DNA of 64,000 nucleotides. Source: Megasphaera coli (lineage in GTDB: Bacteria; Bacillota; Negativicutes; Veillonellales; Megasphaeraceae). The notes beneath the pieces are model-generated. The model did no database searches. It was not told where the DNA came from and was given only the letters and a program-made list of their open reading frames with translations. The stretch covers positions 301,322 through 365,321 of the forward strand of contig NZ_FMIY01000002.1 in assembly GCF_900095855.1 (NCBI RefSeq). The letters are read 5' to 3'. A program made the translations under genes and the position numbers. Shown here piece by piece: positions 1-64,000 of this stretch; within the stretch, counting starts at the first letter, position 1; the number at the start of each line of letters is the position of its first letter.

Positions 1-129
1 TTCGGGACAGACGGGGATAAGGCGGATGTCCGACCTTTTTTGCAGAGCCGTAACGGCAGTATAGGTTTTCGATCTGCCGTCATAGCGACAGGCTTTGCCG
101 AGGAGGCAGGCGCTGATCAGGATATTCAT
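1..129 (-). CDS. DUF523 family protein, N-terminal fragment
   Basis: This minus-strand gene is cut by the left edge after 43 codons. The visible start reads MNILISACLLGKACRYDG, which matches the conserved beginning of DUF523 (YbbK-like) proteins, including the two early cysteines of the ACLLG...CRYDG signature; the fragment ends in a VCPE segment also typical of the family. The start codon is preceded by AAGGAG at a normal distance. The biochemical function of the family is not established. It is transcribed divergently from the HAD gene that starts at 261. Confidence 0.75.
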   Translation of the reverse strand, partial: MNILISACLLGKACRYDGRSKTYTAVTALQKRSDIRLIPVCPE

Positions 130-260
130 AAATGCGGCTCCTTCAAGAGTTTAAAAATAAACCCGTTCCGTTTTATCAAAAATTTGCGGGCTCCGACGTT
201 GTATGCCCGTCGCCATAATGATATCATACTAGAGTATGGACGGGTTAGGGGGAAGTATAT

Positions 261-920
261 ATGTTTAAACATATCCTGTTTGATTTGGACGGGACGCTGA
301 CGGAGTCACACGAAGGGATTGTAAAATCCATTGCCTACGCTTTGAAAAAGGAAGGCGAATCGACGGACGGGCGCCTGAACAAGGAAATCGTCATCGGGCC
401 GCCGCTCATGGTCACCTTTACGAAAACCTACGGCTTTCCCGAGAAAAAAGCGCGCCGATTATATGACTATTTTCAGGAGCGGTACGGTACAATCGGTCTT
501 TTTGAAAATAAACCGTATCCGGGTATCGGGGAACTCCTGCAATTCTTGCGGCAACGGGGCAGAAATTTATATATCGCCACGTCGAAGCCGCAGGTTCACG
601 CCCTTTCTATTTGCGACAGATTCGGCTTTTTGCCGTATTTAACGGAAATATGCGGTGCCGAAACGGGCGGTTCCGAAGACAAGGCCCGCATTATCGGGAA
701 TGTTCTCAATAAAATCGGTGATTATAAAAAGGCTGAAGTCGTCATGACGGGCGACAGGAAGTTTGATGTCCTGGGGGCGCGCAAAAACGGCATTGCCGTC
801 ATTAACGTCGGCTTCGGTTACGGCAGTGAAGCGGAGCGCCGTGAGTACGTGCCCGATTATTACGCGCCCACAGTGGACGCATTGCAGCATATATTGCTGG
901 GAGAAAAGGAGGAAAATTAA
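261..920 (+). CDS. HAD-family hydrolase, phosphoglycolate phosphatase-like
   Basis: A 219-residue cytoplasmic phosphatase of the HAD superfamily, subfamily IA. Motif I is FDLDGT at residues 7-12, with Asp8 as the expected nucleophile and Asp10 as the acid/base. Motif II lies in the IATSK segment near residue 109 and motif III/IV in the TGDRKFDVLGA segment near residue 163. A helical cap separates motif I from motif II. Members of this group act on phosphoglycolate, nucleotides or small phospho-sugars, and the sequence does not settle the substrate. A GGGGGA ribosome site lies just upstream. The stop codon overlaps the next start by one base, so it is probably translationally coupled to the M16 peptidase. 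Confidence 0.85.
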   Translation: MFKHILFDLDGTLTESHEGIVKSIAYALKKEGESTDGRLNKEIVIGPPLMVTFTKTYGFPEKKARRLYDYFQERYGTIGLFENKPYPGIGELLQFLRQRGRNLYIATSKPQVHALSICDRFGFLPYLTEICGAETGGSEDKARIIGNVLNKIGDYKKAEVVMTGDRKFDVLGARKNGIAVINVGFGYGSEAERREYVPDYYAPTVDALQHILLGEKEEN

Positions 921-3853
921 TGACATATAAAGAAGGTTGGCAGGCGGGAACAGTGCATCACGGATTCCGTATACATTCCGTCGAGTTTATTGATGAAGTA
1001 CAAAGCACGGCTTACGAAATGACGCACGAAAAGTCCGGTGCCGGCGTGTTTTATTTGGCAAATGACGACAATAACAAGGTTTTTTCCGTATCTTTTCGTA
1101 CAACTCCGACGGACAACACGGGTGTGCCCCATATTTGTGAGCACTCCGTCTTATGCGGCTCGCGGAAATTTCCGCTGAAAGAACCCTTTGTGGAACTCGT
1201 AAAAGGATCACTTAATACGTTTCTTAACGCCATGACTTTTCCCGATAAGACCATGTATCCCGTTGCCAGCTGCAACGCCGTCGACTTCAGGAATCTCATG
1301 GATGTGTATTTGGATGCCGTTTTTTTTCCTAATTTCCTCAAAGATCCGCAAATACTGCAGCAGGAAGGCTGGCATTATGAGCTGGACTCTCCCGACGGCC
1401 CCCTTACGTACAGCGGTGTCGTCTACAACGAAATGAAAGGCGTCTTCTCGTCGCCCGACTCACAATTGGACAGACATGTCATGCGGCATCTCTTCCCGGA
1501 TACGACGTACGGCGTCGAATCGGGCGGCTATCCCGACGACATTCCCAAGCTTACGCAGAAAGATTTCGTGGCCTTTCATAAGCGCTTTTACCATCCGTCG
1601 AACAGCTATATTTTCCTCTACGGCGATCTTGATATAGATGACACGCTCGCCTTTATGGACCGCGAATACTTGGGCACCTTTACGGCCATTGACGCACAGA
1701 CGGCCGTCCCGCGTCAGGCTTATCCGGGCCGTACGGTCAGGACCTACCCGTACGGCGTGGCATCGGGCGAAAAGACGGCCCGAAAGACGATGCATTCCTT
1801 GACTTACGTCATGGATGATGCCTTGGATCCCGTGCTGGGTCTTGCCGTCAAGGTTTTGACGTACGTCTTTCTTCAGTCCTCTGCGGCACCGCTTAAAAAA
1901 GCTTTTATCGATGCCGGCTTGGGCAAGGAAATTTCCGGCGATTTTCAGGACGGTATTTTGCAGCCTCTGTGGGGTATCAGCGTAGGCGGTTCGGAACCGG
2001 AGGCACAGAAAAAAATTCTGCCGCTCGTACAGGAGTTTTTTGGCCGCGTCGTAAAGGAGGGCATCGACAAAACACTTCTTACGGGCGCTCTCAACCGCTT
2101 GGAATTTCTCCTTCGCGAAGCGGACTTTGCCGGCCGCCCGAAGGGGCTTATTTACGGTATTCGCTGTATGGATACATGGCTCTACGGCAGACGGCCGGCT
2201 GAAGCGCTTCGCTACGAGGATGCGCTCAAAACTCTTCGTGCCGGCATCGGAACGAATTATTATGAAACAGTTATTGAAAAATATATTCTCAACAATCCCT
2301 ATTACGCTCTCATCTCCCTCGTGCCCGAGCCGGGCTTGACGGAAAAGCGCGAAGAAGATTTGGCGAAAAGCCTTGCCGCCTATAAGGAAACGTTGTCGCC
2401 CGAACAGTGCAGGCATATTATGGAAGCTGCGGCGGCCCTGAAAAAAAGACAGGAAACGCCCGACTCGGAAGAAGCATTGGCGACGATTCCCTCCTTGTCG
2501 CGCGACGACTTGGAAAAAGCGGTACAAGACGCCGTTGCCGTCGTTCATACGGGCGGTGACGTCCCCTTGTGTCATGTTGAAGCGGCGACGAACGGTATCA
2601 TCTATGTGAACGCCTACTTCGACCTGCGCGGTTTTACGCAGGAAGAGCTTCCCTACGTGTACCTTTTGAGCGACGTTCTCGGCGACTTGGATACACAAAG
2701 CCGCACTTACGGCGAATTGGCAACTCTTGCGGACCTTCATACGGGCGGTATCTCCTACACCGTCGGCTCACAGGCCCTCATGAACGATCCGGCGGAGTAT
2801 ATACCGTACTTCCGCATCAGGGCGAAGGCTCTTACGCGTAATACACATAAGCTCATCGCCTTGCTGCAGGAGATTACGGGCCGGACGGTTTTCACCGGCG
2901 GTTCCCGCCTGGCCGAGCTCATAGAAGAAGATAAAACCGGCTGGGATGCCGATGCCTTTCGCAACGGACAGACACTCGTTACGAAGCGTCTTCTCTCGTA
3001 TGTATCGCAAGGAGCGGCTTTTGCCGATGCAGGTGAGCTGTCGTATTATCGTTTTATTGCGGAACTCGCTGCCGTTATCCGCGAAACTTCGGTCCAAGCG
3101 GGCGATAAGCTGGCGAAGGTTATGAAAAAACTCTTCGTCCGCGCCCGCATGACTGTCGCCGTAACGGGCGGCGATGCGGAACAAGAAGCTCTCGCAGCGG
3201 CTTTGCCGCAGTGGCTCGAAGCCATGCCCGTCGGCGAAGCGGGCGGCGAGAACGTTCACTTTGAACTTACGCGTAAGAATGAGGGCATCATGACGAGCGG
3301 CAAGGTGCAGTACGTCGCCAAGGGCGGCAACTTCCGCAAACACGGCTACGACTATACGGGTTCCATGGCCGTATTGACGACGATTCTGCAATACGAGTAC
3401 TTGTGGATTAAGGTGCGCGTTCAAGGCGGCGCATACGGCGCTCATACGCGTTTTTCCCACACGGGGGATATGGTCTTCTGCTCCTACCGCGATCCGAATT
3501 TGGCCGATACGATACGCATATACGACGATTTGCCGGAATACCTGGAAAATTTCAACGTTTCCGACAGGGAAATGACGAAGTACATTATCGGCACGCTAAG
3601 CCGGATTGATATCCCCTTTACGCCGCAGTCGCGCACGGCGACGGCCATGGCCAATTACTTCGGTAAAAGCACGACGGCGGACAAACAGAAGCGGCGCGAT
3701 CAGCTGCTGGCGACGACGGCTGCGGATATTCGCGCCTTGGCACCTCTCGTGAAAGCCGTTATGGATGACAATAACCTTTGCGTTATGGGCAGCGAAACGA
3801 AGATAAAAGAAGCGGCCGGACTTTTTTCGGCAGTCGTTTCCCTGCCTGATTAG
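920..3853 (+). CDS. M16C-family metallopeptidase (presequence-protease-like)
   Basis: A 977-residue zinc metalloprotease of the insulinase/pitrilysin clan. The inverted zinc motif HxxEH is seen as HICEH at residues 71-75, and the third metal ligand is most likely Glu171 in the YNEMKG segment about 96 residues later. The length fits a single-chain M16C enzyme (PreP/Cym1 type), built from two catalytic-like halves joined by a linker that close around short peptides. No signal peptide is present, so it probably degrades peptides in the cytoplasm. The start overlaps the stop of the HAD gene by one base. Confidence 0.9.
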   Translation: MTYKEGWQAGTVHHGFRIHSVEFIDEVQSTAYEMTHEKSGAGVFYLANDDNNKVFSVSFRTTPTDNTGVPHICEHSVLCGSRKFPLKEPFVELVKGSLNTFLNAMTFPDKTMYPVASCNAVDFRNLMDVYLDAVFFPNFLKDPQILQQEGWHYELDSPDGPLTYSGVVYNEMKGVFSSPDSQLDRHVMRHLFPDTTYGVESGGYPDDIPKLTQKDFVAFHKRFYHPSNSYIFLYGDLDIDDTLAFMDREYLGTFTAIDAQTAVPRQAYPGRTVRTYPYGVASGEKTARKTMHSLTYVMDDALDPVLGLAVKVLTYVFLQSSAAPLKKAFIDAGLGKEISGDFQDGILQPLWGISVGGSEPEAQKKILPLVQEFFGRVVKEGIDKTLLTGALNRLEFLLREADFAGRPKGLIYGIRCMDTWLYGRRPAEALRYEDALKTLRAGIGTNYYETVIEKYILNNPYYALISLVPEPGLTEKREEDLAKSLAAYKETLSPEQCRHIMEAAAALKKRQETPDSEEALATIPSLSRDDLEKAVQDAVAVVHTGGDVPLCHVEAATNGIIYVNAYFDLRGFTQEELPYVYLLSDVLGDLDTQSRTYGELATLADLHTGGISYTVGSQALMNDPAEYIPYFRIRAKALTRNTHKLIALLQEITGRTVFTGGSRLAELIEEDKTGWDADAFRNGQTLVTKRLLSYVSQGAAFADAGELSYYRFIAELAAVIRETSVQAGDKLAKVMKKLFVRARMTVAVTGGDAEQEALAAALPQWLEAMPVGEAGGENVHFELTRKNEGIMTSGKVQYVAKGGNFRKHGYDYTGSMAVLTTILQYEYLWIKVRVQGGAYGAHTRFSHTGDMVFCSYRDPNLADTIRIYDDLPEYLENFNVSDREMTKYIIGTLSRIDIPFTPQSRTATAMANYFGKSTTADKQKRRDQLLATTAADIRALAPLVKAVMDDNNLCVMGSETKIKEAAGLFSAVVSLPD

Positions 3854-3861
3854 AGGGCATT

Positions 3862-4818
3862 ATGCGTTGTCGTTTTGCGCCGAGTCCTACGGGATACATG
3901 CATTTGGGCAATGTCTGGACGGCCCTTCTCTGTTGGCTGCAGGCGAGGCGGGGCGGCGGTACGCTGGTTCTGCGTATTGAAGATATTGATGAGGGGCGGT
4001 CGAAAAAAGAATATACGCGTGCCATCATGGAAGATCTGACGTTTCTCGGCCTCGACCGGGATGAAGGACCCGATGCGGGCGGGCCGTACGGGCCGTATCG
4101 GCAGCAGGAACGGTATAATCTGTATGAGGCGGCCATTGAACGGTTAAAGCGGCTGAATCTCGTCTATCCCTGTTATTGCAGCCGTGCCAGAATTATGGCC
4201 GTCAGCGGCGCGCCTCATGAAGGAGAGCTGAGTGTATACGACGGCCGTTGTTACGGCCTGACCGAGACGGAGCGGCGGCGACAGCGAAAAAAGCCTTCTC
4301 TCAGGCTGCATGTGCCGGAGCGAAGCATCTCCTTTACGGACGGTTTATACGGTCTCCGGGAAGAGTACTTGCCCACGAAGTGCGGTGACTTTGTCATTCG
4401 CCGCGCCGACGGCATGTATGCCTATCAGCTGGCCGTCACCGTCGATGACGGCGCCATGGGAATTACTCATGTCCTGCGCGGCAGAGATCTCCTCGGTTCA
4501 ACGGGACGGCAGATTCTTTTGTCGTCTTATCTCGGTTATCAAACGCCGGAATACACGCATGTACCTCTTCTCGTCGACTGTGCGGGGCACCGTCTCTCCA
4601 AGCGTCAACACGGTATTACGGTGCGTGAACTGCGGGCCGAAGGTATTACGGGGCGACAAATTCTTTCGTATCTTGCCTATAAGGGCGGCCTCGTTCATGA
4701 GGCATGCCTCTATGATCCGGACCGGTTGGTGCAACAGTTTGATATCCGCAATATCGGTGTGAAAGATATTGTCATAGACGCCGACCCCATAGAGGCCATT
4801 AAATATTTCGGACACTGA
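3862..4818 (+). CDS. gluQ: Glutamyl-Q tRNA(Asp) synthetase
   Basis: A 318-residue paralogue of the glutamyl-tRNA synthetase catalytic domain without an anticodon-binding domain. This family charges glutamate onto the queuosine base of tRNA(Asp). The class I signature appears as APSPTGYMHLGN at residues 6-17 and the KMSKS equivalent as RLSKRQH. A zinc site of the GluQ type is suggested by CYC followed by YDGRC near residues 110-130. Full-length GltX is about 480-500 residues, so the short length supports GluQ. It follows the M16 peptidase by eight bases and ends at a strong terminator. Confidence 0.9.
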   Translation: MRCRFAPSPTGYMHLGNVWTALLCWLQARRGGGTLVLRIEDIDEGRSKKEYTRAIMEDLTFLGLDRDEGPDAGGPYGPYRQQERYNLYEAAIERLKRLNLVYPCYCSRARIMAVSGAPHEGELSVYDGRCYGLTETERRRQRKKPSLRLHVPERSISFTDGLYGLREEYLPTKCGDFVIRRADGMYAYQLAVTVDDGAMGITHVLRGRDLLGSTGRQILLSSYLGYQTPEYTHVPLLVDCAGHRLSKRQHGITVRELRAEGITGRQILSYLAYKGGLVHEACLYDPDRLVQQFDIRNIGVKDIVIDADPIEAIKYFGH

Positions 4819-4819
4819 A

Positions 4820-4859
4820 AAAAAGAAGTATGGCAGAAAAAGCCATGCTTCTTTTTTTG
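4820..4859 (+). terminator. Rho-independent terminator after gluQ
   Basis: AGAAGTATGGC and GCCATGCTTCT pair around a short A-rich loop and are followed by seven T residues. The hairpin starts directly after the gluQ stop and closes the first transcription unit. Confidence 0.9.
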
Positions 4860-5028
4860 TGTTTTCACAGGTAAAAAGAAAAAATTTTTCTTCCTGAATG
4901 AAAACCATATATAGTATGTAAAATTAAAAAACAGAAAAAAATATACTATATTTGTAAAAATAAATACGGAAGAGCTACCATGAATCGCATGGTTATCGGA
5001 AAAATCGGGAAAATTTTTTCTATTTTTG

Positions 5029-5058
5029 TTGTCATAAAGTGTTTGATTGTGGTAGAAT
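5029..5058 (+). promoter_or_regulatory. Sigma-A promoter of the mraZ/dcw operon
   Basis: TTGTCA at 5029-5034 and TAGAAT at 5053-5058 are separated by 18 bases. The 170 bases upstream (4860-5028) are AT-rich and contain no gene; nothing else is recognisable there. Confidence 0.7.
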
Positions 5059-5074
5059 GTGGTGAAAAGTGAAA
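5037..5074 (+). promoter_or_regulatory. Four direct GTG boxes with 10-bp period: predicted MraZ operator
   Basis: GTG occurs at 5039, 5049, 5059 and 5069, exactly ten bases apart, in the units AAAGTGTTTG, ATTGTGGTAG, AATGTGGTGA and AAAGTGAAAC. MraZ proteins are known to bind arrays of short direct repeats with this period upstream of their own gene (TGGG-type in enterobacteria, AAAGTG-type in Mycoplasma). The array overlaps the -10 element and transcription start, so autorepression is the expected outcome. Assignment to MraZ is inferred from position and spacing. Confidence 0.75.
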
Positions 5075-5103
5075 CTAAAATGTGAAAGGAGGCCGAGAGT
5101 CCG

Positions 5104-5544
5104 ATGTTTATGGGAGAATACGCGCACACAGTCGACGCGAAAGGCCGGGTCATTATGCCGGCAAAATTTCGGGAAGAATTGGGCGCAACCTTTGTCGTTA
5201 CACGCGGACTCGAAGGCTGCCTTTCCGTTTATACACAAGAAGCGTGGGCACAATTTGCGGAAAGCGTGAAAAAATTGCAGGCTTCCAAAGAAAATGTGCG
5301 CGCTTTTAAACGGTTTCTCTTCGGCAGCGCTGCCGAACTGGAATTTGATAAGCAGGGACGCATTCTGATTCCTGCGACACTGCGTGATTATGGAAAACTC
5401 ATAAAAGATGTTGTCGTTCTCGGCACGGGAGACAAAATAGAAATTTGGAGTAAAGAAGCCTATGAAGTCTATGCCGCTAAAACGGTACCCGCTATGGAAG
5501 CGATAGCTGAAAGTCTGGACAGTATCGGCGATCTGGATTTTTAG
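5104..5544 (+). CDS. mraZ: Transcriptional regulator MraZ
   Basis: A 146-residue protein of normal MraZ length with two AbrB-like half-domains. The first carries the DAKGRVIMPAKFR signature at residues 12-24 and the second the matching DKQGRILIPATLR at about residues 81-93. MraZ forms ring-shaped oligomers that bind repeat arrays in front of the division and cell-wall operon. An AGGAGG ribosome site at 5088-5093 supports this start. It is the first gene of the dcw operon, and a candidate operator array lies directly upstream. Confidence 0.97.
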   Translation: MFMGEYAHTVDAKGRVIMPAKFREELGATFVVTRGLEGCLSVYTQEAWAQFAESVKKLQASKENVRAFKRFLFGSAAELEFDKQGRILIPATLRDYGKLIKDVVVLGTGDKIEIWSKEAYEVYAAKTVPAMEAIAESLDSIGDLDF

Positions 5545-5552
5545 GAGGGACC

Positions 5553-6485
5553 ATGGCATTTCATCATCTTTCCGTACTCCGCAATGAAACTGTCCGTGCT
5601 CTCGTCGGTGATGTGGCCGGCATCTATGTGGACTGTACCTTAGGCGGCGGCGGCCACAGCTTTGCCTTGGCGGAGCTTCTTGCACCGGAAGCAATCATTA
5701 TCGGCCTCGATCAGGACGGCGATGCCGTTGCGGCGGCAAGCGAGCGCATGAAAAATGTACCTTGTAGGTTTATTCCCGTGCGGCGCAATTTCCGTTACTT
5801 GGGAGAAACCTTGGATGAGCTGGGAATAGACCGTGCAGACGGCATCATGTTTGATTTGGGAGTATCCAGCTATCAGCTTGACACGCCGGAGCGGGGGTTT
5901 TCTTATCAGCACGACGGGCCCCTCGACATGAGGATGGACACAAACGGGCGCAAGAACGCCTGCGATGTGGTCAACACGTATAGTGAGGCCGACTTATACC
6001 GTATTATTAAGGACTACGGTGAAGAACGGTGGGCCGGGCGAATTGCGAATTTCATCGTGACGGCGCGGCAAGAGGCTCCTATTTCCCGGACGGAAGAACT
6101 GGTACGGATTATAAAAAAAGCCGTGCCTGCAGGGGCCAGGAAAGACGGCCCTCATCCGGCAAAGCGGACCTTTCAGGCCATTCGCATCGAAGTGAATGAA
6201 GAACTGGCCATTTTGAAAGAAGCCATTGGAACTGCGGCGGAGCGATTGAAGCCGGGCGGCCGCATAGCCGTCATTACCTTCCATTCCTTGGAAGACCGCA
6301 TTGCCAAGCAGACCTTAAAGCGCTTGGCGGCGAATTGTATTTGTCCGCCCGATATGCCCGTTTGTACGTGCGGACACAGGGCGGTGCTGAAAGTAAGCGG
6401 GAAAGCCGTTTTCCCGTCGGCAGACGAACTGACGGCCAATCCGCGGGCGCGAAGCGCAAAATTACGTATAGGTACGCGTATATAA
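5553..6485 (+). CDS. rsmH: 16S rRNA (cytosine-1402-N4)-methyltransferase
   Basis: A 310-residue SAM-dependent methyltransferase that modifies C1402 in the ribosomal P site. The opening FHHLSVLRNETV and the SAM-binding CTLGGGGHS motif at about residues 30-38 are diagnostic, as are DLGVSSYQLD and the C-terminal FHSLEDRIAKQ and RSAKLR segments. It follows mraZ by eight bases behind an AGGAGG site, the standard order for the dcw cluster. Confidence 0.97.
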   Translation: MAFHHLSVLRNETVRALVGDVAGIYVDCTLGGGGHSFALAELLAPEAIIIGLDQDGDAVAAASERMKNVPCRFIPVRRNFRYLGETLDELGIDRADGIMFDLGVSSYQLDTPERGFSYQHDGPLDMRMDTNGRKNACDVVNTYSEADLYRIIKDYGEERWAGRIANFIVTARQEAPISRTEELVRIIKKAVPAGARKDGPHPAKRTFQAIRIEVNEELAILKEAIGTAAERLKPGGRIAVITFHSLEDRIAKQTLKRLAANCICPPDMPVCTCGHRAVLKVSGKAVFPSADELTANPRARSAKLRIGTRI

Positions 6486-6533
6486 GGTAATGTAATTATC
6501 CCTAATTGTTGAAGAAATGGATGTGTTGGCATT

Positions 6534-6896
6534 ATGTTGGCAAGAAAAGCGGGTTATATAGGATATGAAGGCAGCCGCAGTGTCGCCGTACCTGCCGGCA
6601 GGGAGCGACAAAAGTTTAATCAGCTCGTTTTCAAGACCCTGTTTGCCGTCTTCTTAATTGCTTTTTTCCTTATCGTCTACGTTGCTCTGTCGGCGGCGCG
6701 AACCGATTACGGCTATTCGCTCATGCAGGAAAAACGGCAGGTCCAGCAATTACAACGGGATAACGAAATATTACGTGTCGAAATAGCCAAGCTCGAATCG
6801 CCGGAGCGCATTTACAAGACGGCGACGGAAGAGTTGGGCATGGTAGTACCGACGAAGGTTTTATACAAACGACATGCCGGCTCAACACAATCATAA
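6534..6896 (+). CDS. ftsL: Cell division protein FtsL/DivIC-like
   Basis: A 120-residue single-pass membrane protein. A basic cytoplasmic N-terminus of about 30 residues is followed by a hydrophobic segment at about residues 34-54 and then a heptad-rich extracytoplasmic stretch (residues 60-95) that should form the short coiled coil of FtsL/DivIC. FtsL joins FtsQ and FtsB in the divisome. Its sequence is poorly conserved, so position between rsmH and murE is a main argument. The usual next gene, ftsI, is absent. The ribosome site is weak. Confidence 0.8.
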   Translation: MLARKAGYIGYEGSRSVAVPAGRERQKFNQLVFKTLFAVFLIAFFLIVYVALSAARTDYGYSLMQEKRQVQQLQRDNEILRVEIAKLESPERIYKTATEELGMVVPTKVLYKRHAGSTQS

Positions 6897-6973
6897 GGAC
6901 GAAACGGGCAGCCTTTTTATAAGGCTGCTATTGTTGTTTGCCGAACGGTCGTCGAACGGGAGGGACAGAGAAA

Positions 6974-8476
6974 GTGAAAACAGTCAGAGAACTTTGTAAG
7001 GAAATTAAAGGCAGTTACAATATAGAAGGCAATGCCTCTTCAGTAATATGCGGCATCTCCGCCGATTCCCGAAAAATCGAAAAAGGGTACCTCTTCGTCT
7101 GCATTGCGGGCTTTCACGTAGACGGAGCTTCCTTTGCGGGGCAGGCTGTCGAAAAGGGTGCCGTTGCCGTCTTGACGACGAAACACCTGGATTTGCCGCA
7201 GCAGATTACGCAGATCACGGTAGCCGATATTCACGCGGCCTTGGAAGACATGGTTCCTTTTTTCTACGGCTATCCCGGCAAAGCCATGCGTATGATCGGT
7301 GTTACAGGTACGAACGGCAAGACGACGACGTCTCATATTATCGCCCACATCCTTCGTGCTGCAGGTTATCACGTCGGTGTCATCGGTACGATACACGCTC
7401 TTATTGATGATGAAGAATTGGAAATTCATAATACGACGCCGGACGTCGTGGAACTGCAGGAATTACTGGCCCTTATGCAGAAAAAGGGCATGGATTACGT
7501 CGTCATGGAGGTATCCAGCCATGCCCTGACCTTGAATCGCGTGGCCGGCATTGAGTACGATACGGCGGTCTTTACGAACTTGACGCAGGATCACCTGGAT
7601 TTTCATAAGAGCTTTGAAAATTACGTAGCTGCAAAAGCACGGCTCTTCTCGGGTCTTACGGCGGAAGATCCGGTCAAAGAAAACAAGACGGCCGTTATCA
7701 ACATTGATGATCCTCATGCGGCGGAAATTATGAAGGCTACGCGCTGCAAGGTGCTTACATACGGAGTGGAAAAGAAAGCGGAGCTGTACGGCACCGACTT
7801 GCATGTCGGCTTAAAGAGTTCTTCCTTCCGGATTGCGGGACCCTTCGGCAAACTGGCCCTGCATATGCGCATTACGGGACTTTTCAACGTTTACAATACT
7901 CTCGCCGCCGTCGGTGCCGCTTATGCCGAAGGCATTGCGACGGATGTCATCGACAAGGCCATTCAGACCTTTCACTCCGTGCCGGGCCGCTTTGAGCCCG
8001 TCGAAGGAGGTCAGGATTTTGCCGTCGTTGTCGATTACGCTCACACACCGGACAGTCTGGAAAAAGCCCTGACCACAGCGCGTGCCATGAAGCCGAACCG
8101 CCTCATTGCCGTCTTCGGCTGCGGCGGTGACAGAGATCGGACGAAGCGTCCCGTTATGGGCCGAATCGGCGCCGAATTTGCGGACATTCCTATTGTTACG
8201 TCCGACAATCCCCGCTCGGAGGATCCGGAGTTTATCGTGTCCGAAGTGGAAGCCGGCGTAAAAGCGGGTCTGAAAGAAGGACAACATTACGAAGTTATCG
8301 TCGATCGCCGTGCCGCCATTACGCGTGCCGTTGAAATGGCGTCCGACGGCGATCTCGTTCTTATTGCCGGAAAAGGACATGAAACGTATCAAATATTGAA
8401 AGACGGTACCGTACACTTTGATGATCGGGAAGTTGCCCTCGAAGCGGTGCGGCAGGTGCAGATAAAGGGGAGATAG
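6974..8476 (+). CDS. murE: UDP-MurNAc-L-Ala-D-Glu--meso-diaminopimelate ligase
   Basis: A 500-residue Mur ligase that adds the third amino acid to the peptidoglycan stem. The ATP loop is GVTGTNGKTTTSH and the specificity loop reads DNPR (about residue 413), the motif of enzymes that use meso-diaminopimelate; lysine-type enzymes differ here. The GTG at 6974 is chosen as start because GGAGGG at 6959-6964 lies nine bases before it; an in-frame ATG at 6938 lacks such a site. murF follows two bases after the stop. Confidence 0.95.
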   Translation: MKTVRELCKEIKGSYNIEGNASSVICGISADSRKIEKGYLFVCIAGFHVDGASFAGQAVEKGAVAVLTTKHLDLPQQITQITVADIHAALEDMVPFFYGYPGKAMRMIGVTGTNGKTTTSHIIAHILRAAGYHVGVIGTIHALIDDEELEIHNTTPDVVELQELLALMQKKGMDYVVMEVSSHALTLNRVAGIEYDTAVFTNLTQDHLDFHKSFENYVAAKARLFSGLTAEDPVKENKTAVINIDDPHAAEIMKATRCKVLTYGVEKKAELYGTDLHVGLKSSSFRIAGPFGKLALHMRITGLFNVYNTLAAVGAAYAEGIATDVIDKAIQTFHSVPGRFEPVEGGQDFAVVVDYAHTPDSLEKALTTARAMKPNRLIAVFGCGGDRDRTKRPVMGRIGAEFADIPIVTSDNPRSEDPEFIVSEVEAGVKAGLKEGQHYEVIVDRRAAITRAVEMASDGDLVLIAGKGHETYQILKDGTVHFDDREVALEAVRQVQIKGR

Positions 8477-8478
8477 AC

Positions 8479-9855
8479 ATGGCCGCGTTTACGGAAGCGG
8501 AAATTATCCAGGCTACAGGCGCAAAAGTACTGCGGCAGGGAAGAAACGATATGGTCTATACGGGTATTGAGACGGATACGCGTACTATCGGTGAAGACGC
8601 GGTCTTTGTCGCCTTGCGCGGTGAAAAATTTGACGGTCATGATTTCGTCGAACAGGCTGTCAGCAGCGGTGCCGCCGCAGTCATCGTCGAAGACGGCAAG
8701 CGCTTCTATGTCGACGGTGACTACGCGATTTTTGTTGTTGCCGACACGTTAAAAGCGTATCAGGACCTGGCCCGGTTTCACCGGCGCCGTTTTATGCTTC
8801 CCGTAGTCGCCGTGACGGGATCGGCCGGAAAGACATCGACCCGATCCCTCATTGCGACAGTGCTCGGACAGAAGTATAATGTGTTGCAGACGGAAAAAAA
8901 TTTTAACAACGAAATAGGCTTGCCCCGGACCCTTCTTCAACTCACGAAAGAGCACGGCGTGTGCGTCGTCGAGATGGGCATGCGCGGCCGCGGCCAGATT
9001 AAGGAACTGGCGGACATTGCCGAACCGACCGTAGGTGTCGTTACCAATGTGGGCAAGAGTCATATTGAGCTCTTGGGCTCACAGGCGAATATTGCCAAGG
9101 CGAAGGCGGAGCTCGTCGAAGCCCTGGACAGCGAAGGTACGGCCGTCCTCAATCAGGACGACAAACGCGCCGCCGCCATGGCCGGGCAGTGCCGAGGCAA
9201 GGTCGTCGGCTACGGTATAGAAAATGATGCACCCGTCATGGCGGGCAATATTAAAAACGATGAAAAAGGATTGACCTTTACGTGCCGATGCTTTGATCAA
9301 ATCATGGACGTGCACATGCCCGTCATCGGTGTACACAACGTATACAATGCCTTGGCGGCCGTCGCCGTAGGCAGACTCCTCGGCCTGAGCGAGCACCAAA
9401 TGCAGCGGGGACTTGCCGAGTATCACGGCGTGCCCATGCGGCAGGAACTGGTGCATACGGACAGCGTGACCTTTATTAATGATGCGTACAACGCCAATCC
9501 GGCGTCCATGACGGAAGCCGTCAATATGCTCGTTACCCTGGCCGGCGGTCGGACCGTGGCGGTTCTCGGCGGTATGCTTGAGCTCGGCGACTGGATGCGG
9601 GAAGAGCATGAAAAAATAGGCGTGCTTCTGGCAAAAAAAGGTGTAAACGTGCTCATTACCTTGGGCGACGAAGCTCTTTATATCGCCAAAGCCGCAAAGG
9701 AAGCGGGTCTGATGAACATCTACAGCGTTACGACCCACGCCGAAGCGGCGGACATCCTGCACAACATCATGAAGCCGGGCGATACGGTTCTCTTAAAAGG
9801 TTCACGCAGTTTTGCCATGGAAAAAATTCTGCCCTATTTTGAAAGGAAGGAATAG
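8479..9855 (+). CDS. murF: UDP-MurNAc-tripeptide--D-Ala-D-Ala ligase
   Basis: A 458-residue Mur ligase that adds the D-Ala-D-Ala dipeptide and finishes the UDP-MurNAc-pentapeptide. The P-loop reads VTGSAGKTSTRSL at about residues 111-123, followed by the conserved EKNFNNEIGLP segment that distinguishes MurF from the other Mur ligases, and NDAYNANPASM in the ligase domain. It is two bases from murE and two from mraY, so co-translation is likely. Confidence 0.96.
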   Translation: MAAFTEAEIIQATGAKVLRQGRNDMVYTGIETDTRTIGEDAVFVALRGEKFDGHDFVEQAVSSGAAAVIVEDGKRFYVDGDYAIFVVADTLKAYQDLARFHRRRFMLPVVAVTGSAGKTSTRSLIATVLGQKYNVLQTEKNFNNEIGLPRTLLQLTKEHGVCVVEMGMRGRGQIKELADIAEPTVGVVTNVGKSHIELLGSQANIAKAKAELVEALDSEGTAVLNQDDKRAAAMAGQCRGKVVGYGIENDAPVMAGNIKNDEKGLTFTCRCFDQIMDVHMPVIGVHNVYNALAAVAVGRLLGLSEHQMQRGLAEYHGVPMRQELVHTDSVTFINDAYNANPASMTEAVNMLVTLAGGRTVAVLGGMLELGDWMREEHEKIGVLLAKKGVNVLITLGDEALYIAKAAKEAGLMNIYSVTTHAEAADILHNIMKPGDTVLLKGSRSFAMEKILPYFERKE

Positions 9856-9857
9856 GA

Positions 9858-10823
9858 ATGTTTAATACGCTTATAATGGGTTTTGTTGTCAGCCTCGCCG
9901 CAGGCATTATCTTAGGCCCTGTCGTCATAAAAAAACTGAAAGCGTTTCATGCACGTCAGGAAGAACGGGAAGAAGGGCCGGAAAGCCATAAGTATAAGGC
10001 CGGCACGCCTACTATGGGCGGTATTCTAATTCTTTTTTCTCTTCTCGTATCGTGCGTCGCCTTTAACGGCGCGGATACGGCCAAGTGGGCGGCTCTTTTT
10101 CTTACGCTTGGCAATGGGGTCATCGGTTTTTTGGATGATTCCATTAAGACCGTAAAGAAACGTAACCTCGGCCTGAAAGCTAAGCAAAAACTCTTCGGAC
10201 AGGCTCTTGTGTCCGTCGTCTTTTGCCTTATTTTAAAATATGTCGTTGAATTGTCGACGACCTTGTGGGTGCCTTTTACGGCGCTTAATATCGACCTGGG
10301 ATTCTTTTATTATATTTTCGTCTTCTTTGTCTTCGTCGGCGCGACGAACGCCGTAAATTTGACGGACGGTCTGGACGGTCTGGCTGCTGGCTCCTGCGCC
10401 ATTACGGCCGTTGCCTATGTTGTCATTGCCGTCGCCTTGGGATACGGCGGCATGGCCTTCTTCAGTGCCTCCTTGGCAGGCGCCTGCCTGGGATTTCTCT
10501 TTTATAATCAACACCCGGCCAAGATGTTTATGGGCGATACGGGATCTCTTGCTTTAGGCGGCGCCTTGGCGGCAATTGCAGTCCTGACAAAAACGGAGCT
10601 CCTCCTCGTCCTGGCAGGCGGTTTGTATGTCATTGAAGCGTTGTCGGTCATTCTGCAGGTCATTTCCTTTAAGACGCGGGGCGTGCGCATCTTTAAGATG
10701 AGTCCCATTCATCATCATTTTGAATTGTCCGGCTGGAGTGAAGTGAAGGTCGTTACGGTCTTCTGGGTATTCTCCGCTCTAACGGCCATTTTTTCTATTA
10801 TTATCGTTTTGGCGGATAAATAA
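9858..10823 (+). CDS. mraY: Phospho-MurNAc-pentapeptide translocase
   Basis: A 321-residue polytopic membrane enzyme that makes lipid I from UDP-MurNAc-pentapeptide and undecaprenyl phosphate. Conserved segments include KAGTPTMGG (residues 47-55), FLDDSIK, NLTDGLDGLAAG, FMGDTGSLALGG and the SPIHHHFELSGW motif near the C-terminus. About ten hydrophobic helices are evident. It lies between murF and murD in the standard order. Confidence 0.97.
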   Translation: MFNTLIMGFVVSLAAGIILGPVVIKKLKAFHARQEEREEGPESHKYKAGTPTMGGILILFSLLVSCVAFNGADTAKWAALFLTLGNGVIGFLDDSIKTVKKRNLGLKAKQKLFGQALVSVVFCLILKYVVELSTTLWVPFTALNIDLGFFYYIFVFFVFVGATNAVNLTDGLDGLAAGSCAITAVAYVVIAVALGYGGMAFFSASLAGACLGFLFYNQHPAKMFMGDTGSLALGGALAAIAVLTKTELLLVLAGGLYVIEALSVILQVISFKTRGVRIFKMSPIHHHFELSGWSEVKVVTVFWVFSALTAIFSIIIVLADK

Positions 10824-10843
10824 TATCTAAAGCAGGTGTGCAT

Positions 10844-12211
10844 ATGAGTATAAGCGACTTTACGGGTAAGCGAATCGTCGTCCTGGGCGCCGGCATCAGC
10901 GGCAGGGCGGCGGCGGCAGTGCTGAAGCGGCACGGCGCGACAGTCGTGCTCAACGACAATAAAGACCGTGACATAAGCGCGGAACCGTGGATTTCCCTGC
11001 AAAATCAGGGAATAGATCTCGTTTTCGGTCACCAGGACAATAAAATTTTGGACGGCGCTCATATTGTCGTACCGTCTCCGGGTATTTCGTCAGAAATTCC
11101 GGTCATGCAGGAAGCCGCCCGCCGCGGTATATCTGTATGGAGTGAAGTGGAAGTGGCCTGCCGTGTGACGAATGCGGATATCATCGGTATTACGGGTACG
11201 AACGGCAAGACGACGACGACAACCCTTGTCGGCGAAATCATGAAAGAAACGGGGCGGCAGACCGTCGTCGGCGGCAATATCGGCCTCGGTCTCTCCGAAG
11301 AAGCGGCAGATCTGCCGCGTACGGCCGTCGTCGTGGCGGAGCTCTCCAGCTTTCAATTGGAATTTACCAGTTCTTTGAAAGCCAAGGCCGCCGTTATCCT
11401 TAATATTACGCCGGATCACCTGGACCGACATCATACGATGGAAGCGTACTGCGCGGCGAAAAAACGTATCTTTCTCAACCAGGAGGATACGGATTACGCC
11501 GTTCTGAACTTCGATGATCCCTTAGTGCGGCCTATGGGGCGGGAATTGACGGGTACGGTTCTCTATATTTCCGTTCACGAAGAAGTACCGGCCGGTGCCT
11601 TTGCCAAAGACGGGAACCTCTATATCCGCCTGCACGGTGAAGAGCTTTGCCTCTGCGCCGAAAAAGACCTGCACCTTTTCGGCAAACACAATATACAAAA
11701 CTGCCTGGCTGCAGCTTTGTTGACGTACGCCGTAGGCGCGCCCGTCGAAACGATACGGAAAGTATTGAAAGAATTTCGCGGTGTTGAACACCGTTTGGAA
11801 TGGGTACGGGACGTAAAGGGCGTAGCTTATTATAATGATTCGAAAGGGACAAATACGGACGCGTCCGAGAGGGCTCTGGAAGCATTTACGGACGGGCATT
11901 TGATTCTCATTGCCGGCGGTCATGACAAGATGACGTCTCTTGACGGCTTTATGAAGCTTGTCAAAGAAAAAGTCGATACACTCATCCTCTTGGGCGAGGC
12001 GGCGGAGCGCTTTGAAACGGAAGCGCGCAAGGCCGGCGTAGAAGATATTCGCCGCGTCGGCTTTTCCATGGAAGAGGCCGTAAAACTGGCTCATGAAATA
12101 GCGGCGCCGCCGCAGACGGTACTCCTGTCGCCGGCCTGCTCGAGTTACGACATGTACAATCACTTTGAAGAACGGGGCGACGATTTCAAGCATATTGTTG
12201 CATCCCTTTAA
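10844..12211 (+). CDS. murD: UDP-MurNAc-L-Ala--D-glutamate ligase
   Basis: A 455-residue Mur ligase that adds D-glutamate to UDP-MurNAc-L-Ala. It starts with a Rossmann-like GAGISGRAAAAVL motif, carries the P-loop GITGTNGKTTTTTL, and ends with the LLSPACSSYDMYNHFEERG motif typical of MurD. The ATG at 10844 is preferred over the GTG at 10838, which would lie inside the AGGTG ribosome site. The next gene is murG; ftsW, which commonly sits between them, is missing. Confidence 0.96.
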   Translation: MSISDFTGKRIVVLGAGISGRAAAAVLKRHGATVVLNDNKDRDISAEPWISLQNQGIDLVFGHQDNKILDGAHIVVPSPGISSEIPVMQEAARRGISVWSEVEVACRVTNADIIGITGTNGKTTTTTLVGEIMKETGRQTVVGGNIGLGLSEEAADLPRTAVVVAELSSFQLEFTSSLKAKAAVILNITPDHLDRHHTMEAYCAAKKRIFLNQEDTDYAVLNFDDPLVRPMGRELTGTVLYISVHEEVPAGAFAKDGNLYIRLHGEELCLCAEKDLHLFGKHNIQNCLAAALLTYAVGAPVETIRKVLKEFRGVEHRLEWVRDVKGVAYYNDSKGTNTDASERALEAFTDGHLILIAGGHDKMTSLDGFMKLVKEKVDTLILLGEAAERFETEARKAGVEDIRRVGFSMEEAVKLAHEIAAPPQTVLLSPACSSYDMYNHFEERGDDFKHIVASL

Positions 12212-12249
12212 ATGCTGTTAAACGAATACCCGGAGGAGGAAGAAGCCGC

Positions 12250-13380
12250 ATGCGCCGCGTGATTATATCCGGAGGCGGAACGGGCGGACATATATACCCG
12301 GCCGTTACCATTGCCGAAGCCATTAAAGCGACGGAACCGACTGAAATCTTATATATAGGCTCCAAACAAGGTCTGGAAAATACGCTCATACCCAAGCTGG
12401 GCTATGAGTTTATGACCTTGGATGTGCGCGGCTTGGAGCGGAAACTGTCCGTTCACAATATAGTCACCTTGTGCAAGACTGCAGGCAGCCTTTTCGGGGC
12501 GGAACGGATTATTCGCAAATTCAAACCTCATGTGGTCATCGGCACGGGCGGTTTCGTCTGCGGACCTGTCCTGCTGGCGGCAAGCCTCAGCGGCATACCG
12601 ACGCTTATTCAGGAGCAGAACGTCATTCCCGGCGTGACCAACATGGTTTTGGCGCGTTTTGTCAACCGAATCGCCTTGGGCTATGAAGAGGCGGAAAAAC
12701 GGTTTAAACAAAAGAATAAACTCGTCGTTACGGGCAATCCCGTGCGCAAGGATATTTTAACGGTCAGCCGCAAGGACGGTCTCGCCTTCCTCGGTTTTGA
12801 CCCGGATAAGTTTACTCTCGTCGCCGCCGGCGGCAGCCGCGGTGCGCGAAGTATCAATACGGCCATGATTCCCGTACATGAACACTTTAAGGATGCCGGG
12901 GATATCCAAATTCTTCACATTACGGGCGATCATGAATATGACAGAGTGACAAAGCTGCTTGACGGCGTGAGCGGGCAGGGATTCTACGGCAAGGGCAGCC
13001 GCATCATTCCCTATTCGCACCATATGCCGGAAGTATTGGCTGCGGCGGACCTCGTTGTCTACCGGGCCGGCGCCGTCGGGTTGGCGGAACTCGCCGCCCG
13101 GGGCTTGCCGTCCATTCTCATTCCGTATCCGTATGCGGCGGAAGACCATCAGCGGTATAATGCGCAGGCCTTTGTCATGAGCGGGGCGGCACGGATGATA
13201 TTGGATAAACTCTTGACCGGGCAGGACTTATTGGAAGAGATCATTCATTTAAAAGAAGAGCGTCTTCTTTTACAAAAAATGGCGACTGCGGCCTTATCCA
13301 TCGGACGAAGCGACGCGGCGCAGGTAATCGCGAATATGGCGCTCGAACTGGCGGCAAAAAGCAAATACGCAAAACGATGA
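12250..13380 (+). CDS. murG: UDP-GlcNAc:lipid I GlcNAc transferase
   Basis: A 376-residue family 28 glycosyltransferase that converts lipid I to lipid II on the inner face of the membrane. The N-terminal glycine-rich GGGTGGHIYPAV and the second loop GTGGFVCGPV are membrane and acceptor motifs of MurG; AAGGSRGARSIN and the PYPYAAEDHQRYNA segment bind UDP-GlcNAc. A GGAGGAGGAAG ribosome site lies just upstream. Confidence 0.96.
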   Translation: MRRVIISGGGTGGHIYPAVTIAEAIKATEPTEILYIGSKQGLENTLIPKLGYEFMTLDVRGLERKLSVHNIVTLCKTAGSLFGAERIIRKFKPHVVIGTGGFVCGPVLLAASLSGIPTLIQEQNVIPGVTNMVLARFVNRIALGYEEAEKRFKQKNKLVVTGNPVRKDILTVSRKDGLAFLGFDPDKFTLVAAGGSRGARSINTAMIPVHEHFKDAGDIQILHITGDHEYDRVTKLLDGVSGQGFYGKGSRIIPYSHHMPEVLAAADLVVYRAGAVGLAELAARGLPSILIPYPYAAEDHQRYNAQAFVMSGAARMILDKLLTGQDLLEEIIHLKEERLLLQKMATAALSIGRSDAAQVIANMALELAAKSKYAKR

Positions 13381-13394
13381 AGCGAGGGATAAAC

Positions 13395-14798
13395 ATGGTT
13401 GACTTGGATAAGGTGAAACGCATTCATTTTATCGGCATTGCCGGTGTGGGCATGCGCGCCATTGCCAATATATTTATTGATAAAGGTTATGTCGTTTCCG
13501 GCTCGGATGTCAAGTCCTCGCCGGCGACGGAACGGCTCCGCGAAAAGGGGGCCCGCATTTGTATCGGCCACAGTCCGGAGAATTTGGAAAAAGCCGAAGT
13601 GGTTGTCATTTCATCGGCCATTCGTGAGACGAATGAAGAACTGGCGGCTGCACGGCGGCAAAATATTCCGGTTATCCATCGTTCCGACGCCCTCGTCCAC
13701 ATTATGAGTTGGGGTAAGGCTATTGCCGTTGCAGGTGCACACGGCAAAACGACGACGTCGTCCATGCTCGGTCAGGTTTTCCTGGAAAGCGGCACGGATC
13801 CGACCATCGTTATCGGCGGTGAAGTGGATTACCTGCACAGCAACTCCGTCCTCGGTCATGGCGAATACGTCATTGCCGAAGCGGATGAAAGTGACGGTTC
13901 CTTCCTCAAGGAAAAGCCGCATATTGCGGTGGTCACCAATATTGACGCCGACCACATGGATCACTTTGGCACGATTGAAAATGTCGTCAACGCTTTCAAA
14001 GAATTTATTTATCGTCTCGACGAAAAAGACGGTCTCGCCGTTCTGTGTGCGGATAACGATAAAATACGCAATCTTCTGCCGGAGCTGGAACGGTTCCACG
14101 TAACCTACGGCATCAAGTCGGAAGCGGATTATAAAGCAAAGAATATCGGCTACCACGAAGGTAAGCTGATATTCGACGTATATTATCACGGTGCTTTTCT
14201 CGGCGCCGTCGAGCTTTGCGTGCCGGGCAATCATAATGTGCTGAACGCTTTGGCGACGGTGGCGACGGCCCGTTACTGCGGCATCGACTTTGAGAACATT
14301 GCCAAATCGCTTTCACGCTTCCACGGCGCTAAGCGGCGCTTTCAGACGAAAGGACACGTGCGGGGCATTTGGGTGGTCGACGACTATGCGCATCACCCGA
14401 CAGAAATAAACGCGACCTTGGCGGCTGCCCGCAGCATGGGTACACACCGCGTCGTCTGCCTCTTTCAGCCGCATCGCTATACGCGTACGCAGCTTTTGGC
14501 GGACGAATTCAGCAAGGCTTTTACGAGTGCGGATAAACTGATTTTAACGGATATATACAGTGCCGGTGAAGATCCTATCGACGGTGTGGGCGGCACCTTC
14601 CTGACGGATAAGGTGAAAGCCGCTACAGGTCAGGACGCGGAATACATCGCAACCAAGGCGGAGCTTTTGAACTATTTGAAGAAGTACGCACAGCCCCGAG
14701 ATCTCATTATTACCATGGGCGCCGGCGATATTTATAAGGTGGGCGAAGAGTTTGTGGCCCAAGAGGAGTCCGAGCAAGATGACGCACATGAAAGATAA
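13395..14798 (+). CDS. murC: UDP-N-acetylmuramate--L-alanine ligase
   Basis: A 467-residue Mur ligase that adds L-alanine to UDP-MurNAc. It begins with the IHFIGIAGVGMRAIA dinucleotide-fold motif and has the P-loop AGAHGKTTTSSM; VDDYAHHPTEI and FQPHRYTRT are typical of MurC. The ATG at 13395 has a GCGAGGG site before it. An in-frame ATG at 13377, overlapping the murG stop, is an alternative that adds six residues. murB, often next to murC, is not here. Confidence 0.95.
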   Translation: MVDLDKVKRIHFIGIAGVGMRAIANIFIDKGYVVSGSDVKSSPATERLREKGARICIGHSPENLEKAEVVVISSAIRETNEELAAARRQNIPVIHRSDALVHIMSWGKAIAVAGAHGKTTTSSMLGQVFLESGTDPTIVIGGEVDYLHSNSVLGHGEYVIAEADESDGSFLKEKPHIAVVTNIDADHMDHFGTIENVVNAFKEFIYRLDEKDGLAVLCADNDKIRNLLPELERFHVTYGIKSEADYKAKNIGYHEGKLIFDVYYHGAFLGAVELCVPGNHNVLNALATVATARYCGIDFENIAKSLSRFHGAKRRFQTKGHVRGIWVVDDYAHHPTEINATLAAARSMGTHRVVCLFQPHRYTRTQLLADEFSKAFTSADKLILTDIYSAGEDPIDGVGGTFLTDKVKAATGQDAEYIATKAELLNYLKKYAQPRDLIITMGAGDIYKVGEEFVAQEESEQDDAHER

Positions 14799-15717
14799 AA
14801 AAATTGCCGTAGTCGTCGGCGGTCCGTCGACAGAAGCGGATGTATCGCGCCGTACGGGAAAGGCCATCGCCGCGGCTCTTATGAGCAGGGGGTATAAGGC
14901 GGAACTGGTAGAGCTTGTGCCGGAACAATTGGCGCAGACCTTGCAGGCAGGATGTTTTGAAATCGTCTTTAATGCGCTGCACGGTAAGTACGGTGAAGAC
15001 GGCGTGCTTCAGGGCATGTGCGAAATGATGAATATCCCTTATACGGGACCGGGCGTCATGGCCAGTGCCGTCGGCATGAATAAGGTCGTCAGTAAAGCAG
15101 CCTTTTGCGGTGCCGATATTTCGACGGCCCCCTTCGCCTATTATTTTGCGGAACAGGGGATCGACGGCATAGCCGCTCAGATTAAAGAGCACTTTTCCCT
15201 GCCTGTCGTCATCAAGTCGGCGGCGCAGGGGTCAAGCATCGGTACGGTTATCGTGCGGGCGGAGGAAGAGATAAAACCCGCTCTGGAAGAAGCTTTTCGC
15301 TACGGCAAGTCGATTATAGCGGAACAATTTCTCGCCGGCCGCGAGTTTACAGTCGCCCTTATGGACGACGTCGTCTTTCCGGTTATTGAAATCATCTCGA
15401 AGACAGGCAAATACGACTATTATTCCAAGTATACGCCGGGTGTGTCGGAACACATTTGCCCGGCTCACATTGAGCCGGAACTGACAAAAGAATTGCAAGA
15501 CTTGTCGACGGCCGCATTTCGCCTCTTTCACTGCAAAGGCGTGGCGCGTGTCGATCTGATGACGGACAGTAAGGGAAAACCGTATGTGCTTGAAATCAAC
15601 ACGGTTCCCGGCATGACCGAAACAAGCCTCGTGCCCGACGCGTCCCGCGCTATGGGTATTTCTTTTGAAGAACTTTGCGAACGTATTTTGGCGGAAGCGT
15701 CAACAGGGAAGTTCTGA
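14779..15717 (+). CDS. ddl: D-alanine--D-alanine ligase
   Basis: A 312-residue ATP-grasp ligase that makes D-Ala-D-Ala for MurF. Conserved parts are VVVGGPSTEADVS (residues 10-22), NALHGKYGEDG, the flexible loop SAAQGSSIGT and the metal-binding EINTVPGMTETS near the end. The chosen ATG lies behind AGAGGAG and overlaps murC by 20 bases; an ATG three codons later is also possible. Whether the second substrate is D-Ala rather than D-lactate or D-serine is inferred from the cluster context. Confidence 0.93.
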   Translation: MTHMKDKKIAVVVGGPSTEADVSRRTGKAIAAALMSRGYKAELVELVPEQLAQTLQAGCFEIVFNALHGKYGEDGVLQGMCEMMNIPYTGPGVMASAVGMNKVVSKAAFCGADISTAPFAYYFAEQGIDGIAAQIKEHFSLPVVIKSAAQGSSIGTVIVRAEEEIKPALEEAFRYGKSIIAEQFLAGREFTVALMDDVVFPVIEIISKTGKYDYYSKYTPGVSEHICPAHIEPELTKELQDLSTAAFRLFHCKGVARVDLMTDSKGKPYVLEINTVPGMTETSLVPDASRAMGISFEELCERILAEASTGKF

Positions 15718-15743
15718 GGAAAAAATCACTGAAGGATTTACAG

Positions 15744-16649
15744 ATGGAACATAGACATTACGACGGCGACAGGCCGGGGCCTCATGACGACGGCTTTTAT
15801 GATCCCCCTTATGAACGGTTCGTGCCGCCTGCAGAGGAAAGCGCCCGTTACAGTCCGGATATGGATATTGATGAGGTGCGGACGGAGACGCAGGAACGCA
15901 TTGCGCGGCGCCGTAAGAAACAATTGAAAAAAGAGCGGGCCCTCAGGCGGCGTAAGCGGCGGCTGCAAATTATCGGAGCCGTTGCGGGTATGGTCATCAT
16001 ATGGCTGCTTTTGCGGTTTTTGCCGGTCCCCTTCGGTTCCATCGTCATTGACGGCAACGGTACCATGCCCGATGAAGACGTTCTGCGCGTAGCCGGCGTA
16101 CCGGATTATGTCAACGTCGTACAGCTCTCGACATCGGCCATGCGCGAACGGCTGACACGAGATTTGCGCGTCGGCGAAGTGACAATAGAACGACAGTTTC
16201 CGGCGACGATTCACATCTTTATCAAAGAACGGCAGGCCGTTGCCGTCGTCATGACACTGTACGGCTTTGCCTACATAGACGATACGGGTACGGTTATTTC
16301 CGTTGAACCGCAGATAAAGGGCGTCGTCGTGCCCATTATTACAGGGAAAAAAATGGACACTCTTTTGTTGGGCGATACGCTGAATGACGAGACCATGAAA
16401 AATGCCCTGGCTTATTTGCATGAATTGCCGCCGCAATCGGCAGCGCAAATTGCGGAAATAAACGTAGGCAGCAAGTCGGAAATCATCGCTTACACGACAA
16501 ACGGCATTTCCATTCACCTCGGCGCCGGCGACAGAGCCGAAGAACGGGCCGCCGTGACGGAAGAACTCCTGAGTGAAGTGGAAGCGGATCAGCTGGCCGT
16601 TCAATATATAGACGCCGATCCGGATTCGCCGCTCATTAAAGGGAAGTAG
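15744..16649 (+). CDS. ftsQ: Cell division protein FtsQ/DivIB
   Basis: A 301-residue bitopic membrane protein. An acidic then strongly basic cytoplasmic region of about 80 residues (many RRKK runs) precedes one hydrophobic segment at about residues 85-105, then a POTRA domain starting near the VPFGSIVIDGNG segment and a beta domain. FtsQ organises FtsL and FtsB in the divisome. The ATG at 15744 lies behind GAAGGA. It follows ddl by 26 bases. Confidence 0.88.
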   Translation: MEHRHYDGDRPGPHDDGFYDPPYERFVPPAEESARYSPDMDIDEVRTETQERIARRRKKQLKKERALRRRKRRLQIIGAVAGMVIIWLLLRFLPVPFGSIVIDGNGTMPDEDVLRVAGVPDYVNVVQLSTSAMRERLTRDLRVGEVTIERQFPATIHIFIKERQAVAVVMTLYGFAYIDDTGTVISVEPQIKGVVVPIITGKKMDTLLLGDTLNDETMKNALAYLHELPPQSAAQIAEINVGSKSEIIAYTTNGISIHLGAGDRAEERAAVTEELLSEVEADQLAVQYIDADPDSPLIKGK

Positions 16650-16666
16650 CGAATAACGCTCCGTTA

Positions 16667-16695
16667 TCGACAAACCTGTATTTTTAGTGTAGAAT
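16667..16695 (+). promoter_or_regulatory. Promoter of ftsZ
   Basis: TCGACA at 16667-16672 and TAGAAT at 16690-16695 with a 17-base spacer lie in the 103-base gap between ftsQ and ftsZ. This would allow ftsZ to be expressed apart from the upstream dcw operon. Confidence 0.6.
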
Positions 16696-16752
16696 ATAAA
16701 AGTATTAAAGTCAGAACACGTAAGCAGGAAGTTTTGAAGGAGGAACATATAC

Positions 16753-17775
16753 ATGGCCGAGTTTGCAAAGATTAAAGTAATTGGTGTTGGCGGCGGCGGG
16801 AATAATGCCGTTAATCGCATGATAGAAAGCGGTCTGCAGGGTGTTGAATTTATTTCCGTGAATACGGAAAACCAGGTATTGGAAGTATCGCAAGCCGACG
16901 AGAAGGTTCAAATCGGTGAAAAGCTGACACGCGGACTCGGTGCCGGTGCAAATCCTCAAAAGGGAGAGCAGGCGGCGCTGGAAAGCAAAGAAGATATTAT
17001 GAAGGCTCTCCAAGGCGCGGACATGGTGTTCGTAACGGCCGGCATGGGCGGCGGCACCGGTACGGGAGCGGCTCCGGTCGTTGCCGAATGTGCCAAGGAA
17101 ATGGGAGCGCTCACTGTTGCCGTCGTAACCAAGCCCTTCGCCTTTGAAGGCAAACGCCGTAAGGAACAGGCCGAAAAAGGCGCAGCATATTTGAAAGAAA
17201 AAGTAGATACGATTATTACGATTCAAAACGATAAATTATTGCAGATTATCGACAAAAAGACGCCCCTCAATGATGCCTTCAAAGTCGCCGACGACATTCT
17301 CCGGCAAGGCGTACAGGGGATTTCCGATCTTATTACGACGACCGGTCTGATTAATCTTGATTTCGCCGACGTACGCACGATTATGGAAGATCAGGGCGAA
17401 GCGATTATGGGGATCGGTGTGGCAAGCGGCGAAAACCGCGCTATAGAAGCTGTTGAAAGCGCGATCAAGAGCCCCTTGCTGGAGACGGGAATTGACGGCG
17501 CTCAAAGCATCCTACTGAATGTAACGGGCGGTCCGGATATCAGCCTGTACGAAATTAATGAGGCTGCAGAAAAGGTATCGGAAGCGGTAGCTCCCGATGC
17601 AAATATCATCTTCGGCTCCGTTATTGACCCGGACATGAAAGATTCCATTCGCATTACCGTTGTAGCGACAGGCTTCGGTAAAGACGCATCCGCCGTGCCT
17701 TCCTTCGGCAGGGGCGCAGGCGCATCCGAAAGCAGAGATACCGGTGCCGTTGAAATACCGGCGTGGATGAGATAA
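16753..17775 (+). CDS. ftsZ: Cell division protein FtsZ
   Basis: A 340-residue tubulin-like GTPase that forms the cytokinetic ring. The GTP-binding signature [13 protein letters not shown] is at about residues 97-109, and the T7 loop follows near residue 200. The linker after the GTPase body is short, and the protein ends in EIPAWMR, a recognisable C-terminal anchor peptide of the kind that binds FtsA, SepF or ZipA. An AAGGAGG site precedes the start. ftsA, the usual partner just upstream, is absent. Confidence 0.97.
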
Positions 17776-17787
17776 TAAGAAAATCTG

Positions 17788-17822
17788 AAAAAGCGGATCC
17801 GCAGCGGACCCGCTTTTTTTAA
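17788..17822 (+). terminator. Rho-independent terminator after ftsZ
   Basis: A hairpin with AAAGCGG and CCGCTTT arms is followed by a run of T residues. It marks the 3' end of the dcw transcription unit. Confidence 0.88.
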
Positions 17823-17848
17823 AACGGATATGTAAGGAGGGGGAGAGT

Positions 17849-18313
17849 ATGCGTTGCCCTTTTTGTAAACATGAAGATACAAAGGTAACCGATTCGCGTG
17901 CCACCGATGACGGCCGCGCCATTCGGCGCCGTCGTGAATGCCAGGCCTGTGCACGGCGGTTTACGACGTATGAAATGGTGGAGGAAGTGCCGCTCTATGT
18001 CATTAAAAAAGACGGCAGCCGGCAGCTTTTTGACAGGAACAAGATATTAAACGGTCTTCTGCGGGCCTGCAATAAGCGCCGCGTCACGCGGCAACAGCTC
18101 GACGACATCGTCCTCAAAGTGGAACGGAACATACGTAATACGCTGGCCCAGGAGGTGCCGAGCGTGAAAATCGGTGAAATGGTTTTGAGTGAGCTTAAAA
18201 CCATTGATGCGGTCGCTTATATTCGCTTCGCTTCCGTCTATCGGCAGTTTGCCGACTTGGACAGCTTTATGTCGGAGCTGAAGCATTTAATGGGAAATGA
18301 AAAGAGTGAGTAG
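17849..18313 (+). CDS. nrdR: Transcriptional repressor NrdR
   Basis: A 154-residue regulator of ribonucleotide reductase genes. A zinc ribbon with CPFC at residues 3-6 and CQAC around 31-34 is followed by the RFTTYE box and an ATP-cone domain (residues 49-139) that senses ATP or dATP. It sits between the ftsZ terminator and the heptose genes, with its own AAGGAGG site. Length is normal for the family. Confidence 0.96.
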   Translation: MRCPFCKHEDTKVTDSRATDDGRAIRRRRECQACARRFTTYEMVEEVPLYVIKKDGSRQLFDRNKILNGLLRACNKRRVTRQQLDDIVLKVERNIRNTLAQEVPSVKIGEMVLSELKTIDAVAYIRFASVYRQFADLDSFMSELKHLMGNEKSE

Positions 18314-18332
18314 GTCTTAGCGCGGGAAGGAG

Positions 18333-19820
18333 GTGCCGGCGACGGAACGGTATATCGATAATTTTCTGAACGAACGGCTGCCGCAGCTGCGCATTGCCGT
18401 TATCGGCGATGTCATGGTCGATCGGTATATATACGGCAAGGTGGAACGCATTTCTCCGGAGGCGCCCGTACCGATTAATAAAGTGGACACCGTGAAGTCC
18501 GTACTGGGCGGTGCCGCCAATGTGGCGGCCAATTTGGCGCACCTCGATTGCCGTGTTTTTTTGGCGGGCCTTGTAGGGGAAGACGACAACGGAGAGCTCT
18601 TTAAAGACCTTCTCCGGGATGCGGCCATTACCGGTGACGGACTCATCAGCCGTCCCGGACATGCGACGACGACGAAACTGCGCGTCCTCGGCGCGCGCCA
18701 ACAAATGGTACGTCTCGACTTTGAAGAGATTACGCCCTTTACGGAGGCGGAGCGGGCACGTTTGGCCGCCTGGCTGGACGGGAAAATTGTTGCCGGCCTG
18801 GACGGCATCGTCCTTTCCGATTACAACAAGGGCGTCTTTGCGGCCGAAGTGGCGGAACTCGTCATCAAGGCGGCCCGAAAGGCGTCCGTTCCCGTTCTCG
18901 TCGATCCGAAGGGAAACGATTGGTCCAAGTATAACGGTGCCGATTTTGTGACGCCTAATATGAAAGAATTGTCGCAGGGTGCGGGCTATGAAGTTCCCAA
19001 CGAGGGTGAAGCCGTCGTCAAGGCGGCCATGGCTCTGCATGAGACATACGATTTTGCAAACCTCATGGTTACGCGCTCCGAAATGGGCATTACTTTGGTC
19101 AGCAGAGACGGCAAGGTGTGGAACAATCCGGCGGCGGCGCAGGAAGTCTTTGACGTGTCCGGCGCGGGCGATACGGTAGCGGCGGCTTTTATAGCGGCTG
19201 TCGGCGGCAAGCTTTCCATCCGGGCGGCCCTCAACATGGCCAACGCCGCGGCGAGTATTGTCGTCGCCAAGGTGGGCACGTACCCCGTCCATCGAAGCGA
19301 GCTGCAGCGGCTTTGGTCGACATGGCAGCCGGCTCATAAAGGTCCCTATCAGCCTTTGACTGCAGCAGCTATGACCGAAAAGGTGCGTGCCTGGCAGGAG
19401 AAGGGCGAGACTGTCGTTTTTACGAACGGCTGCTTTGATATTCTGCACCGTGGACATGTTCTCTATTTACAGCAGGCTGCCGCGTTGGGACGCCGCCTCA
19501 TTATCGGCCTCAATTCCGATGCGTCCTGTCGGCGCCTGAAAGGGGAGACACGTCCCATTGTCGCGCAGGAAGACAGAGCTCTTCTGCTCAGCGCTTTGGC
19601 TTGCGTCGATGACGTGGTCATCTTTGACGAAGATACGCCTGAAGAGCTGCTCGAAAAACTCCGTCCGGATATTCTCGTCAAGGGCGGTGACTACAAGGCG
19701 GAAGACGTCATCGGCCGGGAGTTCGCGGAGCGTGTGGAAATCATTCGTTTTGAAGAAGGTTACTCGACGACGGGGCTTATAAATAAAATTGCCCATTTAA
19801 CAAAGGCGGGAAAATTATGA
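18333..19820 (+). CDS. hldE: Bifunctional heptose 7-phosphate kinase / heptose 1-phosphate adenylyltransferase
   Basis: A 495-residue two-domain enzyme of ADP-heptose synthesis. Residues 1-320 form a PfkB-type kinase (GDVMVDRYIYG near the start, GGAANVAANLAHL, and VSGAGDTVAAAF with the catalytic Asp). Residues 345-495 form a nucleotidyltransferase with FTNGCFDILHRGH. It phosphorylates D-glycero-D-manno-heptose 7-phosphate at C1 and later adds AMP. The GTG start overlaps the GAAGGAGG site almost directly, so the true start is uncertain; no ATG is available until residue 29. Confidence 0.93.
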   Translation: MPATERYIDNFLNERLPQLRIAVIGDVMVDRYIYGKVERISPEAPVPINKVDTVKSVLGGAANVAANLAHLDCRVFLAGLVGEDDNGELFKDLLRDAAITGDGLISRPGHATTTKLRVLGARQQMVRLDFEEITPFTEAERARLAAWLDGKIVAGLDGIVLSDYNKGVFAAEVAELVIKAARKASVPVLVDPKGNDWSKYNGADFVTPNMKELSQGAGYEVPNEGEAVVKAAMALHETYDFANLMVTRSEMGITLVSRDGKVWNNPAAAQEVFDVSGAGDTVAAAFIAAVGGKLSIRAALNMANAAASIVVAKVGTYPVHRSELQRLWSTWQPAHKGPYQPLTAAAMTEKVRAWQEKGETVVFTNGCFDILHRGHVLYLQQAAALGRRLIIGLNSDASCRRLKGETRPIVAQEDRALLLSALACVDDVVIFDEDTPEELLEKLRPDILVKGGDYKAEDVIGREFAERVEIIRFEEGYSTTGLINKIAHLTKAGKL

Positions 19821-20782
19821 AAATTGTAACAGGCGGTGCCGGCTTTATCGGCAGTAATATTGTTAAAAAATTAAATGAACGCGGCATTGACGATATTATC
19901 GTCATTGATGATTTGACGGACGGCCGCAAATGCCGCAACCTGCAGGGCCTCGATTTTTTCGATTACATCGACTACGAAGATTTTGCCGGCGAAATGGCGG
20001 ACGGTTCCTTTGATTACGGGACCATTGACGTGATCTTCCACGAAGGCGCCTGCTCCGACACGATGAATTACGACGGCCGTTATATGATGAAAAACAATTA
20101 TGAAGGAAGCAAGAATATCCTTCATTATTGTATGGAACGAAAGATTCCTTTCTTATACGCTTCGTCCGCTTCGACCTACGGCAGCGGCAAAAACGGGTTC
20201 CGTGAAGAACCTGCATGCGAAGAAGCGCTCAATCCTTATGCGTACTCAAAGCTCCAATTCGACCGCTATGTACGCCGCATGCTCCCTTTTTCGCAGGGAC
20301 AGGTGGCGGGTTTTCGTTATTTCAATGTCTTCGGCCCGCAGGAAAATCACAAGGACCGCATGGCATCCCTCATTTTCCAAAAATACCGTGAACTGCGGGA
20401 AAAGGGAAAGATCACTCTCTTCGAGGGCACGGCGGGATATGAAAACGGCGGGCAGATCCGCGACTTCATTTACGTCAACGACGTGGTGAACGTGCTCTTC
20501 TACTTCTGGGAACATCCCGAATTGTCGGGGATTTACAACTGCGGTACCGGCAAGGGCCACACGTTTAATGAATTTGTAAGCGGCATTATCGGTTACTGCG
20601 GCAAGGGGAGCGTCGAGTACGTGCCCTTCCCGGAAATCCTTAAAGGCAAGTATCAGAGTTATACGACGGCGGACACGACGAAACTCATGGCTGCAGGCTA
20701 CGATAAAGGGTTTACGCCTCTTGAAGAAGCCGTTAAGGAATACTGCGGAATTCTTGCAAAAAACGGCGGGTATTACGCCTGA
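19817..20782 (+). CDS. hldD: ADP-L-glycero-D-manno-heptose 6-epimerase
   Basis: A 321-residue extended short-chain dehydrogenase that inverts C6 of ADP-heptose, the last step before transfer to lipid A-core. The nucleotide-binding GGAGFIGSN motif is at residues 6-14 and the catalytic YAYSK motif lies in the NPYAYSKLQFD segment. The start overlaps the hldE stop by four bases (ATGA), so translational coupling is likely. Confidence 0.95.
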   Translation: MKIVTGGAGFIGSNIVKKLNERGIDDIIVIDDLTDGRKCRNLQGLDFFDYIDYEDFAGEMADGSFDYGTIDVIFHEGACSDTMNYDGRYMMKNNYEGSKNILHYCMERKIPFLYASSASTYGSGKNGFREEPACEEALNPYAYSKLQFDRYVRRMLPFSQGQVAGFRYFNVFGPQENHKDRMASLIFQKYRELREKGKITLFEGTAGYENGGQIRDFIYVNDVVNVLFYFWEHPELSGIYNCGTGKGHTFNEFVSGIIGYCGKGSVEYVPFPEILKGKYQSYTTADTTKLMAAGYDKGFTPLEEAVKEYCGILAKNGGYYA

Positions 20783-21300
20783 TGAAGGCCGTCTTTTTCG
20801 ACCGTGACGGCGTGCTTAACGAAGACAGGGGCTATGTGTTCGAACGGGAAGAGTTTGTCTGGACGGACGGTGCCAAAGAGGCTCTTGCCGACCTGACGCA
20901 GGCGGGATACGCCCTTTTTGTCGTCACCAACCAGAGCGGTGTCGCCCGCGGCTATTATACGGAAGCGGACGTGCGCAGTCTGCACGCCTGGATGACGGCC
21001 GAAGCGCGACGCGCCGGCGGCGACATAAAGGCCGTCTATTACTGTCCCTACTTGGAAGGGGCGCCCGTAGCGGCCTATGACAGGAAGAGCTCGTGGCGCA
21101 AGCCCGGGCCGGGAATGATCTTGCAGGCCATGGCCGATTATGACATTGATAAACGGGAATCTTTTTTAATCGGCGACAGTCCGCGCGATATGGAAGCCGC
21201 CGAACGGGCCGGCATAGACGGTTATTTATTTACAGGCGGTTCGCTGCAGGTTTTTGTCAACCGTATTATAGAGGAGAGAAGGCGGCGTGGAGGCTTATAA
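20782..21300 (+). CDS. gmhB: D,D-heptose 1,7-bisphosphate 7-phosphatase (GmhB-like)
   Basis: A 172-residue HAD phosphatase of the HisB-N/GmhB type, with FFDRDGVLNED at residues 5-15 and the motif IV segment IGDSPRDMEAAE. In the heptose pathway it removes the C7 phosphate between the two HldE reactions. The zinc-binding loop of typical GmhB (several Cys and one His before RKPGPGM) is degenerate: only YYCPYLEG remains and the other ligands are gone. It overlaps hldD by one base. Context makes GmhB the best call. Confidence 0.85.
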   Translation: MKAVFFDRDGVLNEDRGYVFEREEFVWTDGAKEALADLTQAGYALFVVTNQSGVARGYYTEADVRSLHAWMTAEARRAGGDIKAVYYCPYLEGAPVAAYDRKSSWRKPGPGMILQAMADYDIDKRESFLIGDSPRDMEAAERAGIDGYLFTGGSLQVFVNRIIEERRRRGGL

Positions 21301-22321
21301 AAGTATACTGATCATCAAGATGAGCTCTCTCGGCGACGTGCTCCATGCTTTGCCGACGCTCTGCGCGCTGCGGCAAAACCTGCCTTACGCCCGTATTGTC
21401 TGGGCGGTGCATGAAAAGTTTGCCGCCCTCTTGCCGGGCAAGCCTTATATTGATGAAGTCGTGTATATCGATAAAAAGCGTTTGAAAAGTCCGACGTATA
21501 TTTGTGAACTGCGCCGACGCTTTAAGCCCTATCATTTCGACTTGTCCGTCGACTTGCAGGGACTGGCCAAGAGTGCGATCGTCGCCTTTGCAGGCGGCGC
21601 AAAGCGCAAGGTGGGCTATTGGGAAATGCGGGAAGGCAGCTTTCTCGTCAGCAAGGGCCTTGCGGGAGCGCATAAAAAAGACCATGTCATCGAACGTTAT
21701 CTTGATGTCGTGCGCTGCTTGGGCGGCAAGGCGGAGGCGCTTGAATTTCCCCTGGCATCTGTTGAAGACGAACGGCTGCGTATGAGCAAGCGCTTGAAAG
21801 AAAAGACGGGCGGCAAACCGTATGTGGCCGTTGTACCCGGTACGCGCGGTGCCGTCAAGGAATGGCCTCTTGCATATTGGCGGGACTTGGTGTGCCGCAT
21901 TACGAACACGGGCGTGTACGCGGTCATTCTGGGCAGCACCGATGATGTACCCAAGGGTGCGGCTATTGCGTCGCTTCCGTCGCCGGACAGGGTTGTCGAT
22001 CTTACGGGGCAGACGACGCTGAAAGAGCTGACGGCGGTCATTGCCGATGCGAGTCTTTTCATCAGTGTCGATACGGGGCCGCTGCATTTGGCCAATGCCC
22101 TGAAAAAAGAGCTTATCGCCCTCTATGGCCCGTCCAGCCCGGACAGGACCGGTCCGTACGGCGGTAAAGACGCTTCTTATATTCATATTCTCATTTCGCC
22201 CGCATCGAAGGCGACCGTCGACACGCCTCTTCTCGACGATCCGGACTGTATGGCCCGATTGACGGTAGACTCGGTGTGGAACGTATATACGTCTCTTATG
22301 GAGAAGAAAGACCGTGATTAA
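21287..22321 (+). CDS. waaC: LPS heptosyltransferase I-like, glycosyltransferase family 9
   Basis: A 344-residue GT9 enzyme. The N-terminus ILIIKMSSLGDVLHALP closely follows the WaaC pattern (KTSSxGDVxHTLP), and the donor-binding region has SVDTGPLHLANAL and YGPSSPDRTGPYG. WaaC moves heptose from ADP-heptose to Kdo of the inner core at the cytoplasmic face of the inner membrane. It starts with GTG inside the end of gmhB (14-base overlap) behind GAGGAGAG. Confidence 0.82.
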   Translation: MEAYKSILIIKMSSLGDVLHALPTLCALRQNLPYARIVWAVHEKFAALLPGKPYIDEVVYIDKKRLKSPTYICELRRRFKPYHFDLSVDLQGLAKSAIVAFAGGAKRKVGYWEMREGSFLVSKGLAGAHKKDHVIERYLDVVRCLGGKAEALEFPLASVEDERLRMSKRLKEKTGGKPYVAVVPGTRGAVKEWPLAYWRDLVCRITNTGVYAVILGSTDDVPKGAAIASLPSPDRVVDLTGQTTLKELTAVIADASLFISVDTGPLHLANALKKELIALYGPSSPDRTGPYGGKDASYIHILISPASKATVDTPLLDDPDCMARLTVDSVWNVYTSLMEKKDRD

Positions 22322-23354
22322 CTTACGAAATAAACGGATTATGGTCACTTTTTTGATGCACTTGGGCGACCTTATTTTGATTACTCCTTTTTTGCAGGTC
22401 CTGCGGCGCTATGCATACGGCTCGGAGATTACGCTGGCCGTCGATAAAAAGGTTGCCGATGCGGTACGCTATAATCCGAACATAGACAGACTCATAGAAA
22501 TTGACAAAAAGGGGACCGACAATTCCGTCGGCGCTCTTTGGCGTATCGGCAGAAGCTTGCATAAAGAGGGCTGTGATGTCCTCATCAATCTCCATCCTAA
22601 CGAACGGACGTCCTTTTTGGCAACCGTCGTCGGTGCCCGCGAATTTGTGGGTATGAGCCATTTCCTGTTTCGGCCCTTTATGGACAAGTACGTTCGTCTG
22701 GACCGGGCACACCTTCATGCGGCGGACATGTATATGGACGTGTTGAAGCGCCTCGGCCTCGAGGATTTGCGCAACGAGGGGCTGCAGTTTTTCACTTCGC
22801 CCGAATGGGACAAAAAGGCGGCATCCTTCTATACGGCTGCAGGCGTGTCGGAAGAGGATAAGCTCATCGGCTTCAATATCGGCAGTGCCGTGCCGCAAAA
22901 GCGGTGGCCGCCCAAGCGGTTTGCCGCTGTTGCCGATTATTTCGCCCTGCAGGGATATAAGTGCGTCTTCTTCGGCGGCCCTACGGATAAGGAGATGGTA
23001 TATGATGCCGTTTCTCTCATGGAGTCACAGGCCGTGGTGGCAACGGGAAAGTTTTCCGTCGGCGAACTGGCTGCCGCCGTCAGACGTTGCAGGCTTTTTA
23101 TTACGAACGACAGCGGCCCCATGCACGTCGCCGTCAGTCAGGACGTACCTCTTGTTGCCCTTTACGGGCCGAGCAATCCGAAATTTTACGGCCCTTATAC
23201 GAAAAAAGCAATCGTCCTCGAATCGACGGATGAATATGTGACGGGCAAGAGCATGAAAAAAATCATTCGCGAAGGCAGGTACAGGGGCATATCCGTCATT
23301 ACAACGCAACACGTTATTGAGGCCGCTGAAACAATGTTGTGTCAATATCGGTAA
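22314..23354 (+). CDS. Glycosyltransferase family 9 protein (heptosyltransferase II/III-like)
   Basis: A 346-residue second GT9 enzyme, with the MHLGDLILITPFLQVLR start typical of WaaF/WaaQ-type heptosyltransferases and the donor-site segment TNDSGPMHVAVS followed by YGPSNPKFYGP. It probably extends the inner core after the WaaC-like enzyme. The GTG start overlaps the previous gene by eight bases. Whether it adds heptose II, heptose III or another sugar cannot be told. Confidence 0.8.
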   Translation: MINLRNKRIMVTFLMHLGDLILITPFLQVLRRYAYGSEITLAVDKKVADAVRYNPNIDRLIEIDKKGTDNSVGALWRIGRSLHKEGCDVLINLHPNERTSFLATVVGAREFVGMSHFLFRPFMDKYVRLDRAHLHAADMYMDVLKRLGLEDLRNEGLQFFTSPEWDKKAASFYTAAGVSEEDKLIGFNIGSAVPQKRWPPKRFAAVADYFALQGYKCVFFGGPTDKEMVYDAVSLMESQAVVATGKFSVGELAAAVRRCRLFITNDSGPMHVAVSQDVPLVALYGPSNPKFYGPYTKKAIVLESTDEYVTGKSMKKIIREGRYRGISVITTQHVIEAAETMLCQYR

Positions 23355-23383
23355 TTGAAGTTTTTGGAAGAATACCGTATAAT
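23355..23383 (+). promoter_or_regulatory. Promoter of the outer-membrane protein gene
   Basis: TTGAAG at 23355-23360 and a perfect TATAAT at 23378-23383 are spaced by 17 bases, starting right after the upstream stop codon. This is a strong consensus promoter, in keeping with an abundant surface protein. Confidence 0.8.
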
Positions 23384-23439
23384 AAAGGCGCCACCACTGT
23401 ATAGTATGGCAGAGGAATTTCTTTCGGAGGTGCAGAATT

Positions 23440-24030
23440 ATGAAGAAGATAATTACGGCAGCACTGATGGCTGCGCTTGTTTCGGCCGGTGCTATGGTGT
23501 ATGCGGCAGGAACACCTGTTCAGAATCGTCAGGAAGGCGACTTGAAGGTCGATCTCAACTACGGCTTCAATCAGAAGATGGGACATCATGACGCAAAGAG
23601 CCAATTTTCCGGCGGTGATATAACGTATGCGCTCAACGACAAAGTAGATATTCAATATGACAACAACAACACAAAAATCGACGGCGGCAGCGCTAAAGTA
23701 AATGAGCATGCCGTGAGAGCCATTTATCATATTAACCCGTATATCTCCGCTTTCGGCGGCGCAACTCGCGTCGATGTGAAGAACGGTTACCGGGATCATT
23801 ACTATGGCGGCCAGGTCGGCTTGGAAGGACAGGTTCCCATTGCCAATAAAGTGACGGGCTTCGGCTCCGTCGGTATCGGCGATGACGTCAACACCTATGA
23901 AATCGGCGTGGGCTACAACTTCACCGATAACCTTGATGCGCATATCAAATACCGCCGCGACGATGTGGACGTCAACAATTATGACGATGATGTCAAAGGC
24001 TGGCAGGTCGGCGTAGGGTACAAATTCTAA
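23440..24030 (+). CDS. Small outer-membrane beta-barrel protein (YfaZ/OmpX-like)
   Basis: A 196-residue secreted protein with a classic signal peptide (two lysines, hydrophobic core, cut expected after VYAA at about residue 23). The mature part alternates polar and hydrophobic residues in about eight strands separated by short turns and charged loops (DRKYRDH-like and DDVDVNN stretches), and it ends in GVGYKF with a terminal Phe, the recognition signal for outer-membrane barrel assembly. Size suggests an eight-stranded barrel. Function is unknown. It has its own strong promoter and terminator. Confidence 0.8.
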   Translation: MKKIITAALMAALVSAGAMVYAAGTPVQNRQEGDLKVDLNYGFNQKMGHHDAKSQFSGGDITYALNDKVDIQYDNNNTKIDGGSAKVNEHAVRAIYHINPYISAFGGATRVDVKNGYRDHYYGGQVGLEGQVPIANKVTGFGSVGIGDDVNTYEIGVGYNFTDNLDAHIKYRRDDVDVNNYDDDVKGWQVGVGYKF

Positions 24031-24056
24031 GACGGAGCAAAAGAACGGCAGGACGG

Positions 24057-24083
24057 AAAAGAGAGCTGTGAGGCTCTCTTTTT
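24057..24083 (+). terminator. Terminator after the outer-membrane protein gene
   Basis: GAGAGC and GCTCTC pair around TGTGAG and are followed by five T residues. Confidence 0.82.
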
Positions 24084-24145
24084 GTATAGCGGGAAACATC
24101 GGGGCGTAAGTTTTGAATCGGTATTGTTTCGACAGAAAAGAGCCG

Positions 24146-24174
24146 TTATTTTTAATAAAACAATGTGATATAAT
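24146..24174 (+). promoter_or_regulatory. Promoter of the 24.2-kb structured RNA
   Basis: A perfect TATAAT at 24169-24174 is preceded at 17 bases by TTATTT (24146-24151). The predicted first base falls at about 24181, exactly where the closing helix of the RNA begins. Confidence 0.7.
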
Positions 24175-24180
24175 AAATAA

Positions 24181-24411
24181 ACACGTGCTGTGGTTGAAAG
24201 TCGATGCCAGTCGCAGGCGAAGCGATCCACGTAAGGAACCTGATACGGTTCCGATCATAGTGCGGCCTAGAGGTAAGACCTGCCGCGAAAAGCGAGAGAA
24301 GCAGTAGTGGGGGACAATTGTCTATGAGCGAACCTTCCGGCAGGCGGGTGTGGGGGTAAAAACCAGGTCAGACGTGTAATCAGAAAAGAACTGCTTCGGC
24401 AGTTCTTTTTT
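24181..24411 (+). ncRNA. Structured non-coding RNA of unassigned class (about 200 nt plus terminator)
   Basis: No convincing gene exists at 24084-24490, but the sequence is highly structured. ACACGT at 24181 pairs with ACGTGT at 24372; the helix continues inward with CTG/CAG and TGGTT/AACCA. Inside are the hairpins GGAACC/GGTTCC (24235-24252) and GCGGC/GCCGC enclosing AGGT/ACCT (about 24262-24286), then a long, probably single-stranded or pseudoknotted G-rich part. A terminator with a TTCG tetraloop (24387-24411) follows, and a TATAAT box sits seven bases upstream. It lacks the RNase P, tmRNA, SRP and common riboswitch signatures I know. The raiA motif or a divergent 6S RNA are possible; the class is unresolved. 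Confidence 0.8.
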
Positions 24412-24441
24412 GCGCAACCGCGACAGTAAGCCGTTTTTTGT

Positions 24442-24470
24442 TTGACGAACAGTTGCCGGTATAGTAAAAT
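24442..24470 (+). promoter_or_regulatory. Promoter of the hotdog-protein genes
   Basis: TTGACG at 24442-24447 and TAAAAT at 24465-24470 with a 17-base spacer, downstream of the RNA gene's terminator. This shows the RNA is not simply a leader of the next gene. Confidence 0.7.
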
Positions 24471-24517
24471 AGTAACGTCTTTATAATAAATTGCCGGGAA
24501 GGCGCAAGAGGTTTCAT

Positions 24518-24940
24518 ATGGTCGAAGAAATATGCGGAGCGGAAGCGGATTTGCAGCAAAGTCCCTTGGACAGGTATATCGGATTTGCCGTTCACGAAGC
24601 TGACGAAAAAAAGGTGCGGCTGCGCTTTTTTAATGAAAGCCACGGTTGGGACAATCCGAACGGAACCACGTGCGGCGGTATTTTTTATACCATGGCCGCA
24701 TCGGCTATGAAAAAAGCCTGCCTCATGAAGGGGAAACGGGTACACTTGTCGGATATGGCGGTTAACCACCTTCGCCCGGGCTTTGCCGACATGTGCATTA
24801 CGGTGGAGGCCGAGGTAATTCACGACGGACGCACAACCATGCTCGCGCTCTGCGACTTTTACGACGATAAGGGAAAATATCTGGCTCACGGCAAGGGCAC
24901 TTTTCTCGTAAAGCCGACAGGTGAAGGAGAGGCGGACTGA
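24518..24940 (+). CDS. Hotdog-fold acyl-CoA thioesterase-like protein
   Basis: A 140-residue protein of the PaaI/4HBT hotdog family. The NPNGTTCGGIFYTMAASAM segment (about residues 46-64) is the typical turn into the central hotdog helix, where NxxGTxxGG carries the active-site residues, and the later VNHLRPG stretch is the usual dimer strand. Such enzymes hydrolyse acyl-CoA thioesters; the substrate is not known. The ATG at 24518 is chosen because AGAGG lies seven bases upstream. It overlaps the next gene by one base. Confidence 0.75.
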   Translation: MVEEICGAEADLQQSPLDRYIGFAVHEADEKKVRLRFFNESHGWDNPNGTTCGGIFYTMAASAMKKACLMKGKRVHLSDMAVNHLRPGFADMCITVEAEVIHDGRTTMLALCDFYDDKGKYLAHGKGTFLVKPTGEGEAD

Positions 24941-25380
24941 TGGAACGGAAGCAGTTGACGCCGCCCGAAAAAGCCGCTCTTCTAAAGGCATGCAGGGAAA
25001 TATACGAAATGACGCCCTATTTTCGGCACATCCCCTACGAAATCACAGATGCGGACGCCGGCCGGATAAGTGCGGCGTTTCGTATGGAACCGTACTTTTG
25101 TGACGGTGACGGCATCGTATCACCCGGTATTTTAACCGCCTTTTGTGATACCCTGATGGGATATTCCTGCCGCACCTTGGGTTACGGTGTTACGACATTG
25201 GAAATTAATATGAATTATGTGCGCCCCGCTCGGGCGGGAGAACGGCTGCGCGGCACGGGAAGCGCCGTTCGTGCAGGTAATGAGACCGTAGTGACGGAGG
25301 CCGTCATTACCGGTGAAGACGGAGAGGTTGTCGTCAAAGGACGGGCATCCTTCTATGTTTTACGAAAACCGAATGAATAA
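24940..25380 (+). CDS. Second hotdog-fold protein (PaaI-like)
   Basis: A 146-residue hotdog-domain protein directly coupled to the previous one by a one-base overlap. The central part GIVSPGILTAFCDTLMGYS and the NMNYVRPARAGE strand match PaaI-type thioesterases, but the family's catalytic HGG is replaced by SPG, so it may bind rather than hydrolyse acyl-CoA. The adjacent acyl-CoA dehydrogenase suggests a role in acyl-CoA metabolism. Confidence 0.7.
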   Translation: MERKQLTPPEKAALLKACREIYEMTPYFRHIPYEITDADAGRISAAFRMEPYFCDGDGIVSPGILTAFCDTLMGYSCRTLGYGVTTLEINMNYVRPARAGERLRGTGSAVRAGNETVVTEAVITGEDGEVVVKGRASFYVLRKPNE

Positions 25381-25412
25381 GAGTCTTTAGAAACGGAAGG
25401 TTGGGCAGCGAC

Positions 25413-26552
25413 ATGGATTTTGCGTATAACGAGGAACAACGAGAGATTATCAGAGTCGTACGGGATTTGGTGGAAAAGGAGATCAAGCCCTACGCCTTGG
25501 AAATGGATGAAACGGAGACGCTTCGCGAAGGTCTTTTGGACAAGTTGGCCGCTCAGGGGCTGCTCGGTGTTGCTATTCCCGAAGAATTCGGCGGTGCCGG
25601 CCTAGACGCCGTGACCATTGCCGCTTTATATGAAGAGCTGGGCAAGGGGTGTGCCGGCGTGGCGACGACGGTTGCGGCTAATGCGCTTGCGTCGTACCCT
25701 GTTATTATTGCCGGCAACGACGACCAGAAAAAACGCTACTTTGATATTATAAATAAAGATAACCTGGCCGCCTTCGCCCTGACCGAACCGGGCACGGGTT
25801 CCGACGCGGGCTCCGTTTCCACACAGGCTCGCAAGACCGATGACGGCAAGGGCTATATCTTAAACGGCACGAAGTGCTTTATTACGAACGGCGCGTTGGC
25901 GGAAGTGTTCGTCGTCTTTGCGAACACGCGCAAGGGCGGCGGCGTACGCGGCCTGACGGCTTTTATCGTGCGCAAGGGTACGCCGGGCTTTACGGTCGGC
26001 AAGGCGGAAAATAAGATGGGCATTCGCGCGTCCAATACGACGGAACTCATCTTTCAGGACTGCTACGTGCCTATGGAAAACCGCCTCGGCCGGGAAGGCC
26101 AGGGCTTCCGCATCGCCATGAACACGCTCGACGCGGCTCGTCCTTTCGTCGGCTCCGTATCCGTCGGCATTGCCGAAGCGGCCTTTCGCGCCTGCACGGA
26201 ATATGCGAAGGTACGCGTCCAGTTCGACAAGCCCATCGCTTCCTTCCAAATGGTACAGGCCATGATTGCCGATATGGCCATGAAGATTGAAGGAGCGCGC
26301 CTTCTCGTACAGCGTGCGTGCTGGATGAAGGATCAGGGCATGGAATTCAGCCGTGAAGCGGCCATTGCCAAGTGCAACGCATCCGACGTGGCCATGCAGG
26401 TCACGACCGACGCCGTGCAGGTTATGGGCGGTTACGGCTACATTAAAGAGTACCCCGTAGAAAAATACATGCGTGATGCGAAAATCATGCAGATTTACGA
26501 AGGCACGAACCAAATTCAGCGCCTCGTTATTGCCAATAAGACGCTCTATTGA
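25413..26552 (+). CDS. Acyl-CoA dehydrogenase (short-chain type)
   Basis: A 379-residue FAD enzyme of the acyl-CoA dehydrogenase family. FAD-binding signatures are ALTEPGTGSDAGS and FITNGA in the middle domain, and the C-terminal helices carry QIYEGTNQIQRL with the catalytic Glu of short-chain dehydrogenases. It would oxidise an acyl-CoA to the enoyl-CoA, or run in reverse with an electron-transfer flavoprotein in butyrate-forming anaerobes. The ATG at 25413 lies behind GGAAGG. The promoter of the next operon starts inside its last codons. Confidence 0.9.
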   Translation: MDFAYNEEQREIIRVVRDLVEKEIKPYALEMDETETLREGLLDKLAAQGLLGVAIPEEFGGAGLDAVTIAALYEELGKGCAGVATTVAANALASYPVIIAGNDDQKKRYFDIINKDNLAAFALTEPGTGSDAGSVSTQARKTDDGKGYILNGTKCFITNGALAEVFVVFANTRKGGGVRGLTAFIVRKGTPGFTVGKAENKMGIRASNTTELIFQDCYVPMENRLGREGQGFRIAMNTLDAARPFVGSVSVGIAEAAFRACTEYAKVRVQFDKPIASFQMVQAMIADMAMKIEGARLLVQRACWMKDQGMEFSREAAIAKCNASDVAMQVTTDAVQVMGGYGYIKEYPVEKYMRDAKIMQIYEGTNQIQRLVIANKTLY

Positions 26553-26558
26553 TATAAT
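26530..26558 (+). promoter_or_regulatory. Promoter of the pheST T-box leader
   Basis: TTGCCA at 26530-26535 and TATAAT at 26553-26558 with a 17-base spacer. The -35 box and spacer lie inside the 3' end of the acyl-CoA dehydrogenase gene. Confidence 0.75.
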
Positions 26559-26565
26559 AAACGAT

Positions 26566-26795
26566 CATAAAGCAGCAATGAGAAAGACAGCATATGACGA
26601 CATGTCGTGTACAGGAAAGGGCAGCGCCGATTGAGAATGTCCCGCGACAGGTCATGTGATTCCCTTTCGAGCTCCGCGCTGAACTTACAGTAGGTGCGGC
26701 GGGTCTTCCCGTTACAGGAGATACGAGAATGAATTAGGGTGGTACCGCGAGACCTTCGCCCCTTTTGGGGGTGGAGGTTTTCCGTTTTTAAGGAG
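26566..26795 (+). promoter_or_regulatory. T-box riboswitch (tRNA-Phe) with terminator, upstream of pheST
   Basis: The T-box sequence AGGGTGGTACCGCGA is at 26736-26750. Stem I is closed by GAAAG/CTTTC (3' arm at about 26663-26668) and CATATGAC/GTCATGTG. The loop between these helices carries ATTCC on its 3' side, so TTC (26660-26662), a phenylalanine codon, is the specifier. The terminator hairpin at 26752-26789 ends in T-rich sequence. Uncharged tRNA-Phe should pair with both the specifier and the T-box and turn on pheS and pheT. Confidence 0.92.
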
Positions 26796-26803
26796 GAAAA
26801 TTC

Positions 26804-27829
26804 ATGATTAACGATAAAATCGAGGCTATTAAAGCGGCCGTACAGGTACAACTGCAGCAAAGCGGCGTCGTCCGGGACGTACAGGATATACGCGTCAAGT
26901 ACTTGGGAAAAAAAGGGGAACTTACGTCCGTTATGAAGGAACTGAAGGACCTGCCTCCCGAAGAACGGCCGCAAGTAGGACAACTGGTCAACGCCGCGCG
27001 CGGCGTCATTGAGGAGGCCGTGAAAGAAAAGCTGGAAGAGCTGAAGTCTCAGGCCATGGCCGCTAAAATCGAGGCGGAAAAAATCGACATCACGCTGCCG
27101 GGCAGACGGCCGAACGTAGGCCACGATCATCCGCTCCACCGGACGCGGCGCCTCATGGAACAAGCTTTCCTGCGCATGGGCTTTTCTCTTGTGGAAGGGC
27201 CGGAAATCGAAGAAGATTACTATAACTTCCAATGTCTCAACTTCCCGGACGATCATCCGGCACGGGATATGCAGGATTCCATGTATATTACGGAAAAAAT
27301 CCTCCTCCGCACGCATACGTCGCCTATGCAGGCGCGCATTTTGCAGGCACACGAGCCGAATGAACCGGTCAAGATGATTGTTCCCGGCAAAGTATACCGC
27401 TGGGACTACGATGCCACGCATTCGCCGGTTTTTCACCAGATGGAAGGGCTCATTGTGGATGAGCACATTCGTTTTTCCGATTTGAAAGGACTTCTGGAAA
27501 ATTTCCTGAAAGAAATCTTCGGACCCCGGACGAAGGTGCGCTTCCGGGCCAGCTTCTTCCCCTTCACGGAACCGAGCGCGGAAGTCGATATTTCCTGCGT
27601 CATGTGCGGCGGTGAAGGCTGCCGTGTCTGCTCGCATACGGGCTGGCTGGAAATTCTCGGCTGCGGCATGGTACATCCGAACGTGCTTCGTCTGAACGGC
27701 TACGATCCGGACAAGGTCAGCGGCTTCGCCTTCGGTATGGGCGTCGAACGAATTGCCATGCTGAAATACGGCATTGACGACCTGCGCCTCTTCTATGAAG
27801 ACGACATGCGTTTCTTAAATCAGTTCTAG
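26804..27829 (+). CDS. pheS: Phenylalanyl-tRNA synthetase alpha subunit
   Basis: A 341-residue class II synthetase subunit. An N-terminal coiled coil (about residues 1-90) for tRNA-Phe binding precedes the catalytic domain, with [14 protein letters not shown] (motif 1 region), [19 protein letters not shown] (motif 2) and [18 protein letters not shown] (motif 3). A C-x2-C cluster in the [12 protein letters not shown] segment is common in bacterial PheS. It works as an alpha2-beta2 enzyme with PheT and lies behind the T-box with a TTAAGGAGGAA site. Confidence 0.97.
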
Positions 27830-27841
27830 GAGGTACGGAAG

Positions 27842-30268
27842 ATGAAGAGCTCATTACAATGGATGGAAGACTATGTGGAAATAGATAAAACCCGCACGGC
27901 TCAGGAATTTGCGGACGTACTCACCGTTGCGGGCATTCCCGTGGAACAGGTGAAATACTGGGGCGGCGACATTAAAAACGTCCTGACCGGCAAGATTACG
28001 AAAATCGTGCCTCATCCCAATGCGGACAAGCTCGTCATTTGCACGCTCAATATGGGCGATCGCGAGCTTACCGTCGTGACGGGCGCGACAAACGTGCGGG
28101 AAGGGCAAATCGTCCCCGTCGCCGTCCACAGCGCAAAACTGCCCGGCGGCGTGACGATCAAAAAGTCGAAGCTCCGCGGCGAGGTTTCGGAAGGCATGCT
28201 CTGCTCGGCACACGAGCTCGGCCTCGACGACAGCCTGCTCTTGCCGGAAGAACGGGACGGTATTTGGATATTGCCGGACGACATGCCCCTCGGCGTCGAT
28301 GCGGTCGAAGCGACGGGACTGCGCGATACGGTTTATGAATTTGAACTGACACCGAACCGGGCGGACTGCTTCAGCATGGTCGGCCTCAGCCGTGAATTTG
28401 CCGTCCTCAGCCGAAAGGAAGCACACGTGCCGAAGGTGCGCGTAGAAGAAGACGGCGCGCCCATTGCGGGAAGATTGGAGGTTTCCGTTGAGGATGCGGA
28501 GCTGTGCGGCCGCTATGCGGCACGTCTCCTTTTCAACGTGAAGGTGGGAAAATCCCCCTTTTGGATGCAGCAGCGCCTGCGCAAAGCCGGTGTCCGTCCC
28601 ATCAATAACGTAGTCGACGTGACGAATTATGTCATGATCGAATTCGGCATTCCCCTCCATGCGTACGATTATGACAAGCTCGCCGGGCACAAGCTCGTTG
28701 CCCGCCGTGCCGGGAAAGGCGAAGTGCTCAAGACCCTGGACGGCGTGGAACGGAAGCTGACGGAAAACATGCTCGTCATTGCCGATGCCGAAAAGGCGGC
28801 CTGCGTTGCCGGCGTTATGGGCGGTCTCGATTCGGAAGTGACGGAGCGGACGACGACGGTTGTTCTCGAATGCGCGTCCTTTAAAGGCTCGAGCATCCGC
28901 AAGACGGGACGCACTCTCGGTTTGCGTTCGGAAGCGTCGGCACGCTTTGAACGGGGCCTTGACGCGGAAGGCTGCGTCCACTCCCTCGACCGGGCGGCAC
29001 AGATCCTGCAGAAAACGGGTGCCTGCCAAGTCGCTGCCGGCGTCATCGACGAATATGTGCGGCCTCAGGAAATACGGTACATTAACTTCACGGCCGAACA
29101 GGTAAACGATTTCCTCGGCACGGACATTGCGGAAAAGGAAATGCTCTCCATCTTGGCAACCCTCGGCTTTAAGACGGAAGTCAAAGGGGAAGTCGTCACG
29201 GCGACAGTTCCGTCATGGCGTATAGACTGCACGGAAATGCCGGACATTGCCGAAGAAGTGGCCCGTATTTACGGCTATGAACGCATTGAATCGACGTGCC
29301 CCCTGTGCGGCGTTTCGGAAGGGCAGGAAGGACTGCCTCATGCGGTGCGCGAATATATTTCGGCCATCCTCAACAAGGCGGGCCTCAACGAAACGGTGAC
29401 CTTCAGCTTTATGAATGCCGGCTCCCTGCGCAAGCTGCGTTTTGCGGAGGGCGATTCTCTCTATCGGGCCGTGCCTATTTTGAACCCCATTACGGAAGAA
29501 TTTCCCCTCATGCGGACGACGCTGTTGCCGTCTCTCATGGACGTGCTCGTACGCAATCAGGCCGTAAAGAACGAAGCCGTTGCGGCCTATGAAATTGCGA
29601 CGACCTATCATCCGAAGTCCCTGCCCGTAACGGAACTTCCCGATGAAGAAACGGAAATTACGGGCCTTCTTTGGGGCGAACGGCACAGCGCAAGCTGGCC
29701 CTATACGGCGGAGAAATACGACTTCTATGACGTGAAGGGCATCGTCGAAACGGTTTTGGAAGCTATCGGCATAACGGCGGAACTGCGTCCGTCGGCGTAC
29801 GCGCCCCTCCATCCCGGCAAGGCGGCGGAATACGTAAAAGACGGCAAAATCCTCTGCCGCTTCGGCGAACTCCATCCGGAAGCAGTGGAAAACTATGACG
29901 TAACGGGGCCCGTATACGTTTTTGAAATGTATTTGAAGAACCTCATGCCCCTCATCAACCTCATTCCCAACTACCGAAAGGTAGGAAAATTCCCGGCCCT
30001 CACTCGCGACTTGGCCATCATCGTGCCCATCGAAGCGAGAAACAAGGACATTCTCGACATTATAAGGGAAAAGGGCGGTTCGAACCTTGAAGGCGTACAC
30101 CTTTTCGATCTCTACGCAGGTAAGCAGGTCCCGAGAGGCCGCAAGAGCCTTGCCTACGCCCTCGTCTTCCGCTCCGCAACGGGTACACTCACGGACGACG
30201 ATATCCAAAAGCCCATCGCCGACATCTTGGCCGAGCTGGAAACAAGACTGGGCGCCAAACTGCGGTAA
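27842..30268 (+). CDS. pheT: Phenylalanyl-tRNA synthetase beta subunit
   Basis: An 808-residue subunit with the full domain set: an EMAP-II-like tRNA-binding domain at about residues 40-150 (NADKLVICTLNMG), the B3/B4 editing domain around 210-380, B5 domains, and the C-terminal FDX-ACB anticodon-binding domain (residues 715-808, starting at KFPALTRDLAI). It completes the alpha2-beta2 synthetase and edits Tyr-tRNA(Phe). It follows pheS by 12 bases. Confidence 0.97.
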   Translation: MKSSLQWMEDYVEIDKTRTAQEFADVLTVAGIPVEQVKYWGGDIKNVLTGKITKIVPHPNADKLVICTLNMGDRELTVVTGATNVREGQIVPVAVHSAKLPGGVTIKKSKLRGEVSEGMLCSAHELGLDDSLLLPEERDGIWILPDDMPLGVDAVEATGLRDTVYEFELTPNRADCFSMVGLSREFAVLSRKEAHVPKVRVEEDGAPIAGRLEVSVEDAELCGRYAARLLFNVKVGKSPFWMQQRLRKAGVRPINNVVDVTNYVMIEFGIPLHAYDYDKLAGHKLVARRAGKGEVLKTLDGVERKLTENMLVIADAEKAACVAGVMGGLDSEVTERTTTVVLECASFKGSSIRKTGRTLGLRSEASARFERGLDAEGCVHSLDRAAQILQKTGACQVAAGVIDEYVRPQEIRYINFTAEQVNDFLGTDIAEKEMLSILATLGFKTEVKGEVVTATVPSWRIDCTEMPDIAEEVARIYGYERIESTCPLCGVSEGQEGLPHAVREYISAILNKAGLNETVTFSFMNAGSLRKLRFAEGDSLYRAVPILNPITEEFPLMRTTLLPSLMDVLVRNQAVKNEAVAAYEIATTYHPKSLPVTELPDEETEITGLLWGERHSASWPYTAEKYDFYDVKGIVETVLEAIGITAELRPSAYAPLHPGKAAEYVKDGKILCRFGELHPEAVENYDVTGPVYVFEMYLKNLMPLINLIPNYRKVGKFPALTRDLAIIVPIEARNKDILDIIREKGGSNLEGVHLFDLYAGKQVPRGRKSLAYALVFRSATGTLTDDDIQKPIADILAELETRLGAKLR

Positions 30269-30299
30269 GAAACAAGAAAATACATAAACACGTAAGAGA

Positions 30300-30340
30300 A
30301 AAAGAGCAAGTTCCGAACAAAAGGAAACTTGCTCTTTTTG
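30300..30340 (+). terminator. Terminator after pheT
   Basis: AAGAGCAAGTTCC pairs with GGAAACTTGCTCTT around a short loop and is followed by T residues. Confidence 0.9.
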
Positions 30341-30347
30341 TATGCGG

Positions 30348-30378
30348 TTGACAAAAAGACGTTAATTATAAGTATGAT
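30348..30378 (+). promoter_or_regulatory. Possible promoter of the 30.4-kb orphan gene
   Basis: A perfect TTGACA at 30348-30353 is followed by TATGAT at 30373-30378; the 19-base spacer is longer than ideal. Confidence 0.4.
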
Positions 30379-30437
30379 TTTAATGTGCTAATAAATATGA
30401 ATAAATATATTAAATACCTACAAAAGGAGGTGATTAT

Positions 30438-30707
30438 ATGGATAATGATGAAAAAGTATCGCCGCAAGAATTTGAACGCCAAGTTTTCTTGCTTGAGCAA
30501 ATTAAAATTGTCGTATGCAGTATTGATAATGTGCCAAAGTATGGGTTTCGGCGAGGATTGCCGGACACTAAGACAGTTACCGTATTGCGGAAAAGAATAG
30601 AGACGGCATTAGGTCCTGGTATTAAATTTACAATTGTACTAGGAGGAGGCATTGTTGATCCGCATGGCGGTATGAAACTCGGGACAATTCGAGAGAGTTA
30701 TGTATGA
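30438..30707 (+). CDS. Small orphan protein, unknown function
   Basis: An 89-residue open frame with an ideal ribosome site (AAAGGAGGTGATTAT then ATG). I do not recognise the family. The N-terminal half is charged and helical-looking (residues 1-35); the C-terminal half is glycine-rich with IVLGGGIVDPHGG at about residues 66-78. There is no signal peptide or membrane segment. It stands alone between the pheT terminator and its own terminator at 30801, in sequence of lower GC than its neighbours, which suggests acquisition or fast evolution. Confidence 0.6.
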   Translation: MDNDEKVSPQEFERQVFLLEQIKIVVCSIDNVPKYGFRRGLPDTKTVTVLRKRIETALGPGIKFTIVLGGGIVDPHGGMKLGTIRESYV

Positions 30708-30800
30708 GATCTATAAAAATTATAATATAATACATAATTAAATTTATCTTGACCTAGTTTTTAGCTATATCATATTCATATGTTTAAGCACTAAAAATTT

Positions 30801-30832
30801 GCCCGACGCTAGTTTATGTCGGGCTCTTTTTT
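30801..30832 (+). terminator. Terminator after the orphan gene
   Basis: GCCCGAC and GTCGGGC pair around a ten-base loop, followed by TCTTTTTT. The rest of the 297-base gap (30708-31004) is AT-rich and shows nothing else that I can support. Confidence 0.88.
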
Positions 30833-31004
30833 ATGGATGATAAAAGGTGAATTTAAAGAACGACGTCAATCCCAAGGTTGTGATTTTTAATTTAAGGAGA
30901 AATGATTATTGAATTTATAAAAAATATGGGTACCATTGACTTCATCCCTCCACTGTTGCTATCTTATACATAGCCTATCATGGCGAGCAGAGGAGGAATG
31001 AATT

Positions 31005-31373
31005 ATGTCGAAGGTTACGGGCAGTGAGTTTTCGGGGCGGCGGTTTCGGATTGATGATTTTGCAAAGGCCGGTGATGTAGCGACGCGGACGACCGTGTAC
31101 GGTACGGATTCTACTTCCGGTGTTGTTTGGCGACTGAAGCCGGGACAGGAAATCGTTCCGCATTTACATAACATGTCGGATGACGTTTGGATTTGTATTC
31201 AGGGAAACGGTGTGTTCTACCCGGAAAAAGGGGAGGAGCGGCCCATTGAAAAAGGAGACATTGTCGTGTCTCCCAAAGGTATCTGTCACGGCATGCGCAA
31301 TACGGGGACGGAGGATTTTATATTTGTCGGCATATTGGCTCCCGTGCCGTCGGACTACGTTGCCTTGAAATAA
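31005..31373 (+). CDS. Cupin-domain protein, cytoplasmic
   Basis: A 122-residue single-domain cupin. Motif 1 is present as the PHLHNMSDDVWICIQGNG segment (about residues 52-69) with two histidines and a following acidic residue in place of the usual Glu, and motif 2 as SPKGICHGMRN (about residues 93-103). These would form a metal site in the barrel. No signal peptide. The substrate or role is unknown; small cupins of this kind often bind metabolites or act as isomerases. It has an AGGAGG site and stands as a single gene. Confidence 0.8.
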   Translation: MSKVTGSEFSGRRFRIDDFAKAGDVATRTTVYGTDSTSGVVWRLKPGQEIVPHLHNMSDDVWICIQGNGVFYPEKGEERPIEKGDIVVSPKGICHGMRNTGTEDFIFVGILAPVPSDYVALK

Positions 31374-31400
31374 GCGGCCCGTCGGATGCAAACTCGGATT

Positions 31401-31428
31401 TTGCAAAACTTGTAAAATCGTATATAAT
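31401..31428 (+). promoter_or_regulatory. Upstream promoter of the rpsO region
   Basis: TTGCAA at 31401-31406 and TATAAT at 31423-31428 with a 16-base spacer. It would give a transcript with a leader of about 250 bases before rpsO. Confidence 0.65.
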
Positions 31429-31447
31429 ACAAACAGAGATAGCAAGC

Positions 31448-31556
31448 GTTTCCTGACGTCAGGATCGTCTCTAACATAATATGTTTGTGAAGGCGGCCTG
31501 GCGCTACGGCGTTAGGCTGTTTTGCATGGTGGTCCTACTTGGACGCCATGAAAGCG
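31448..31556 (+). other. Structured non-coding stretch between the two rpsO promoters
   Basis: This part of the 313-base gap holds a perfect 12-base palindrome CCTGACGTCAGG (31452-31463), a hairpin GCCTGGCGC/GGCGTTAGGC (31496-31517) and a second one CATGGTGGTCC/GGACGCCATG (about 31525-31550). There is no open frame or terminator, so it is either a long leader or part of an unknown small RNA. Confidence 0.45.
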
Positions 31557-31564
31557 GATTTACC

Positions 31565-31593
31565 TTTACATGGCCTTATGGGTAGTGTATAAT
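31565..31593 (+). promoter_or_regulatory. Proximal promoter of rpsO
   Basis: TTTACA at 31565-31570 and TATAAT at 31588-31593 with a 17-base spacer, close to consensus. Confidence 0.78.
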
Positions 31594-31599
31594 GAGCAG

Positions 31600-31680
31600 T
31601 GTCACACGAGTACCGGGTGCGTCGAATACTCCGACGGGCACGCAGTACTTAGTGAATTTTTCGGTTTTCACAGGAGGAAA
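31600..31680 (+). promoter_or_regulatory. Candidate S15 autoregulatory leader of rpsO
   Basis: The 5' untranslated region folds into one extended hairpin: GAGTAC (31608-31613) with GTACTT (31645-31650), GTGC (31617) with GCAC (31638) and GTCG (31621) with CGAC (31632), with internal bulges. S15 is known to control its own mRNA through structured leaders in several bacterial groups. Assignment here is by position and structure only. Confidence 0.45.
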
Positions 31681-31686
31681 TGAATA

Positions 31687-31953
31687 ATGTTAAGTGTAGA
31701 AGAAAAGAAGGCTCTCGTTGCCAAATTTGGTGCCAACGAACAGGATACGGGCTCTCCGGAAGTGCAGATCGCGCTCCTTACGAGCCGTATTATTTATTTG
31801 ACGGAACATCTTCGCAGCCACAAAAAGGACCATGCGTCCCGTCGCGGCTTGTTGAAATTGGTCGGTCAGCGCCGTAACTTACTCGCATATTTGCAAAAAC
31901 ATGATTTGGGACGTTACCGTGCTATTCTCGAAAAACTCAATTTGCGTAAATAA
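31687..31953 (+). CDS. rpsO: 30S ribosomal protein S15
   Basis: An 88-residue ribosomal protein of standard length. [16 protein letters not shown] (about residues 20-35) and the [19 protein letters not shown] segment (residues 41-59) are the 16S rRNA-binding core of S15, and [13 protein letters not shown] is the usual end. It is followed by a terminator and then pnp, the classical rpsO-pnp order. Confidence 0.98.
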
Positions 31954-31961
31954 TTCACGAA

Positions 31962-31997
31962 ATGAGGCTGATGTATAGACACATCAGCCTTTTTTTA
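31962..31997 (+). terminator. Terminator between rpsO and pnp
   Basis: GAGGCTGATGT pairs with ACATCAGCCT around ATAGAC, followed by seven T residues. Partial read-through is plausible, since no strong promoter is visible before pnp. Confidence 0.88.
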
Positions 31998-32025
31998 GGT
32001 ATACCTGCATTAAGGAGGAGACGGA

Positions 32026-34161
32026 ATGGAAGAAAAGAAATTCCAAATGGATTTTGCCGGCCGGCCGCTGACGATTGAAGTGGGCAAGTTGGCCAAGCAG
32101 TCAAGCGGCGCCGCTCTGGTGCGCTACGGCGATACGGCCGTGTTCGTATCGGCTACGGGTTCGAAGGAAGCAAGGGAAGACGCGGACTTTTTCCCGCTCA
32201 CCGTGGATTATGAGGAAAAATTATATTCTGTCGGGAAAATTCCCGGCGGGTTCATCAAGCGCGAAGGCAAGCCGCCCGAATCGGCAACCCTCTTTGCGCG
32301 CCTTATTGACCGTCCCATTCGGCCGCTCTTCCCGAAGACCTATCGCCATGACGTTCATGTTGTAGCCTATGATTTCTGCGTGGATCACGACAATGCGCCG
32401 GAAATCGCCGCCATGATCGGCGCGTCCGTTTCTCTTTGCATGTCTCATATTCCCTTTGCCGGCCCGATTGCCGGCGTCCGCGTCGGCCGCGTAGACGGCA
32501 AGCTCGTTATCAACCCGACGGTGGCGCAGAGCGAAGCGAGCGACATGGATATTGTCGTAGCCGGCACGAAGGAGGCCGTCCTCATGGTAGAAGGCGGTGC
32601 CAAGGAAATTCCGGAAGCGGATATTCTCGACGCCATCATGGTTGCACACGAAGAAATTCGCAAGGTCGTTGAATTCCAGTTGTCCTTCCTCGACGAAATC
32701 AGCGTGCCCAAGCAGGAATTTGTTGAAAAGGAACCGCCTGCGGACATTGTGGCAGCCGTTCATGCATACGGTGAAGCGCGCATGAAGGAAGCCGTCTTTG
32801 AAGCGGATAAGCTCGTGCGCGAAGAAAAAATGGACGCCGTCGATGCGGACATTTACGAACACTTCGCCGATATTTATCCGGACAATCAGGCCGACGTAGC
32901 CGCCATTACACAGAAGATGATCAAAGAAATCGTCCGCCGGATGATTGCAGTTGACAAGATTCGTCCCGACGGCCGTAAGGTCAATGAAGTACGTCCCGTC
33001 GCCTGCGAAGTGGGTCTCTTCAAGCGTACGCACGGTACAGGGCTCTTCACGCGCGGCCAGACGCAGGTATTGAGCTTTGCAACCCTTGCACCCTTGTCGG
33101 AAGCGCAGCATATCGACGGCGTCAGCCTGGAAACGGAACGGCGCTACATGCACCACTACAATTTCCCCTCCTTCAGCGTCGGCGAAACGCGCTCTTCCCG
33201 CGGTCCGGGCCGCCGTGAAATCGGTCACGGCAAATTGGCCGAACGGGCACTCACTCAAGTTTTGCCCGAAGAAGAAGCTTTCCCCTACGCAATTCGCGTC
33301 GTCTCGGAAGTGCTCGAATCGAACGGCTCCAGCTCCATGGCCAGTGTCTGTGGCAGCACTCTTGCCCTGATGGACGCGGGCGTTCCCATTAAGGCTCCCG
33401 TTGCGGGCGTTGCCATGGGCCTTGTTACGAAGGACGACGATTTTACGATTTTGACGGATATACAGGGCATGGAAGACGCTCTCGGCGACATGGACTTCAA
33501 GGTTGCCGGCACGGCAAAGGGCGTCACGGCTATTCAGATGGATATCAAGATCAAGGGCCTGAGCCGGGAAATTCTCGATACGGCCCTCAAGCAGGCACAC
33601 GAAGGCCGCCTCCACATCATGGACAAGATGATGGCTGCCATCAGTGAGCCGCGTCCGGAGCTTTCGCCATATGCACCGCGTATTATTACGCTGCATATCG
33701 ATCCCGACAAGATTCGCGATGTCATCGGGCCGGGCGGCAAGATGATCAAGCAGATTACGGAAGAAACGGGTACGAAGATCGATATTGACGACAGCGGTCT
33801 CGTATACATCGCCTCCGTCGACGGCGAAGGCGGCGTAAAAGCAAAAGAATGGATAGAACATCTGACAAAAGATGTGGAAGTGGGTGAAACGTACCTCGGC
33901 AAGGTTACACGCCTCATGAGCTTCGGCGCTTTCGTTGAAGTGCTGCCCGGGAAGGAAGGGCTCGTCCACATTTCCCAGCTCGCCTTGGAACGGGTGGAAA
34001 AGGTGGAAGATGTCGTAAACGTAGGCGACGAAATCATGGTCAAGTGCGTTGAAATCGACAATCAGGGACGCGTCAATCTGTCGCGCAAGGCACTTCTCGG
34101 CGGCGGTGACGACGGCGGCAGGGGCCGCGGCCGCGGCGGCCGTAACGACAGACGGAGATAG
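32026..34161 (+). CDS. pnp: Polyribonucleotide nucleotidyltransferase (PNPase)
   Basis: A 711-residue 3'-5' phosphorolytic exoribonuclease. Two RNase PH domains (about residues 10-215 and 310-535) flank an all-helical linker; the second has the [17 protein letters not shown] catalytic stretch. A KH domain ([11 protein letters not shown], about residue 567) and an S1 domain (about residues 620-690) bind RNA. The C-terminus is a run of about 20 Gly, Arg and Asp residues, an RGG-like tail that may add RNA affinity. It sits behind AAGGAGGAG. Confidence 0.97.
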
Positions 34162-34164
34162 GCC

Positions 34165-34611
34165 ATGAAGCAGCGCGGATTTGAAATTGTTACGGCTTAT
34201 GCGAATAAGGGAATTACCCTGCCGCAGCGGAAGACGAAGGCCAGCGCCGGCTACGATTTGGAAGCGGCGGCAGCCGTTGATTTGGTGCCTCATGCCGTTA
34301 CCGTCGTGCCGACGGGTCTCAAGGCGTATATGGGAGAAGATGAATACCTGTCGATCTTTATCCGTTCCGGCCTGGCTTTTAAGAAAGGTCTTATGCTGGC
34401 TAACAGTACGGGTATCATCGACAGCGATTACTACAATAATCCCGATAACGAAGGCCATATCATGATTGCCTACTACAATACGGCCGATACGGCCTATCAT
34501 GTGGAAAAAGGTGAACGCATCGGCCAGGGGATTTTTCAGAAATACTTGACCGTCGACGCCGACGAGGCGGACGGAATCCGTACGGGCGGCATCGGCAGTA
34601 CGGGGAAATAG
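34165..34611 (+). CDS. dut: dUTP diphosphatase
   Basis: A 148-residue trimeric-type dUTPase that turns dUTP into dUMP and protects DNA from uracil. All five motifs can be seen: motif 1 SAGYDLEA, motif 2 RSGLAFKKG, motif 3 STGIIDSDYYNN, motif 4 GERIGQGIF and the C-terminal RTGGIGSTG that closes over the substrate. It starts three bases after pnp, so they are probably co-transcribed. Confidence 0.95.
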   Translation: MKQRGFEIVTAYANKGITLPQRKTKASAGYDLEAAAAVDLVPHAVTVVPTGLKAYMGEDEYLSIFIRSGLAFKKGLMLANSTGIIDSDYYNNPDNEGHIMIAYYNTADTAYHVEKGERIGQGIFQKYLTVDADEADGIRTGGIGSTGK

Positions 34612-34618
34612 GATGGCG

Positions 34619-34665
34619 AAAAAAGGTACTCTACAGTATAATACTGGTATGAGTGCCTTTTTTTA
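34619..34665 (+). terminator. Terminator after dut
   Basis: GGTACTC pairs with GAGTGCC, an inner CAGTAT/ATACTG helix stacks on it, and seven T residues follow. Confidence 0.8.
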
Positions 34666-34682
34666 TTGAGGGGAGAGACAAG

Positions 34683-35228
34683 ATGAGCATCAGCACGGAA
34701 AAAATGATTGACCGCCGCGAAATTATGAACGGCCATATACTCCATGTCACTGTCGATACGGTACGCATTAACGATACGGAACGGACGTCGACGCGCGAGG
34801 TGGTGTGGCACAAGGGTGCCTGTGCGATTTTGCCGCTGACCGCTGAGGGCAAGCTTATTCTCGTGCGGCAGTACCGTTACGCGCCGGATGAAGTCATGCT
34901 GGAAATACCGGCAGGGAAAATTGATGCGGACGGGGAAAGTCCCGACGTCTGCGCGGCACGGGAGCTCGAAGAGGAAGCGGGCGTGACGGGAGAGCTCATA
35001 CCTCTCGGTTACAACTATACATCGCCGGGATTTTGCAATGAGCGGATCTACCTGTATTTGGCAAAGAATTTAAAAAAGGGAACGCAGCATCTCGACGAAG
35101 ATGAATTTATGAATGTCGAAACGTATACGCCGCAGGAAGTGGAAGCGATGATAGACGACAATGTCATCGTCGATGCCAAGACGATCGCCTGCTTTCAAAA
35201 GGCGCGTAAATATTTGCCCGGCTTATAG
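34683..35228 (+). CDS. nudF: NUDIX hydrolase, ADP-ribose pyrophosphatase type
   Basis: A 181-residue NUDIX enzyme. The Nudix box starts at PAGKIDADGE and runs through AARELEEEAGVTGEL (about residues 80-103), with the usual Glu residues for metal binding. The preceding VRQYRYAPDEVMLEIPAG segment is typical of ADP-ribose pyrophosphatases. The ATG at 34683 lies behind GAGGGGAGAG; an upstream in-frame start at 34653 falls in the terminator and is unlikely. Confidence 0.85.
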   Translation: MSISTEKMIDRREIMNGHILHVTVDTVRINDTERTSTREVVWHKGACAILPLTAEGKLILVRQYRYAPDEVMLEIPAGKIDADGESPDVCAARELEEEAGVTGELIPLGYNYTSPGFCNERIYLYLAKNLKKGTQHLDEDEFMNVETYTPQEVEAMIDDNVIVDAKTIACFQKARKYLPGL

Positions 35229-35248
35229 GAAAGAGAGGAGGCGGCACA

Positions 35249-36427
35249 ATGAGATTCAAACGGATTATCGTCATCGTCATGGACAGTGTCGGCGCCGGCA
35301 GCGCGCCTGACGCGGCAGCTTTCGGAGACGCGGGGGCGGATACGCTCGGCCATATAGACGGAGCCGTATCGGGCGGTCTGCGCCTGCCCAATTTGCGCCG
35401 CCTCGGCTTGGGCGAGGCCGCTCATATTCATGCCGTTCCGACGGATGTCGTCGGCTCATACGGCAGGATGCGGGAAATTTCGGCCGGCAAGGACACGACG
35501 AGCGGCCATTGGGAGTTCATGGGCAATCCCGTGGAGAATCCCTTCCCCGTATTTCCGGAAGCTTTCCCGCAGGAGCTTATGCAGGCTTTTACGGCGAAAA
35601 CGGGATACGGTTATTTAGGAAATGAAGTGGCCTCGGGGACGGAGATCATCGAGCGGCTGGGACCGGAACACATACGCACGAAGCTGCCCGTCGTCTACAC
35701 GTCGGCAGACAGCGTCTTTCAGATCGCCGCCCATACGGACGTCCTTCCCTTGGAGGAACTCTACCGTATCTGCGAGATTACGCGCAGGGAAGTCTGCGTC
35801 GGTACGTACGAGGTGGGACGGATTATTGCACGGCCCTTCATCGGCACACCGGGGCATTTTGTACGTACGGGTGACCGCAAGGATTACAGCCGCATGCCGA
35901 AGCGGAAGATGGTCTTTTCGTACTTGAAGGAAAGGGGCCTTGACGTCGTCGGCATCGGTAAGATCGGCGACATATATGCCCGCATCGGCCTGACCGAAAG
36001 CTGTCATACGGCCGATAATGCCGAAGATATGGCGATGCTGATGAAGCAGCTTGCCGTTCATCGTGACGGGGATGGTCTGATCATGGCGAATTTCGTCGAC
36101 TTCGACAGTATGTACGGCCACCGCCGCGACCCGCAGGGATATGCGCGGTGCCTGGAGGATTTCGACAGGATGCTGGGCGGGCTGTTGGAAGAATTGCAGG
36201 CCGATGAGCTCCTCATGATCACGGCCGACCACGGCAACGACCCGACGGCAAAGGGGTCGGACCATACGCGTGAAGAGGTGCCTCTTCTGGTATACAGCCC
36301 GGGCCTCCACGAAAGCATTGATCTGGGCACGCGGTCAACCTATGCCGATCTGGGACAGACGATAATGGATAATTTTGATGCAGGGCGGCTTGCTTTCGGC
36401 AGGTCCTTTTTACCGGAACTCAGGTGA
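35249..36427 (+). CDS. deoB: Phosphopentomutase
   Basis: A 392-residue alkaline-phosphatase-superfamily enzyme that interconverts ribose or deoxyribose 1- and 5-phosphates. Metal and catalytic segments are VIVMDSVGAGSAPDAAAFGD at the N-terminus, AGKDTTSGHWEFMG with the phosphorylated Thr, and ITADHGNDPTAKGSDHTREE near the C-terminus. With the next gene it forms a nucleoside salvage pair. It lies behind GAGAGGAGG. Confidence 0.96.
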   Translation: MRFKRIIVIVMDSVGAGSAPDAAAFGDAGADTLGHIDGAVSGGLRLPNLRRLGLGEAAHIHAVPTDVVGSYGRMREISAGKDTTSGHWEFMGNPVENPFPVFPEAFPQELMQAFTAKTGYGYLGNEVASGTEIIERLGPEHIRTKLPVVYTSADSVFQIAAHTDVLPLEELYRICEITRREVCVGTYEVGRIIARPFIGTPGHFVRTGDRKDYSRMPKRKMVFSYLKERGLDVVGIGKIGDIYARIGLTESCHTADNAEDMAMLMKQLAVHRDGDGLIMANFVDFDSMYGHRRDPQGYARCLEDFDRMLGGLLEELQADELLMITADHGNDPTAKGSDHTREEVPLLVYSPGLHESIDLGTRSTYADLGQTIMDNFDAGRLAFGRSFLPELR

Positions 36428-36428
36428 T

Positions 36429-37739
36429 ATGATGTGGCCCGTTGATTGTATAGAAGCAAAGAGAGACGGTAAGGTTTTACCGGCTGAAGCGATTTTTCGT
36501 TTTATCAATGATTATACGTGCGGCCGTATTGCCGACTACCAGGCGGCAGCATGGCTCATGGCCGTTTATCTGCGGGGGATGAACGATGCGGAAACGGCGG
36601 CCCTTACGCGGGCTATGGCCGAGTCGGGAGACACGGTAGATTTGTCGCCTGTCGGCGGGATCAAGGTGGACAAACACAGTACCGGCGGCATTGCCGATAC
36701 GACGACACTCGTCGTGGCTCCTCTTGTTGCGGCGGCAGGCGTGAAGGTCGCCAAGATGAGCGGCCGCGGCCTCGGTTTTACGGGCGGCACGATAGACAAG
36801 CTCGAATCGATTCCGGGCTTCCGCACGGTTCTCGGCAAGGATGAATTTTTTCGACAGGTAAACGACCTCGGCATAGCCGTTATCGGCCAGTCGGCGGATC
36901 TGGCGCCGGCGGACAAGCTGCTGTACGCTCTGCGCGATGCGACGGGAACGATCGAAAGCATCCCCCTCATCGCCGCATCCATCATGAGCAAGAAGCTCGC
37001 TGCCGGGGCGGATGCCATCATCCTCGACGTGAAATACGGTGACGGCGCCTTCATGAAGACGGTTGAGAAGGCAAAGGAACTGGCGCAGACGATGGTCCGG
37101 ATAGGCAAGGCGGCGGGGCGGCCGACGATAGCCGTCATTACGTCGATGAACGCGCCTCTCGGCATGGCAATCGGCAACAGCCTCGAGGTGGATGAAGCCG
37201 TGGCGGCGCTGTCCGGCAGGGGCGGCAGACGGCTCATGGAAGTCGTGCCGGAGATTGGGGCACAGATGCTTATGGCGGCGGGAAAAGCGGCCTCCGTCAC
37301 TGCCGGGAAGACCGTTTTGGACCGCCTTGTCAAAAACGGCGCCGGACTTGAGAAATTCCGCCGATTCGTGGCGGCTCAAGGCGGCGATACGGCATGGATC
37401 GGCGTGCATCCGTTGACACGGGCCGAAAAAATACATACCGTGCGGGCCGAAGCGAGCGGGTATATTACGGCCGTTCAGGGCGGAGAAATGGGCCGTATCG
37501 CCATGGAGAGCGGTGCCGGCAGGGCAAGGAAGGAAGACACCGTCGACCGTCATGTCGGTATAGCGCTGCATAAAGAATTGTATGATTCCGTAGCGGCAGG
37601 CGAGCCGCTTTGTACGCTATATCTTAAAGAGAACGCCGACGGGGATGTCTTGGGCAGACGCTGCCTTGCCTGCTTTGAAACGGCGGACGAGCTGCCGCCG
37701 GAGCGGGAGCCGGTCGTAGCGGCAGTCATTACGGAATGA
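36429..37739 (+). CDS. Pyrimidine-nucleoside phosphorylase
   Basis: A 436-residue enzyme of the thymidine/pyrimidine phosphorylase family (DeoA/Pdp). The phosphate-binding DKHSTGGIADTTTLV segment (about residues 79-93) and MSGRGLGFTGGTIDKLES are diagnostic. It splits thymidine, deoxyuridine or uridine with phosphate; the sugar phosphate then goes to DeoB. The start, ATGATG at 36429-36434, is just after the deoB stop; either ATG is possible. DeoA and Pdp cannot be separated by eye. Confidence 0.92.
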   Translation: MMWPVDCIEAKRDGKVLPAEAIFRFINDYTCGRIADYQAAAWLMAVYLRGMNDAETAALTRAMAESGDTVDLSPVGGIKVDKHSTGGIADTTTLVVAPLVAAAGVKVAKMSGRGLGFTGGTIDKLESIPGFRTVLGKDEFFRQVNDLGIAVIGQSADLAPADKLLYALRDATGTIESIPLIAASIMSKKLAAGADAIILDVKYGDGAFMKTVEKAKELAQTMVRIGKAAGRPTIAVITSMNAPLGMAIGNSLEVDEAVAALSGRGGRRLMEVVPEIGAQMLMAAGKAASVTAGKTVLDRLVKNGAGLEKFRRFVAAQGGDTAWIGVHPLTRAEKIHTVRAEASGYITAVQGGEMGRIAMESGAGRARKEDTVDRHVGIALHKELYDSVAAGEPLCTLYLKENADGDVLGRRCLACFETADELPPEREPVVAAVITE

Positions 37740-37752
37740 TTCGGGGGAAAGC

Positions 37753-39162
37753 ATGAAGAAGGAAACGACCGTCCCCGTTGTAAAGGGACGAACATATACG
37801 ATAGATATACTGCGTCTCGGTACGAACGGGGAAGGCGTGGGCCGCGTGGAAAACTTCACGGTCTTCGTGCCCGGCGCCCTGCCGGGAGAGACTGTGGAAG
37901 GCCGTGCGGAAATCGTTAAAAAGCAGTATGCCGCGGCGCAGCTTGTGAGAATTGTACAGCCCTCGCCGGACAGAACGAAGCCGGCCTGTCCCGTTTATGG
38001 TGAGTGCGGCGGCTGCCGGCTTCAGCACCTTTCCTATGAAGGGCAGCTGCGGGAAAAACGGCGGCAAGTGAAGGATGCGCTCGAACGGATCGGCCATTTG
38101 CCGGAAGTTCCCGTCTTGCCGACGATCGGTGCGGACGATCCCATGTCGTACCGCAACAAGATGCAGCTTCCCGTAGCGGCGGGAAAGAAAAAGCATGAGC
38201 CGCATATCGGCTGCTTTGCCGAAAAGTCGCACCGCGTTATCGACATCGAGCGATGTCCCATTCAAAAAGACGGAAATAACCTGATTATTCCCGTCGTGCG
38301 CGATTGGATGCGGGAGTATAAGATTCCGGCTTATGACGAGGACAGAGGGACGGGCATCATGCGGCACATTATGGGACGCGTCGGCGTGCATTCCGGCGAA
38401 GTCATGGTCTGTCTCGTCACGGCCGTCGACATGGTGCCGCATATGAAAGACCTGGTCCGGCTCCTCAGAGAAAAGGTGCCCGGCCTTGCAAGCGTCGTTC
38501 AGAACGTCAACAAACGGCATACGAACGTCATCTTGGGAGAAAAGACAAAAGTCATTTTCGGCAGTCCGACCATTCACGACGCCATCGGCCCTCTGCAGTT
38601 TCATATATCGGCACAGTCCTTTTTCCAAATAAACAGCGAGCAGGCGCAGAAGCTTTACGAAACGGCGCTGTCCTTTGCCGATTTAAAGGGAGAGGAAACG
38701 GTCATTGATGTCTATTGCGGTACGGGTACGATTACCCTCTTTTTGGCGCAGCAGGCAAAAGAAGCGTACGGTATCGAAATTGTCGCTCCGGCCATAAAGG
38801 ACGCCATACAAAACGCAAAAGACAACGGCATTCGCAATACTCAGTTCATTTTGGGCGATGCGGCATACAAACTGCCCGAACTCCTGAGAAGCGGCGTAAA
38901 GCCAGACGTCATTGTAGTCGATCCGCCGCGGGCGGGCTGTGAAGAAAAAGTACTGTATGCCGTTGCAAGAGTTAAACCGAAACGAGTCGTCTACGTCTCG
39001 TGCAACCCGGCAACACTGGCAAGAGACCTGGCATATATGGATAAACAAGGATACAAAACAATAAAAGTCCAACCCGTAGATATGTTCAGCCAGACCCATC
39101 ACGTGGAGAGCGTGGCGGTATTGGTGCGGGGACAGAAGATAAGAAAATGTGATGAAGCTTGA
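37753..39162 (+). CDS. rumA: 23S rRNA (uracil-5-)-methyltransferase, RumA/RlmD family
   Basis: A 469-residue RNA m5U methyltransferase. An N-terminal TRAM domain (residues 10-70) is followed by an iron-sulphur cluster cysteine set (CPVYGECGGC at about 76-85 and a later Cys in IERCP), the SAM site VIDVYCGTGTITLFL, and the catalytic Cys in YVSCNPATLARDL. The end reads THHVESVAVLVRGQK. The DNA for HVESVAVLV is repeated exactly at 41868, so the last codons (RGQKIRKCDEA) were probably supplied by an inserted element. Confidence 0.93.
   Translation: MKKETTVPVVKGRTYTIDILRLGTNGEGVGRVENFTVFVPGALPGETVEGRAEIVKKQYAAAQLVRIVQPSPDRTKPACPVYGECGGCRLQHLSYEGQLREKRRQVKDALERIGHLPEVPVLPTIGADDPMSYRNKMQLPVAAGKKKHEPHIGCFAEKSHRVIDIERCPIQKDGNNLIIPVVRDWMREYKIPAYDEDRGTGIMRHIMGRVGVHSGEVMVCLVTAVDMVPHMKDLVRLLREKVPGLASVVQNVNKRHTNVILGEKTKVIFGSPTIHDAIGPLQFHISAQSFFQINSEQAQKLYETALSFADLKGEETVIDVYCGTGTITLFLAQQAKEAYGIEIVAPAIKDAIQNAKDNGIRNTQFILGDAAYKLPELLRSGVKPDVIVVDPPRAGCEEKVLYAVARVKPKRVVYVSCNPATLARDLAYMDKQGYKTIKVQPVDMFSQTHHVESVAVLVRGQKIRKCDEA
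39100..39126 (+). repeat. Left 27-bp direct repeat (attL-like), inside the 3' end of rumA
   Basis: These 27 bases start with CACGTGGAGAGCG and encode HVESVAVLV. They are identical to 41868-41894. The 3' end of this gene family is a known insertion site of integrative elements, notably in streptococci, so the pair is read as attachment-site copies. Confidence 0.75.
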
Positions 39163-39218
39163 TTCAGTATGGTTGTAGAAAGAGCGGCGCCTTACAGAAA
39201 CAGTAGGGAGGAAAATAA

Positions 39219-39991
39219 ATGATGCGAGGCAAAAGTATAAATCTGTTCTTGATGGACGGCGATGCTTCGGGACGAATTAAGTGTACTCTGGTGAACTGGA
39301 CCGGTATCGCTTATAAGATACCACGCACGGCTTTAGACAGGTGCAAAGAACGAGATGATTTAAAGCAGAGCGGTGTTTATTTCCTCATGGGAACTTCTGA
39401 TCAAACGGATGAATCTGTTGTATACATTCCGATAACTCGTTCGGCCCTACAGAGATACGCTATCTTGAAAATCGTTTCTGTAATCTTGCTCTTGTTGCAA
39501 AGCGATATAAGGTCAAAAACGGCAATGACCCTACCTCGGGCAATATTACAGAGGAAAAAGAAAGTGAGTTGGAGGAACTCGCTGATTACGCAAAGCTCAT
39601 CATGGGCACACTTGGTCACAAGGTATTTGTGCCGCTGACTAAAGCGACGACTACAAACGAGCAGACAACGGCAGATGTCAGGGAACAGCCTGAAATTGAA
39701 CTATATCTGAAACGAGCCGTAAAAGATTATGGCGTAACTGTAAGTGCTGCAGGCAGGCAGACGAGCGAAGGATTTGTTGTCCTGAAAGGCAGTATAATTT
39801 CTCCTACAGATGACCGTACAGTTTCAATGGGAATAAAAAAGCGTCGTCAAAGTGCTAAGGTGGATACGAATCATGTACTACTTGAAGATGTTCTCTTTAG
39901 CAGTCCTTCCGGGGCGGCAGCTTTCGTTATCGGCAAAAGTTTTAATGGTTGGGATGCGTGGCGGACAGCAGACGGAAAAACTCATTATTAG
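39219..39991 (+). pseudogene. GIY-YIG nuclease / DUF4357 protein, broken by internal deletion and frameshift
   Basis: The N-terminal piece (MMRGKSINLFLMDGD onward) reads in one frame up to GVYFLMGTSDQTDESVVYI, then changes frame at 39429-39430. From 39431 a second frame continues with DNSFGPTEIRYLENRF, which in intact homologues lies some 45 residues further along. The missing part is the core of the GIY-YIG nuclease domain, including its Arg and Glu region. The second frame then runs through DUF4357 to SFNGWDAWRTADGK. Such proteins are often accessory or defence-linked. This copy cannot make an active nuclease. Confidence 0.8.
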
Positions 39992-40194
39992 TTGATTTTG
40001 AAGTGCTTGAAGATAATGAAATACAGAAAAGAAGAGGTATTCTTTGCAAGAAAGTGTCAGAAGTCAATAATAATTACCCCGCAACGGATGCTAAAAGCTA
40101 CAAGGCTGCTCAGAAGGCATTAAAAGAGGAGGAAGAGCAGACTTTTAAAGATAACGAGGTTGATTCTATTTTGCCTAATGGAATTGATAAGTGA
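39992..40194 (+). pseudogene. Gene-tail remnant, possibly of a restriction-modification subunit
   Basis: A third reading frame, without a proper start of its own, runs from about 39985 to a stop at 40192 and encodes LLVDFEVLEDNEIQKRRG, then a Lys- and Glu-rich tail with KALKEEEEQTF and EVDSILPN. Coding character is clear but the beginning is missing. The acidic tail resembles C-termini of type I DNA methyltransferase subunits; that match is from memory and weak. It implies a second deletion that fused two gene ends. Confidence 0.4.
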
Positions 40195-40216
40195 ATAATT
40201 GAAAGGGGTGAGTTCT

Positions 40217-41659
40217 ATGATGCTTCCTGAAAAATTGATAAGCTTGATTCGTCAGGGCGAAGGACTAACAGTCGAGTTCAAAAAATCAACTACGGACATT
40301 ACGAAAGATGTCTATGATACCGTTTGCTCTTTTTTCAATCGGGATGGCGGTCATATTTTTCTTGGCGTGAAGGACAACGGATCTATTCTTGGTATAGACA
40401 AGGACAGAGTTGAGCAGATAAAGAAAAACTTTGTAACCACGATCAATAACGAGAGCAAAATCTATCCGCCGTTATATCTGACACCAGAGGAATATGAGGT
40501 GGATGGGCATATTATTCTTTACATCAATGTTCCTGTTGGAAAAACCGTCTACCGCAATGCTGGCAGAATTTATGATCGCAGTAATGAGTCAGATATTGAT
40601 ATAACAGACAATGCGGACATGATTTTTAATCTTTATGCCCGCAAACAAAGCACTTATTTCGTGAATAAGGTTTACCCGGCCATCCCGGTTTCCAGCCTTC
40701 GCCACGATCTGATGGATCGGGCAAGGAGAATGACGAGAGTGAATATAGAGCACCATCCGTGGGTTGATATGACGGATGAGGAGATGCTCAGAAGCTGCGG
40801 ACTCATTCTTGAAGATCCGGAAACGAACAAAGAGGGCATCACACTTGCGGCAATTCTACTCTTTGGTACGGATAACCGAATTATGTCTGTGTTGCCACAG
40901 CATAAGACAGACGCTATTTTCAGAGTGTTCAATGTTGACCGTTATGATGACAGGGATGTGATCATTACAAACCTGATTGAAAGCTATGATCGCCTGATGG
41001 AATTTGGGAAGAAGCATCTGAATGACGTGTTCACGCTGGATGGTGTACAGCGGGTAAGCGCCAGAGATAAAATCCTGCGTGAAATCATCTCAAACCTGCT
41101 CATGCATCGTGATTTTTCCAGCGGATATGTACCGAAGCTTGTCATTGAGCGGGATAGGATCATAACGGAGAATGCTAATCTGGCGCATGGGCATGGAAAC
41201 CTGAATCTAAAAACATTCAGGCCATTCGCAAAGAATCCGCCGATAGCAAAGGTATTCAGAGAGATCGGACTTGCTGACGAGCTTGGCAGCGGTATGCGAA
41301 ACAGCTATAAATACACGAAGATGTATTCTGGTGGTGAGCCTGTTTTTACGGAGGCTGATGTTTTTACAATAGTAATTCCTCTTTCCGAGGCTGCAACAGC
41401 AACGGTCGGGCCGACTACCCAAGTTGCTACCCAAGCTACTACCCAAGGCGCTGCACAAGCTGAGCTAAGTGAAAAAGATAAGGCATTAGTTAATCTCTTA
41501 TTGAAGCATCCAGACTATACACAAACAAAGCTTGCGGGTGAATTAGGCTGGGATATTAATACCGTGAAATATTACATGAACAAACTTAAGAAGAATTCTG
41601 TAATTCTGCGTCATGGGACAAGCCAGAGCGGTTATTGGGAAGTATTGTATAAAGGTTGA
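40217..41659 (+). CDS. AlbA_2-domain (Schlafen-like) ATP-binding protein with winged-helix end
   Basis: A 480-residue protein. Residues 10-130 form an AlbA_2 domain (GEGLTVEFKKS, FFNRDGGHIFLGVKDNG), the middle is the linker, and residues 280-390 the ATP-binding C-terminal part with REIISNLLMHRDFS and ADELGSGMRN of the HATPase_c_4 type. A Thr-, Gln- and Ala-rich hinge with four TQ/AQ steps (about residues 395-418) leads to a winged helix (TQTKLAGELGWDINTVKYY). Members are transcription regulators or defence-linked; the role is unknown. Start chosen behind AAAGGGGTGA. Confidence 0.82.
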   Translation: MMLPEKLISLIRQGEGLTVEFKKSTTDITKDVYDTVCSFFNRDGGHIFLGVKDNGSILGIDKDRVEQIKKNFVTTINNESKIYPPLYLTPEEYEVDGHIILYINVPVGKTVYRNAGRIYDRSNESDIDITDNADMIFNLYARKQSTYFVNKVYPAIPVSSLRHDLMDRARRMTRVNIEHHPWVDMTDEEMLRSCGLILEDPETNKEGITLAAILLFGTDNRIMSVLPQHKTDAIFRVFNVDRYDDRDVIITNLIESYDRLMEFGKKHLNDVFTLDGVQRVSARDKILREIISNLLMHRDFSSGYVPKLVIERDRIITENANLAHGHGNLNLKTFRPFAKNPPIAKVFREIGLADELGSGMRNSYKYTKMYSGGEPVFTEADVFTIVIPLSEAATATVGPTTQVATQATTQGAAQAELSEKDKALVNLLLKHPDYTQTKLAGELGWDINTVKYYMNKLKKNSVILRHGTSQSGYWEVLYKG

Positions 41660-41755
41660 GGCGATGGGATTTCAGACTTGTTCCCACGGAGCGAAGTCTT
41701 GAGGCGATCGGCGATATGCCCGGATTGCATATAATAAGTAGGAGCAAGGGTGTTG
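41613..41755 (+). repeat. End of the AlbA_2 gene plus flank, copy A of a diverged duplication
   Basis: The last codons (GYWEVLYKG) and about 95 bases after the stop match 43385-43531 at roughly 70 percent over 145 bases. The rest of the gap up to 41867 has a small hairpin CCCGT/ACGGG (about 41827-41842) and no gene. Confidence 0.7.
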
Positions 41756-41867
41756 ACTTGTTTCCGCTAACGAGCGCGGTCGTGAAAATGGCGATTTTCG
41801 GGTCAAAATGCCCTTTGAGTAATTCCCGTTTACATACGGGGTATATTTCAATCTGGAGCAATTGTGC

Positions 41868-41894
41868 CACGTGGAGAGCGTGGCGGTATTGGTG
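41868..41894 (+). repeat. Right 27-bp direct repeat (attR-like), relic of the original rumA end
   Basis: Identical to 39100-39126. In frame it reads HVESVAVLVCVKE followed by TGA, a plausible original C-terminus of rumA before the insertion. Confidence 0.75.
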
Positions 41895-41945
41895 TGCGTG
41901 AAGGAGTGAAACCGTGTAAATAGCTTAAAGCCTAAAGCCTAAAGT

Positions 41946-42022
41946 CAAGGAATTCCATGTGAATGAGCAATTCGCCGGAATTCCTTGTAATATCCGAAAA
42001 CCACGCGATAGTCATGTGGTTC
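41946..42022 (+). repeat. Two hairpins upstream of the IS200-type element
   Basis: CAAGGAATTCC (41946-41956) and GGAATTCCTTG (41977-41987) form a perfect inverted repeat. It is followed by ATATCCGAAAACCACGCG with an imperfect partner, a degenerate relative of the perfect palindrome at 53274. Confidence 0.65.
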
Positions 42023-42055
42023 AAAAGAGCTTAAGTGATGAGGAAAACAAAAAAA

Positions 42056-42114
42056 CTCATGTGATAGGATAAAGACGTGACCTGCCGGTTACGCAAAACT
42101 ATGACATGAGGAGG
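42056..42114 (+). promoter_or_regulatory. Hairpin over the tnpA ribosome binding site
   Basis: CTCATGTGATAG (42056-42067) pairs with CTATGACATGAG (42099-42110) with one mismatch, and the AGGAGG site overlaps the end of the 3' arm. IS200 is known to limit transposase translation by such a stem. Confidence 0.6.
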
Positions 42115-42122
42115 ACATTAAG

Positions 42123-42594
42123 ATGACAAAGCAATCTAATGTTGGAACTAGTCTAGCACATACAAAATGGAATTGTAAATACCATATCGTATTTGCGCCA
42201 AAGTATAGGAGGAAAGTATTCTATGCAGAAAAAAGAGGAGCTATCCGGGATATACTTAGACAATTATGCCAATGGAAAGGCGTAGACATTGTAGAAGGAG
42301 AAGTGTGCCCGGACCACATCCACCTACTGGTTAGTATTCCACCGAAATTGAGTATATCAAGTTTCATGGGATCTCTAAAAGGAAAAAGCAGTTTGATGAT
42401 CTTCCAACGGTTCGGGAAGCTGAAATTTGCGTATCGGAATAAGGCGATTCCGGTGCAAAGGATATTATGTGGATACGGTAGGGAAAAATACGAAAGCGAT
42501 AAAAGAATATATAGAAAATCAGTTGAAAGCAGATAAAGAGAGCGACCAATTAAGTTTATTTGACCCGCAAGACCCGTTTACGGGTAGCAAGTAA
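42123..42594 (+). pseudogene. tnpA: IS200/IS605-family TnpA transposase, frameshifted
   Basis: A small HUH-type transposase (Y1 transposase, PF01797-like). The start MTKQSNVGTSLAHTKWNCKY and the metal site CPDHIHLLVSIP with the HIH motif are intact. Near 42443-42450 the frame shifts: the open frame runs into unrelated residues and stops at 42536, while the +1 frame continues with FRCKGYYVDTVGKNTKAI and ends in FDPQDPFTGSK at 42594. The catalytic Tyr lies in the lost part (GYYVDT). The protein as read cannot be active, unless the shift is a sequencing error. Confidence 0.85.
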
Positions 42595-42668
42595 CCTCGT
42601 GCGTGGCCGGCAGACCAATAAAAAGCGCACTTGTGCGCTGCCTTTACTATTAGGGCTATGCCCGAAAC

Positions 42669-42695
42669 AGAAAAACCACCCGTTATGCGGGTGGA
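42669..42695 (-). terminator. Hairpin that can terminate the higBA transcript
   Basis: On the minus strand CCACCCG-CATAA-CGGGTGG is followed by TTTTT, a good intrinsic terminator for the antitoxin gene. It may also be the right-end hairpin of the IS200 element. Confidence 0.65.
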
Positions 42696-42721
42696 TAGTT
42701 ATTGAGAGACTCTTTTGACTA

Positions 42722-42997
42722 TCATCTAAAGCTGATAGTCAGATTTTTATTCAGAGCAAGTGCAATTTTGCTCATTGTTTCAATACTTGTATTGTGTCCA
42801 CGCTCAATACGAGCAATGGTAGATTGTGGGACATGAGATAGAGAAGCCAATTCTCTTTGGGTGAGTCCTGCTGACTGGCGTGCATCATAGACTGCAATGG
42901 CACTTTCCAGAATAGCTTTCTCAGTCAAATAGCCTTCTTTAAAATTATCGTCTGTGAGTTCAGTTTTTAAGAAATCATCAAATTTAATCGTTGTCAT
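42722..42997 (-). CDS. higA: HigA-like antitoxin, XRE-family helix-turn-helix
   Basis: A 91-residue DNA-binding protein. Residues 40-85 form an HTH_3 domain with GLTQRELASLSHVPQSTIARIERG. In HigBA systems it binds and neutralises the toxin and represses the operon. It follows the toxin gene and overlaps it by 14 bases, the toxin-first order typical of higBA. The ATG at 42997 lies behind GAGG; an upstream TTG is less likely. Confidence 0.85.
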   Translation of the reverse strand: MTTIKFDDFLKTELTDDNFKEGYLTEKAILESAIAVYDARQSAGLTQRELASLSHVPQSTIARIERGHNTSIETMSKIALALNKNLTISFR

Positions 42998-43349
42998 GAT
43001 TGTTGTCCTCAAATTCTTTCTTTAATTCCTTGGCGTGGTCTATTTCTCGTTGAGGTGTTTTTTGTGTTTTCTTTGTAAAGCCATGAGTGATGATGTAGCG
43101 ATCATTAACAACATGAAAATAAAGTGCCCTTTGGATATTGGAAGCAACTTTTGAGCGGATTTCAAAGATGTCATTATCTAGTTTTTTCACCCATTCCATA
43201 CGTTGAGCGACTAAAAGCCCATGCTTTTGTATAGCGGCAATGGTTGCAAGTAATTTTTGCTTGTCTTTAATTGGTATGGTTTGTAAAAATTCTATGAACT
43301 CGGTGTGCCCATTTAACCGAGTGTAAAACTCAAATTTAGGTATCTTCAT
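42984..43349 (-). CDS. higB: HigB/RelE-like toxin (phage Gp49-type)
   Basis: A 121-residue protein of the RelE/ParE superfamily, Gp49/HigB branch. LLATIAAIQKHGL, the WVKKLDNDIFEIRSK segment and ALYFHVVNDRYIITHGFTKKTQKTP match this family, whose members cut mRNA on the ribosome. Start: ATG at 43349, with no ribosome site but a promoter only about ten bases upstream, so the mRNA may be leaderless. It inserted into a region of gene debris next to an IS200-like element. Confidence 0.83.
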   Translation of the reverse strand: MKIPKFEFYTRLNGHTEFIEFLQTIPIKDKQKLLATIAAIQKHGLLVAQRMEWVKKLDNDIFEIRSKVASNIQRALYFHVVNDRYIITHGFTKKTQKTPQREIDHAKELKKEFEDNNHDND

Positions 43350-43358
43350 TGTATTTAC

Positions 43359-43387
43359 ATGATAGCATATATTGTTCTTTTCTTCAA
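43359..43387 (-). promoter_or_regulatory. Promoter of higBA
   Basis: On the minus strand TTGAAG (43387-43382) and TATCAT (43364-43359) are 17 bases apart. The -10 box ends nine bases before the toxin's ATG. Confidence 0.65.
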
Positions 43388-43531
43388 GACGGGACAAACC
43401 AAAACGGGTATTGGGAAGTCTTGTATAAGGGTTGAGATGATCGGATTTAGGACTTATTTCCTTAGGCGAAGTCCTGAGACAGTCGGTGATTCTGTGCGGA
43501 TGCCTATATAATAGGTAGAAAGAATGTCGTT
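43385..43531 (+). repeat. Remnant of a second AlbA_2 ATPase gene end, copy B
   Basis: Bases 43387-43437 encode GTNQNGYWEVLYKG followed by TGA, nearly the same as the end of the AlbA_2 gene at 41659, and the following 95 bases also align with copy A. Everything upstream of it has been replaced by the toxin-antitoxin pair and the IS. Confidence 0.7.
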
Positions 43532-43587
43532 GATCTGTTTCATCGTTTTTATACGTTGATGATGGGAGTCTGAAGGAGTTTTTTGTG

Positions 43588-44637
43588 TCAGTTTTTGCGG
43601 ACATAGGCAGTTGCCGGGCCGGCACCTGTTTTGATAATGTATCCTTCTTTGACCAGTCGTGTCAACGTTCGTTCGATTGTAACCTTGCTGATATCCGGGC
43701 AAAGTTCCATAATTTCTTTTTTCGTAATTTGGCCTACTCGCCCCGAAATAAGGTCTTTAATGCGCTCGGGTTTGGATGTTTTTTTTGTCCTGACGTGGCG
43801 GATGCGGTCTTCAAATTCAGCATAAGCTTTGTTGATAATGCCCAGGTAATATTTTACAAAGGGCTCATACGTATTGTCTGTATCATGCCAACGGACAGAG
43901 CTTACTTGCAGTGCTTCATGATAGGTTTCCTTTGTTTTTTCAATGAGCATTTCTATACTGATGTATTTACCTACCTGATAGCCTGCTTTGTATAGCAATA
44001 ACAGCGTCAGCAGACGACTCATACGGCCGTTTCCGTCATTGAACGGATGAATACATAGGAAATCCAAAATGAACATGGGAATGAGGAGTAATTTGTCTAT
44101 TTTCCCGTTATTCCAAGTACAGTTAAAGTTATTACACAGGATATCTACGGCTTCTGCCGTTTGAAAGGCGGGAACGGGAATAAATCGTGCTTTGCGGTGC
44201 CCTTTTTCATCCGTTTCGGTAATGACGTTGTCGGCGTTTTTATAATTACCGCCGACAGCGCCGGTGGAATAGGAATATAAATCCCGATGAAGCTGTAAGA
44301 GTAAATTGGCGCTCGGGAAGATGTATTCGTAGTTTTCGTGAATCGTAGCCAGGACTGCACGATACCCGGCGATTTCCTGTTCGGAACGATTATGGGGCTC
44401 AATTTTTCGGCTGACCAATTCTTTAAGGCGCTTATCGCTCGTAAATATACCTTCAATGCGGTTAGAAGCTCCCGTGCTTTGAATTATAGCGACTTCCGTA
44501 AGTGTATTCAGCTCGTTCGGGCCTGTTTCCAAAAATAAATCCTGGCGTCCTTTATGCTCGTGAATTGCCGTAATAAGGCCGATGATTTCAGGCGTCAACA
44601 GGGACGGTGCCGTTTTAGTATAATCAAATGTCCGCAT
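43588..44637 (-). CDS. Fic-domain protein, class II, with winged helix
   Basis: A 349-residue Fic enzyme. The catalytic loop HPFNDGNGRMSR is at residues 197-208 with the essential His197, and the inhibitory helix motif SNRIEG lies at residues 58-63, which places it in class II (inhibitor in the same chain, N-terminal). The C-terminal region (residues 290-345) is a winged helix. Fic proteins usually AMPylate target proteins. Targets are unknown. A GGAG site lies before the start; the promoter region has repeated TGAYGGAGAT motifs. Confidence 0.9.
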   Translation of the reverse strand: MRTFDYTKTAPSLLTPEIIGLITAIHEHKGRQDLFLETGPNELNTLTEVAIIQSTGASNRIEGIFTSDKRLKELVSRKIEPHNRSEQEIAGYRAVLATIHENYEYIFPSANLLLQLHRDLYSYSTGAVGGNYKNADNVITETDEKGHRKARFIPVPAFQTAEAVDILCNNFNCTWNNGKIDKLLLIPMFILDFLCIHPFNDGNGRMSRLLTLLLLYKAGYQVGKYISIEMLIEKTKETYHEALQVSSVRWHDTDNTYEPFVKYYLGIINKAYAEFEDRIRHVRTKKTSKPERIKDLISGRVGQITKKEIMELCPDISKVTIERTLTRLVKEGYIIKTGAGPATAYVRKN

Positions 44638-44671
44638 AAGAAAATCTCCTTCATTTTACATCTATCTCCGT

Positions 44672-44725
44672 CATTTTACTATTAAATGATGGAGATAACA
44701 ATGTTGTGACGGAGATTTTAGTTTA
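44672..44725 (+). repeat. 54-bp repeat, copy 1 (fic upstream region)
   Basis: Matches 46998-47051 with about six mismatches in 54 bases. It contains most of the inverted repeat ATCTCCGTCATTT/AAATGATGGAGAT that precedes fic, a possible operator. The rest of the gap (44726-44985) is AT-rich, with a possible TTATAA-16-TATAAT promoter around 44816-44843 for the next gene. Confidence 0.75.
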
Positions 44726-44985
44726 TACTTTGTTTTAAATTATCTTACATAACCTGGTTCTGATTGCCAGTGCAGTTTACCATGGATACTTTCGCAAGGC
44801 ACATATTTTGTTATTTATAAGCCCGAATGGTGGTAGTATAATATAGTCACAAGGAACGATAGTTAAAGGTAATTGGGGAGCTTGTGAGAGTTTCGGAGAG
44901 CCGCCCATATTCGTAGCAGCATGTTTTTACCGGTGCAAAGGGGAACTGAGAAAGAATTAGGTTTTATGATTTAAAGGGGTTTATC

Positions 44986-45849
44986 ATGTCAAAAAAGGAT
45001 TCGAAAGATCAAGAAAGATTTATGTCTTTTATGTTTCGGGGAAAAGAAATATTCAAACCTTTAAATACGGGTTTTATTGATAAAAGGGTAGGCTGCATCA
45101 GAGAATATGTAGCTAATATTTACTTTTATACAAAAGACAATCAAACCATTATGATTGATGCAGGGTATAACTATGACAGACTTGCAGAAAAGATGCAGTG
45201 GCTTGATATCAATCCGAAAGATATAAAAGATATTTTAATTACGCATCAAGACACAGACCATGTCGGAGCCGTTGAAAAAGACAGCGACGGATTATTCAGT
45301 CAAGCAACAATATATATAGGAAGAATTGAAAATGAGTATTTAGAAGGCCGTAAACGTCGTAAGGTCTTGTGGGGACTTTATAAACTGCCGCAGGTTTATA
45401 TTGACAATGAAAAAGTCTTAATAGACGACGGACAAGTCTTTTATATCGGCAATATCAAGATAGAGGCTTTTCTTGTGCAAGGACATACATGGGGACATCT
45501 TGTTTATTTAATTGACGACGAATATCTTTTTACAGGAGATACTATTTGGTTTGGTGCAGACGGCGGTTACGCATTTTTAAATATTCTTGCGGAGGACAGC
45601 AAACTGCAAATAAAGGCACTTAAAAAGCTGGAAAAAATACTCAGAGAGAGAAAACTCAAACTCAAAATCATCACGGGGCATACCGGTTGGAGTGATAATC
45701 CGGACTTTGCTTTCGCTCACACAGACGAAATTTGTAATGCTTTCAGAAGAAAACCTAAAGTTCACGATCGTAAAGCACCTTATGATGGTTATGACGAAAG
45801 AGATGATACGGAAGAAAATGCAAGAAAAATTTTACTTGATAAGTATTAG
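44986..45849 (+). CDS. MBL-fold metallo-hydrolase
   Basis: A 287-residue metallo-beta-lactamase-fold protein. The metal motif is THQDTDHVGA at about residues 85-94, a known HxDxDH-like variant in which the second His is replaced by Asp; later ligands are in VQGHTWGH (His) and FTGDTIW (Asp), and a final His lies in the GHTGW segment. Substrate unknown; lactonase- or glyoxalase-like hydrolysis is usual. GC content is clearly lower than in the core genes, suggesting transfer. It lies behind AAAGGGG. Confidence 0.85.
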   Translation: MSKKDSKDQERFMSFMFRGKEIFKPLNTGFIDKRVGCIREYVANIYFYTKDNQTIMIDAGYNYDRLAEKMQWLDINPKDIKDILITHQDTDHVGAVEKDSDGLFSQATIYIGRIENEYLEGRKRRKVLWGLYKLPQVYIDNEKVLIDDGQVFYIGNIKIEAFLVQGHTWGHLVYLIDDEYLFTGDTIWFGADGGYAFLNILAEDSKLQIKALKKLEKILRERKLKLKIITGHTGWSDNPDFAFAHTDEICNAFRRKPKVHDRKAPYDGYDERDDTEENARKILLDKY

Positions 45850-45966
45850 GCATACATATTTGATTTATGGAGAAGAAATTAACGCCGGACGGAATGCTTG
45901 AAAAGGGCCGTGTGAAATTTGGAAAATCATTTTTAAGTGGCGTGAGTATGAAGAGGAGGTTGTGCC

Positions 45967-46860
45967 ATGATTATCAGCGCAAGCCGCCGAACGGATATCC
46001 CGGCGTTCTACTTTGACTGGTTTCTCAACCGCCTGCAGGCAGGATTTGTGGACGTGGTCAATCCATTCAACCGTCGACAAGTGAGCCGTATATCACTCGC
46101 CCCTCAAGCCGTGGACTGCATCGTGTTCTGGACAAAAGATCCTGCGCCTATGCTTGGGAAGCTGGATAGATTGGACTCATACCCCTATTATGTACAAATT
46201 TCCATCACACCCTATGGCTCTGATGTGGAGATGAACCTTCGACCCAAGGCGGCCATCATCAAAGCCGTGCAAGAATTGTCCTCTGTCATCGGGAGGCAGC
46301 GAGTGGTTTGGCGGTACGACCCTATGCTGCTGAGTCGGCATTACACGATTTCCTCTCATCTTGAATGGTTCAAGTGCAGCTTGGCACAGCTTGCTCCATC
46401 CGTGGAGCGATGCGTTATCAGTTTCATCGATATGTATGCCAAGGCCGAGAAAAATACGCAAGGGCTGAATCTTCGGGAATTGACCGAGGATGAGATGCAT
46501 GAGTTGGCGGCAGGACTTTCCGGCATTGCGAGGGACAGCGGAGTGACTCTCCAAACCTGCTCCGAGGCCATTGATTTGGAGCAATACGGCATAACGCATG
46601 GGGCTTGCATTGACGGCGAACTGGTGGAGCGTATCACGGGTAAGCCTATCCGCATCGGCAAGGCAAAGAGTCAAAGGCCGCTCTGCAACTGCGTGGAGAG
46701 TTTCGACATCGGGCAATACGACACCTGCATCCACGGCTGTCGTTATTGCTATGCTAATGCCGGCCCGGAAAAGGCCCGGTTCGGATTCGCTCGGCATGAG
46801 AAAGGTTCATCGTGTCTTACCGGCAAGCTGCTGGGCGATGAGAAAATCACGGAACATTAG
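45967..46860 (+). CDS. DUF1848 family protein, iron-sulphur type
   Basis: A 297-residue protein that starts with MIISASRRTDIPAF, the hallmark of DUF1848. The N-terminal two thirds should form a TIM-barrel-like fold (VFWTKDP, QISITPYG, WRYDP). The C-terminus has cysteines as CNC ... CIHGCRYCYAN, a spacing that could hold an iron-sulphur cluster, similar to SPL-type radical SAM enzymes. The reaction is unknown. An AGAGGAGG site precedes the start. GC differs from the MBL gene, so the two were probably not acquired together. Confidence 0.85.
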   Translation: MIISASRRTDIPAFYFDWFLNRLQAGFVDVVNPFNRRQVSRISLAPQAVDCIVFWTKDPAPMLGKLDRLDSYPYYVQISITPYGSDVEMNLRPKAAIIKAVQELSSVIGRQRVVWRYDPMLLSRHYTISSHLEWFKCSLAQLAPSVERCVISFIDMYAKAEKNTQGLNLRELTEDEMHELAAGLSGIARDSGVTLQTCSEAIDLEQYGITHGACIDGELVERITGKPIRIGKAKSQRPLCNCVESFDIGQYDTCIHGCRYCYANAGPEKARFGFARHEKGSSCLTGKLLGDEKITEH

Positions 46861-46927
46861 AACATACGAATAAATGTCCACGACCAACACGTTTTGTCCA
46901 TACTCAAAATGGGTTGAAATAAGTTTA

Positions 46928-46968
46928 AGAGGCCATGAAACCGGTTATTAACCGGTTTCATGGCCTCT
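46928..46968 (+). repeat. Perfect 41-base palindrome
   Basis: Arms of 19 bases, starting AGAGGCCATGAAACC, pair perfectly around a three-base loop. There is no T-run on the plus strand side. On both sides lies a related short sequence (ACCAACACG followed by GTCC at 46882 and 46973). The stretch 46861-47048 has no gene. Confidence 0.8.
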
Positions 46969-46997
46969 AATACCAACACGAAATGTCCTATAACCGG

Positions 46998-47051
46998 CAT
47001 TTTACTGCCAAATGATGGAGATAGGAATGTCGTGACGGAGATTTTAGTTTA
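46998..47051 (+). repeat. 54-bp repeat, copy 2
   Basis: About 89 percent identical to 44672-44725. It ends inside the stop codon of the following methyltransferase gene. Confidence 0.75.
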
Positions 47052-47840
47052 CTTTTTTCCTATCAGCAGTGTCGAATCTCCTAACCGCAGCAGGACGGCT
47101 TCCCGGCGCTTTGCAAACAGTCCGTTTGCCGTATTTCGGCATTCTACGTGTTCATAGCCGTCCCGGCGCAGTTCTTCCGTAAATTCTTCCATATTCCCGT
47201 AGAGGCTTGACGACATGAGATCGTGGATTGCGAAGGTGCCGCCTTTTTTCAGGACCCGCAGCGTTTCTTTCAGCAGTTCCCGCCTGTTTGTACCGTAAAT
47301 ATCGTGATACACGTAGTTACTGACCACTACATCGAAGGTTTCGTCCGGAAAGGGGAGCTTTTTTGCATCTCCCTGCTGAAAACGGACATTCGCGGTTCCT
47401 TCGGCACGGGCATTTTCCTCACACAGATCTTTGGAAAAGGAGCCGCTGTACGGCCAGCCCCATATATCTACACCGACCATGTGACCCTGCGGATTTCTTT
47501 TAGCGCAGGCAATGGTCAGCGCTCCGCTGCCGCAGCCTACGTCAAGCCCCGTTCCGCCTGCAGGGATCTGCACATATGCGGCAATGCCTTCGACAGTACG
47601 TTTCATCAGCTGCCGGTCCCCGCTGTAGGAAAATGCGCGGCGAGCCAGGACTGCCCAGCAAAAAGCTGTACCGGCAATAAGAAAGAGGACGGCGCAGATT
47701 CCTGTAGCCGCGTAGCGATAGGAGCCGGCAAGGGCGGTACCGTTATATATGTATAAGAGGAGAACGAACAGGACAACCGTGCACAAAAACAGTCCTTTGA
47801 TCAATTTCATGGGCATCCAGTTTTTATAATCGGGAAGCAT
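47049..47840 (-). CDS. Membrane-anchored SAM-dependent methyltransferase
   Basis: A 263-residue protein with two hydrophobic helices near the N-terminus (about residues 12-32 and 42-64) followed by a class I methyltransferase domain. Motif I is GLDVGCGSGALTIA; motif II lies in the DVVVSNYVYHDI segment, and the post-motif ETLRVLKKGGTFAIHDL is typical of the Methyltransf_11/31 group. The substrate is unknown; a lipid or quinone would fit the membrane anchor. The ATG at 47840 has AAAGGAGGAA before it. Confidence 0.8.
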   Translation of the reverse strand: MLPDYKNWMPMKLIKGLFLCTVVLFVLLLYIYNGTALAGSYRYAATGICAVLFLIAGTAFCWAVLARRAFSYSGDRQLMKRTVEGIAAYVQIPAGGTGLDVGCGSGALTIACAKRNPQGHMVGVDIWGWPYSGSFSKDLCEENARAEGTANVRFQQGDAKKLPFPDETFDVVVSNYVYHDIYGTNRRELLKETLRVLKKGGTFAIHDLMSSSLYGNMEEFTEELRRDGYEHVECRNTANGLFAKRREAVLLRLGDSTLLIGKK

Positions 47841-48091
47841 TTCAGTTCCTCCTTTCTTCAATACACTAAAATAAATAATATGATTTTAGGTTAATATGAT
47901 TATACATCATATATTTATAGTTGGAAATAATTATCATTTATCTAATAACTTATAAAGTAACTAAAGAAACGGTATTCGTGTTGCCGCATTGTTCGGGGGC
48001 ATGTTGATAAACTGGTCAGATCTGTTTATTTACAATAATATTATAAAACCCTACAATGTAATTAACTTTATTACATAAGGAGGCAGGATCT

Positions 48092-48592
48092 ATGAAAAAG
48101 AAAATCATATCGGCATGTGTATTGGGATGTTTTGTATTGGGGGCTTCCGTTTTTGCGGCGGACGACACGGACCTGTCGGCATTGCCGCAGGTTTACCGGA
48201 ACGATCAGCTCATTACGCTCGACAAGCAGAATGTTGCCAAGGGAAACGGTACATTGTACGGCAAATTTTCTTTTACGCGCGATACGGCCGCGCCGGAACA
48301 GGCTATTAAGGAGATCGGCTGGATGACGTTGCAGAAAGGCGATTCCATCGGTCTTCATATGCACGGCGTCAATGAAGACGCATATATCATCATTTCCGGC
48401 GAAGGCGTATTTACGGACGGCTCGGGCAAGGAAACAATCGTTCGCGGCGGTGACATCACCATTGCCCGTCCCGGACAGAGCCATGCCCTTCGCAACGAGA
48501 AAGAAGAACCGCTCGTCTTCCTTGATGTAATCGCGCAGAATGATACGTATCAGCAGACTCGGCCGCCGCAGCCGGCGGCAAAACAGGCTTAG
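48092..48592 (+). CDS. Exported cupin-domain protein
   Basis: A 166-residue protein with a signal peptide (MKKK start, hydrophobic core, expected cut after VFA at about residue 22) and one cupin domain. Motif 1 is GLHMHGVNEDAYIIISGEG (two His and a Glu or Asp) and motif 2 is PGQSHALRN. It should act in the periplasm. The C-terminus is Pro- and Gln-rich. It overlaps the converging tmcAL gene by four bases. The 230 bases upstream (47862-48091) are AT-rich with no further gene and no confident regulator site. Confidence 0.8.
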   Translation: MKKKIISACVLGCFVLGASVFAADDTDLSALPQVYRNDQLITLDKQNVAKGNGTLYGKFSFTRDTAAPEQAIKEIGWMTLQKGDSIGLHMHGVNEDAYIIISGEGVFTDGSGKETIVRGGDITIARPGQSHALRNEKEEPLVFLDVIAQNDTYQQTRPPQPAAKQA

Positions 48593-49791
48593 GAGCGCCG
48601 TTCCCGTATGACCGGGGCGGTCTTATAATCCGTTCCGCCCGTGCGCAGCCTTTCGTTATGAAAACAGAGGCGCTGTATATCTGCGGCCGTGATATCGAGC
48701 CGCAGCATGGCGGAAGCCTCTTCCGGCAATACGGCGTCGGCCGTTTTGGTGATGATAGGAAAAGAGGAGTCGCCGCGCAGTTTTTTCAGTACATTGCGGC
48801 CTCCCGGACCGGCTGCGAGAAGCCGCCCGTATGCCGGCCCGCATGCCGCCCAGGCATTCATTGCGGACTGCCGCATGTGCAGTACCGTATAGGCTGCCAT
48901 GCGGCGGAGGCGGCTGTGCATATACCGTTTGGTTTTCAGCCGTTCCAAGCCGTCCGATACGGCAGGTGCTTCCTTCATGACCGTATGCCATCTGTTTTCC
49001 AGTCCTTCACTGAAGGCGGCAAGATTTTTCAGCGCAGGAGGCGGCATAATGCGCCCGCTGTATAGCACGAGCTCTTCATAACGGCTTTCGTCCGTATAAG
49101 CGCCGCTTTCGAGGAGTGTTGCGACTTTCTCGCGGATTGCTGCGGGAATAAACGGCATATATGCATCCGCCGGCGCACCGGCGCGAATGGAGGCTCTGAC
49201 GGCAGAAGCGTTAGTAAAGCCGCCGGCCGTATCGCCGCGGCGTATGATTGCAAGCTCTGTCTGTCGTGCGTGCATACGGATCGCCTGCGCATACGCAAAG
49301 GCAAGGAGCGCGTTCGGTGTAGTGAGAAGATCTGCCGCATGAGGGGAGTATTCTTTCAGGGCGTCAGTAACGGCTCTGCCGTAAGACATGCGGCTGTCCC
49401 GGTTTTTTTGCACGGCCCGCATTACGGCTTCTTCTTCCCGTATGGCCGCAAGGCTCATAAAATCTTCGCCCCTGCCGTTTTCGCTGCCGCAGACAAGTGT
49501 CGTGATGCCGAGTCTTGCAGCCAGCCGGACGGCACCTGAGGCAAAATCGCCTGCATGGGAGAGGACAAAGGCCGCCGGCAGCTCAAAGACTGTATCGGCG
49601 CCGCAGATGAGAGCAAAGGCGGCGCGTTCGTATTTGTCAAAGAGTGCCGGCTCGCCGCGTTGAACGAAGGCGCCGCTCATGATGACCGTAATGACCGTGT
49701 CCGTTCCGTAACGGCGCCGTATTTCGCCCAATATATACGCATGCCCCGTGTGCAGGGGATTGAATTCGGCAATGAGTCCGATGTGTTTCAT
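48589..49791 (-). CDS. tmcAL: tRNA(Met) cytidine acetate ligase
   Basis: A 400-residue nucleotidyltransferase-like enzyme (YlbM family). The N-terminal AEFNPLHTGHAYIL carries the HxGH adenylation motif, followed by MSGAFVQRGEPALFDKYERA, which is specific to this family. TmcAL activates acetate with ATP and forms N4-acetylcytidine at the wobble base of elongator tRNA-Met. It faces the exported cupin gene and is divergent from the lipoprotein gene. Confidence 0.92.
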   Translation of the reverse strand: MKHIGLIAEFNPLHTGHAYILGEIRRRYGTDTVITVIMSGAFVQRGEPALFDKYERAAFALICGADTVFELPAAFVLSHAGDFASGAVRLAARLGITTLVCGSENGRGEDFMSLAAIREEEAVMRAVQKNRDSRMSYGRAVTDALKEYSPHAADLLTTPNALLAFAYAQAIRMHARQTELAIIRRGDTAGGFTNASAVRASIRAGAPADAYMPFIPAAIREKVATLLESGAYTDESRYEELVLYSGRIMPPPALKNLAAFSEGLENRWHTVMKEAPAVSDGLERLKTKRYMHSRLRRMAAYTVLHMRQSAMNAWAACGPAYGRLLAAGPGGRNVLKKLRGDSSFPIITKTADAVLPEEASAMLRLDITAADIQRLCFHNERLRTGGTDYKTAPVIRERRS

Positions 49792-49896
49792 GCAACGCTC
49801 CTTTACTCAATCTGTAATATATGTCATTATCGTTTTAATCCGTTATATTCTATGATATAATAAATTCGGTCTGTAAGAAAGCTTGTAGGTGATGTA

Positions 49897-50436
49897 ATGA
49901 AAATTGTTAAATTCATAAACACGGCTTTTCTGGCAGCTGTCGTATTCGGCCTTTCCGGCTGCGGCTCGGAAACCGCGGTGACCGAAGAGTACAGTTTCGG
50001 ACAGGCGCAGCTTCGCGCAGGCAATACGGAATTGTACCTCTTTTCTCCTTTTGAACTGGTGAAAGGACAGGTGCGCGATACGGATACGGCAGTGTACGTC
50101 AATCAGGACCAGCATGTCGCCGTCGTTGTGACATATGCGCCGTCTACAGGCTTGACATCAGGCGAAGCTGTTGAAAACGCGATAGCCGAGTTGGAGGCCC
50201 GTTCCGAGTACAGCATTGCGGAGAAAAACGTGTCTCCCGCAACCGTACGGGGTGAAGCCGCTACGGAAGGAACCGTAGATTACACGGTTTCCGTAAAAGG
50301 GCAGGTAATTCCCGTTGCGGAACGGATTCTCGCTTTTTCTCATGAAGGCTATATATGGACCGTACGGTATACGTATCGCCGCGACGACAAGATGGCGGCG
50401 GACGTGACGGAGTATGTTTTCAAACAGCTACAATAA
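49897..50436 (+). CDS. Putative lipoprotein
   Basis: A 179-residue protein with a lipoprotein signal: hydrophobic core then LSGC at residues 19-22, so Cys22 would be lipidated. The rest is rich in beta-strand-like sequence and has no motif that I recognise. A TATAAT box at 49856-49861 lies upstream with a weak -35. ackA follows at 27 bases and could be co-transcribed. Function unknown. Confidence 0.65.
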   Translation: MKIVKFINTAFLAAVVFGLSGCGSETAVTEEYSFGQAQLRAGNTELYLFSPFELVKGQVRDTDTAVYVNQDQHVAVVVTYAPSTGLTSGEAVENAIAELEARSEYSIAEKNVSPATVRGEAATEGTVDYTVSVKGQVIPVAERILAFSHEGYIWTVRYTYRRDDKMAADVTEYVFKQLQ

Positions 50437-50463
50437 CTACTATTTGCGAAAGAAGGTACATTC

Positions 50464-51657
50464 ATGATCGTATTAGTTGTAAACTGCGGCAGTTCCTCTT
50501 TAAAGTACCAGCTGGTAAACATGGAAAATGAAGAAGTCATGGCGAAGGGTCTTGTGGAAAAGATTACCCTGCCCGATGCGCAATTGACCCACAAGTGGAA
50601 CGGACAAAAGAAGGAAATCGTGCAGCCCATTCCGGATCATAAGGTTGCCGTCAAGTTGGTACTCGATATTCTTACGGATAAGGACTGCGGCGTTATCAAG
50701 TCGATGGACGCTATTGACGCCGTGGGGCACCGCGTCGTACACGGCGGTGAAGAGTTCGCTTCGTCCACGCTCATTACGGCAGAAGTTATGAAGGCGCTCG
50801 AACGTTGCTCCGCTATGGCGCCTCTCCACAATCCGCCCAACATTATCGGTATCAAAGCCTGCGAAGCGATTATGCCCGGTGTACCGCAGGTTGCCGTATT
50901 CGATACGTCCTTCCATCAAACGATGCCGCCCAAGGCTTACATGTACGGATTGCCATATGAATTGTATAAAGAAGACGGCATCCGCCGTTACGGCTTCCAC
51001 GGCACGAGTCATCGCTATGTGGTCGACCGGATTGCCAAGGTCATGGGCGTACCGAAAAAAGACTTGCGCATTATTAATTGCCATTTGGGTAACGGTTCGT
51101 CCCTGGCAGCCGTCAAGGGCGGTGTGTGTATTGATACGACCATGGGTTTTACGCCGCTGGCAGGTATGCTCATGGGTACGCGCTGCGGTGATATCGATCC
51201 GGCAATCGTTCTCAACGTCATGGATCATCATAACCTTTCTACGAAGGAAATGGATACGCTCATGAATAAAAAATCCGGCGTTCTCGGCATTTCCGGCGTT
51301 TCCAGCGATTTCCGCGACTTGGGAGAAGCTGCCGCCAACGGCAATGATCGGGCTCAGCTTGCGCTCGATATGTTCCATTATCAGGTACGTAAACTGATCG
51401 GCGCCCTCGCCGCGGCTATGGGCGGGGTTGACGTCATTACCTTTACGGCCGGCGTCGGCGAAAACGGTATTGAGGACCGCGCCGCTATTTGCGAAGGATT
51501 GGAATATTTGGGGGCGGTCCTTGACAAGGAACGCAATAATGTACGCGGTAAGGACGCACTTATCAGTACGGATGACTCGACGTGCAAGCTCTATGTTATT
51601 CCTACAAATGAAGAGATCATGATTGCTCGCGACACGAAGGAAATCGCCTCCAAATAA
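50464..51657 (+). CDS. ackA: Acetate kinase
   Basis: A 397-residue ASKHA-family kinase that makes ATP and acetate from acetyl phosphate, a main energy step in a fermenting anaerobe. [14 protein letters not shown] at the start, HGTSHRYV (about residues 179-186), and the ATP-binding FTAGVGENG are the family signatures. pta is not next to it. A good terminator follows. Confidence 0.97.
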
Positions 51658-51673
51658 TCGGTGAGCATACGGA

Positions 51674-51712
51674 TAAAGCGGCAGCTTCGTGAAAGAAGCT
51701 GCCGCCTTTTGT
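51674..51712 (+). terminator. Terminator after ackA
   Basis: GCGGCAGCTTC pairs with GAAGCTGCCGC around GTGAAA, followed by CTTTT. Confidence 0.85.
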
Positions 51713-51731
51713 ATAGGTGTGGAGTATAAGG

Positions 51732-52418
51732 ATGAAACTGATTTATTGGGATATAGACGGGACGATGATTAATACGGGCATGGCCGGTACGCACGCCATT
51801 TACGACGTCTTTCGCCGCCTTATGGGAGACGACGCGGCAGTGCCGCATATTTCCGCAGGCGGCAGAACGGACAATTACATTTGCCGGCAGCTCCTGTACC
51901 AGGCGCGGGGCGTCATGCCGACGGACGACGAGGTTTTCTCTTTCTGCCGTGAATACGAGCGGAACTTGGTGCGTTGGCTGGATGTAACCAAGCAAGACAG
52001 CCGTATTTTTGAAAACGTGCGGGAAAATTTGGAATACTTCCGTCAAAAAGACGATGTGGCACAGCTCCTCCTCACGGGCAACAGCCGCGACGGCGCGCAA
52101 ATGAAGCTGGCCGCTTTCGGATTGGACGGTTATTTCGACTTTGACCGTTCGGGCTTTGCAGAACACTTTTACGTGCGCGACGACTTGGCACGCCATGCCA
52201 TAGAAAGAGCAAATGCTCATTGGCGCAATGAAATTGAAGATGTTTTCGTTATCGGCGATACGCCGTATGATATACAATGCGGCAAGGTCATCGGTGCTAA
52301 AACCATATCCGTAGCGACAGGCCATTACGAAAAATCCGCCCTTGCCGAAAAAGCCCCGTGGCGCCTCTTTGATACCTTGCCGGCACCGAAAGAAATGGAC
52401 AGCCTAATCCGTGCGTAA
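51732..52418 (+). CDS. HAD-superfamily hydrolase
   Basis: A 228-residue HAD phosphatase. Motif I is WDIDGTMI near residue 6-13, motif II is in LLTGNSRDG, and motif IV is IGDTPYDIQCGK. It differs from the HAD protein at the left edge and belongs to the broad phosphoglycolate-phosphatase-like group; substrate unknown. The ATG at 51732 is used; an upstream in-frame ATG at 51717 lies right behind the terminator and seems less likely. Confidence 0.82.
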   Translation: MKLIYWDIDGTMINTGMAGTHAIYDVFRRLMGDDAAVPHISAGGRTDNYICRQLLYQARGVMPTDDEVFSFCREYERNLVRWLDVTKQDSRIFENVRENLEYFRQKDDVAQLLLTGNSRDGAQMKLAAFGLDGYFDFDRSGFAEHFYVRDDLARHAIERANAHWRNEIEDVFVIGDTPYDIQCGKVIGAKTISVATGHYEKSALAEKAPWRLFDTLPAPKEMDSLIRA

Positions 52419-52461
52419 GTGATGGTTTTGGGCTATTTAACGCATTGAAAGGAAAGGACAG

Positions 52462-52557
52462 ATGGATACGAGCGGCTTAACTCAAGAACAAATACAGTTG
52501 ATTGAATCCCGTCTCCTATCTTTATTAGTAGTGTATGATGGGAGTTTTATCATATAA
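52462..52557 (+). CDS. Small open frame of 31 codons
   Basis: ATG at 52462 is preceded by GAAAGGAAAGGACAG, and the frame encodes MDTSGLTQEQIQLIESRLL plus a hydrophobic end before TAA at 52555. It could be a true small protein or the surviving start of a longer gene. The gap on either side (52419-52461 and 52558-52621) has no other gene; a TATAAT-like box at about 52574 may serve the next gene. Confidence 0.35.
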   Translation: MDTSGLTQEQIQLIESRLLSLLVVYDGSFII

Positions 52558-52621
52558 TATCTTTACATGTGTGTTATAATATAAATAAAAATATCGATAT
52601 ATTTTGAAAGGGGTGTATAAT

Positions 52622-52822
52622 ATGGAAGCGCTATTAAGGGCAAGGAATCTTTTCTTTGCAGGTATGTGCACATTACTTGCGCCAAGGCAGACATCCCAGC
52701 ATAGAATTCACGATATATTGGCAAAAGATGATATGAAGTCGTTGAGGGATGATTGGTATGAGGTAGGTAATGATATTCAGGATGCAATGGAGCAATATGT
52801 AGAAAAATATGAAAGACGATAA
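52622..52822 (+). CDS. Small protein of unknown function, coupled to DUF2335 gene
   Basis: A 66-residue protein behind GAAAGGGG. It has an N-terminal hydrophobic patch (residues 5-20) and a charged helical C-terminal half. I do not recognise the family. It overlaps the next gene by 14 bases, so the two are likely translated together and may form a pair. Confidence 0.55.
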   Translation: MEALLRARNLFFAGMCTLLAPRQTSQHRIHDILAKDDMKSLRDDWYEVGNDIQDAMEQYVEKYERR

Positions 52823-53231
52823 ATCTGTCAAAGAGGCTCAAGTAACATTAGAAGTGCCTAATTTCATTCAAAAACAATCTTCAGAAAAAATAAGTGAAAT
52901 ACAAATACGAAGCGGACCGTTACCGATTCCGGGAGAATTACGTGCATACGAAAATATTTGTCCCGGTGCAGCCGATCGCATTATACAAATGGCTGAAAAA
53001 CAAGGCGAGCATAGACGGAAACAAGAGGATAAGGCTGTTTCGGCAGCTGTAATTGACGGTCATTTGGGATTGGTATTTGCTTTTATTGTATCCGTTGTTG
53101 GAATGTTTTGTGGTTTTCTGCTTATCCAAGCTGAACACTCGGTGATTGGTACCTTATTTAGCGGAATTAGTTTTTTGAGTGTGGTAAAAGCATTTTTAAC
53201 TGCAAGTGATAAGAAAAAGAAAAGTAAATAA
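52809..53231 (+). CDS. DUF2335 predicted membrane protein
   Basis: A 140-residue protein with the DUF2335 signature: SGPLPIPGELRAYENICPGAADRII (about residues 34-58, shown here only by its span and start), a QMAEKQGEHRRKQE helix, and two hydrophobic helices near residues 85-105 and 110-128, ending in a lysine run. The family is uncharacterised and often sits in accessory gene sets. It has no ribosome site of its own, in keeping with coupling to the upstream small gene. Confidence 0.75.
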   Translation: MKDDKSVKEAQVTLEVPNFIQKQSSEKISEIQIRSGPLPIPGELRAYENICPGAADRIIQMAEKQGEHRRKQEDKAVSAAVIDGHLGLVFAFIVSVVGMFCGFLLIQAEHSVIGTLFSGISFLSVVKAFLTASDKKKKSK

Positions 53232-53241
53232 GCGTTCTGTT

Positions 53242-53276
53242 GCCCGCATTCTGTTTGTGCAGAGTGCGGGATTATT
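53242..53276 (+). terminator. Terminator after the DUF2335 gene
   Basis: CCCGCA at 53243 pairs with TGCGGG at 53265, with TCTG/CAGA inside, followed by ATTATT. The T-run is poor. Confidence 0.6.
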
Positions 53277-53324
53277 GTATATCCGAAAAGCACGCGGTAG
53301 TCGCGTGCTTTTCGGATATACAAT
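53274..53324 (+). repeat. Perfect palindrome with 23-bp arms
   Basis: The arms (left arm begins ATTGTATATCCGAAAAGC) pair perfectly around GTAGT at 53297-53301. A third hairpin, AAGTCACTG/CAGTGACTT, follows at about 53325-53356. A degenerate relative is at 41988-42022. Confidence 0.85.
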
Positions 53325-53359
53325 AAGTCACTGCCCGTAAATCCGGACAGTGACTTCAT

Positions 53360-53443
53360 TGGTGCGAGTGAAGGGATTTGAACCCTTACGTCGTAAGACG
53401 CCGGATCCTAAGTCCGGTGCGTCTGCCGTTCCGCCACACTCGC
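53360..53443 (-). tRNA. tRNA-Leu (anticodon UAG)
   Basis: On the minus strand the gene begins GCGAGTGTGGCGGAACGGC, pairs with CACTCGC at the 3' end and has an encoded CCA. The anticodon stem CCGGA/TCCGG holds the loop CTTAGGA, so the anticodon is TAG, reading CUA leucine. A variable arm (CGTCTTACGACG region) and a T-arm with GGTTCAAATCC complete the class II shape. Length 84 bases. Confidence 0.96.
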
Positions 53444-53491
53444 AGGATTGCATTTTATTGTAGCACGGTCATTTCTTCAGCGTCAAACCGA

Positions 53492-54244
53492 TTAGCTGAT
53501 GACAAGGCCTACAGGGCAGTGATCGCTGCCTGTTATATCCGTGTAGATTTTCGCTTCTTTCAGGCGATCGTCGAGAGATTTGGAGGTAATGAAGTAGTCG
53601 ATACGCCATCCCGCATTGTTTTGACGGGCTTTGAAACGATAACTCCACCAGGAATAAATTCCTTCTTTGTCAGGGTAGAAGTAGCGCCACGTATCGGTAA
53701 AGCCGGAGTGTAACAGTTCCGTCATCTTGTTTCGTTCCTCGTCGGAAAAGCCTGCATTTTTATGGTTGGATTTTGGGTTTTTCAGGTCGATTTCTTCATG
53801 GGCTACATTGAGGTCACCGCAGAAAATGACCGGTTTTACTTTATTTAAGGACAGAAGATAGTCGCGAAAATCATCTTCCCAGCGCATGCGGTAATCAAGG
53901 CGTACCAATTCGTTTTGACTGTTCGGCGTGTAGCAGGTGATGAAGTAAAAATCTTTGAACTCAAGCGTAATGAGGCGTCCTTCGTGGTCGTGTTCGTCAA
54001 TGCCCATGCCGTACGAGACGGAAAGCGGCTCGATCCGTGTAAATATAGCCGTACCGCTATACCCTTTTTTATCGGCATAATTCCAGTACTGCTTATACCC
54101 GGGGAAGTCGATGTCGATTTGCCCTTCCTGCAGCTTTGTTTCCTGAAGACAGAAGATATCGGCATCCAGGTCGGTAAATATTTCAGGGAATCCCTTTTTC
54201 ATAACGGCACGCAGGCCGTTTACATTCCACGAAATGAATTTCAT
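53492..54244 (-). CDS. xth: Exodeoxyribonuclease III
   Basis: A 250-residue Mg-dependent AP endonuclease and 3'-5' exonuclease of base excision repair. The start reads MKFISWNVNGLRA, followed by FCLQETKL with the metal-binding Glu, CGDLNVAHEEIDL with the Asp/Asn pair, and the C-terminal GSDHCPVGL with the catalytic His. Length is normal. It is divergent from pgm. Confidence 0.96.
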   Translation of the reverse strand: MKFISWNVNGLRAVMKKGFPEIFTDLDADIFCLQETKLQEGQIDIDFPGYKQYWNYADKKGYSGTAIFTRIEPLSVSYGMGIDEHDHEGRLITLEFKDFYFITCYTPNSQNELVRLDYRMRWEDDFRDYLLSLNKVKPVIFCGDLNVAHEEIDLKNPKSNHKNAGFSDEERNKMTELLHSGFTDTWRYFYPDKEGIYSWWSYRFKARQNNAGWRIDYFITSKSLDDRLKEAKIYTDITGSDHCPVGLVIS

Positions 54245-54374
54245 GAGTTTTTCCTTTCTTTAACAAGAATCGCGTAATTTGGTATAATAAAACATCTGAA
54301 TTTATGTAGCTTTTAAGACGTGTATAGTGTATAAGAAAAGCGGTTATCTTGTCAAAATAAAGGAGACGAGAGAA

Positions 54375-56039
54375 ATGGGCATTCATGAATGGGCGGGACA
54401 AAAGGTGCGTCCTTCGGACTATCCCGATTTACAGGCCTTGGGCAAGGCGTACTACGAATATATTCCCAATCCGGAGGTTGCAGCGGAAGCGGTAAATTTC
54501 GGTACATCCGGTCATCGCGGCAAGGCCGGGGACGGTAATTTTACGGCGGCGCACGTTGCCGCCGTCACGCAGGCCGTCTGTACGCTGCGTGCCGGTTTCG
54601 GCGCCGGGGGGCCCATTTTTATAGGAGCCGATACGCATTATCTGTCACAGCTTGCCTATAAGACGGCGTTGAGCGTGTTGATTGCCAACGGCATTCGCGT
54701 ATTCGTCGACAGCACGGGCGATTTTGTGCCTACACCTGCCGTCTCCCGTGCCATTATACAGTACAATGCGGAGCGGACGGCGGAGCTTGCAGACGGCATT
54801 ATCCTTACGCCTTCACACAATCCGCCCGATTGCGGCGGCATTAAATATAATCCCGTTACAGGCGGCCCGGCGGACGGCGACATAACCGGAAAAATCGAGG
54901 CCGAAGCCAATCGCCTTCTTGCAAATCGCAACAAGGACGTAAAATGCGTCGGTACCGTCGGTACGGATTCGGCTTATATGGACGATTATTGCACATCGTA
55001 CGATTATAAGGAAGCATATGTCGAGGCTCTGACCGAGGTCATTGATATGGAGGCGATAAGCCGGGCGGACTTACACATCATGATTAACGCTCTCGGCGGT
55101 TCGGGGATGAATTATTGGCATAAAATTGCTGAAAAATACGATATTGCCATGGATTTCATCAATGACTCCTATGATCCGCAGTTTTCGTTTATGACTTATG
55201 ACCATGACGGCAAGGTACGTATGGACTGCTCTTCGCCCTATGTTATGGCGGGCGTTATGAAAAACGGTTCTGCTTATGATTTGATCTTGGCCAACGATCC
55301 GGACTATGACCGTTTCGGTATCGTTTGCGGTGCAGACGGCATGATTTCCGCCAATGCTTATCTTACAGTTGCGGCTCATTATTTGGCGACACACCGCAAT
55401 TTTTCCGGCAAAGGAATCGGCAAAACCGCGGTTACTACGGAATTGTTGGAGAAGGTTGCCGATATGCTCGCCGTTTCCTGCTATGAAGTTCCTGTAGGGT
55501 TCAAGTACTTTGTCGAGTTGCTGCGAACCGGAAAAATTTATTTTGCCGGCGAAGAGAGCGCAGGCGCATCCTTCCTTACAAAGGACGGCAGGCCCTGGAC
55601 GACCGACAAGGACGGCATCATACTCTGCCTCTTGGCGGCGGAAATTATGGCAGTTACGGGCAAGTCGCCCTTTGCGTATTATAAAAAGCTCTGCGAAAGT
55701 ATAGGTCCGTCCTTCCCGATGCGCAGGGATACGCCTGTCTCCGGCGAAGAAAAAGCACGTATAAAGGCGCTCGCGGCGGCGGACATAAAGACAAAGATCC
55801 TTTGCGGCGCGCCTATCCTGTCGGTGCGTACGACGGCAACTTACGGAGACATGCCTATAGGCGGCGTCAAGATCAGGACGAAAGACGGCTGGATTGCGGC
55901 GCGCCCGTCGGGAACGGAAGACATGTATAAGCTTTACGTGGAAAGTTTCGTCTCCGCCGCACACGGCGACAAGCTCCTTGCGGAAGGCGGCAGGATTATT
56001 CAAACGACTTTGGCAAAAGGCGGAAACCCGTTTGTATAG
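54375..56039 (+). CDS. pgm: Phosphoglucomutase (alpha-D-glucose specific)
   Basis: A 554-residue member of the alpha-D-phosphohexomutase family. The phosphoserine loop reads TPSHNPPDCGG, the metal loop is in NDPDYDRFG, the sugar loop in GEESAGASF and the phosphate loop in ARPSGTEDMYK. It makes glucose 1-phosphate for polysaccharide precursors. The ATG at 54375 lies behind AAGGAGACGAG; an earlier in-frame start at 54327 lacks one. Confidence 0.94.
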   Translation: MGIHEWAGQKVRPSDYPDLQALGKAYYEYIPNPEVAAEAVNFGTSGHRGKAGDGNFTAAHVAAVTQAVCTLRAGFGAGGPIFIGADTHYLSQLAYKTALSVLIANGIRVFVDSTGDFVPTPAVSRAIIQYNAERTAELADGIILTPSHNPPDCGGIKYNPVTGGPADGDITGKIEAEANRLLANRNKDVKCVGTVGTDSAYMDDYCTSYDYKEAYVEALTEVIDMEAISRADLHIMINALGGSGMNYWHKIAEKYDIAMDFINDSYDPQFSFMTYDHDGKVRMDCSSPYVMAGVMKNGSAYDLILANDPDYDRFGIVCGADGMISANAYLTVAAHYLATHRNFSGKGIGKTAVTTELLEKVADMLAVSCYEVPVGFKYFVELLRTGKIYFAGEESAGASFLTKDGRPWTTDKDGIILCLLAAEIMAVTGKSPFAYYKKLCESIGPSFPMRRDTPVSGEEKARIKALAAADIKTKILCGAPILSVRTTATYGDMPIGGVKIRTKDGWIAARPSGTEDMYKLYVESFVSAAHGDKLLAEGGRIIQTTLAKGGNPFV

Positions 56040-56185
56040 GCCTTATATTCACACATTGTATGTAGTATTTTTCGGAACAACTGTGGTATAATGACCGTGG
56101 ATATTACCGATCAGTACGGAGCCGGCGGGTGAATCGCATTCTGCCGCTCCTGTCATGATACATTGAGGGAAAGTAGGCGTGTTCG

Positions 56186-57223
56186 GTGCTTGCATATTTT
56201 GTACCTTTTTTTATTGCTCTCATTATCTCGTATGTATTGACGCCTTTTGTCAAGAAGCTGGCTATTCGTATAGGTGCCGTCGATCGGCCTGACATGCGTA
56301 AGGTTCACACGCATGCCGTGCCGCGCTTGGGCGGATTGGCCATTTACATCGGCTTTATGGCGGCCGTCTTATACTCTATGCCTGTTTATTCCGAATTTTT
56401 AGGGTTTTTGCTGGGCGCTACGACAATTGTTCTCCTGGGTATTTGGGATGATATTTGCAATATCCCCGCCAAGATCAAACTGGTCGGACAGATTATTGCG
56501 GCAGCCATTCCCGTCGCTTTCGGCGTACAGATTGAATGGGTGACCAATCCGTTCGGTGCTATTTTGTTTGTCCCCGAGTGGCTGGCCGTACCGGTTACGA
56601 TTTTTTGGATTATCGGTTTTACAAATACGGTCAATCTCATTGACGGGCTGGACGGCCTGGCTGCAGGCGTTTCCGTCATTGCGTCCATTTCCATGTTCTT
56701 TATTGCCGTCAGTATTAACCAATACTTGCCGGCCATGCTTCTCGTCGCCATGAGCGGCGCGGCCCTCGGTTTTTTACAATATAATTTCAATCCGGCCAAA
56801 ATATTCATGGGCGATACGGGCAGCATGCTCTTGGGTTATACGATGGCTGTCGTTTCCGTCTTGGGGCTCGTGAAGACGGCGGCGACGGTGGCTCTCGTCG
56901 TGCCGATTATTGCGCTGGGCGTGCCTATTTTGGATACGCTTTTTGCCATTGTACGCCGTAAGATGAGCGGTGTTTCCATCTTCCAACCGGATAAGGGGCA
57001 CTTGCATCACCGTCTCCTGGCCCTCGGCATGACGCAGAAACAAGCCGTTGTCAGTATGTATCTGGTGAGCGGCTTTTTCGGCCTCGTCGCCGTTTTTGTG
57101 GCCAATGTAAGCTATACTGTCGGCATTGCCACGATTATCGTCGTCCTGGCGGTCATTATTTATTCGGCCAAGCGAATCGGAGTATTGCGGGGAAGCGGTA
57201 CGGGCGATGGGGCGAAAAAATAG
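56186..57223 (+). CDS. wecA: Undecaprenyl-phosphate GlcNAc-1-phosphate transferase (WecA/TagO type)
   Basis: A 345-residue polytopic membrane enzyme of the MraY/WecA family. DDICNIPAK, NLIDGLDGLAAG, FMGDTGSMLLG and the HLHHRLLALGM loop are present; the last is typical of WecA/TagO rather than MraY. It primes a surface polysaccharide by putting GlcNAc-1-phosphate on undecaprenyl phosphate. The GTG start has only a weak ribosome site. A TATAAT box at about 56092 probably serves this gene. The epimerase follows. Confidence 0.87.
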   Translation: MLAYFVPFFIALIISYVLTPFVKKLAIRIGAVDRPDMRKVHTHAVPRLGGLAIYIGFMAAVLYSMPVYSEFLGFLLGATTIVLLGIWDDICNIPAKIKLVGQIIAAAIPVAFGVQIEWVTNPFGAILFVPEWLAVPVTIFWIIGFTNTVNLIDGLDGLAAGVSVIASISMFFIAVSINQYLPAMLLVAMSGAALGFLQYNFNPAKIFMGDTGSMLLGYTMAVVSVLGLVKTAATVALVVPIIALGVPILDTLFAIVRRKMSGVSIFQPDKGHLHHRLLALGMTQKQAVVSMYLVSGFFGLVAVFVANVSYTVGIATIIVVLAVIIYSAKRIGVLRGSGTGDGAKK

Positions 57224-57253
57224 ACGTTGCTTATTTTAGAGGAGGGCGCTTCC

Positions 57254-58399
57254 ATGATAAAAGTAATGGCCGTATTCGGTACGCGGCCGGAAGCGATTAA
57301 AATGGCTCCCGTCGTGTTGGAGCTGAAAAAACACGTGCATTCCGTTGAAACGATTGTGGCCGTTACGGCACAGCATCGGCAAATGCTGGACCAAGTGCTG
57401 CATTTATTCAAAATTAAACCGGATTACGACCTGGACATTATGGCCCAAGGACAGACACTGTTCGACATTACGTCGCGTGCCATGATGGGACTGAAAGAAG
57501 TCTTGGAACGGGAAAAGCCGGACCTTGTCCTCGTTCACGGTGATACGACGACGACCTTTGCCGGCGCCTTGGCGTCGTATTATGAGCAGGTCCCCGTCGG
57601 TCATGTCGAGGCGGGCCTGCGGACGGGGGATATATACTCGCCCTTTCCCGAGGAAATGAACCGGAAGCTGACCGGTTCCATTGCGGCTTTTCATTTTGCG
57701 CCGACAATGCGGGCAAAGGAAAATCTGCTTAGAGAAAACGTTAATGAACGATCGGTTTATGTGACGGGCAATACGGTTATTGATGCGCTCATGAAGACCG
57801 TGCGTCATGATTATGATTTTGCCGATGAGTCTTTACGGTCCGTTGACTTCGAGCATCGCCGGGTTATTTTATTGACGACTCACCGCCGGGAAAACCTCGG
57901 TGAACCGATGCGCCATATTTATAGAGCTTTGCGTTCCATTGTGAATGAAATTGATGACACGGAAATCGTCTTTCCCGTGCATCGCAATCCGTTGGTGCGA
58001 AAAGTTGTCAACGAAGAATTGGCCGGCCTGGACCGCATTCACTTGATTGAACCGCTCGATTATGAACCCTTTGCCAATCTCATGAGCCGCAGTTATTTAG
58101 TCCTTACGGACTCGGGCGGCATTCAGGAAGAAGCGCCGTCCTTAGGCAAGCCCGTCCTCGTCCTGCGCAATACGACGGAGCGGCCCGAAGCGGTTAAGGC
58201 AGGAACGGTGGCCCTTATCGGTACAGAAAAGGATGTCGTCTACAACATGACAAAACATCTCCTCACGGATGCGGCCGCGTACAGTGCTATGAGCAACGCC
58301 GTCAACCCGTATGGTGACGGGAAATCGTCGGAACGAATCGTGCAGGCCATACTGCATGAACTTACCGGTTCCCGCTCAAGACCGGACGAGTTTTTATAG
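57254..58399 (+). CDS. wecB: UDP-N-acetylglucosamine 2-epimerase (non-hydrolysing)
   Basis: A 381-residue GT-B-fold enzyme that converts UDP-GlcNAc to UDP-ManNAc. FGTRPEAIKMAPVV at the start, HGDTTTTFAG, VEAGLRTGD, THRRENLG, DSGGIQEEAPSLGKP and RNTTERPEA are conserved. With the WecA-like enzyme it points to a ManNAc-containing glycan. The ATG at 57254 lies behind GAGGAGGG. Confidence 0.94.
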   Translation: MIKVMAVFGTRPEAIKMAPVVLELKKHVHSVETIVAVTAQHRQMLDQVLHLFKIKPDYDLDIMAQGQTLFDITSRAMMGLKEVLEREKPDLVLVHGDTTTTFAGALASYYEQVPVGHVEAGLRTGDIYSPFPEEMNRKLTGSIAAFHFAPTMRAKENLLRENVNERSVYVTGNTVIDALMKTVRHDYDFADESLRSVDFEHRRVILLTTHRRENLGEPMRHIYRALRSIVNEIDDTEIVFPVHRNPLVRKVVNEELAGLDRIHLIEPLDYEPFANLMSRSYLVLTDSGGIQEEAPSLGKPVLVLRNTTERPEAVKAGTVALIGTEKDVVYNMTKHLLTDAAAYSAMSNAVNPYGDGKSSERIVQAILHELTGSRSRPDEFL

Positions 58400-58436
58400 A
58401 AGCAACACAATTGTGTGTTTTTGTACAAACATAGCA

Positions 58437-58464
58437 AATATCGGCTCGACAGAGCCGATATTTT
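58437..58464 (+). terminator. Terminator after wecB
   Basis: ATATCGGCTC pairs with GAGCCGATAT around GACA, followed by TTTT. Confidence 0.8.
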
Positions 58465-58510
58465 AGTATGCGGAACCGGGCGCCGGAAGCTTTGAATCCC
58501 CTGTTTTTTG

Positions 58511-58540
58511 TTGACTTTTCCGGCTGAGAAAGAGTAGAAT
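58511..58540 (+). promoter_or_regulatory. Promoter of the ATP synthase operon
   Basis: TTGACT at 58511-58516 and TAGAAT at 58535-58540 with an 18-base spacer, the only good promoter between the wecB terminator and the atp genes. Confidence 0.7.
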
Positions 58541-58639
58541 TAAGGCGGTAATACAATTTTCCTGAATAAAGGAAATACCGGAAGGGAGGCGCCCCGGTCA
58601 CATTCATGCAGCGTTTTGCGGAAGTGCCTGTGCAACATT

Positions 58640-58903
58640 ATGCGCAAAGAGAATGAAAGGAAAGAGTCCGTAACAAATAAGAGCCATGCCATGGAGCTGT
58701 TGCAATTGGCGGCTGTAGCCGGTTCATTGGGATTGACACTATTTGTAAATATCCTCGTAGGTGTCGGTATAGGCCGATTCGTTGACGTTCAATTCGGCAC
58801 GACTCCGTTCGGGCTGCTTTTCTTTTCTTTATTAGGCTCTGTTACCGGTTTTTGGGCCCTCTACAAAAAGGTTGCGAAGTCGGACAAACAGAGTAAAGAG
58901 TAA
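58640..58903 (+). CDS. AtpZ/AtpI-like small membrane protein
   Basis: An approximately 87-residue protein with two hydrophobic helices (about residues 18-40 and 50-70), and GIGRFVDVQFGTTPFGLLF between them, a pattern of the AtpZ/AtpI family at the head of atp operons. Such proteins help assemble the c-ring or supply Mg ions. The start is uncertain: the ATG at 58640 lacks a clear ribosome site and the ATG at 58691 is an alternative. Confidence 0.7.
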   Translation: MRKENERKESVTNKSHAMELLQLAAVAGSLGLTLFVNILVGVGIGRFVDVQFGTTPFGLLFFSLLGSVTGFWALYKKVAKSDKQSKE

Positions 58904-58914
58904 AGGACGTTCTC

Positions 58915-59289
58915 GTGAAATATTTTGTCGCCTATGTAAAACGGACGATTATACGCCTTATTGCAATAACCTTTGCAGGCACGGCTGTTTTGGCCGTCGC
59001 CGGGTACGGAGCGTACATTACGGGCTGGCTCGGCGGCAGCTTTGTCAATCTGGTCTACTTCGGCATGCTCAGCAGCCGGTTGGCCGGGTCGCGGAAAATG
59101 CCGGCGGCACAGGCGCAGGCCTTTATTCGCGGCGGCCTGATATTGCGATTGGTCATGATTGTACTTACACTGATCATAGTCGTACAGTTTCCGCAAATTA
59201 AACTTTTTACCTTTGTGGCCGGACTTATGATGTACCGGGTTTTAATCTTCGGGGAAACTTTTATCCGTGCTTTACGACATAATGAATAG
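58915..59289 (+). CDS. atpI: ATP synthase subunit I
   Basis: A 124-residue membrane protein with four hydrophobic helices, in the AtpI position directly before atpB. AtpI is thought to act as a chaperone in c-ring assembly. The GTG start lies behind AAAGGA. Sequence conservation in the family is low, so context carries weight. Confidence 0.8.
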   Translation: MKYFVAYVKRTIIRLIAITFAGTAVLAVAGYGAYITGWLGGSFVNLVYFGMLSSRLAGSRKMPAAQAQAFIRGGLILRLVMIVLTLIIVVQFPQIKLFTFVAGLMMYRVLIFGETFIRALRHNE

Positions 59290-59305
59290 GAAGGAGGTGT
59301 AGTTT

Positions 59306-59980
59306 ATGGAGTTACACGCGGGGCATCATACGGTGATTCAATTGCTGGGGTTGAACGTCAACATTGATACGCTGATTATGACCTGGATGGTGGCGGCTCT
59401 CGTCATCGTCGTTACGCTCTTTGCGACGCGCGGACGTGCTATGGTGCCATCAGGCGCGCAAAACGCGATGGAAATGGTCGTGGAAGCCTTGCTGGATCAG
59501 TTTAAAGAAAGCTTGGGGCCGAAGTACGGGCAGGTCGTATCCGTTTTGCTGACGATGTTTTTGTTTATTCTCTTTGCCAACGAGTTCGGCTTATTGCCCA
59601 ATCCGGGTGTGCTTTCGTCGCCGACGAACGATTTGAATACGACTGTCGCTTTGGCTCTCGTATCGTCCTTTTTGGTACATGTGCTGTACATCCGCAACCA
59701 AGGACCGAAAAAGTATTTTAAACATTTCTTTGAGCCGTTTACGCTGTTCTTTCCGATTAATATTCTGGAAGAATTCACGAAGCCGCTGACCTTGTCTTTC
59801 CGTTTATTCGGAAATATTCTGGCCGGTGAAATTCTGATGGAAGTCTTGTATCAGCTGGTACCTGCGATTGTTCCTTTTGTTTGGCTGGTATTCAGCTTGG
59901 TCATCGGCTTGATTCAGGCATTTATTTTTACCATTTTGACAACATCTTATCTAGCTCCGTCATTTAGCGGATCCCATTAA
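59306..59980 (+). CDS. atpB: F0 ATP synthase subunit a
   Basis: A 224-residue integral membrane subunit that forms the proton or sodium half-channels. FANEFGLLPNPG and LSFRLFGNILAGE near residue 170 contain the essential Arg that faces the c-ring; GLIQAFIFTILTTSYL is the usual C-terminal segment. It follows an AAGGAGGTG site. Confidence 0.95.
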   Translation: MELHAGHHTVIQLLGLNVNIDTLIMTWMVAALVIVVTLFATRGRAMVPSGAQNAMEMVVEALLDQFKESLGPKYGQVVSVLLTMFLFILFANEFGLLPNPGVLSSPTNDLNTTVALALVSSFLVHVLYIRNQGPKKYFKHFFEPFTLFFPINILEEFTKPLTLSFRLFGNILAGEILMEVLYQLVPAIVPFVWLVFSLVIGLIQAFIFTILTTSYLAPSFSGSH

Positions 59981-60013
59981 TTTATAGTACATAGTATTAG
60001 GAGGGTTTTACTT

Positions 60014-60271
60014 ATGGAAAAGGCAATTGTTTTAGCATTCTCGGCATTCGGCGCTTGCTTGGGTATCGGTTTGGCTGCATTGGGCGCGGCTCTCGCCGAC
60101 GGTAACGCGGCTTCTAAAATGCTCGAAGGTACGGCACGTCAGCCGGAAATGGGCGGTAAACTTCTTACCAACATGCTGATTTCCGTCGGTTTGATTGAAT
60201 CGATTCCTATTATTGCCGCTGTTATTGCCATCGTTCTGGTGTTTGCCAACCCCTATGTAAGCATGCTGTAA
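60014..60271 (+). CDS. atpE: F0 ATP synthase subunit c
   Basis: An 85-residue two-helix hairpin. The polar loop reads ARQPE at residues 41-45; the ion-binding carboxylate is Glu62, followed by Ser63 (LIESIP). Helix 1 carries an Asp at residue 29, the position of Gln32 in sodium-binding c subunits. Ser63 is also common in sodium sites, so the coupling ion is not obvious. It is preceded by AGGAGG. Confidence 0.96.
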   Translation: MEKAIVLAFSAFGACLGIGLAALGAALADGNAASKMLEGTARQPEMGGKLLTNMLISVGLIESIPIIAAVIAIVLVFANPYVSML

Positions 60272-60317
60272 GTCGGGTAAAGAAGACAATCCTGATGAAA
60301 ACGGGGAGGGAATACGA

Positions 60318-60812
60318 TTGGTCAATATAAACGGTACTTTGCTTTTCCAATTCCTCAACTTCTTTATTCTGGTCTTGATTTTGGCGAAATTTGCTTATAA
60401 GCCGATGCTGAAAGTTCTGGAAGAACGGAGAAATAAAATTTCTGCCGACCTGAATGAGGCGGAAATGTCGCGTCAAGCTGCACAAGGCTTGAAGGCCGGT
60501 TATGAAAAGCAGTTACAGCAGGCTCAGACGGAAGCGCAATCCATTATTGACAAAGCCGTGAAACAGGCGGAAGCGGAAGGGCAGGCACAGCTTGATTCCA
60601 TTCGCGTGCAGATTGCCCGCGAAAAAGAATTGGCTCACGCCGAAATTGCCAATGAGCGTGAAGCCGCCGTGCGTGCAATGAGAGAGGAAGTAGTTTCCCT
60701 GTCTATGGCTGTGGCGGAAAAACTACTGGAAAAAAATATGGATACGGACATGAATTCCAAGCTCATTAAAGAGTGCATGGAACGCATGGATGCGAAACAA
60801 GTATCAAGGTAG
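60318..60812 (+). CDS. atpF: F0 ATP synthase subunit b
   Basis: A 164-residue subunit with one N-terminal membrane helix (residues 7-25, FLNFFILVLILAKF) and a long charged coiled coil that forms the peripheral stalk. It starts with TTG behind GGGGAGGG, eight bases away; no ATG is available in frame nearby. Confidence 0.94.
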   Translation: MVNINGTLLFQFLNFFILVLILAKFAYKPMLKVLEERRNKISADLNEAEMSRQAAQGLKAGYEKQLQQAQTEAQSIIDKAVKQAEAEGQAQLDSIRVQIAREKELAHAEIANEREAAVRAMREEVVSLSMAVAEKLLEKNMDTDMNSKLIKECMERMDAKQVSR

Positions 60813-60815
60813 GCA

Positions 60816-61382
60816 ATGATGATACCGGAATCAGTATACAGAAAATACAGCCAGGCCATGTTCGATATTGCACAGGAATCACAGTTGTTGGACACGATGA
60901 TCGCGGATATGAAAGTCGTGCGCGACGTGCTAAAGGATAACGAAGAGCTGCGGAAATTTTTAGGAAATCCGCTGATTACGGCGAAAGCGAAGAAAGAAAC
61001 GCTGAAAGCCATCTTCGACACTTCCGTTTCCGCTTTGGTGTGTCAGTTTCTCTATGTTATGGTGGATCGGCGGCGAGAAGCGGCAATAACGGAAGCAATT
61101 GAAGGCTTTATCGATTTGGCGCGGGAAGCGCAGCATATTGACGTGGCCAAGATTTCTCTTATTAAGCCCTTGACGGCTGAAGAGGAAAAAATGCTTGTCA
61201 CCAAGCTGGAACAAGTAACGGGCAACAAGATCGAGCCCCTGTATTCTATTGATCCGTCCATTATCGGCGGCGTCGTCATTAAAATCGGCGACCGCGTGAT
61301 TGACGGCAGTTTGAAGCGACAAATCCATAATATGGAACGCGCCTTGCTACAAGGCGGTGCGGTAAACGAGGTGACGGACTAG
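60816..61382 (+). CDS. atpH: F1 ATP synthase subunit delta
   Basis: A 188-residue stalk subunit. An N-terminal helical domain (residues 1-105; [12 protein letters not shown]) binds the alpha subunit, and the C-terminal part has the [21 protein letters not shown] signature (cut at 20 residues). Start ATGATG three bases after atpF; atpA follows two bases after the stop. Confidence 0.94.
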
Positions 61383-61384
61383 AA

Positions 61385-62920
61385 ATGAATATGAAGCCAG
61401 AAGAAATTACGGCTATAATTAGGAAGCAAATCCAAGACTATCATGTCGAGACAAACGTAGACGATGTCGGCACGGTTCTGGAAGTGGGCGACGGTATTGC
61501 CCATATTTACGGTCTGGATAAAGCCATGGCGGGGGAGTTGTTGGAATTGCCCCACAACGTATACGGCTTGGCCTTAAACTTGGAAGAAGACAATGTCGGC
61601 GCCGTATTGCTCGGCGAGGACGAGTTGATTAAAGAAGGCGATACGGTTCGGCGGACAGGCCGCGTCATGCGCGTTCCCGTAGGTGAAGAAATTATCGGCC
61701 GTGTCGTTAATCCGTTGGGGCTTCCCATTGACGGTAAAGGTGAAATTCATACGACTGAATCGCGTCTTATTGAAGTGCGTGCGTCGGGCATTGCCGACCG
61801 CCAGCCCGTAAAGGTTCCTTTACAGACCGGCATAAAGGCAATCGACTCGATGGTTCCTATCGGCCGCGGCCAGCGTGAGCTGATCATCGGTGACCGCGGC
61901 ACGGGTAAGACGGCGATTGCTCTTGATACAATTATTAATCAGAAAGATAGCGGTGTTATTTGCGTATACGTAGCTATCGGCCAGAAAGCTTCTACCGTTG
62001 CCAACGTACAACGAACGCTTGAAGAACAAGGTGCTATGGCATATACCGTTATTGTTGCCGCAACGGCTGCCGACGGTGCGCCGTTACAGTATTTGGCTCC
62101 TTATGCGGGCGTTTCCATGGGCGAGTACTTCATGAACCAGGGGAAAGACGTTCTTTGCGTATATGATGACTTGTCCAAGCATGCCCAGGCATATCGTGCC
62201 ATGAGTTTGCTTCTCCGGCGTCCGCCCGGACGTGAAGCGTACCCCGGCGATGTATTTTACTTACATTCCCGGCTTTTGGAACGGGCTGCAAAGCTTTCCG
62301 ATGATTTGGGCGGCGGTTCCATTACGGCTCTGCCTATCATTGAAACGTTGGCCGGCGACCTGTCCGCTTATATTCCGACCAATGTAATTTCCATTACGGA
62401 CGGACAGATTTTCCTTGAAACGGAACTGTTCAACTCGGGTGTACGGCCGGCTATTAACGTCGGCCTGTCCGTATCGCGTGTAGGCGGTTCGGCGCAGATC
62501 AAGGCGATGAAGAAAATTGCCGGCACCTTACGTTTGGATTTGGCGCAGTATCGCGAATTGGCCGCATTTGCCCAATTCGGTTCCGACCTCGATAAGAGCA
62601 CAAAGGCGCAAATCGACCGAGGTGAACGGACCATGCGGATGCTCGTACAGCCGCAGTATCAGCCTATGTCCGTTGAAGATCAGGTCATGCAGATTTACTT
62701 GGCCGTAAAAGGGTATTTGATGCCCGTACAGGTTGATGACGTTTCTGAATTTGAAGACAAATTTATCAAGTTTATGCATGCGAACTATCCTGAAGTGGGG
62801 ATGCATATTAAGGAAACCAAACAGCTCGGTGAAGAAGATGAAGCCGTCCTTCAAAAGGGTGTTGAAGAGTTTACGAAGCTTTTCGGCGCAGACCACGAAT
62901 TGGTCAAAGAGGAGGAATAA
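61385..62920 (+). CDS. atpA: F1 ATP synthase subunit alpha
   Basis: A 511-residue non-catalytic nucleotide-binding subunit. The P-loop is [11 protein letters not shown] at about residue 169-179, and the ATP synthase alpha/beta signature [17 protein letters not shown] lies near residue 360. It forms the alpha3-beta3 head with AtpD. Confidence 0.98.
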
Positions 62921-62923
62921 TCT

Positions 62924-63781
62924 ATGCCGAGTGCACGCGAGATAAACAGACGGATAAAATCCGTAACGAATACACAGCAGATCACGAAAGCCATGAAGAT
63001 GGTGTCTTCCGTACGTTTGCGTCGTGCACAGGATCGCGCTGCGGCAGCGGCTCCGTTTACTGAAAAAATTGAAGCCATGCTCAGTCGCTTGGCCGCGGCG
63101 GCAGGCAGTGAAGCGGATCCCTTGTTTGAACAGCGGGAAGTAAAGCGAACCGCCTATATCGTTATCGGCTCCGACAAGGGATTGGCAGGCGCATTCAATT
63201 CCAATATCAACAAGGCGATGGCAAATATTCTGACCGAAAAGGGAAAAGGCGGCACCATGTTTTTTGTGACCGGCCGTAAACCCTTGGAATATTTGAAACA
63301 CCTTCACGTAACGGCAGAAGGAAGATGGAGCGGGTTTTCCGATAAGCCCCAATATCATCATGCCCGTACGATTGCAGGTGAAGCGGTAGCTCGTTTTCTT
63401 GCGGGCGAAGTGGATGAGGTGCAGGTCATATATACAAAATTCCGTTCCGCTTTGTCGCAGGAAGTTACGACAGCCCGACTGCTCCCCATCGGGGCGGCAG
63501 CGGAAAGTGACGCGATACCGAAGGAAGAATATATTTTTGCTCCTGACGGAGAACAGGTATTGTCGTCGTTACTGCCGACGTACTTGGAAGCTTTTGTGTA
63601 TAACGGATTATTACAATCGGCGGCGAGTGAACTCGGTGCCCGGATGACGGCCATGACGTCGGCAACGGATAATGCGGGAGAGCTCATCGATCGATTGACA
63701 GTGCATTATAACAAGGTGCGCCAGGCAGGTATTACGAACGAGCTGACGGAAATCGTCAGCGGTGCCAACGCATTGCAGTAA
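62924..63781 (+). CDS. atpG: F1 ATP synthase subunit gamma
   Basis: A 285-residue central stalk subunit. The N-terminal coiled coil starts with REINRRIKSVTNTQQITKAM, and the C-terminal helix ends in TNELTEIVSGANAL, both diagnostic. It rotates inside the alpha3-beta3 head. AGGAGG precedes it. Confidence 0.97.
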   Translation: MPSAREINRRIKSVTNTQQITKAMKMVSSVRLRRAQDRAAAAAPFTEKIEAMLSRLAAAAGSEADPLFEQREVKRTAYIVIGSDKGLAGAFNSNINKAMANILTEKGKGGTMFFVTGRKPLEYLKHLHVTAEGRWSGFSDKPQYHHARTIAGEAVARFLAGEVDEVQVIYTKFRSALSQEVTTARLLPIGAAAESDAIPKEEYIFAPDGEQVLSSLLPTYLEAFVYNGLLQSAASELGARMTAMTSATDNAGELIDRLTVHYNKVRQAGITNELTEIVSGANALQ

Positions 63782-63816
63782 GGTTGTAGACTTAACGTAG
63801 AGAGGAGAACCTCTTC

Positions 63817-64000
63817 ATGAGTGATAATTTTGGTAAAGTCATCCAGGTCATCGGCCCGGTTATTGACGTTCGATTTTCTGCAGATAAAGACTTGCCGCCC
63901 ATTTACACCGCTATTCATGTCAAAGGCGGTGAAGGCGAACAGACTGTAGATCTCGTGGCGGAAGTTATGCAGCATTTGGGCGACGACGTGGTCCGCTGCG
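63817..64000 (+). CDS. atpD: F1 ATP synthase subunit beta, N-terminal fragment
   Basis: The catalytic beta subunit, cut by the right edge after 61 codons. The visible part, with [19 protein letters not shown] and [16 protein letters not shown], is the usual beta-barrel crown. AGAGGAGAA lies upstream of the ATG. Confidence 0.96.

What the first reader, a model, noticed from the sequence alone, without database searches (positions are those of the whole stretch)
5037..5074. Four GTG boxes with exact 10-bp period at the mraZ promoter
Seen: GTG at 5039, 5049, 5059 and 5069. The boxes resemble the AAAGTG type described for Mycoplasma more than the TGGG type of enterobacteria, which is of interest for how MraZ recognition varies across Firmicutes. 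They cover the -10 box and start site.
Basis: partly seen in the sequence, partly recalled or inferred. Interest (0 to 1): 0.5.

Follow-up and report, generated by a model that had tools for sequence, protein, structure and literature searches.

The report
MraZ operator at cell-division operon promoter
Four evenly spaced GTG boxes in front of the mraZ gene look like the binding site of MraZ, the protein that controls the bacterial cell-division gene cluster; the site is real and widely conserved, so it is mostly ordinary, but in this group of bacteria the boxes appear to be fused with the promoter itself.

Summary
GTG stands at 5039, 5049, 5059 and 5069, upstream of mraZ (5104-5544) at the head of a dcw cluster. 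The four-box lattice occurs once in the window (0 in 100 shuffles) and once in its genome assembly.

It is almost certainly a MraZ operator: 135 of 200 unique mraZ upstream regions hold three or more GTGs at exactly 10 bp, against at most 2 of 200 for each other period from 5 to 19. A later set agrees (64 of 84). MraZ with a '4 box promoter' is already a solved structure (PDB 9sz7).

Less expected is the promoter. In the window's order the predicted extended -10 is built on box 2 in 58 of 58 upstreams by pattern, 56 of 58 by scoring, so MraZ and RNA polymerase should exclude each other. In the Veillonella family box 3 is replaced, in phase, in 27 of 27. An inverted-box reading was not replicated in the later set. 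Binding is inferred.

The parts
5029..5034 (+). predicted -35 element TTGTCA; starts exactly 10 bp before box 1, so it is in register with the lattice
   Evidence: (TTGTCAY in 16 of 17 f1 upstreams, TTGTAAY in the other, all at this distance)
5036..5042 (+). MraZ box 1, AAAGTGT (GTG at 5039)
5046..5052 (+). MraZ box 2, ATTGTGG (GTG at 5049); its TG is the TGn of the predicted extended -10
5053..5058 (+). predicted -10 hexamer TAGAAT between the GTGs of boxes 2 and 3
   Evidence: start at +14 from the first GTG in 56 of 58 upstreams of families f1-f4 by scoring, anchored on box 2 in 58 of 58 by pattern
5056..5062 (+). MraZ box 3, AATGTGG (GTG at 5059)
5066..5072 (+). MraZ box 4, AAAGTGA (GTG at 5069), about at the transcription start
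   Evidence: start site inferred from the -10
5085..5092 (+). ribosome-binding sequence AAAGGAGG of mraZ
   Evidence: sequence
5104..5544 (+). mraZ, 146 aa, two MraZ domains
   Evidence: PF02381, E 9.2e-38, 2 stretches
5553..6485 (+). mraW/rsmH, second gene of the cluster
   Evidence: PF01795, E 4.4e-110
4818..4858 (+). terminator-like hairpin after the upstream tRNA-synthetase-like gene, which would separate it from the mraZ promoter
   Evidence: a consensus scan; 2 found, 1.1 expected in shuffles

Best explanation
The array is the operator of MraZ for autogenous control of the division and cell-wall (dcw) operon. An octameric MraZ ring lays four subunits along one face of the DNA, one per GTG box, one helical turn apart. 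Here the four boxes run from the -35/-10 spacer to the start site, and box 2 supplies the TG of the extended -10, so bound MraZ should physically exclude sigma factor and RNA polymerase and repress mraZ and the genes behind it. Shown: the boxes, the period, its conservation, the coincidence of box 2 with a conserved -10-like sequence, and an intact MraZ with the conserved arginines. Inferred: binding, the ring on four boxes (by analogy with the M. genitalium complex), the promoter and start site, and the sign of regulation.
For: Exact 10-bp lattice, once in window and assembly. GTG-GTG distances of 10, 20 and 30 in 200 unique mraZ upstreams: 403, 258 and 124, against 10.0, 9.3 and 8.2 in shuffles. 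Three or more consecutive GTGs at period 10 in 135 of 200; at most 2 of 200 for each period 5-9 and 11-19; 23 of 200 at the harmonic 20; 0 of 200 on the reverse strand at period 10. Later set of 84: 29 of 30, 17 of 27 and 18 of 27 in the classes of L068, L044 and L104 (Bacilli, Clostridia, Bacteroidia by inference from their names), and 0 for each of periods 7-9 and 11-14. All 15 genomes searched in the genus carry the 4-GTG lattice at mraZ (places compared). MraZ here is intact: R15, D82 and R86 are invariant among 26 aligned sequences, D11 and K13 nearly so. Model pLDDT 91.8; it matches 9sz7, M. genitalium MraZ with a 4-box promoter, at Z 20.0 with 138 residues aligned and rmsd 2.5. The -10 sits on box 2 in 56 of 58 or 58 of 58 upstreams of families f1-f4.
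Against: No binding, expression or start-site data for this organism. The upstreams are related by descent, so counts are not independent (100 clusters at 70% identity from 196). The array is not universal: 21 of 200 upstreams have fewer than 3 GTGs on the best lattice, and in the later set 10 of 27 and 9 of 27 of two classes lack three consecutive GTGs. In L117 of the same order the cells after box 2 are shifted by 1 nt. The promoter is a prediction; the scan alone found 2 sites against 1.5 expected. MraZ may also act otherwise: in M. gallisepticum its overexpression went with more FtsZ (PMC8475190, passage), and N. elongata reports genes higher in wild type than in the mraZ deletion (PMC9395523, passages). 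Box 4 here departs from AAAGTGK (it reads AAAGTGA).
Confidence: 0.9

Rival explanations
1. MraZ binds these boxes but activates, or tunes, rather than represses the operon, for example by holding a distorted promoter ready for polymerase.
For: Passages report raised FtsZ after MraZ overexpression in M. gallisepticum and cluster genes upregulated in wild type compared with the mraZ deletion in N. elongata.
Against: The boxes cover the predicted -10 and the inferred start, where a bound ring would block polymerase. E. coli MraZ is described as a repressor of its own operon, and the M. genitalium mraZ mutant has raised mraW and ftsZ transcripts (PMC8475190 passages).
Confidence: 0.15
2. The repeats act in the mRNA leader (structure or translation control) rather than on DNA.
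For: Boxes 3 and 4 lie at or near the transcribed leader, and in several relatives in the genus box 4 abuts the ribosome-binding sequence (by eye).
Against: Boxes 1 and 2 lie upstream of the inferred start and would not be transcribed; the period is about one DNA helical turn; the same lattice lies at different distances from the start codon in other lineages; Rfam finds no family here (gathering threshold).
Confidence: 0.03
3. A different regulator with a GTG core, such as a controller protein of restriction-modification genes, uses the site.
For: HsdC of Mollicutes has a similar core, and MraZ can bind HsdC sites (PMC5282649, passages).
Against: HsdC spacing differs by 1 nt and it did not bind the MraZ motif; the lattice stands upstream of mraZ in several phyla.
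Confidence: 0.03
4. Chance periodicity in an AT-rich promoter.
For: None found.
Against: 0 in 100 shuffles and conserved in 15 of 15 genomes of the genus.
Confidence: 0.005

Closest known systems
MraZ operator of Mollicutes, (AAAGTGKN3)3, and the M. genitalium MraZ/4-box promoter complex (PDB 9sz7; also 9r4j)
   Same: GTG core, 10-bp period, direct repeats at the mraZ promoter; four boxes by the title of 9sz7
   Different: Only 1 of 4 boxes here fits AAAGTGK strictly (box 1); boxes 2-3 have TTGTGG/ATGTGG and box 4 AAAGTGA
B. cenocepacia PmraBc operator: four 7-nt repeats with 3-nt spacers (PMC7761207)
   Same: Four boxes, same period, GTG motif, overlap with the start site (passages)
   Different: There the repeats lie downstream of the -10; here the predicted -10 is inside the array, on box 2
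E. coli MraZ boxes (TGGG type as recalled; sequence read in L172)
   Same: GTG on a 10-bp lattice upstream of mraZ
   Different: Three boxes, each GTGGG; none of the window's boxes contains TGGG

Membership tests
MraZ operator (MraZ boxes) | three or more direct repeats with a GTG core and a 10-bp period upstream of mraZ | tested here: met
MraZ operator (MraZ boxes) | mraZ (PF02381, two domains) directly downstream at the head of a dcw cluster | tested here: met
MraZ operator (MraZ boxes) | conserved in period and place among relatives | tested here: met
   later set
MraZ operator (MraZ boxes) | overlap with the promoter of the operon | tested here: inconclusive
   overlaps a predicted and conserved promoter; no start site mapped
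MraZ operator (MraZ boxes) | specific binding by MraZ | not testable with these tools
   needs gel shift or footprint
Mollicutes subtype (AAAGTGKN3)n | every box AAAGTG followed by G or T | tested here: not met
   boxes AAAGTGT, ATTGTGG, AATGTGG, AAAGTGA: 1 of 4
E. coli subtype TGGGN | TGGG in each box | tested here: not met
   0 of 4 boxes
MraZ protein family | two DXXXR signatures (recalled as the DNA-contacting motif) and the MraZ fold | tested here: met
   D11/R15 and D82/R86; Z 21.7 to 1n0e_C, 137 aligned

The most novel reading that the evidence does not exclude
In the window's order (Veillonellales, named from its members) promoter and operator share one 10-bp lattice: -35 (TTGTCAY), box 1, box 2 with the extended -10, box 3 and box 4 are five cells of one register in the Megasphaera family, so that RNA polymerase and a MraZ ring read the same lattice. 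Some lineages also carry a half-inverted cell (GTGYCAY in Selenomonas and Erysipelotrichia, TTACCAT in the Veillonella family, TTGTCAY at the -35 of Megasphaera). The pseudo-symmetric MraZ subunit, with two DXXXR loops, would read this cell in either orientation and use it as an anchor.
Probability: 0.15. Interest if true: 0.55.

Novelty: new member of a known kind. Interest (0 to 1): 0.27.

Why it matters
MraZ controls the first genes of the bacterial division and cell-wall cluster. The comparison shows one operator grammar (AAAGTGG every 10 bp) in Negativicutes, other Bacillota, Bacteroidota and E. coli, and suggests, from predicted promoters, that it shifts relative to the promoter between lineages. 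The fusion of box 2 with the extended -10 in the window's order gives a simple, testable competition between MraZ and RNA polymerase. The 27-of-27 substitution of box 3 in the Veillonella family offers a natural test of which boxes the ring needs.

Tried and rejected
Rejected: chance; RNA element (no Rfam match here at gathering threshold); a wider MraZ regulon marked by 4-GTG arrays (one site in the assembly; a three-box pattern gave the mraZ site and one other place at C1:1546875, judged chance and not followed).

A universal inverted box: the pattern seen in the first set did not hold in the later one. First set: YCAY with CAY at +4 of a cell, 23 of 691 positions on phase against 21 of 6380 off phase after clustering. 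YCAY in box 3 of four-cell arrays 39 of 83, of which 27 are one family, against 0, 3 and 0 of 83 in boxes 1, 2 and 4. Coupling of Y at +3 with CAY in GTG boxes 6 of 23 against 3 of 256, p 1e-5. Later set: phase +4 had 5 of 396, the same as phase +3, and the coupling was 0 of 9 against 2 of 158, p 1. Within the array only L260 and L264 show such cells; L233, L276 and L302 have YCAY one cell after their third GTG-like cell. Positions +4 to +6 are also the free ones of each cell, so the phase test inside the array is partly trivial. I keep it as a lineage-restricted lead.

A fixed phase of the -10 relative to the lattice in all Negativicutes: outside families f1-f4 the promoter scorer gave mixed offsets and often picked box sequence itself (TAAAGT), so I claim it only for f1-f4. 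The pattern used includes two variants added after seeing L001 and L017; the scorer gave 56 of 58. In 5 of 10 f2 and 2 of 4 f3 upstreams box 2 itself reads ATG, not GTG.

Rows dropped or chosen: of 212 loci one (L141, an unrelated pattern hit) was not located, L029 and L140 repeat the window, L139 is truncated, and 9 were duplicates; the window was added, giving 200. L103, L105, L106 and L107 were kept although their start was placed by extrapolation. All 59 relatives with a match out of 60 searched were taken up (30 loci, 29 places fetched). Of 135 of 150 class genomes with a match I took the 30 loci returned and fetched 40 more places. The named set is the best 80 of 82. The later set is 90 loci, the 30 best of each of three searches with 54, 45 and 35 genomes matching; 1 was not located, 2 were short and 3 duplicates, giving 84. 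Family codes were copied by hand; 15 named loci were assigned by me from organism name or upstream identity.

Literature: searches; only named Veillonella, Megasphaera and Negativicutes, and it listed 10 of 3,165 papers holding two of its terms, none of them on MraZ boxes by title. This is weak evidence that the arrangement is not in print. Most subscription papers are not held; the E. coli MraZ paper was not. Papers were seen only as passages or listings.

Full report
The observation. The window sequence has GTG at 5039, 5049, 5059 and 5069. The pattern of four GTGs at 10 bp occurs once in the 64-kb window with none in 100 dinucleotide-preserving shuffles, and once in the 1.71-Mb assembly. 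Downstream lies mraZ (5104-5544; PF02381 twice, E 9.2e-38), followed by mraW/rsmH (PF01795), a short protein whose septum-initiator match (PF04977) is just under the cut-off (28.8 against 28.9 bits), and a Mur ligase, i.e. the head of a dcw cluster. Nearest named relatives of this MraZ are Anaeroglobus geminatus (88%) and Megasphaera micronuciformis (83%).

Promoter. The best sigma-70-type site in the region is TTGTCA (5029-5034), 18 nt, TAGAAT (5053-5058), with TG before the -10, 10 of 12 matches (2 sites found in the region against 1.5 expected, so the scan alone is weak). Conservation makes it credible. By a separate scorer the -10 begins exactly 14 bp after the first GTG in 56 of 58 unique upstream regions of the window's order (families f1-f4: 17 of 17, 9 of 10, 4 of 4, 26 of 27), and with a pattern anchored on box 2 it is found in 58 of 58 (two variants were added to the pattern after inspection). 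The TG of box 2 is the TG of the extended -10, and the hexamer ends where the GTG of box 3 begins. In 5 of 10 f2 and 2 of 4 f3 upstreams box 2 reads ATG, which keeps the TG. A transcription start about 7 nt after the hexamer, near 5065, is inferred.

Conservation of the lattice. From 212 loci I took 200 unique mraZ upstream regions (136 Negativicutes, 63 others and E. coli). GTG-GTG distances of 10, 20 and 30 were seen 403, 258 and 124 times against shuffle means of 10.0, 9.3 and 8.2. Three or more consecutive GTGs at period 10 were found in 135 of 200 and four in 38 of 200; for each period from 5 to 9 and 11 to 19 three or more were found in at most 2 of 200, for the harmonic 20 in 23, and on the reverse strand at period 10 in 0. 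179 of 200 have at least three GTGs in four lattice cells; 21 do not. Among Negativicutes 123 of 136 have at least three of four. In all 15 genomes searched in the genus the 4-GTG lattice is at mraZ; the only places elsewhere are two overlapping matches in one repeat of G007, and G011 has a second overlapping match at mraZ itself. In a set collected afterwards, three or more consecutive GTGs at period 10 were seen in 29 of 30 (class of Brochothrix), 17 of 27 (class of a Lachnospiraceae locus) and 18 of 27 (class of Labilibacter), and in 0 for each of periods 7-9 and 11-14. Relatedness makes these counts dependent; at 70% identity 196 regions with at least two GTGs fall into 100 clusters, and 80 of the later 84 into 66.

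Type of box. The consensus of 443 boxes in chains of three or more is AAAGTGG with a free spacer: A at -3 in 361, A at -1 in 297, G at +3 in 375. The window's boxes are AAAGTGT, ATTGTGG, AATGTGG and AAAGTGA. The outer boxes of family f1 (Megasphaera and Anaeroglobus among its members) depart from G at +3: box 1 has T in 15 of 17, and box 4 has A in 15 of 17. E. coli K-12 carries AGTGGG, TTGTGGGG and AAAGTGGG on the same lattice (L172). The proposed split between an AAAGTG and a TGGG type is thus two ways of cutting one motif. This agrees with the statement in PMC7761207 that a GTG motif is shared by B. subtilis, E. coli and mycoplasmas (passage), and with the Mollicutes motif (AAAGTGKN3)3 quoted in PMC5282649 (passage).

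The protein. Across 26 MraZ sequences R15, R66, D82, R86 and W115 are among the invariant residues, with D11 and K13 nearly so, so both DXXXR signatures (recalled as the DNA-contacting motif) are intact. The predicted structure (mean pLDDT 91.8) matches M. pneumoniae MraZ (1n0e_C, Z 21.7, 137 residues, rmsd 2.4) and 9sz7_H, titled 'CryoEM structure of MraZ in complex with 4 box promoter from Mycoplasma genitalium' (Z 20.0, 138 residues, rmsd 2.5). By that title a four-box complex is already structurally known; the coordinates were not read.

Mechanism. Most likely MraZ binds the four boxes with successive subunits on one face of the helix and blocks sigma access to the extended -10 and start site, giving autorepression of the operon. 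E. coli MraZ is described as a repressor of its own operon, and the M. genitalium mraZ mutant shows raised mraW and ftsZ transcripts (PMC8475190, passages). Against a simple view, FtsZ rose with MraZ overexpression in M. gallisepticum (same paper), and in N. elongata cluster genes are reported as upregulated in wild type relative to the deletion (PMC9395523, passages).

Variation around the array. (1) The place of the predicted promoter differs: on box 2 in families f1-f4; on box 3 in L035 and by eye in L037 and L068; upstream of box 1 by eye in Selenomonas relatives (the scorer's offsets there are mixed); in B. cenocepacia the repeats lie downstream of the -10. (2) In family f4, which holds Veillonella atypica, box 3 reads TTACCAT in 27 of 27 while box 4 stays in phase at +30, and TGGTARAATTTACCA spans the -10 in 26 of 27. 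(3) In family f1 the -35 is TTGTCAY in 16 of 17 and starts exactly one period before box 1, which entails an 18-bp spacer. (4) GTGYCAY appears as box 3 in 12 of the other 56 four-cell arrays. Points 2-4 suggested a half-inverted box, but the later set did not bear it out as a general rule, and the -35 alone may explain point 3.

Verdict. A real, correctly located and functional-looking MraZ operator; a new member of a known kind with a lineage-specific promoter arrangement. Binding and regulation remain to be shown for this organism.

Noticed in passing
window 24178-24380 (+): raiA RNA (RF03072), 179.3 bits, full-length match.
   Followed up: no
window 53363-53443 (-): tRNA gene (RF00005, 59.9 bits).
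   Followed up: no
L008, L033, L001 and other family f4 loci, upstream of mraZ: Box 3 of the MraZ array is replaced by TTACCAT in 27 of 27 unique upstreams with box 4 still in phase; a dyad TGGTARAATTTACCA spans the -10 in 26 of 27.
   Followed up: partly
L144-L151, L164, L201 and other Negativicutes loci: By eye, the array in many of these follows a poly-T tract (probable terminator of the upstream gene) and a CCnGAA-like stretch instead of a clear -35/-10; the promoter there is unclear.
   Followed up: no
window 5073-5084: By eye, about 13 nt with an extra off-lattice GTG (5082) separate box 4 from the ribosome-binding sequence; in several other members of the genus box 4 runs straight into it.
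   Followed up: no
window 3862-4818 (+): Class I tRNA-synthetase-like gene of 318 aa (PF00749, E 2.2e-52), short enough to be a glutamyl-Q tRNA(Asp) synthetase (name recalled), directly upstream of the mraZ promoter.
   Followed up: partly
L159, upstream of mraZ: A Negativicutes mraZ with no recognisable array (1 GTG on the best lattice).
   Followed up: no

Follow-up and report, generated by a model that had tools for sequence, protein, structure and literature searches.

Few structured RNAs of clostridia are as abundant and conserved as the raiA RNA, also named ModT. According to the ModT paper (PMC11706538), it is abundant and acts in trans, and ModT could be complemented in trans in Clostridioides difficile. 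Deletion phenotypes are described in the same text: in C. difficile they concern sporulation and c-di-GMP levels, in Clostridium acetobutylicum sporulation and aggregation. The gene neighbourhood is variable there, raiA/HPF and comFC being frequent, and neither obligatory nor defining, neighbours of the RNA. A cryo-EM structure (PMC11751092) has a pseudoknot, pk-1, of seven pairs between the P3 loop and the pk-loop, and a second one, pk-2, of just two Watson-Crick pairs, as well as non-canonical tertiary contacts.

Here, we analysed a window of 64,000 nucleotides from Megasphaera coli. An Rfam covariance-model search matched RF03072 (raiA motif/ModT RNA) to positions 24178–24380 of the forward strand, the strand of all features given below, with 179.3 bits against a gathering cut-off of 101.3 and an E-value, for the window, of 1.4e-45. 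The alignment spanned positions 1–209 of the 209 in the model, i.e., its full length. No second copy was present in the 1.71-Mb assembly; this one is at position 325499 of G000:C1. We hold it as nearly certain that this RNA and its flanks form a single-copy, free-standing gene for raiA/ModT RNA. The class is already known, and the window copy represents it as a genuine, well-formed and unexceptional example. An earlier note on this DNA had described a structured RNA of unknown class, perhaps raiA-type or new, and had proposed an Rfam search. The raiA-type suggestion stood and the new class was ruled out by the full-length match of 179 bits, so that the novelty is gone and the RNA gene stays. 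Sub-cut-off overlaps with other Rfam families (RsmY, with 25 bits, and BASRCII26) appear to arise by chance from the terminator.

The window RNA shares with the raiA/ModT RNAs of C. difficile and C. acetobutylicum the full model length, all helices, pk-1 and the conserved single-stranded segments, as well as its own promoter, a nearby intrinsic terminator, and a free-standing, single-copy gene. It differs in lacking the outermost P1 pairs of the model and in having A-C as one end pair of pk-1, which 9 of 60 homologues share. The host differs in having no Spo0A and no detected GGDEF domain, and in carrying the raiA (HPF) gene ~118 kb away.

The fold is closed by helix P1, whose 5' arm (24181–24195) pairs with a 3' arm (24361–24377) holding the conserved ACCAGGTCAG, as recognized from the homologue alignment and covariation. 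Nine of the 14 P1 pairs had two-sided changes among 60 homologues. Helix P3 (24206–24218) pairs 24206–24208 with 24216–24218, with C-G to U-A and G-C changes, and carries a 7-nt loop (24209–24215). This loop is the 5' strand of pk-1, and its partner is 24261–24267 in the pk-loop. Six of the seven pk-1 pairs are formed in the window, and 97.9% of the cells were paired across the homologues. Three of the seven changed on both sides, the exchanges between the P3 loop and 24261–24267 being C-G/U-A, A-U/G-C and U-G/A-U. The P5 hairpin, GGAACC/GGUUCC (24235–24252), had two-sided changes in five of six pairs. The P6 arm (24279–24344) pairs 24279–24283 with 24340–24344 and encloses P7 (24284–24294) and P8 (24298–24337). 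In the P6/P7/P8 arm, 93.7–100% of the cells were paired across the 60 homologues, and most of the variable pairs changed on both sides.

For covariation we used a sequence alignment of 60 distinct homologues from the taxonomic class. The pair list combined Rfam and the published description with the fold computed for the window, and the pk-2 pairs were left out of the counts. Across this 47-pair structure 98.3% of the cells were standard pairs and 25 pairs had two-sided changes; the helices thus covary among homologues, a check which the earlier note had named. The covariation score was 0.424, compared with 0.167 for shuffles and 0.03–0.08 for slid partners, the latter control being somewhat flattered by the use of a sequence alignment and of a structure taken beforehand, which does not affect the two-sided changes. 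Many positions were invariant, including some in unpaired segments. The folding energy (z −2.3) was moderately unusual and is weak evidence by itself; the convincing evidence is the covariance-model match together with the covariation over the 60 homologues. A nested hairpin found in the minimum-energy fold, 24210–24214/24222–24226, had no two-sided changes, and one of its pairs was broken in 47 of 60 homologues. We preferred pk-1 over this hairpin, because pk-1 covaries and the hairpin does not.

Upstream of P1 there is an extended −10 element, TGATATAAT (24166–24174), with TG at 24166–24167 and TATAAT at 24169–24174. As previously noted from the sequence, TATAAT ends six bases ahead of P1, which starts at 24181. 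The −35 element, TTATTT (24146–24151), is weak, with two of six consensus matches. Most relatives have TTGACA or TAGACA 17–18 bases ahead of TATAAT. Within the genus, the degenerate −35 with an extended −10 is a trait of the window genome, most congeners carrying TTGACA. A sigma-70-type site with at least 9 of 12 matches and a spacing of 16–18, directly before P1, was found in 72% of 67 homologous loci, compared with 11% of shuffles.

Downstream, an intrinsic terminator (24384–24411) was recognized from sequence and fold. It has a stem formed by 24384–24394 and 24399–24409, a TTCG loop (24395–24398) and a run of T's through 24411. A simple terminator scanner did not report 24384–24411, most likely because the stem extension consumes the T-run; a separate search recovered it. 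The earlier reading of a TTCG-loop terminator after the fold was thus borne out. Terminators within 90 nt downstream were present in 34 of 66 homologous loci, versus 3.8% of shuffles. The same reading had also placed a separate promoter before the next gene. A promoter-like TTGACG-17-TAAAAT does occur at 24442–24470, but such sites were no commoner than in shuffles.

To place the RNA among genomes, we counted it alongside Spo0A and GGDEF domains. Of the 61 genomes in the window's order, 60 had the raiA RNA, always as one copy, among them all 53 good assemblies (at least 90% complete, at most 5% contamination). In a class sample of 200 genomes, 149 had the raiA RNA, 56 the Spo0A_C domain and 131 a GGDEF domain. 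Among the genomes listed, 98 had the RNA without Spo0A, 51 had both and five had Spo0A alone. The window's order was represented in this sample by 45 genomes, all without Spo0A_C. Within the order, 13 of 61 genomes had a GGDEF match, which in two was marginal or fragmentary, and 11 of 61 had an EAL match. As the window genome is ~90% complete, these absences rest mainly on its relatives.

A rival reading gives the RNA a conserved role in controlling sporulation or c-di-GMP levels, as in C. difficile and, for sporulation and aggregation, in C. acetobutylicum. The deletion phenotypes (PMC11706538) speak for it, as does a small HD-GYP-type gene adjoining the RNA in many relatives. Against it, Spo0A was missing in 98 of the 149 raiA-positive genomes of the class. 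No diguanylate cyclase (GGDEF) domain was detected in 48 of the 60 raiA-positive genomes of the order, an absence which leaves room for c-di-GMP made by another kind of enzyme. Conversely, family f14, abundant in GGDEF (42 listed genomes with such domains), had no raiA RNA in its sampled members, nor did one turn up when eleven of these genomes were searched again with higher sensitivity. The RNA is thus dissociated from the processes flagged by the deletion phenotypes, for GGDEF in both directions. Since it is kept without Spo0A, and mostly without GGDEF, we infer that sporulation and c-di-GMP synthesis cannot be its conserved function here, and consider a conserved role in governing them unlikely. 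The presence of ModT in non-spore-formers had already been noted by its authors (PMC11706538), who, in the passages considered here, do not take up its persistence in genomes free of GGDEF domains.

The sampled f14 genomes all lack raiA although most are near-complete and GGDEF-rich, an apparent clade-wide loss that looks like one event. A divergent raiA RNA in this family was considered and rejected: the re-search gave scores of ~10 bits, with E-values that control genomes reached too. Two further genomes, G051 (f16, 99% complete) and G057 (f22), have Spo0A, and the raiA RNA went undetected in them even by sensitive search.

The HD-GYP-type gene, for a minimal stand-alone protein of ~205 aa, lies divergently upstream of the RNA in 39 of 67 loci. 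These loci are from families f3, f4 and f18 (e.g., L004:453-1067 and L034:1770-2411, plus 37 more), and those within the order belong mostly to genomes without GGDEF domains. Of the 61 genomes in the order, 55 encode such a protein above the cut-off. All 39 RNA-adjacent copies carry L, H, Q or M in place of the HDxGK lysine, whereas the copy of the window genome (G000:C1:226212-226700; L081:1680-2294) is non-adjacent and keeps this lysine. By sequence, the nearest solved relatives are a 3'3'-cGAMP phosphodiesterase and c-di-GMP phosphodiesterases. In genus g6, an RNase P RNA gene precedes the raiA RNA by ~100 nt in the same orientation (L008:1055-1398, L021:1791-2135), so that the two RNA genes form a small cluster. 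Both the HD-GYP-type and the RNase P RNA genes may be mere neighbours, inherited together with the RNA. A more novel reading would make the minimal HD-GYP-type protein (~205 aa, divergently encoded beside the RNA in families of two orders, with the HDxGK lysine lost, HHExxDGxG[YF]P kept, and mostly in GGDEF-free genomes) the ancestral partner of raiA in the class, and the pair could sense or turn over another nucleotide signal or an RNA end. We regard this as improbable; if true, the c-di-GMP effect seen in C. difficile would have branched off from it.

With respect to its surroundings, the window RNA lies between the gene of a porin-like OMP (OMP_b-brl; 23440–24030) and a pair of thioesterase-type genes (24491–25380). 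The order kept in the window's family is heptosyltransferase, OMP, RNA, two thioesterases and acyl-CoA dehydrogenase. Other groups have an HD-domain protein, the RNA and a solute-binding protein, or elsewhere Sir2, the RNA and cysS. We did not meet raiA/HPF and comFC as neighbours; HPF is at G000:C1:443301, ~118 kb from the RNA at 325499. As the neighbourhood is reported to be variable, this does not count against membership in the class.

This gene order, with a same-strand gene downstream, would suit a cis-acting riboswitch or leader of the thioesterase and acyl-CoA dehydrogenase genes, and Rfam types RF03072 as "cis-reg; riboswitch". T-box and other leaders are likewise structured RNAs upstream of a gene and have terminators. 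However, unlike them, the raiA RNA has no common downstream gene across families. Its neighbours are stable within groups only, and the gene downstream varies by family (solute-binding protein, cysS, serine acetyltransferase-like). In L003, L023 and L027 a separate T-box leader stands between the RNA and the next gene. No conserved downstream gene under control of the RNA was found among these differing genes with their independent T-boxes. Further points against a leader are the terminator directly after the fold and the complementation in trans (PMC11706538). We consider the cis-acting reading very unlikely; genomic context and the published complementation support the earlier view of an RNA gene, not a leader.

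A divergent 6S RNA, which the earlier note had also suggested, would likewise be free-standing, ~200 nt long, with a closing helix and a link to growth phase, but sequence and fold are other, the window has the RF03072 match and none to RF00013 (6S), and the genome encodes its 6S RNA elsewhere, in a gene of its own (G000:C1:834544-834721), leaving this reading with practically no probability. Equally negligible is a small protein, e.g., from the 64-aa TTG frame that is open at 24113–24307, as in 66 of 67 homologues the RNA has stops in all three forward frames, homologue lengths (189–226) are not kept in multiples of three, there is no conserved reading frame, and conservation tracks the base pairs.

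As a free-standing raiA/ModT gene, the locus is predicted from its sequence to be transcribed from a vegetative sigma-70-type promoter into an RNA of ~230 nt, about 24181 to 24409. The transcript would end at the intrinsic terminator and fold into the compact pseudoknotted raiA structure. By analogy with the clostridial work (PMC11706538), it may be abundant, stable and trans-acting when cells pass from growth into stationary phase. What it conservedly does in this lineage would be neither the control of sporulation nor that of c-di-GMP synthesis, because the window genome and most of its relatives are without Spo0A and GGDEF domains. We propose instead that the RNA is constitutive and has a housekeeping task, which the folded molecule itself performs, probably together with a protein or ligand. 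Others have suggested a ribozyme-like role, based on the structure and on raised tRNA and 5S levels in the deletion (PMC11706538). We judge the chances of a housekeeping RNP or ribozyme-like mechanism to be about evenly balanced.

The useful part of this survey is the presence pattern, which narrows the function of the raiA/ModT RNA. What it adds is the near-universal retention of the RNA in an order that lacks Spo0A and in which most genomes have no c-di-GMP cyclase domains. Because this order keeps one copy under these conditions, and a related GGDEF-rich family has lost raiA, the small-genome members of the order are cleaner systems for the basic function of the RNA than spore formers.
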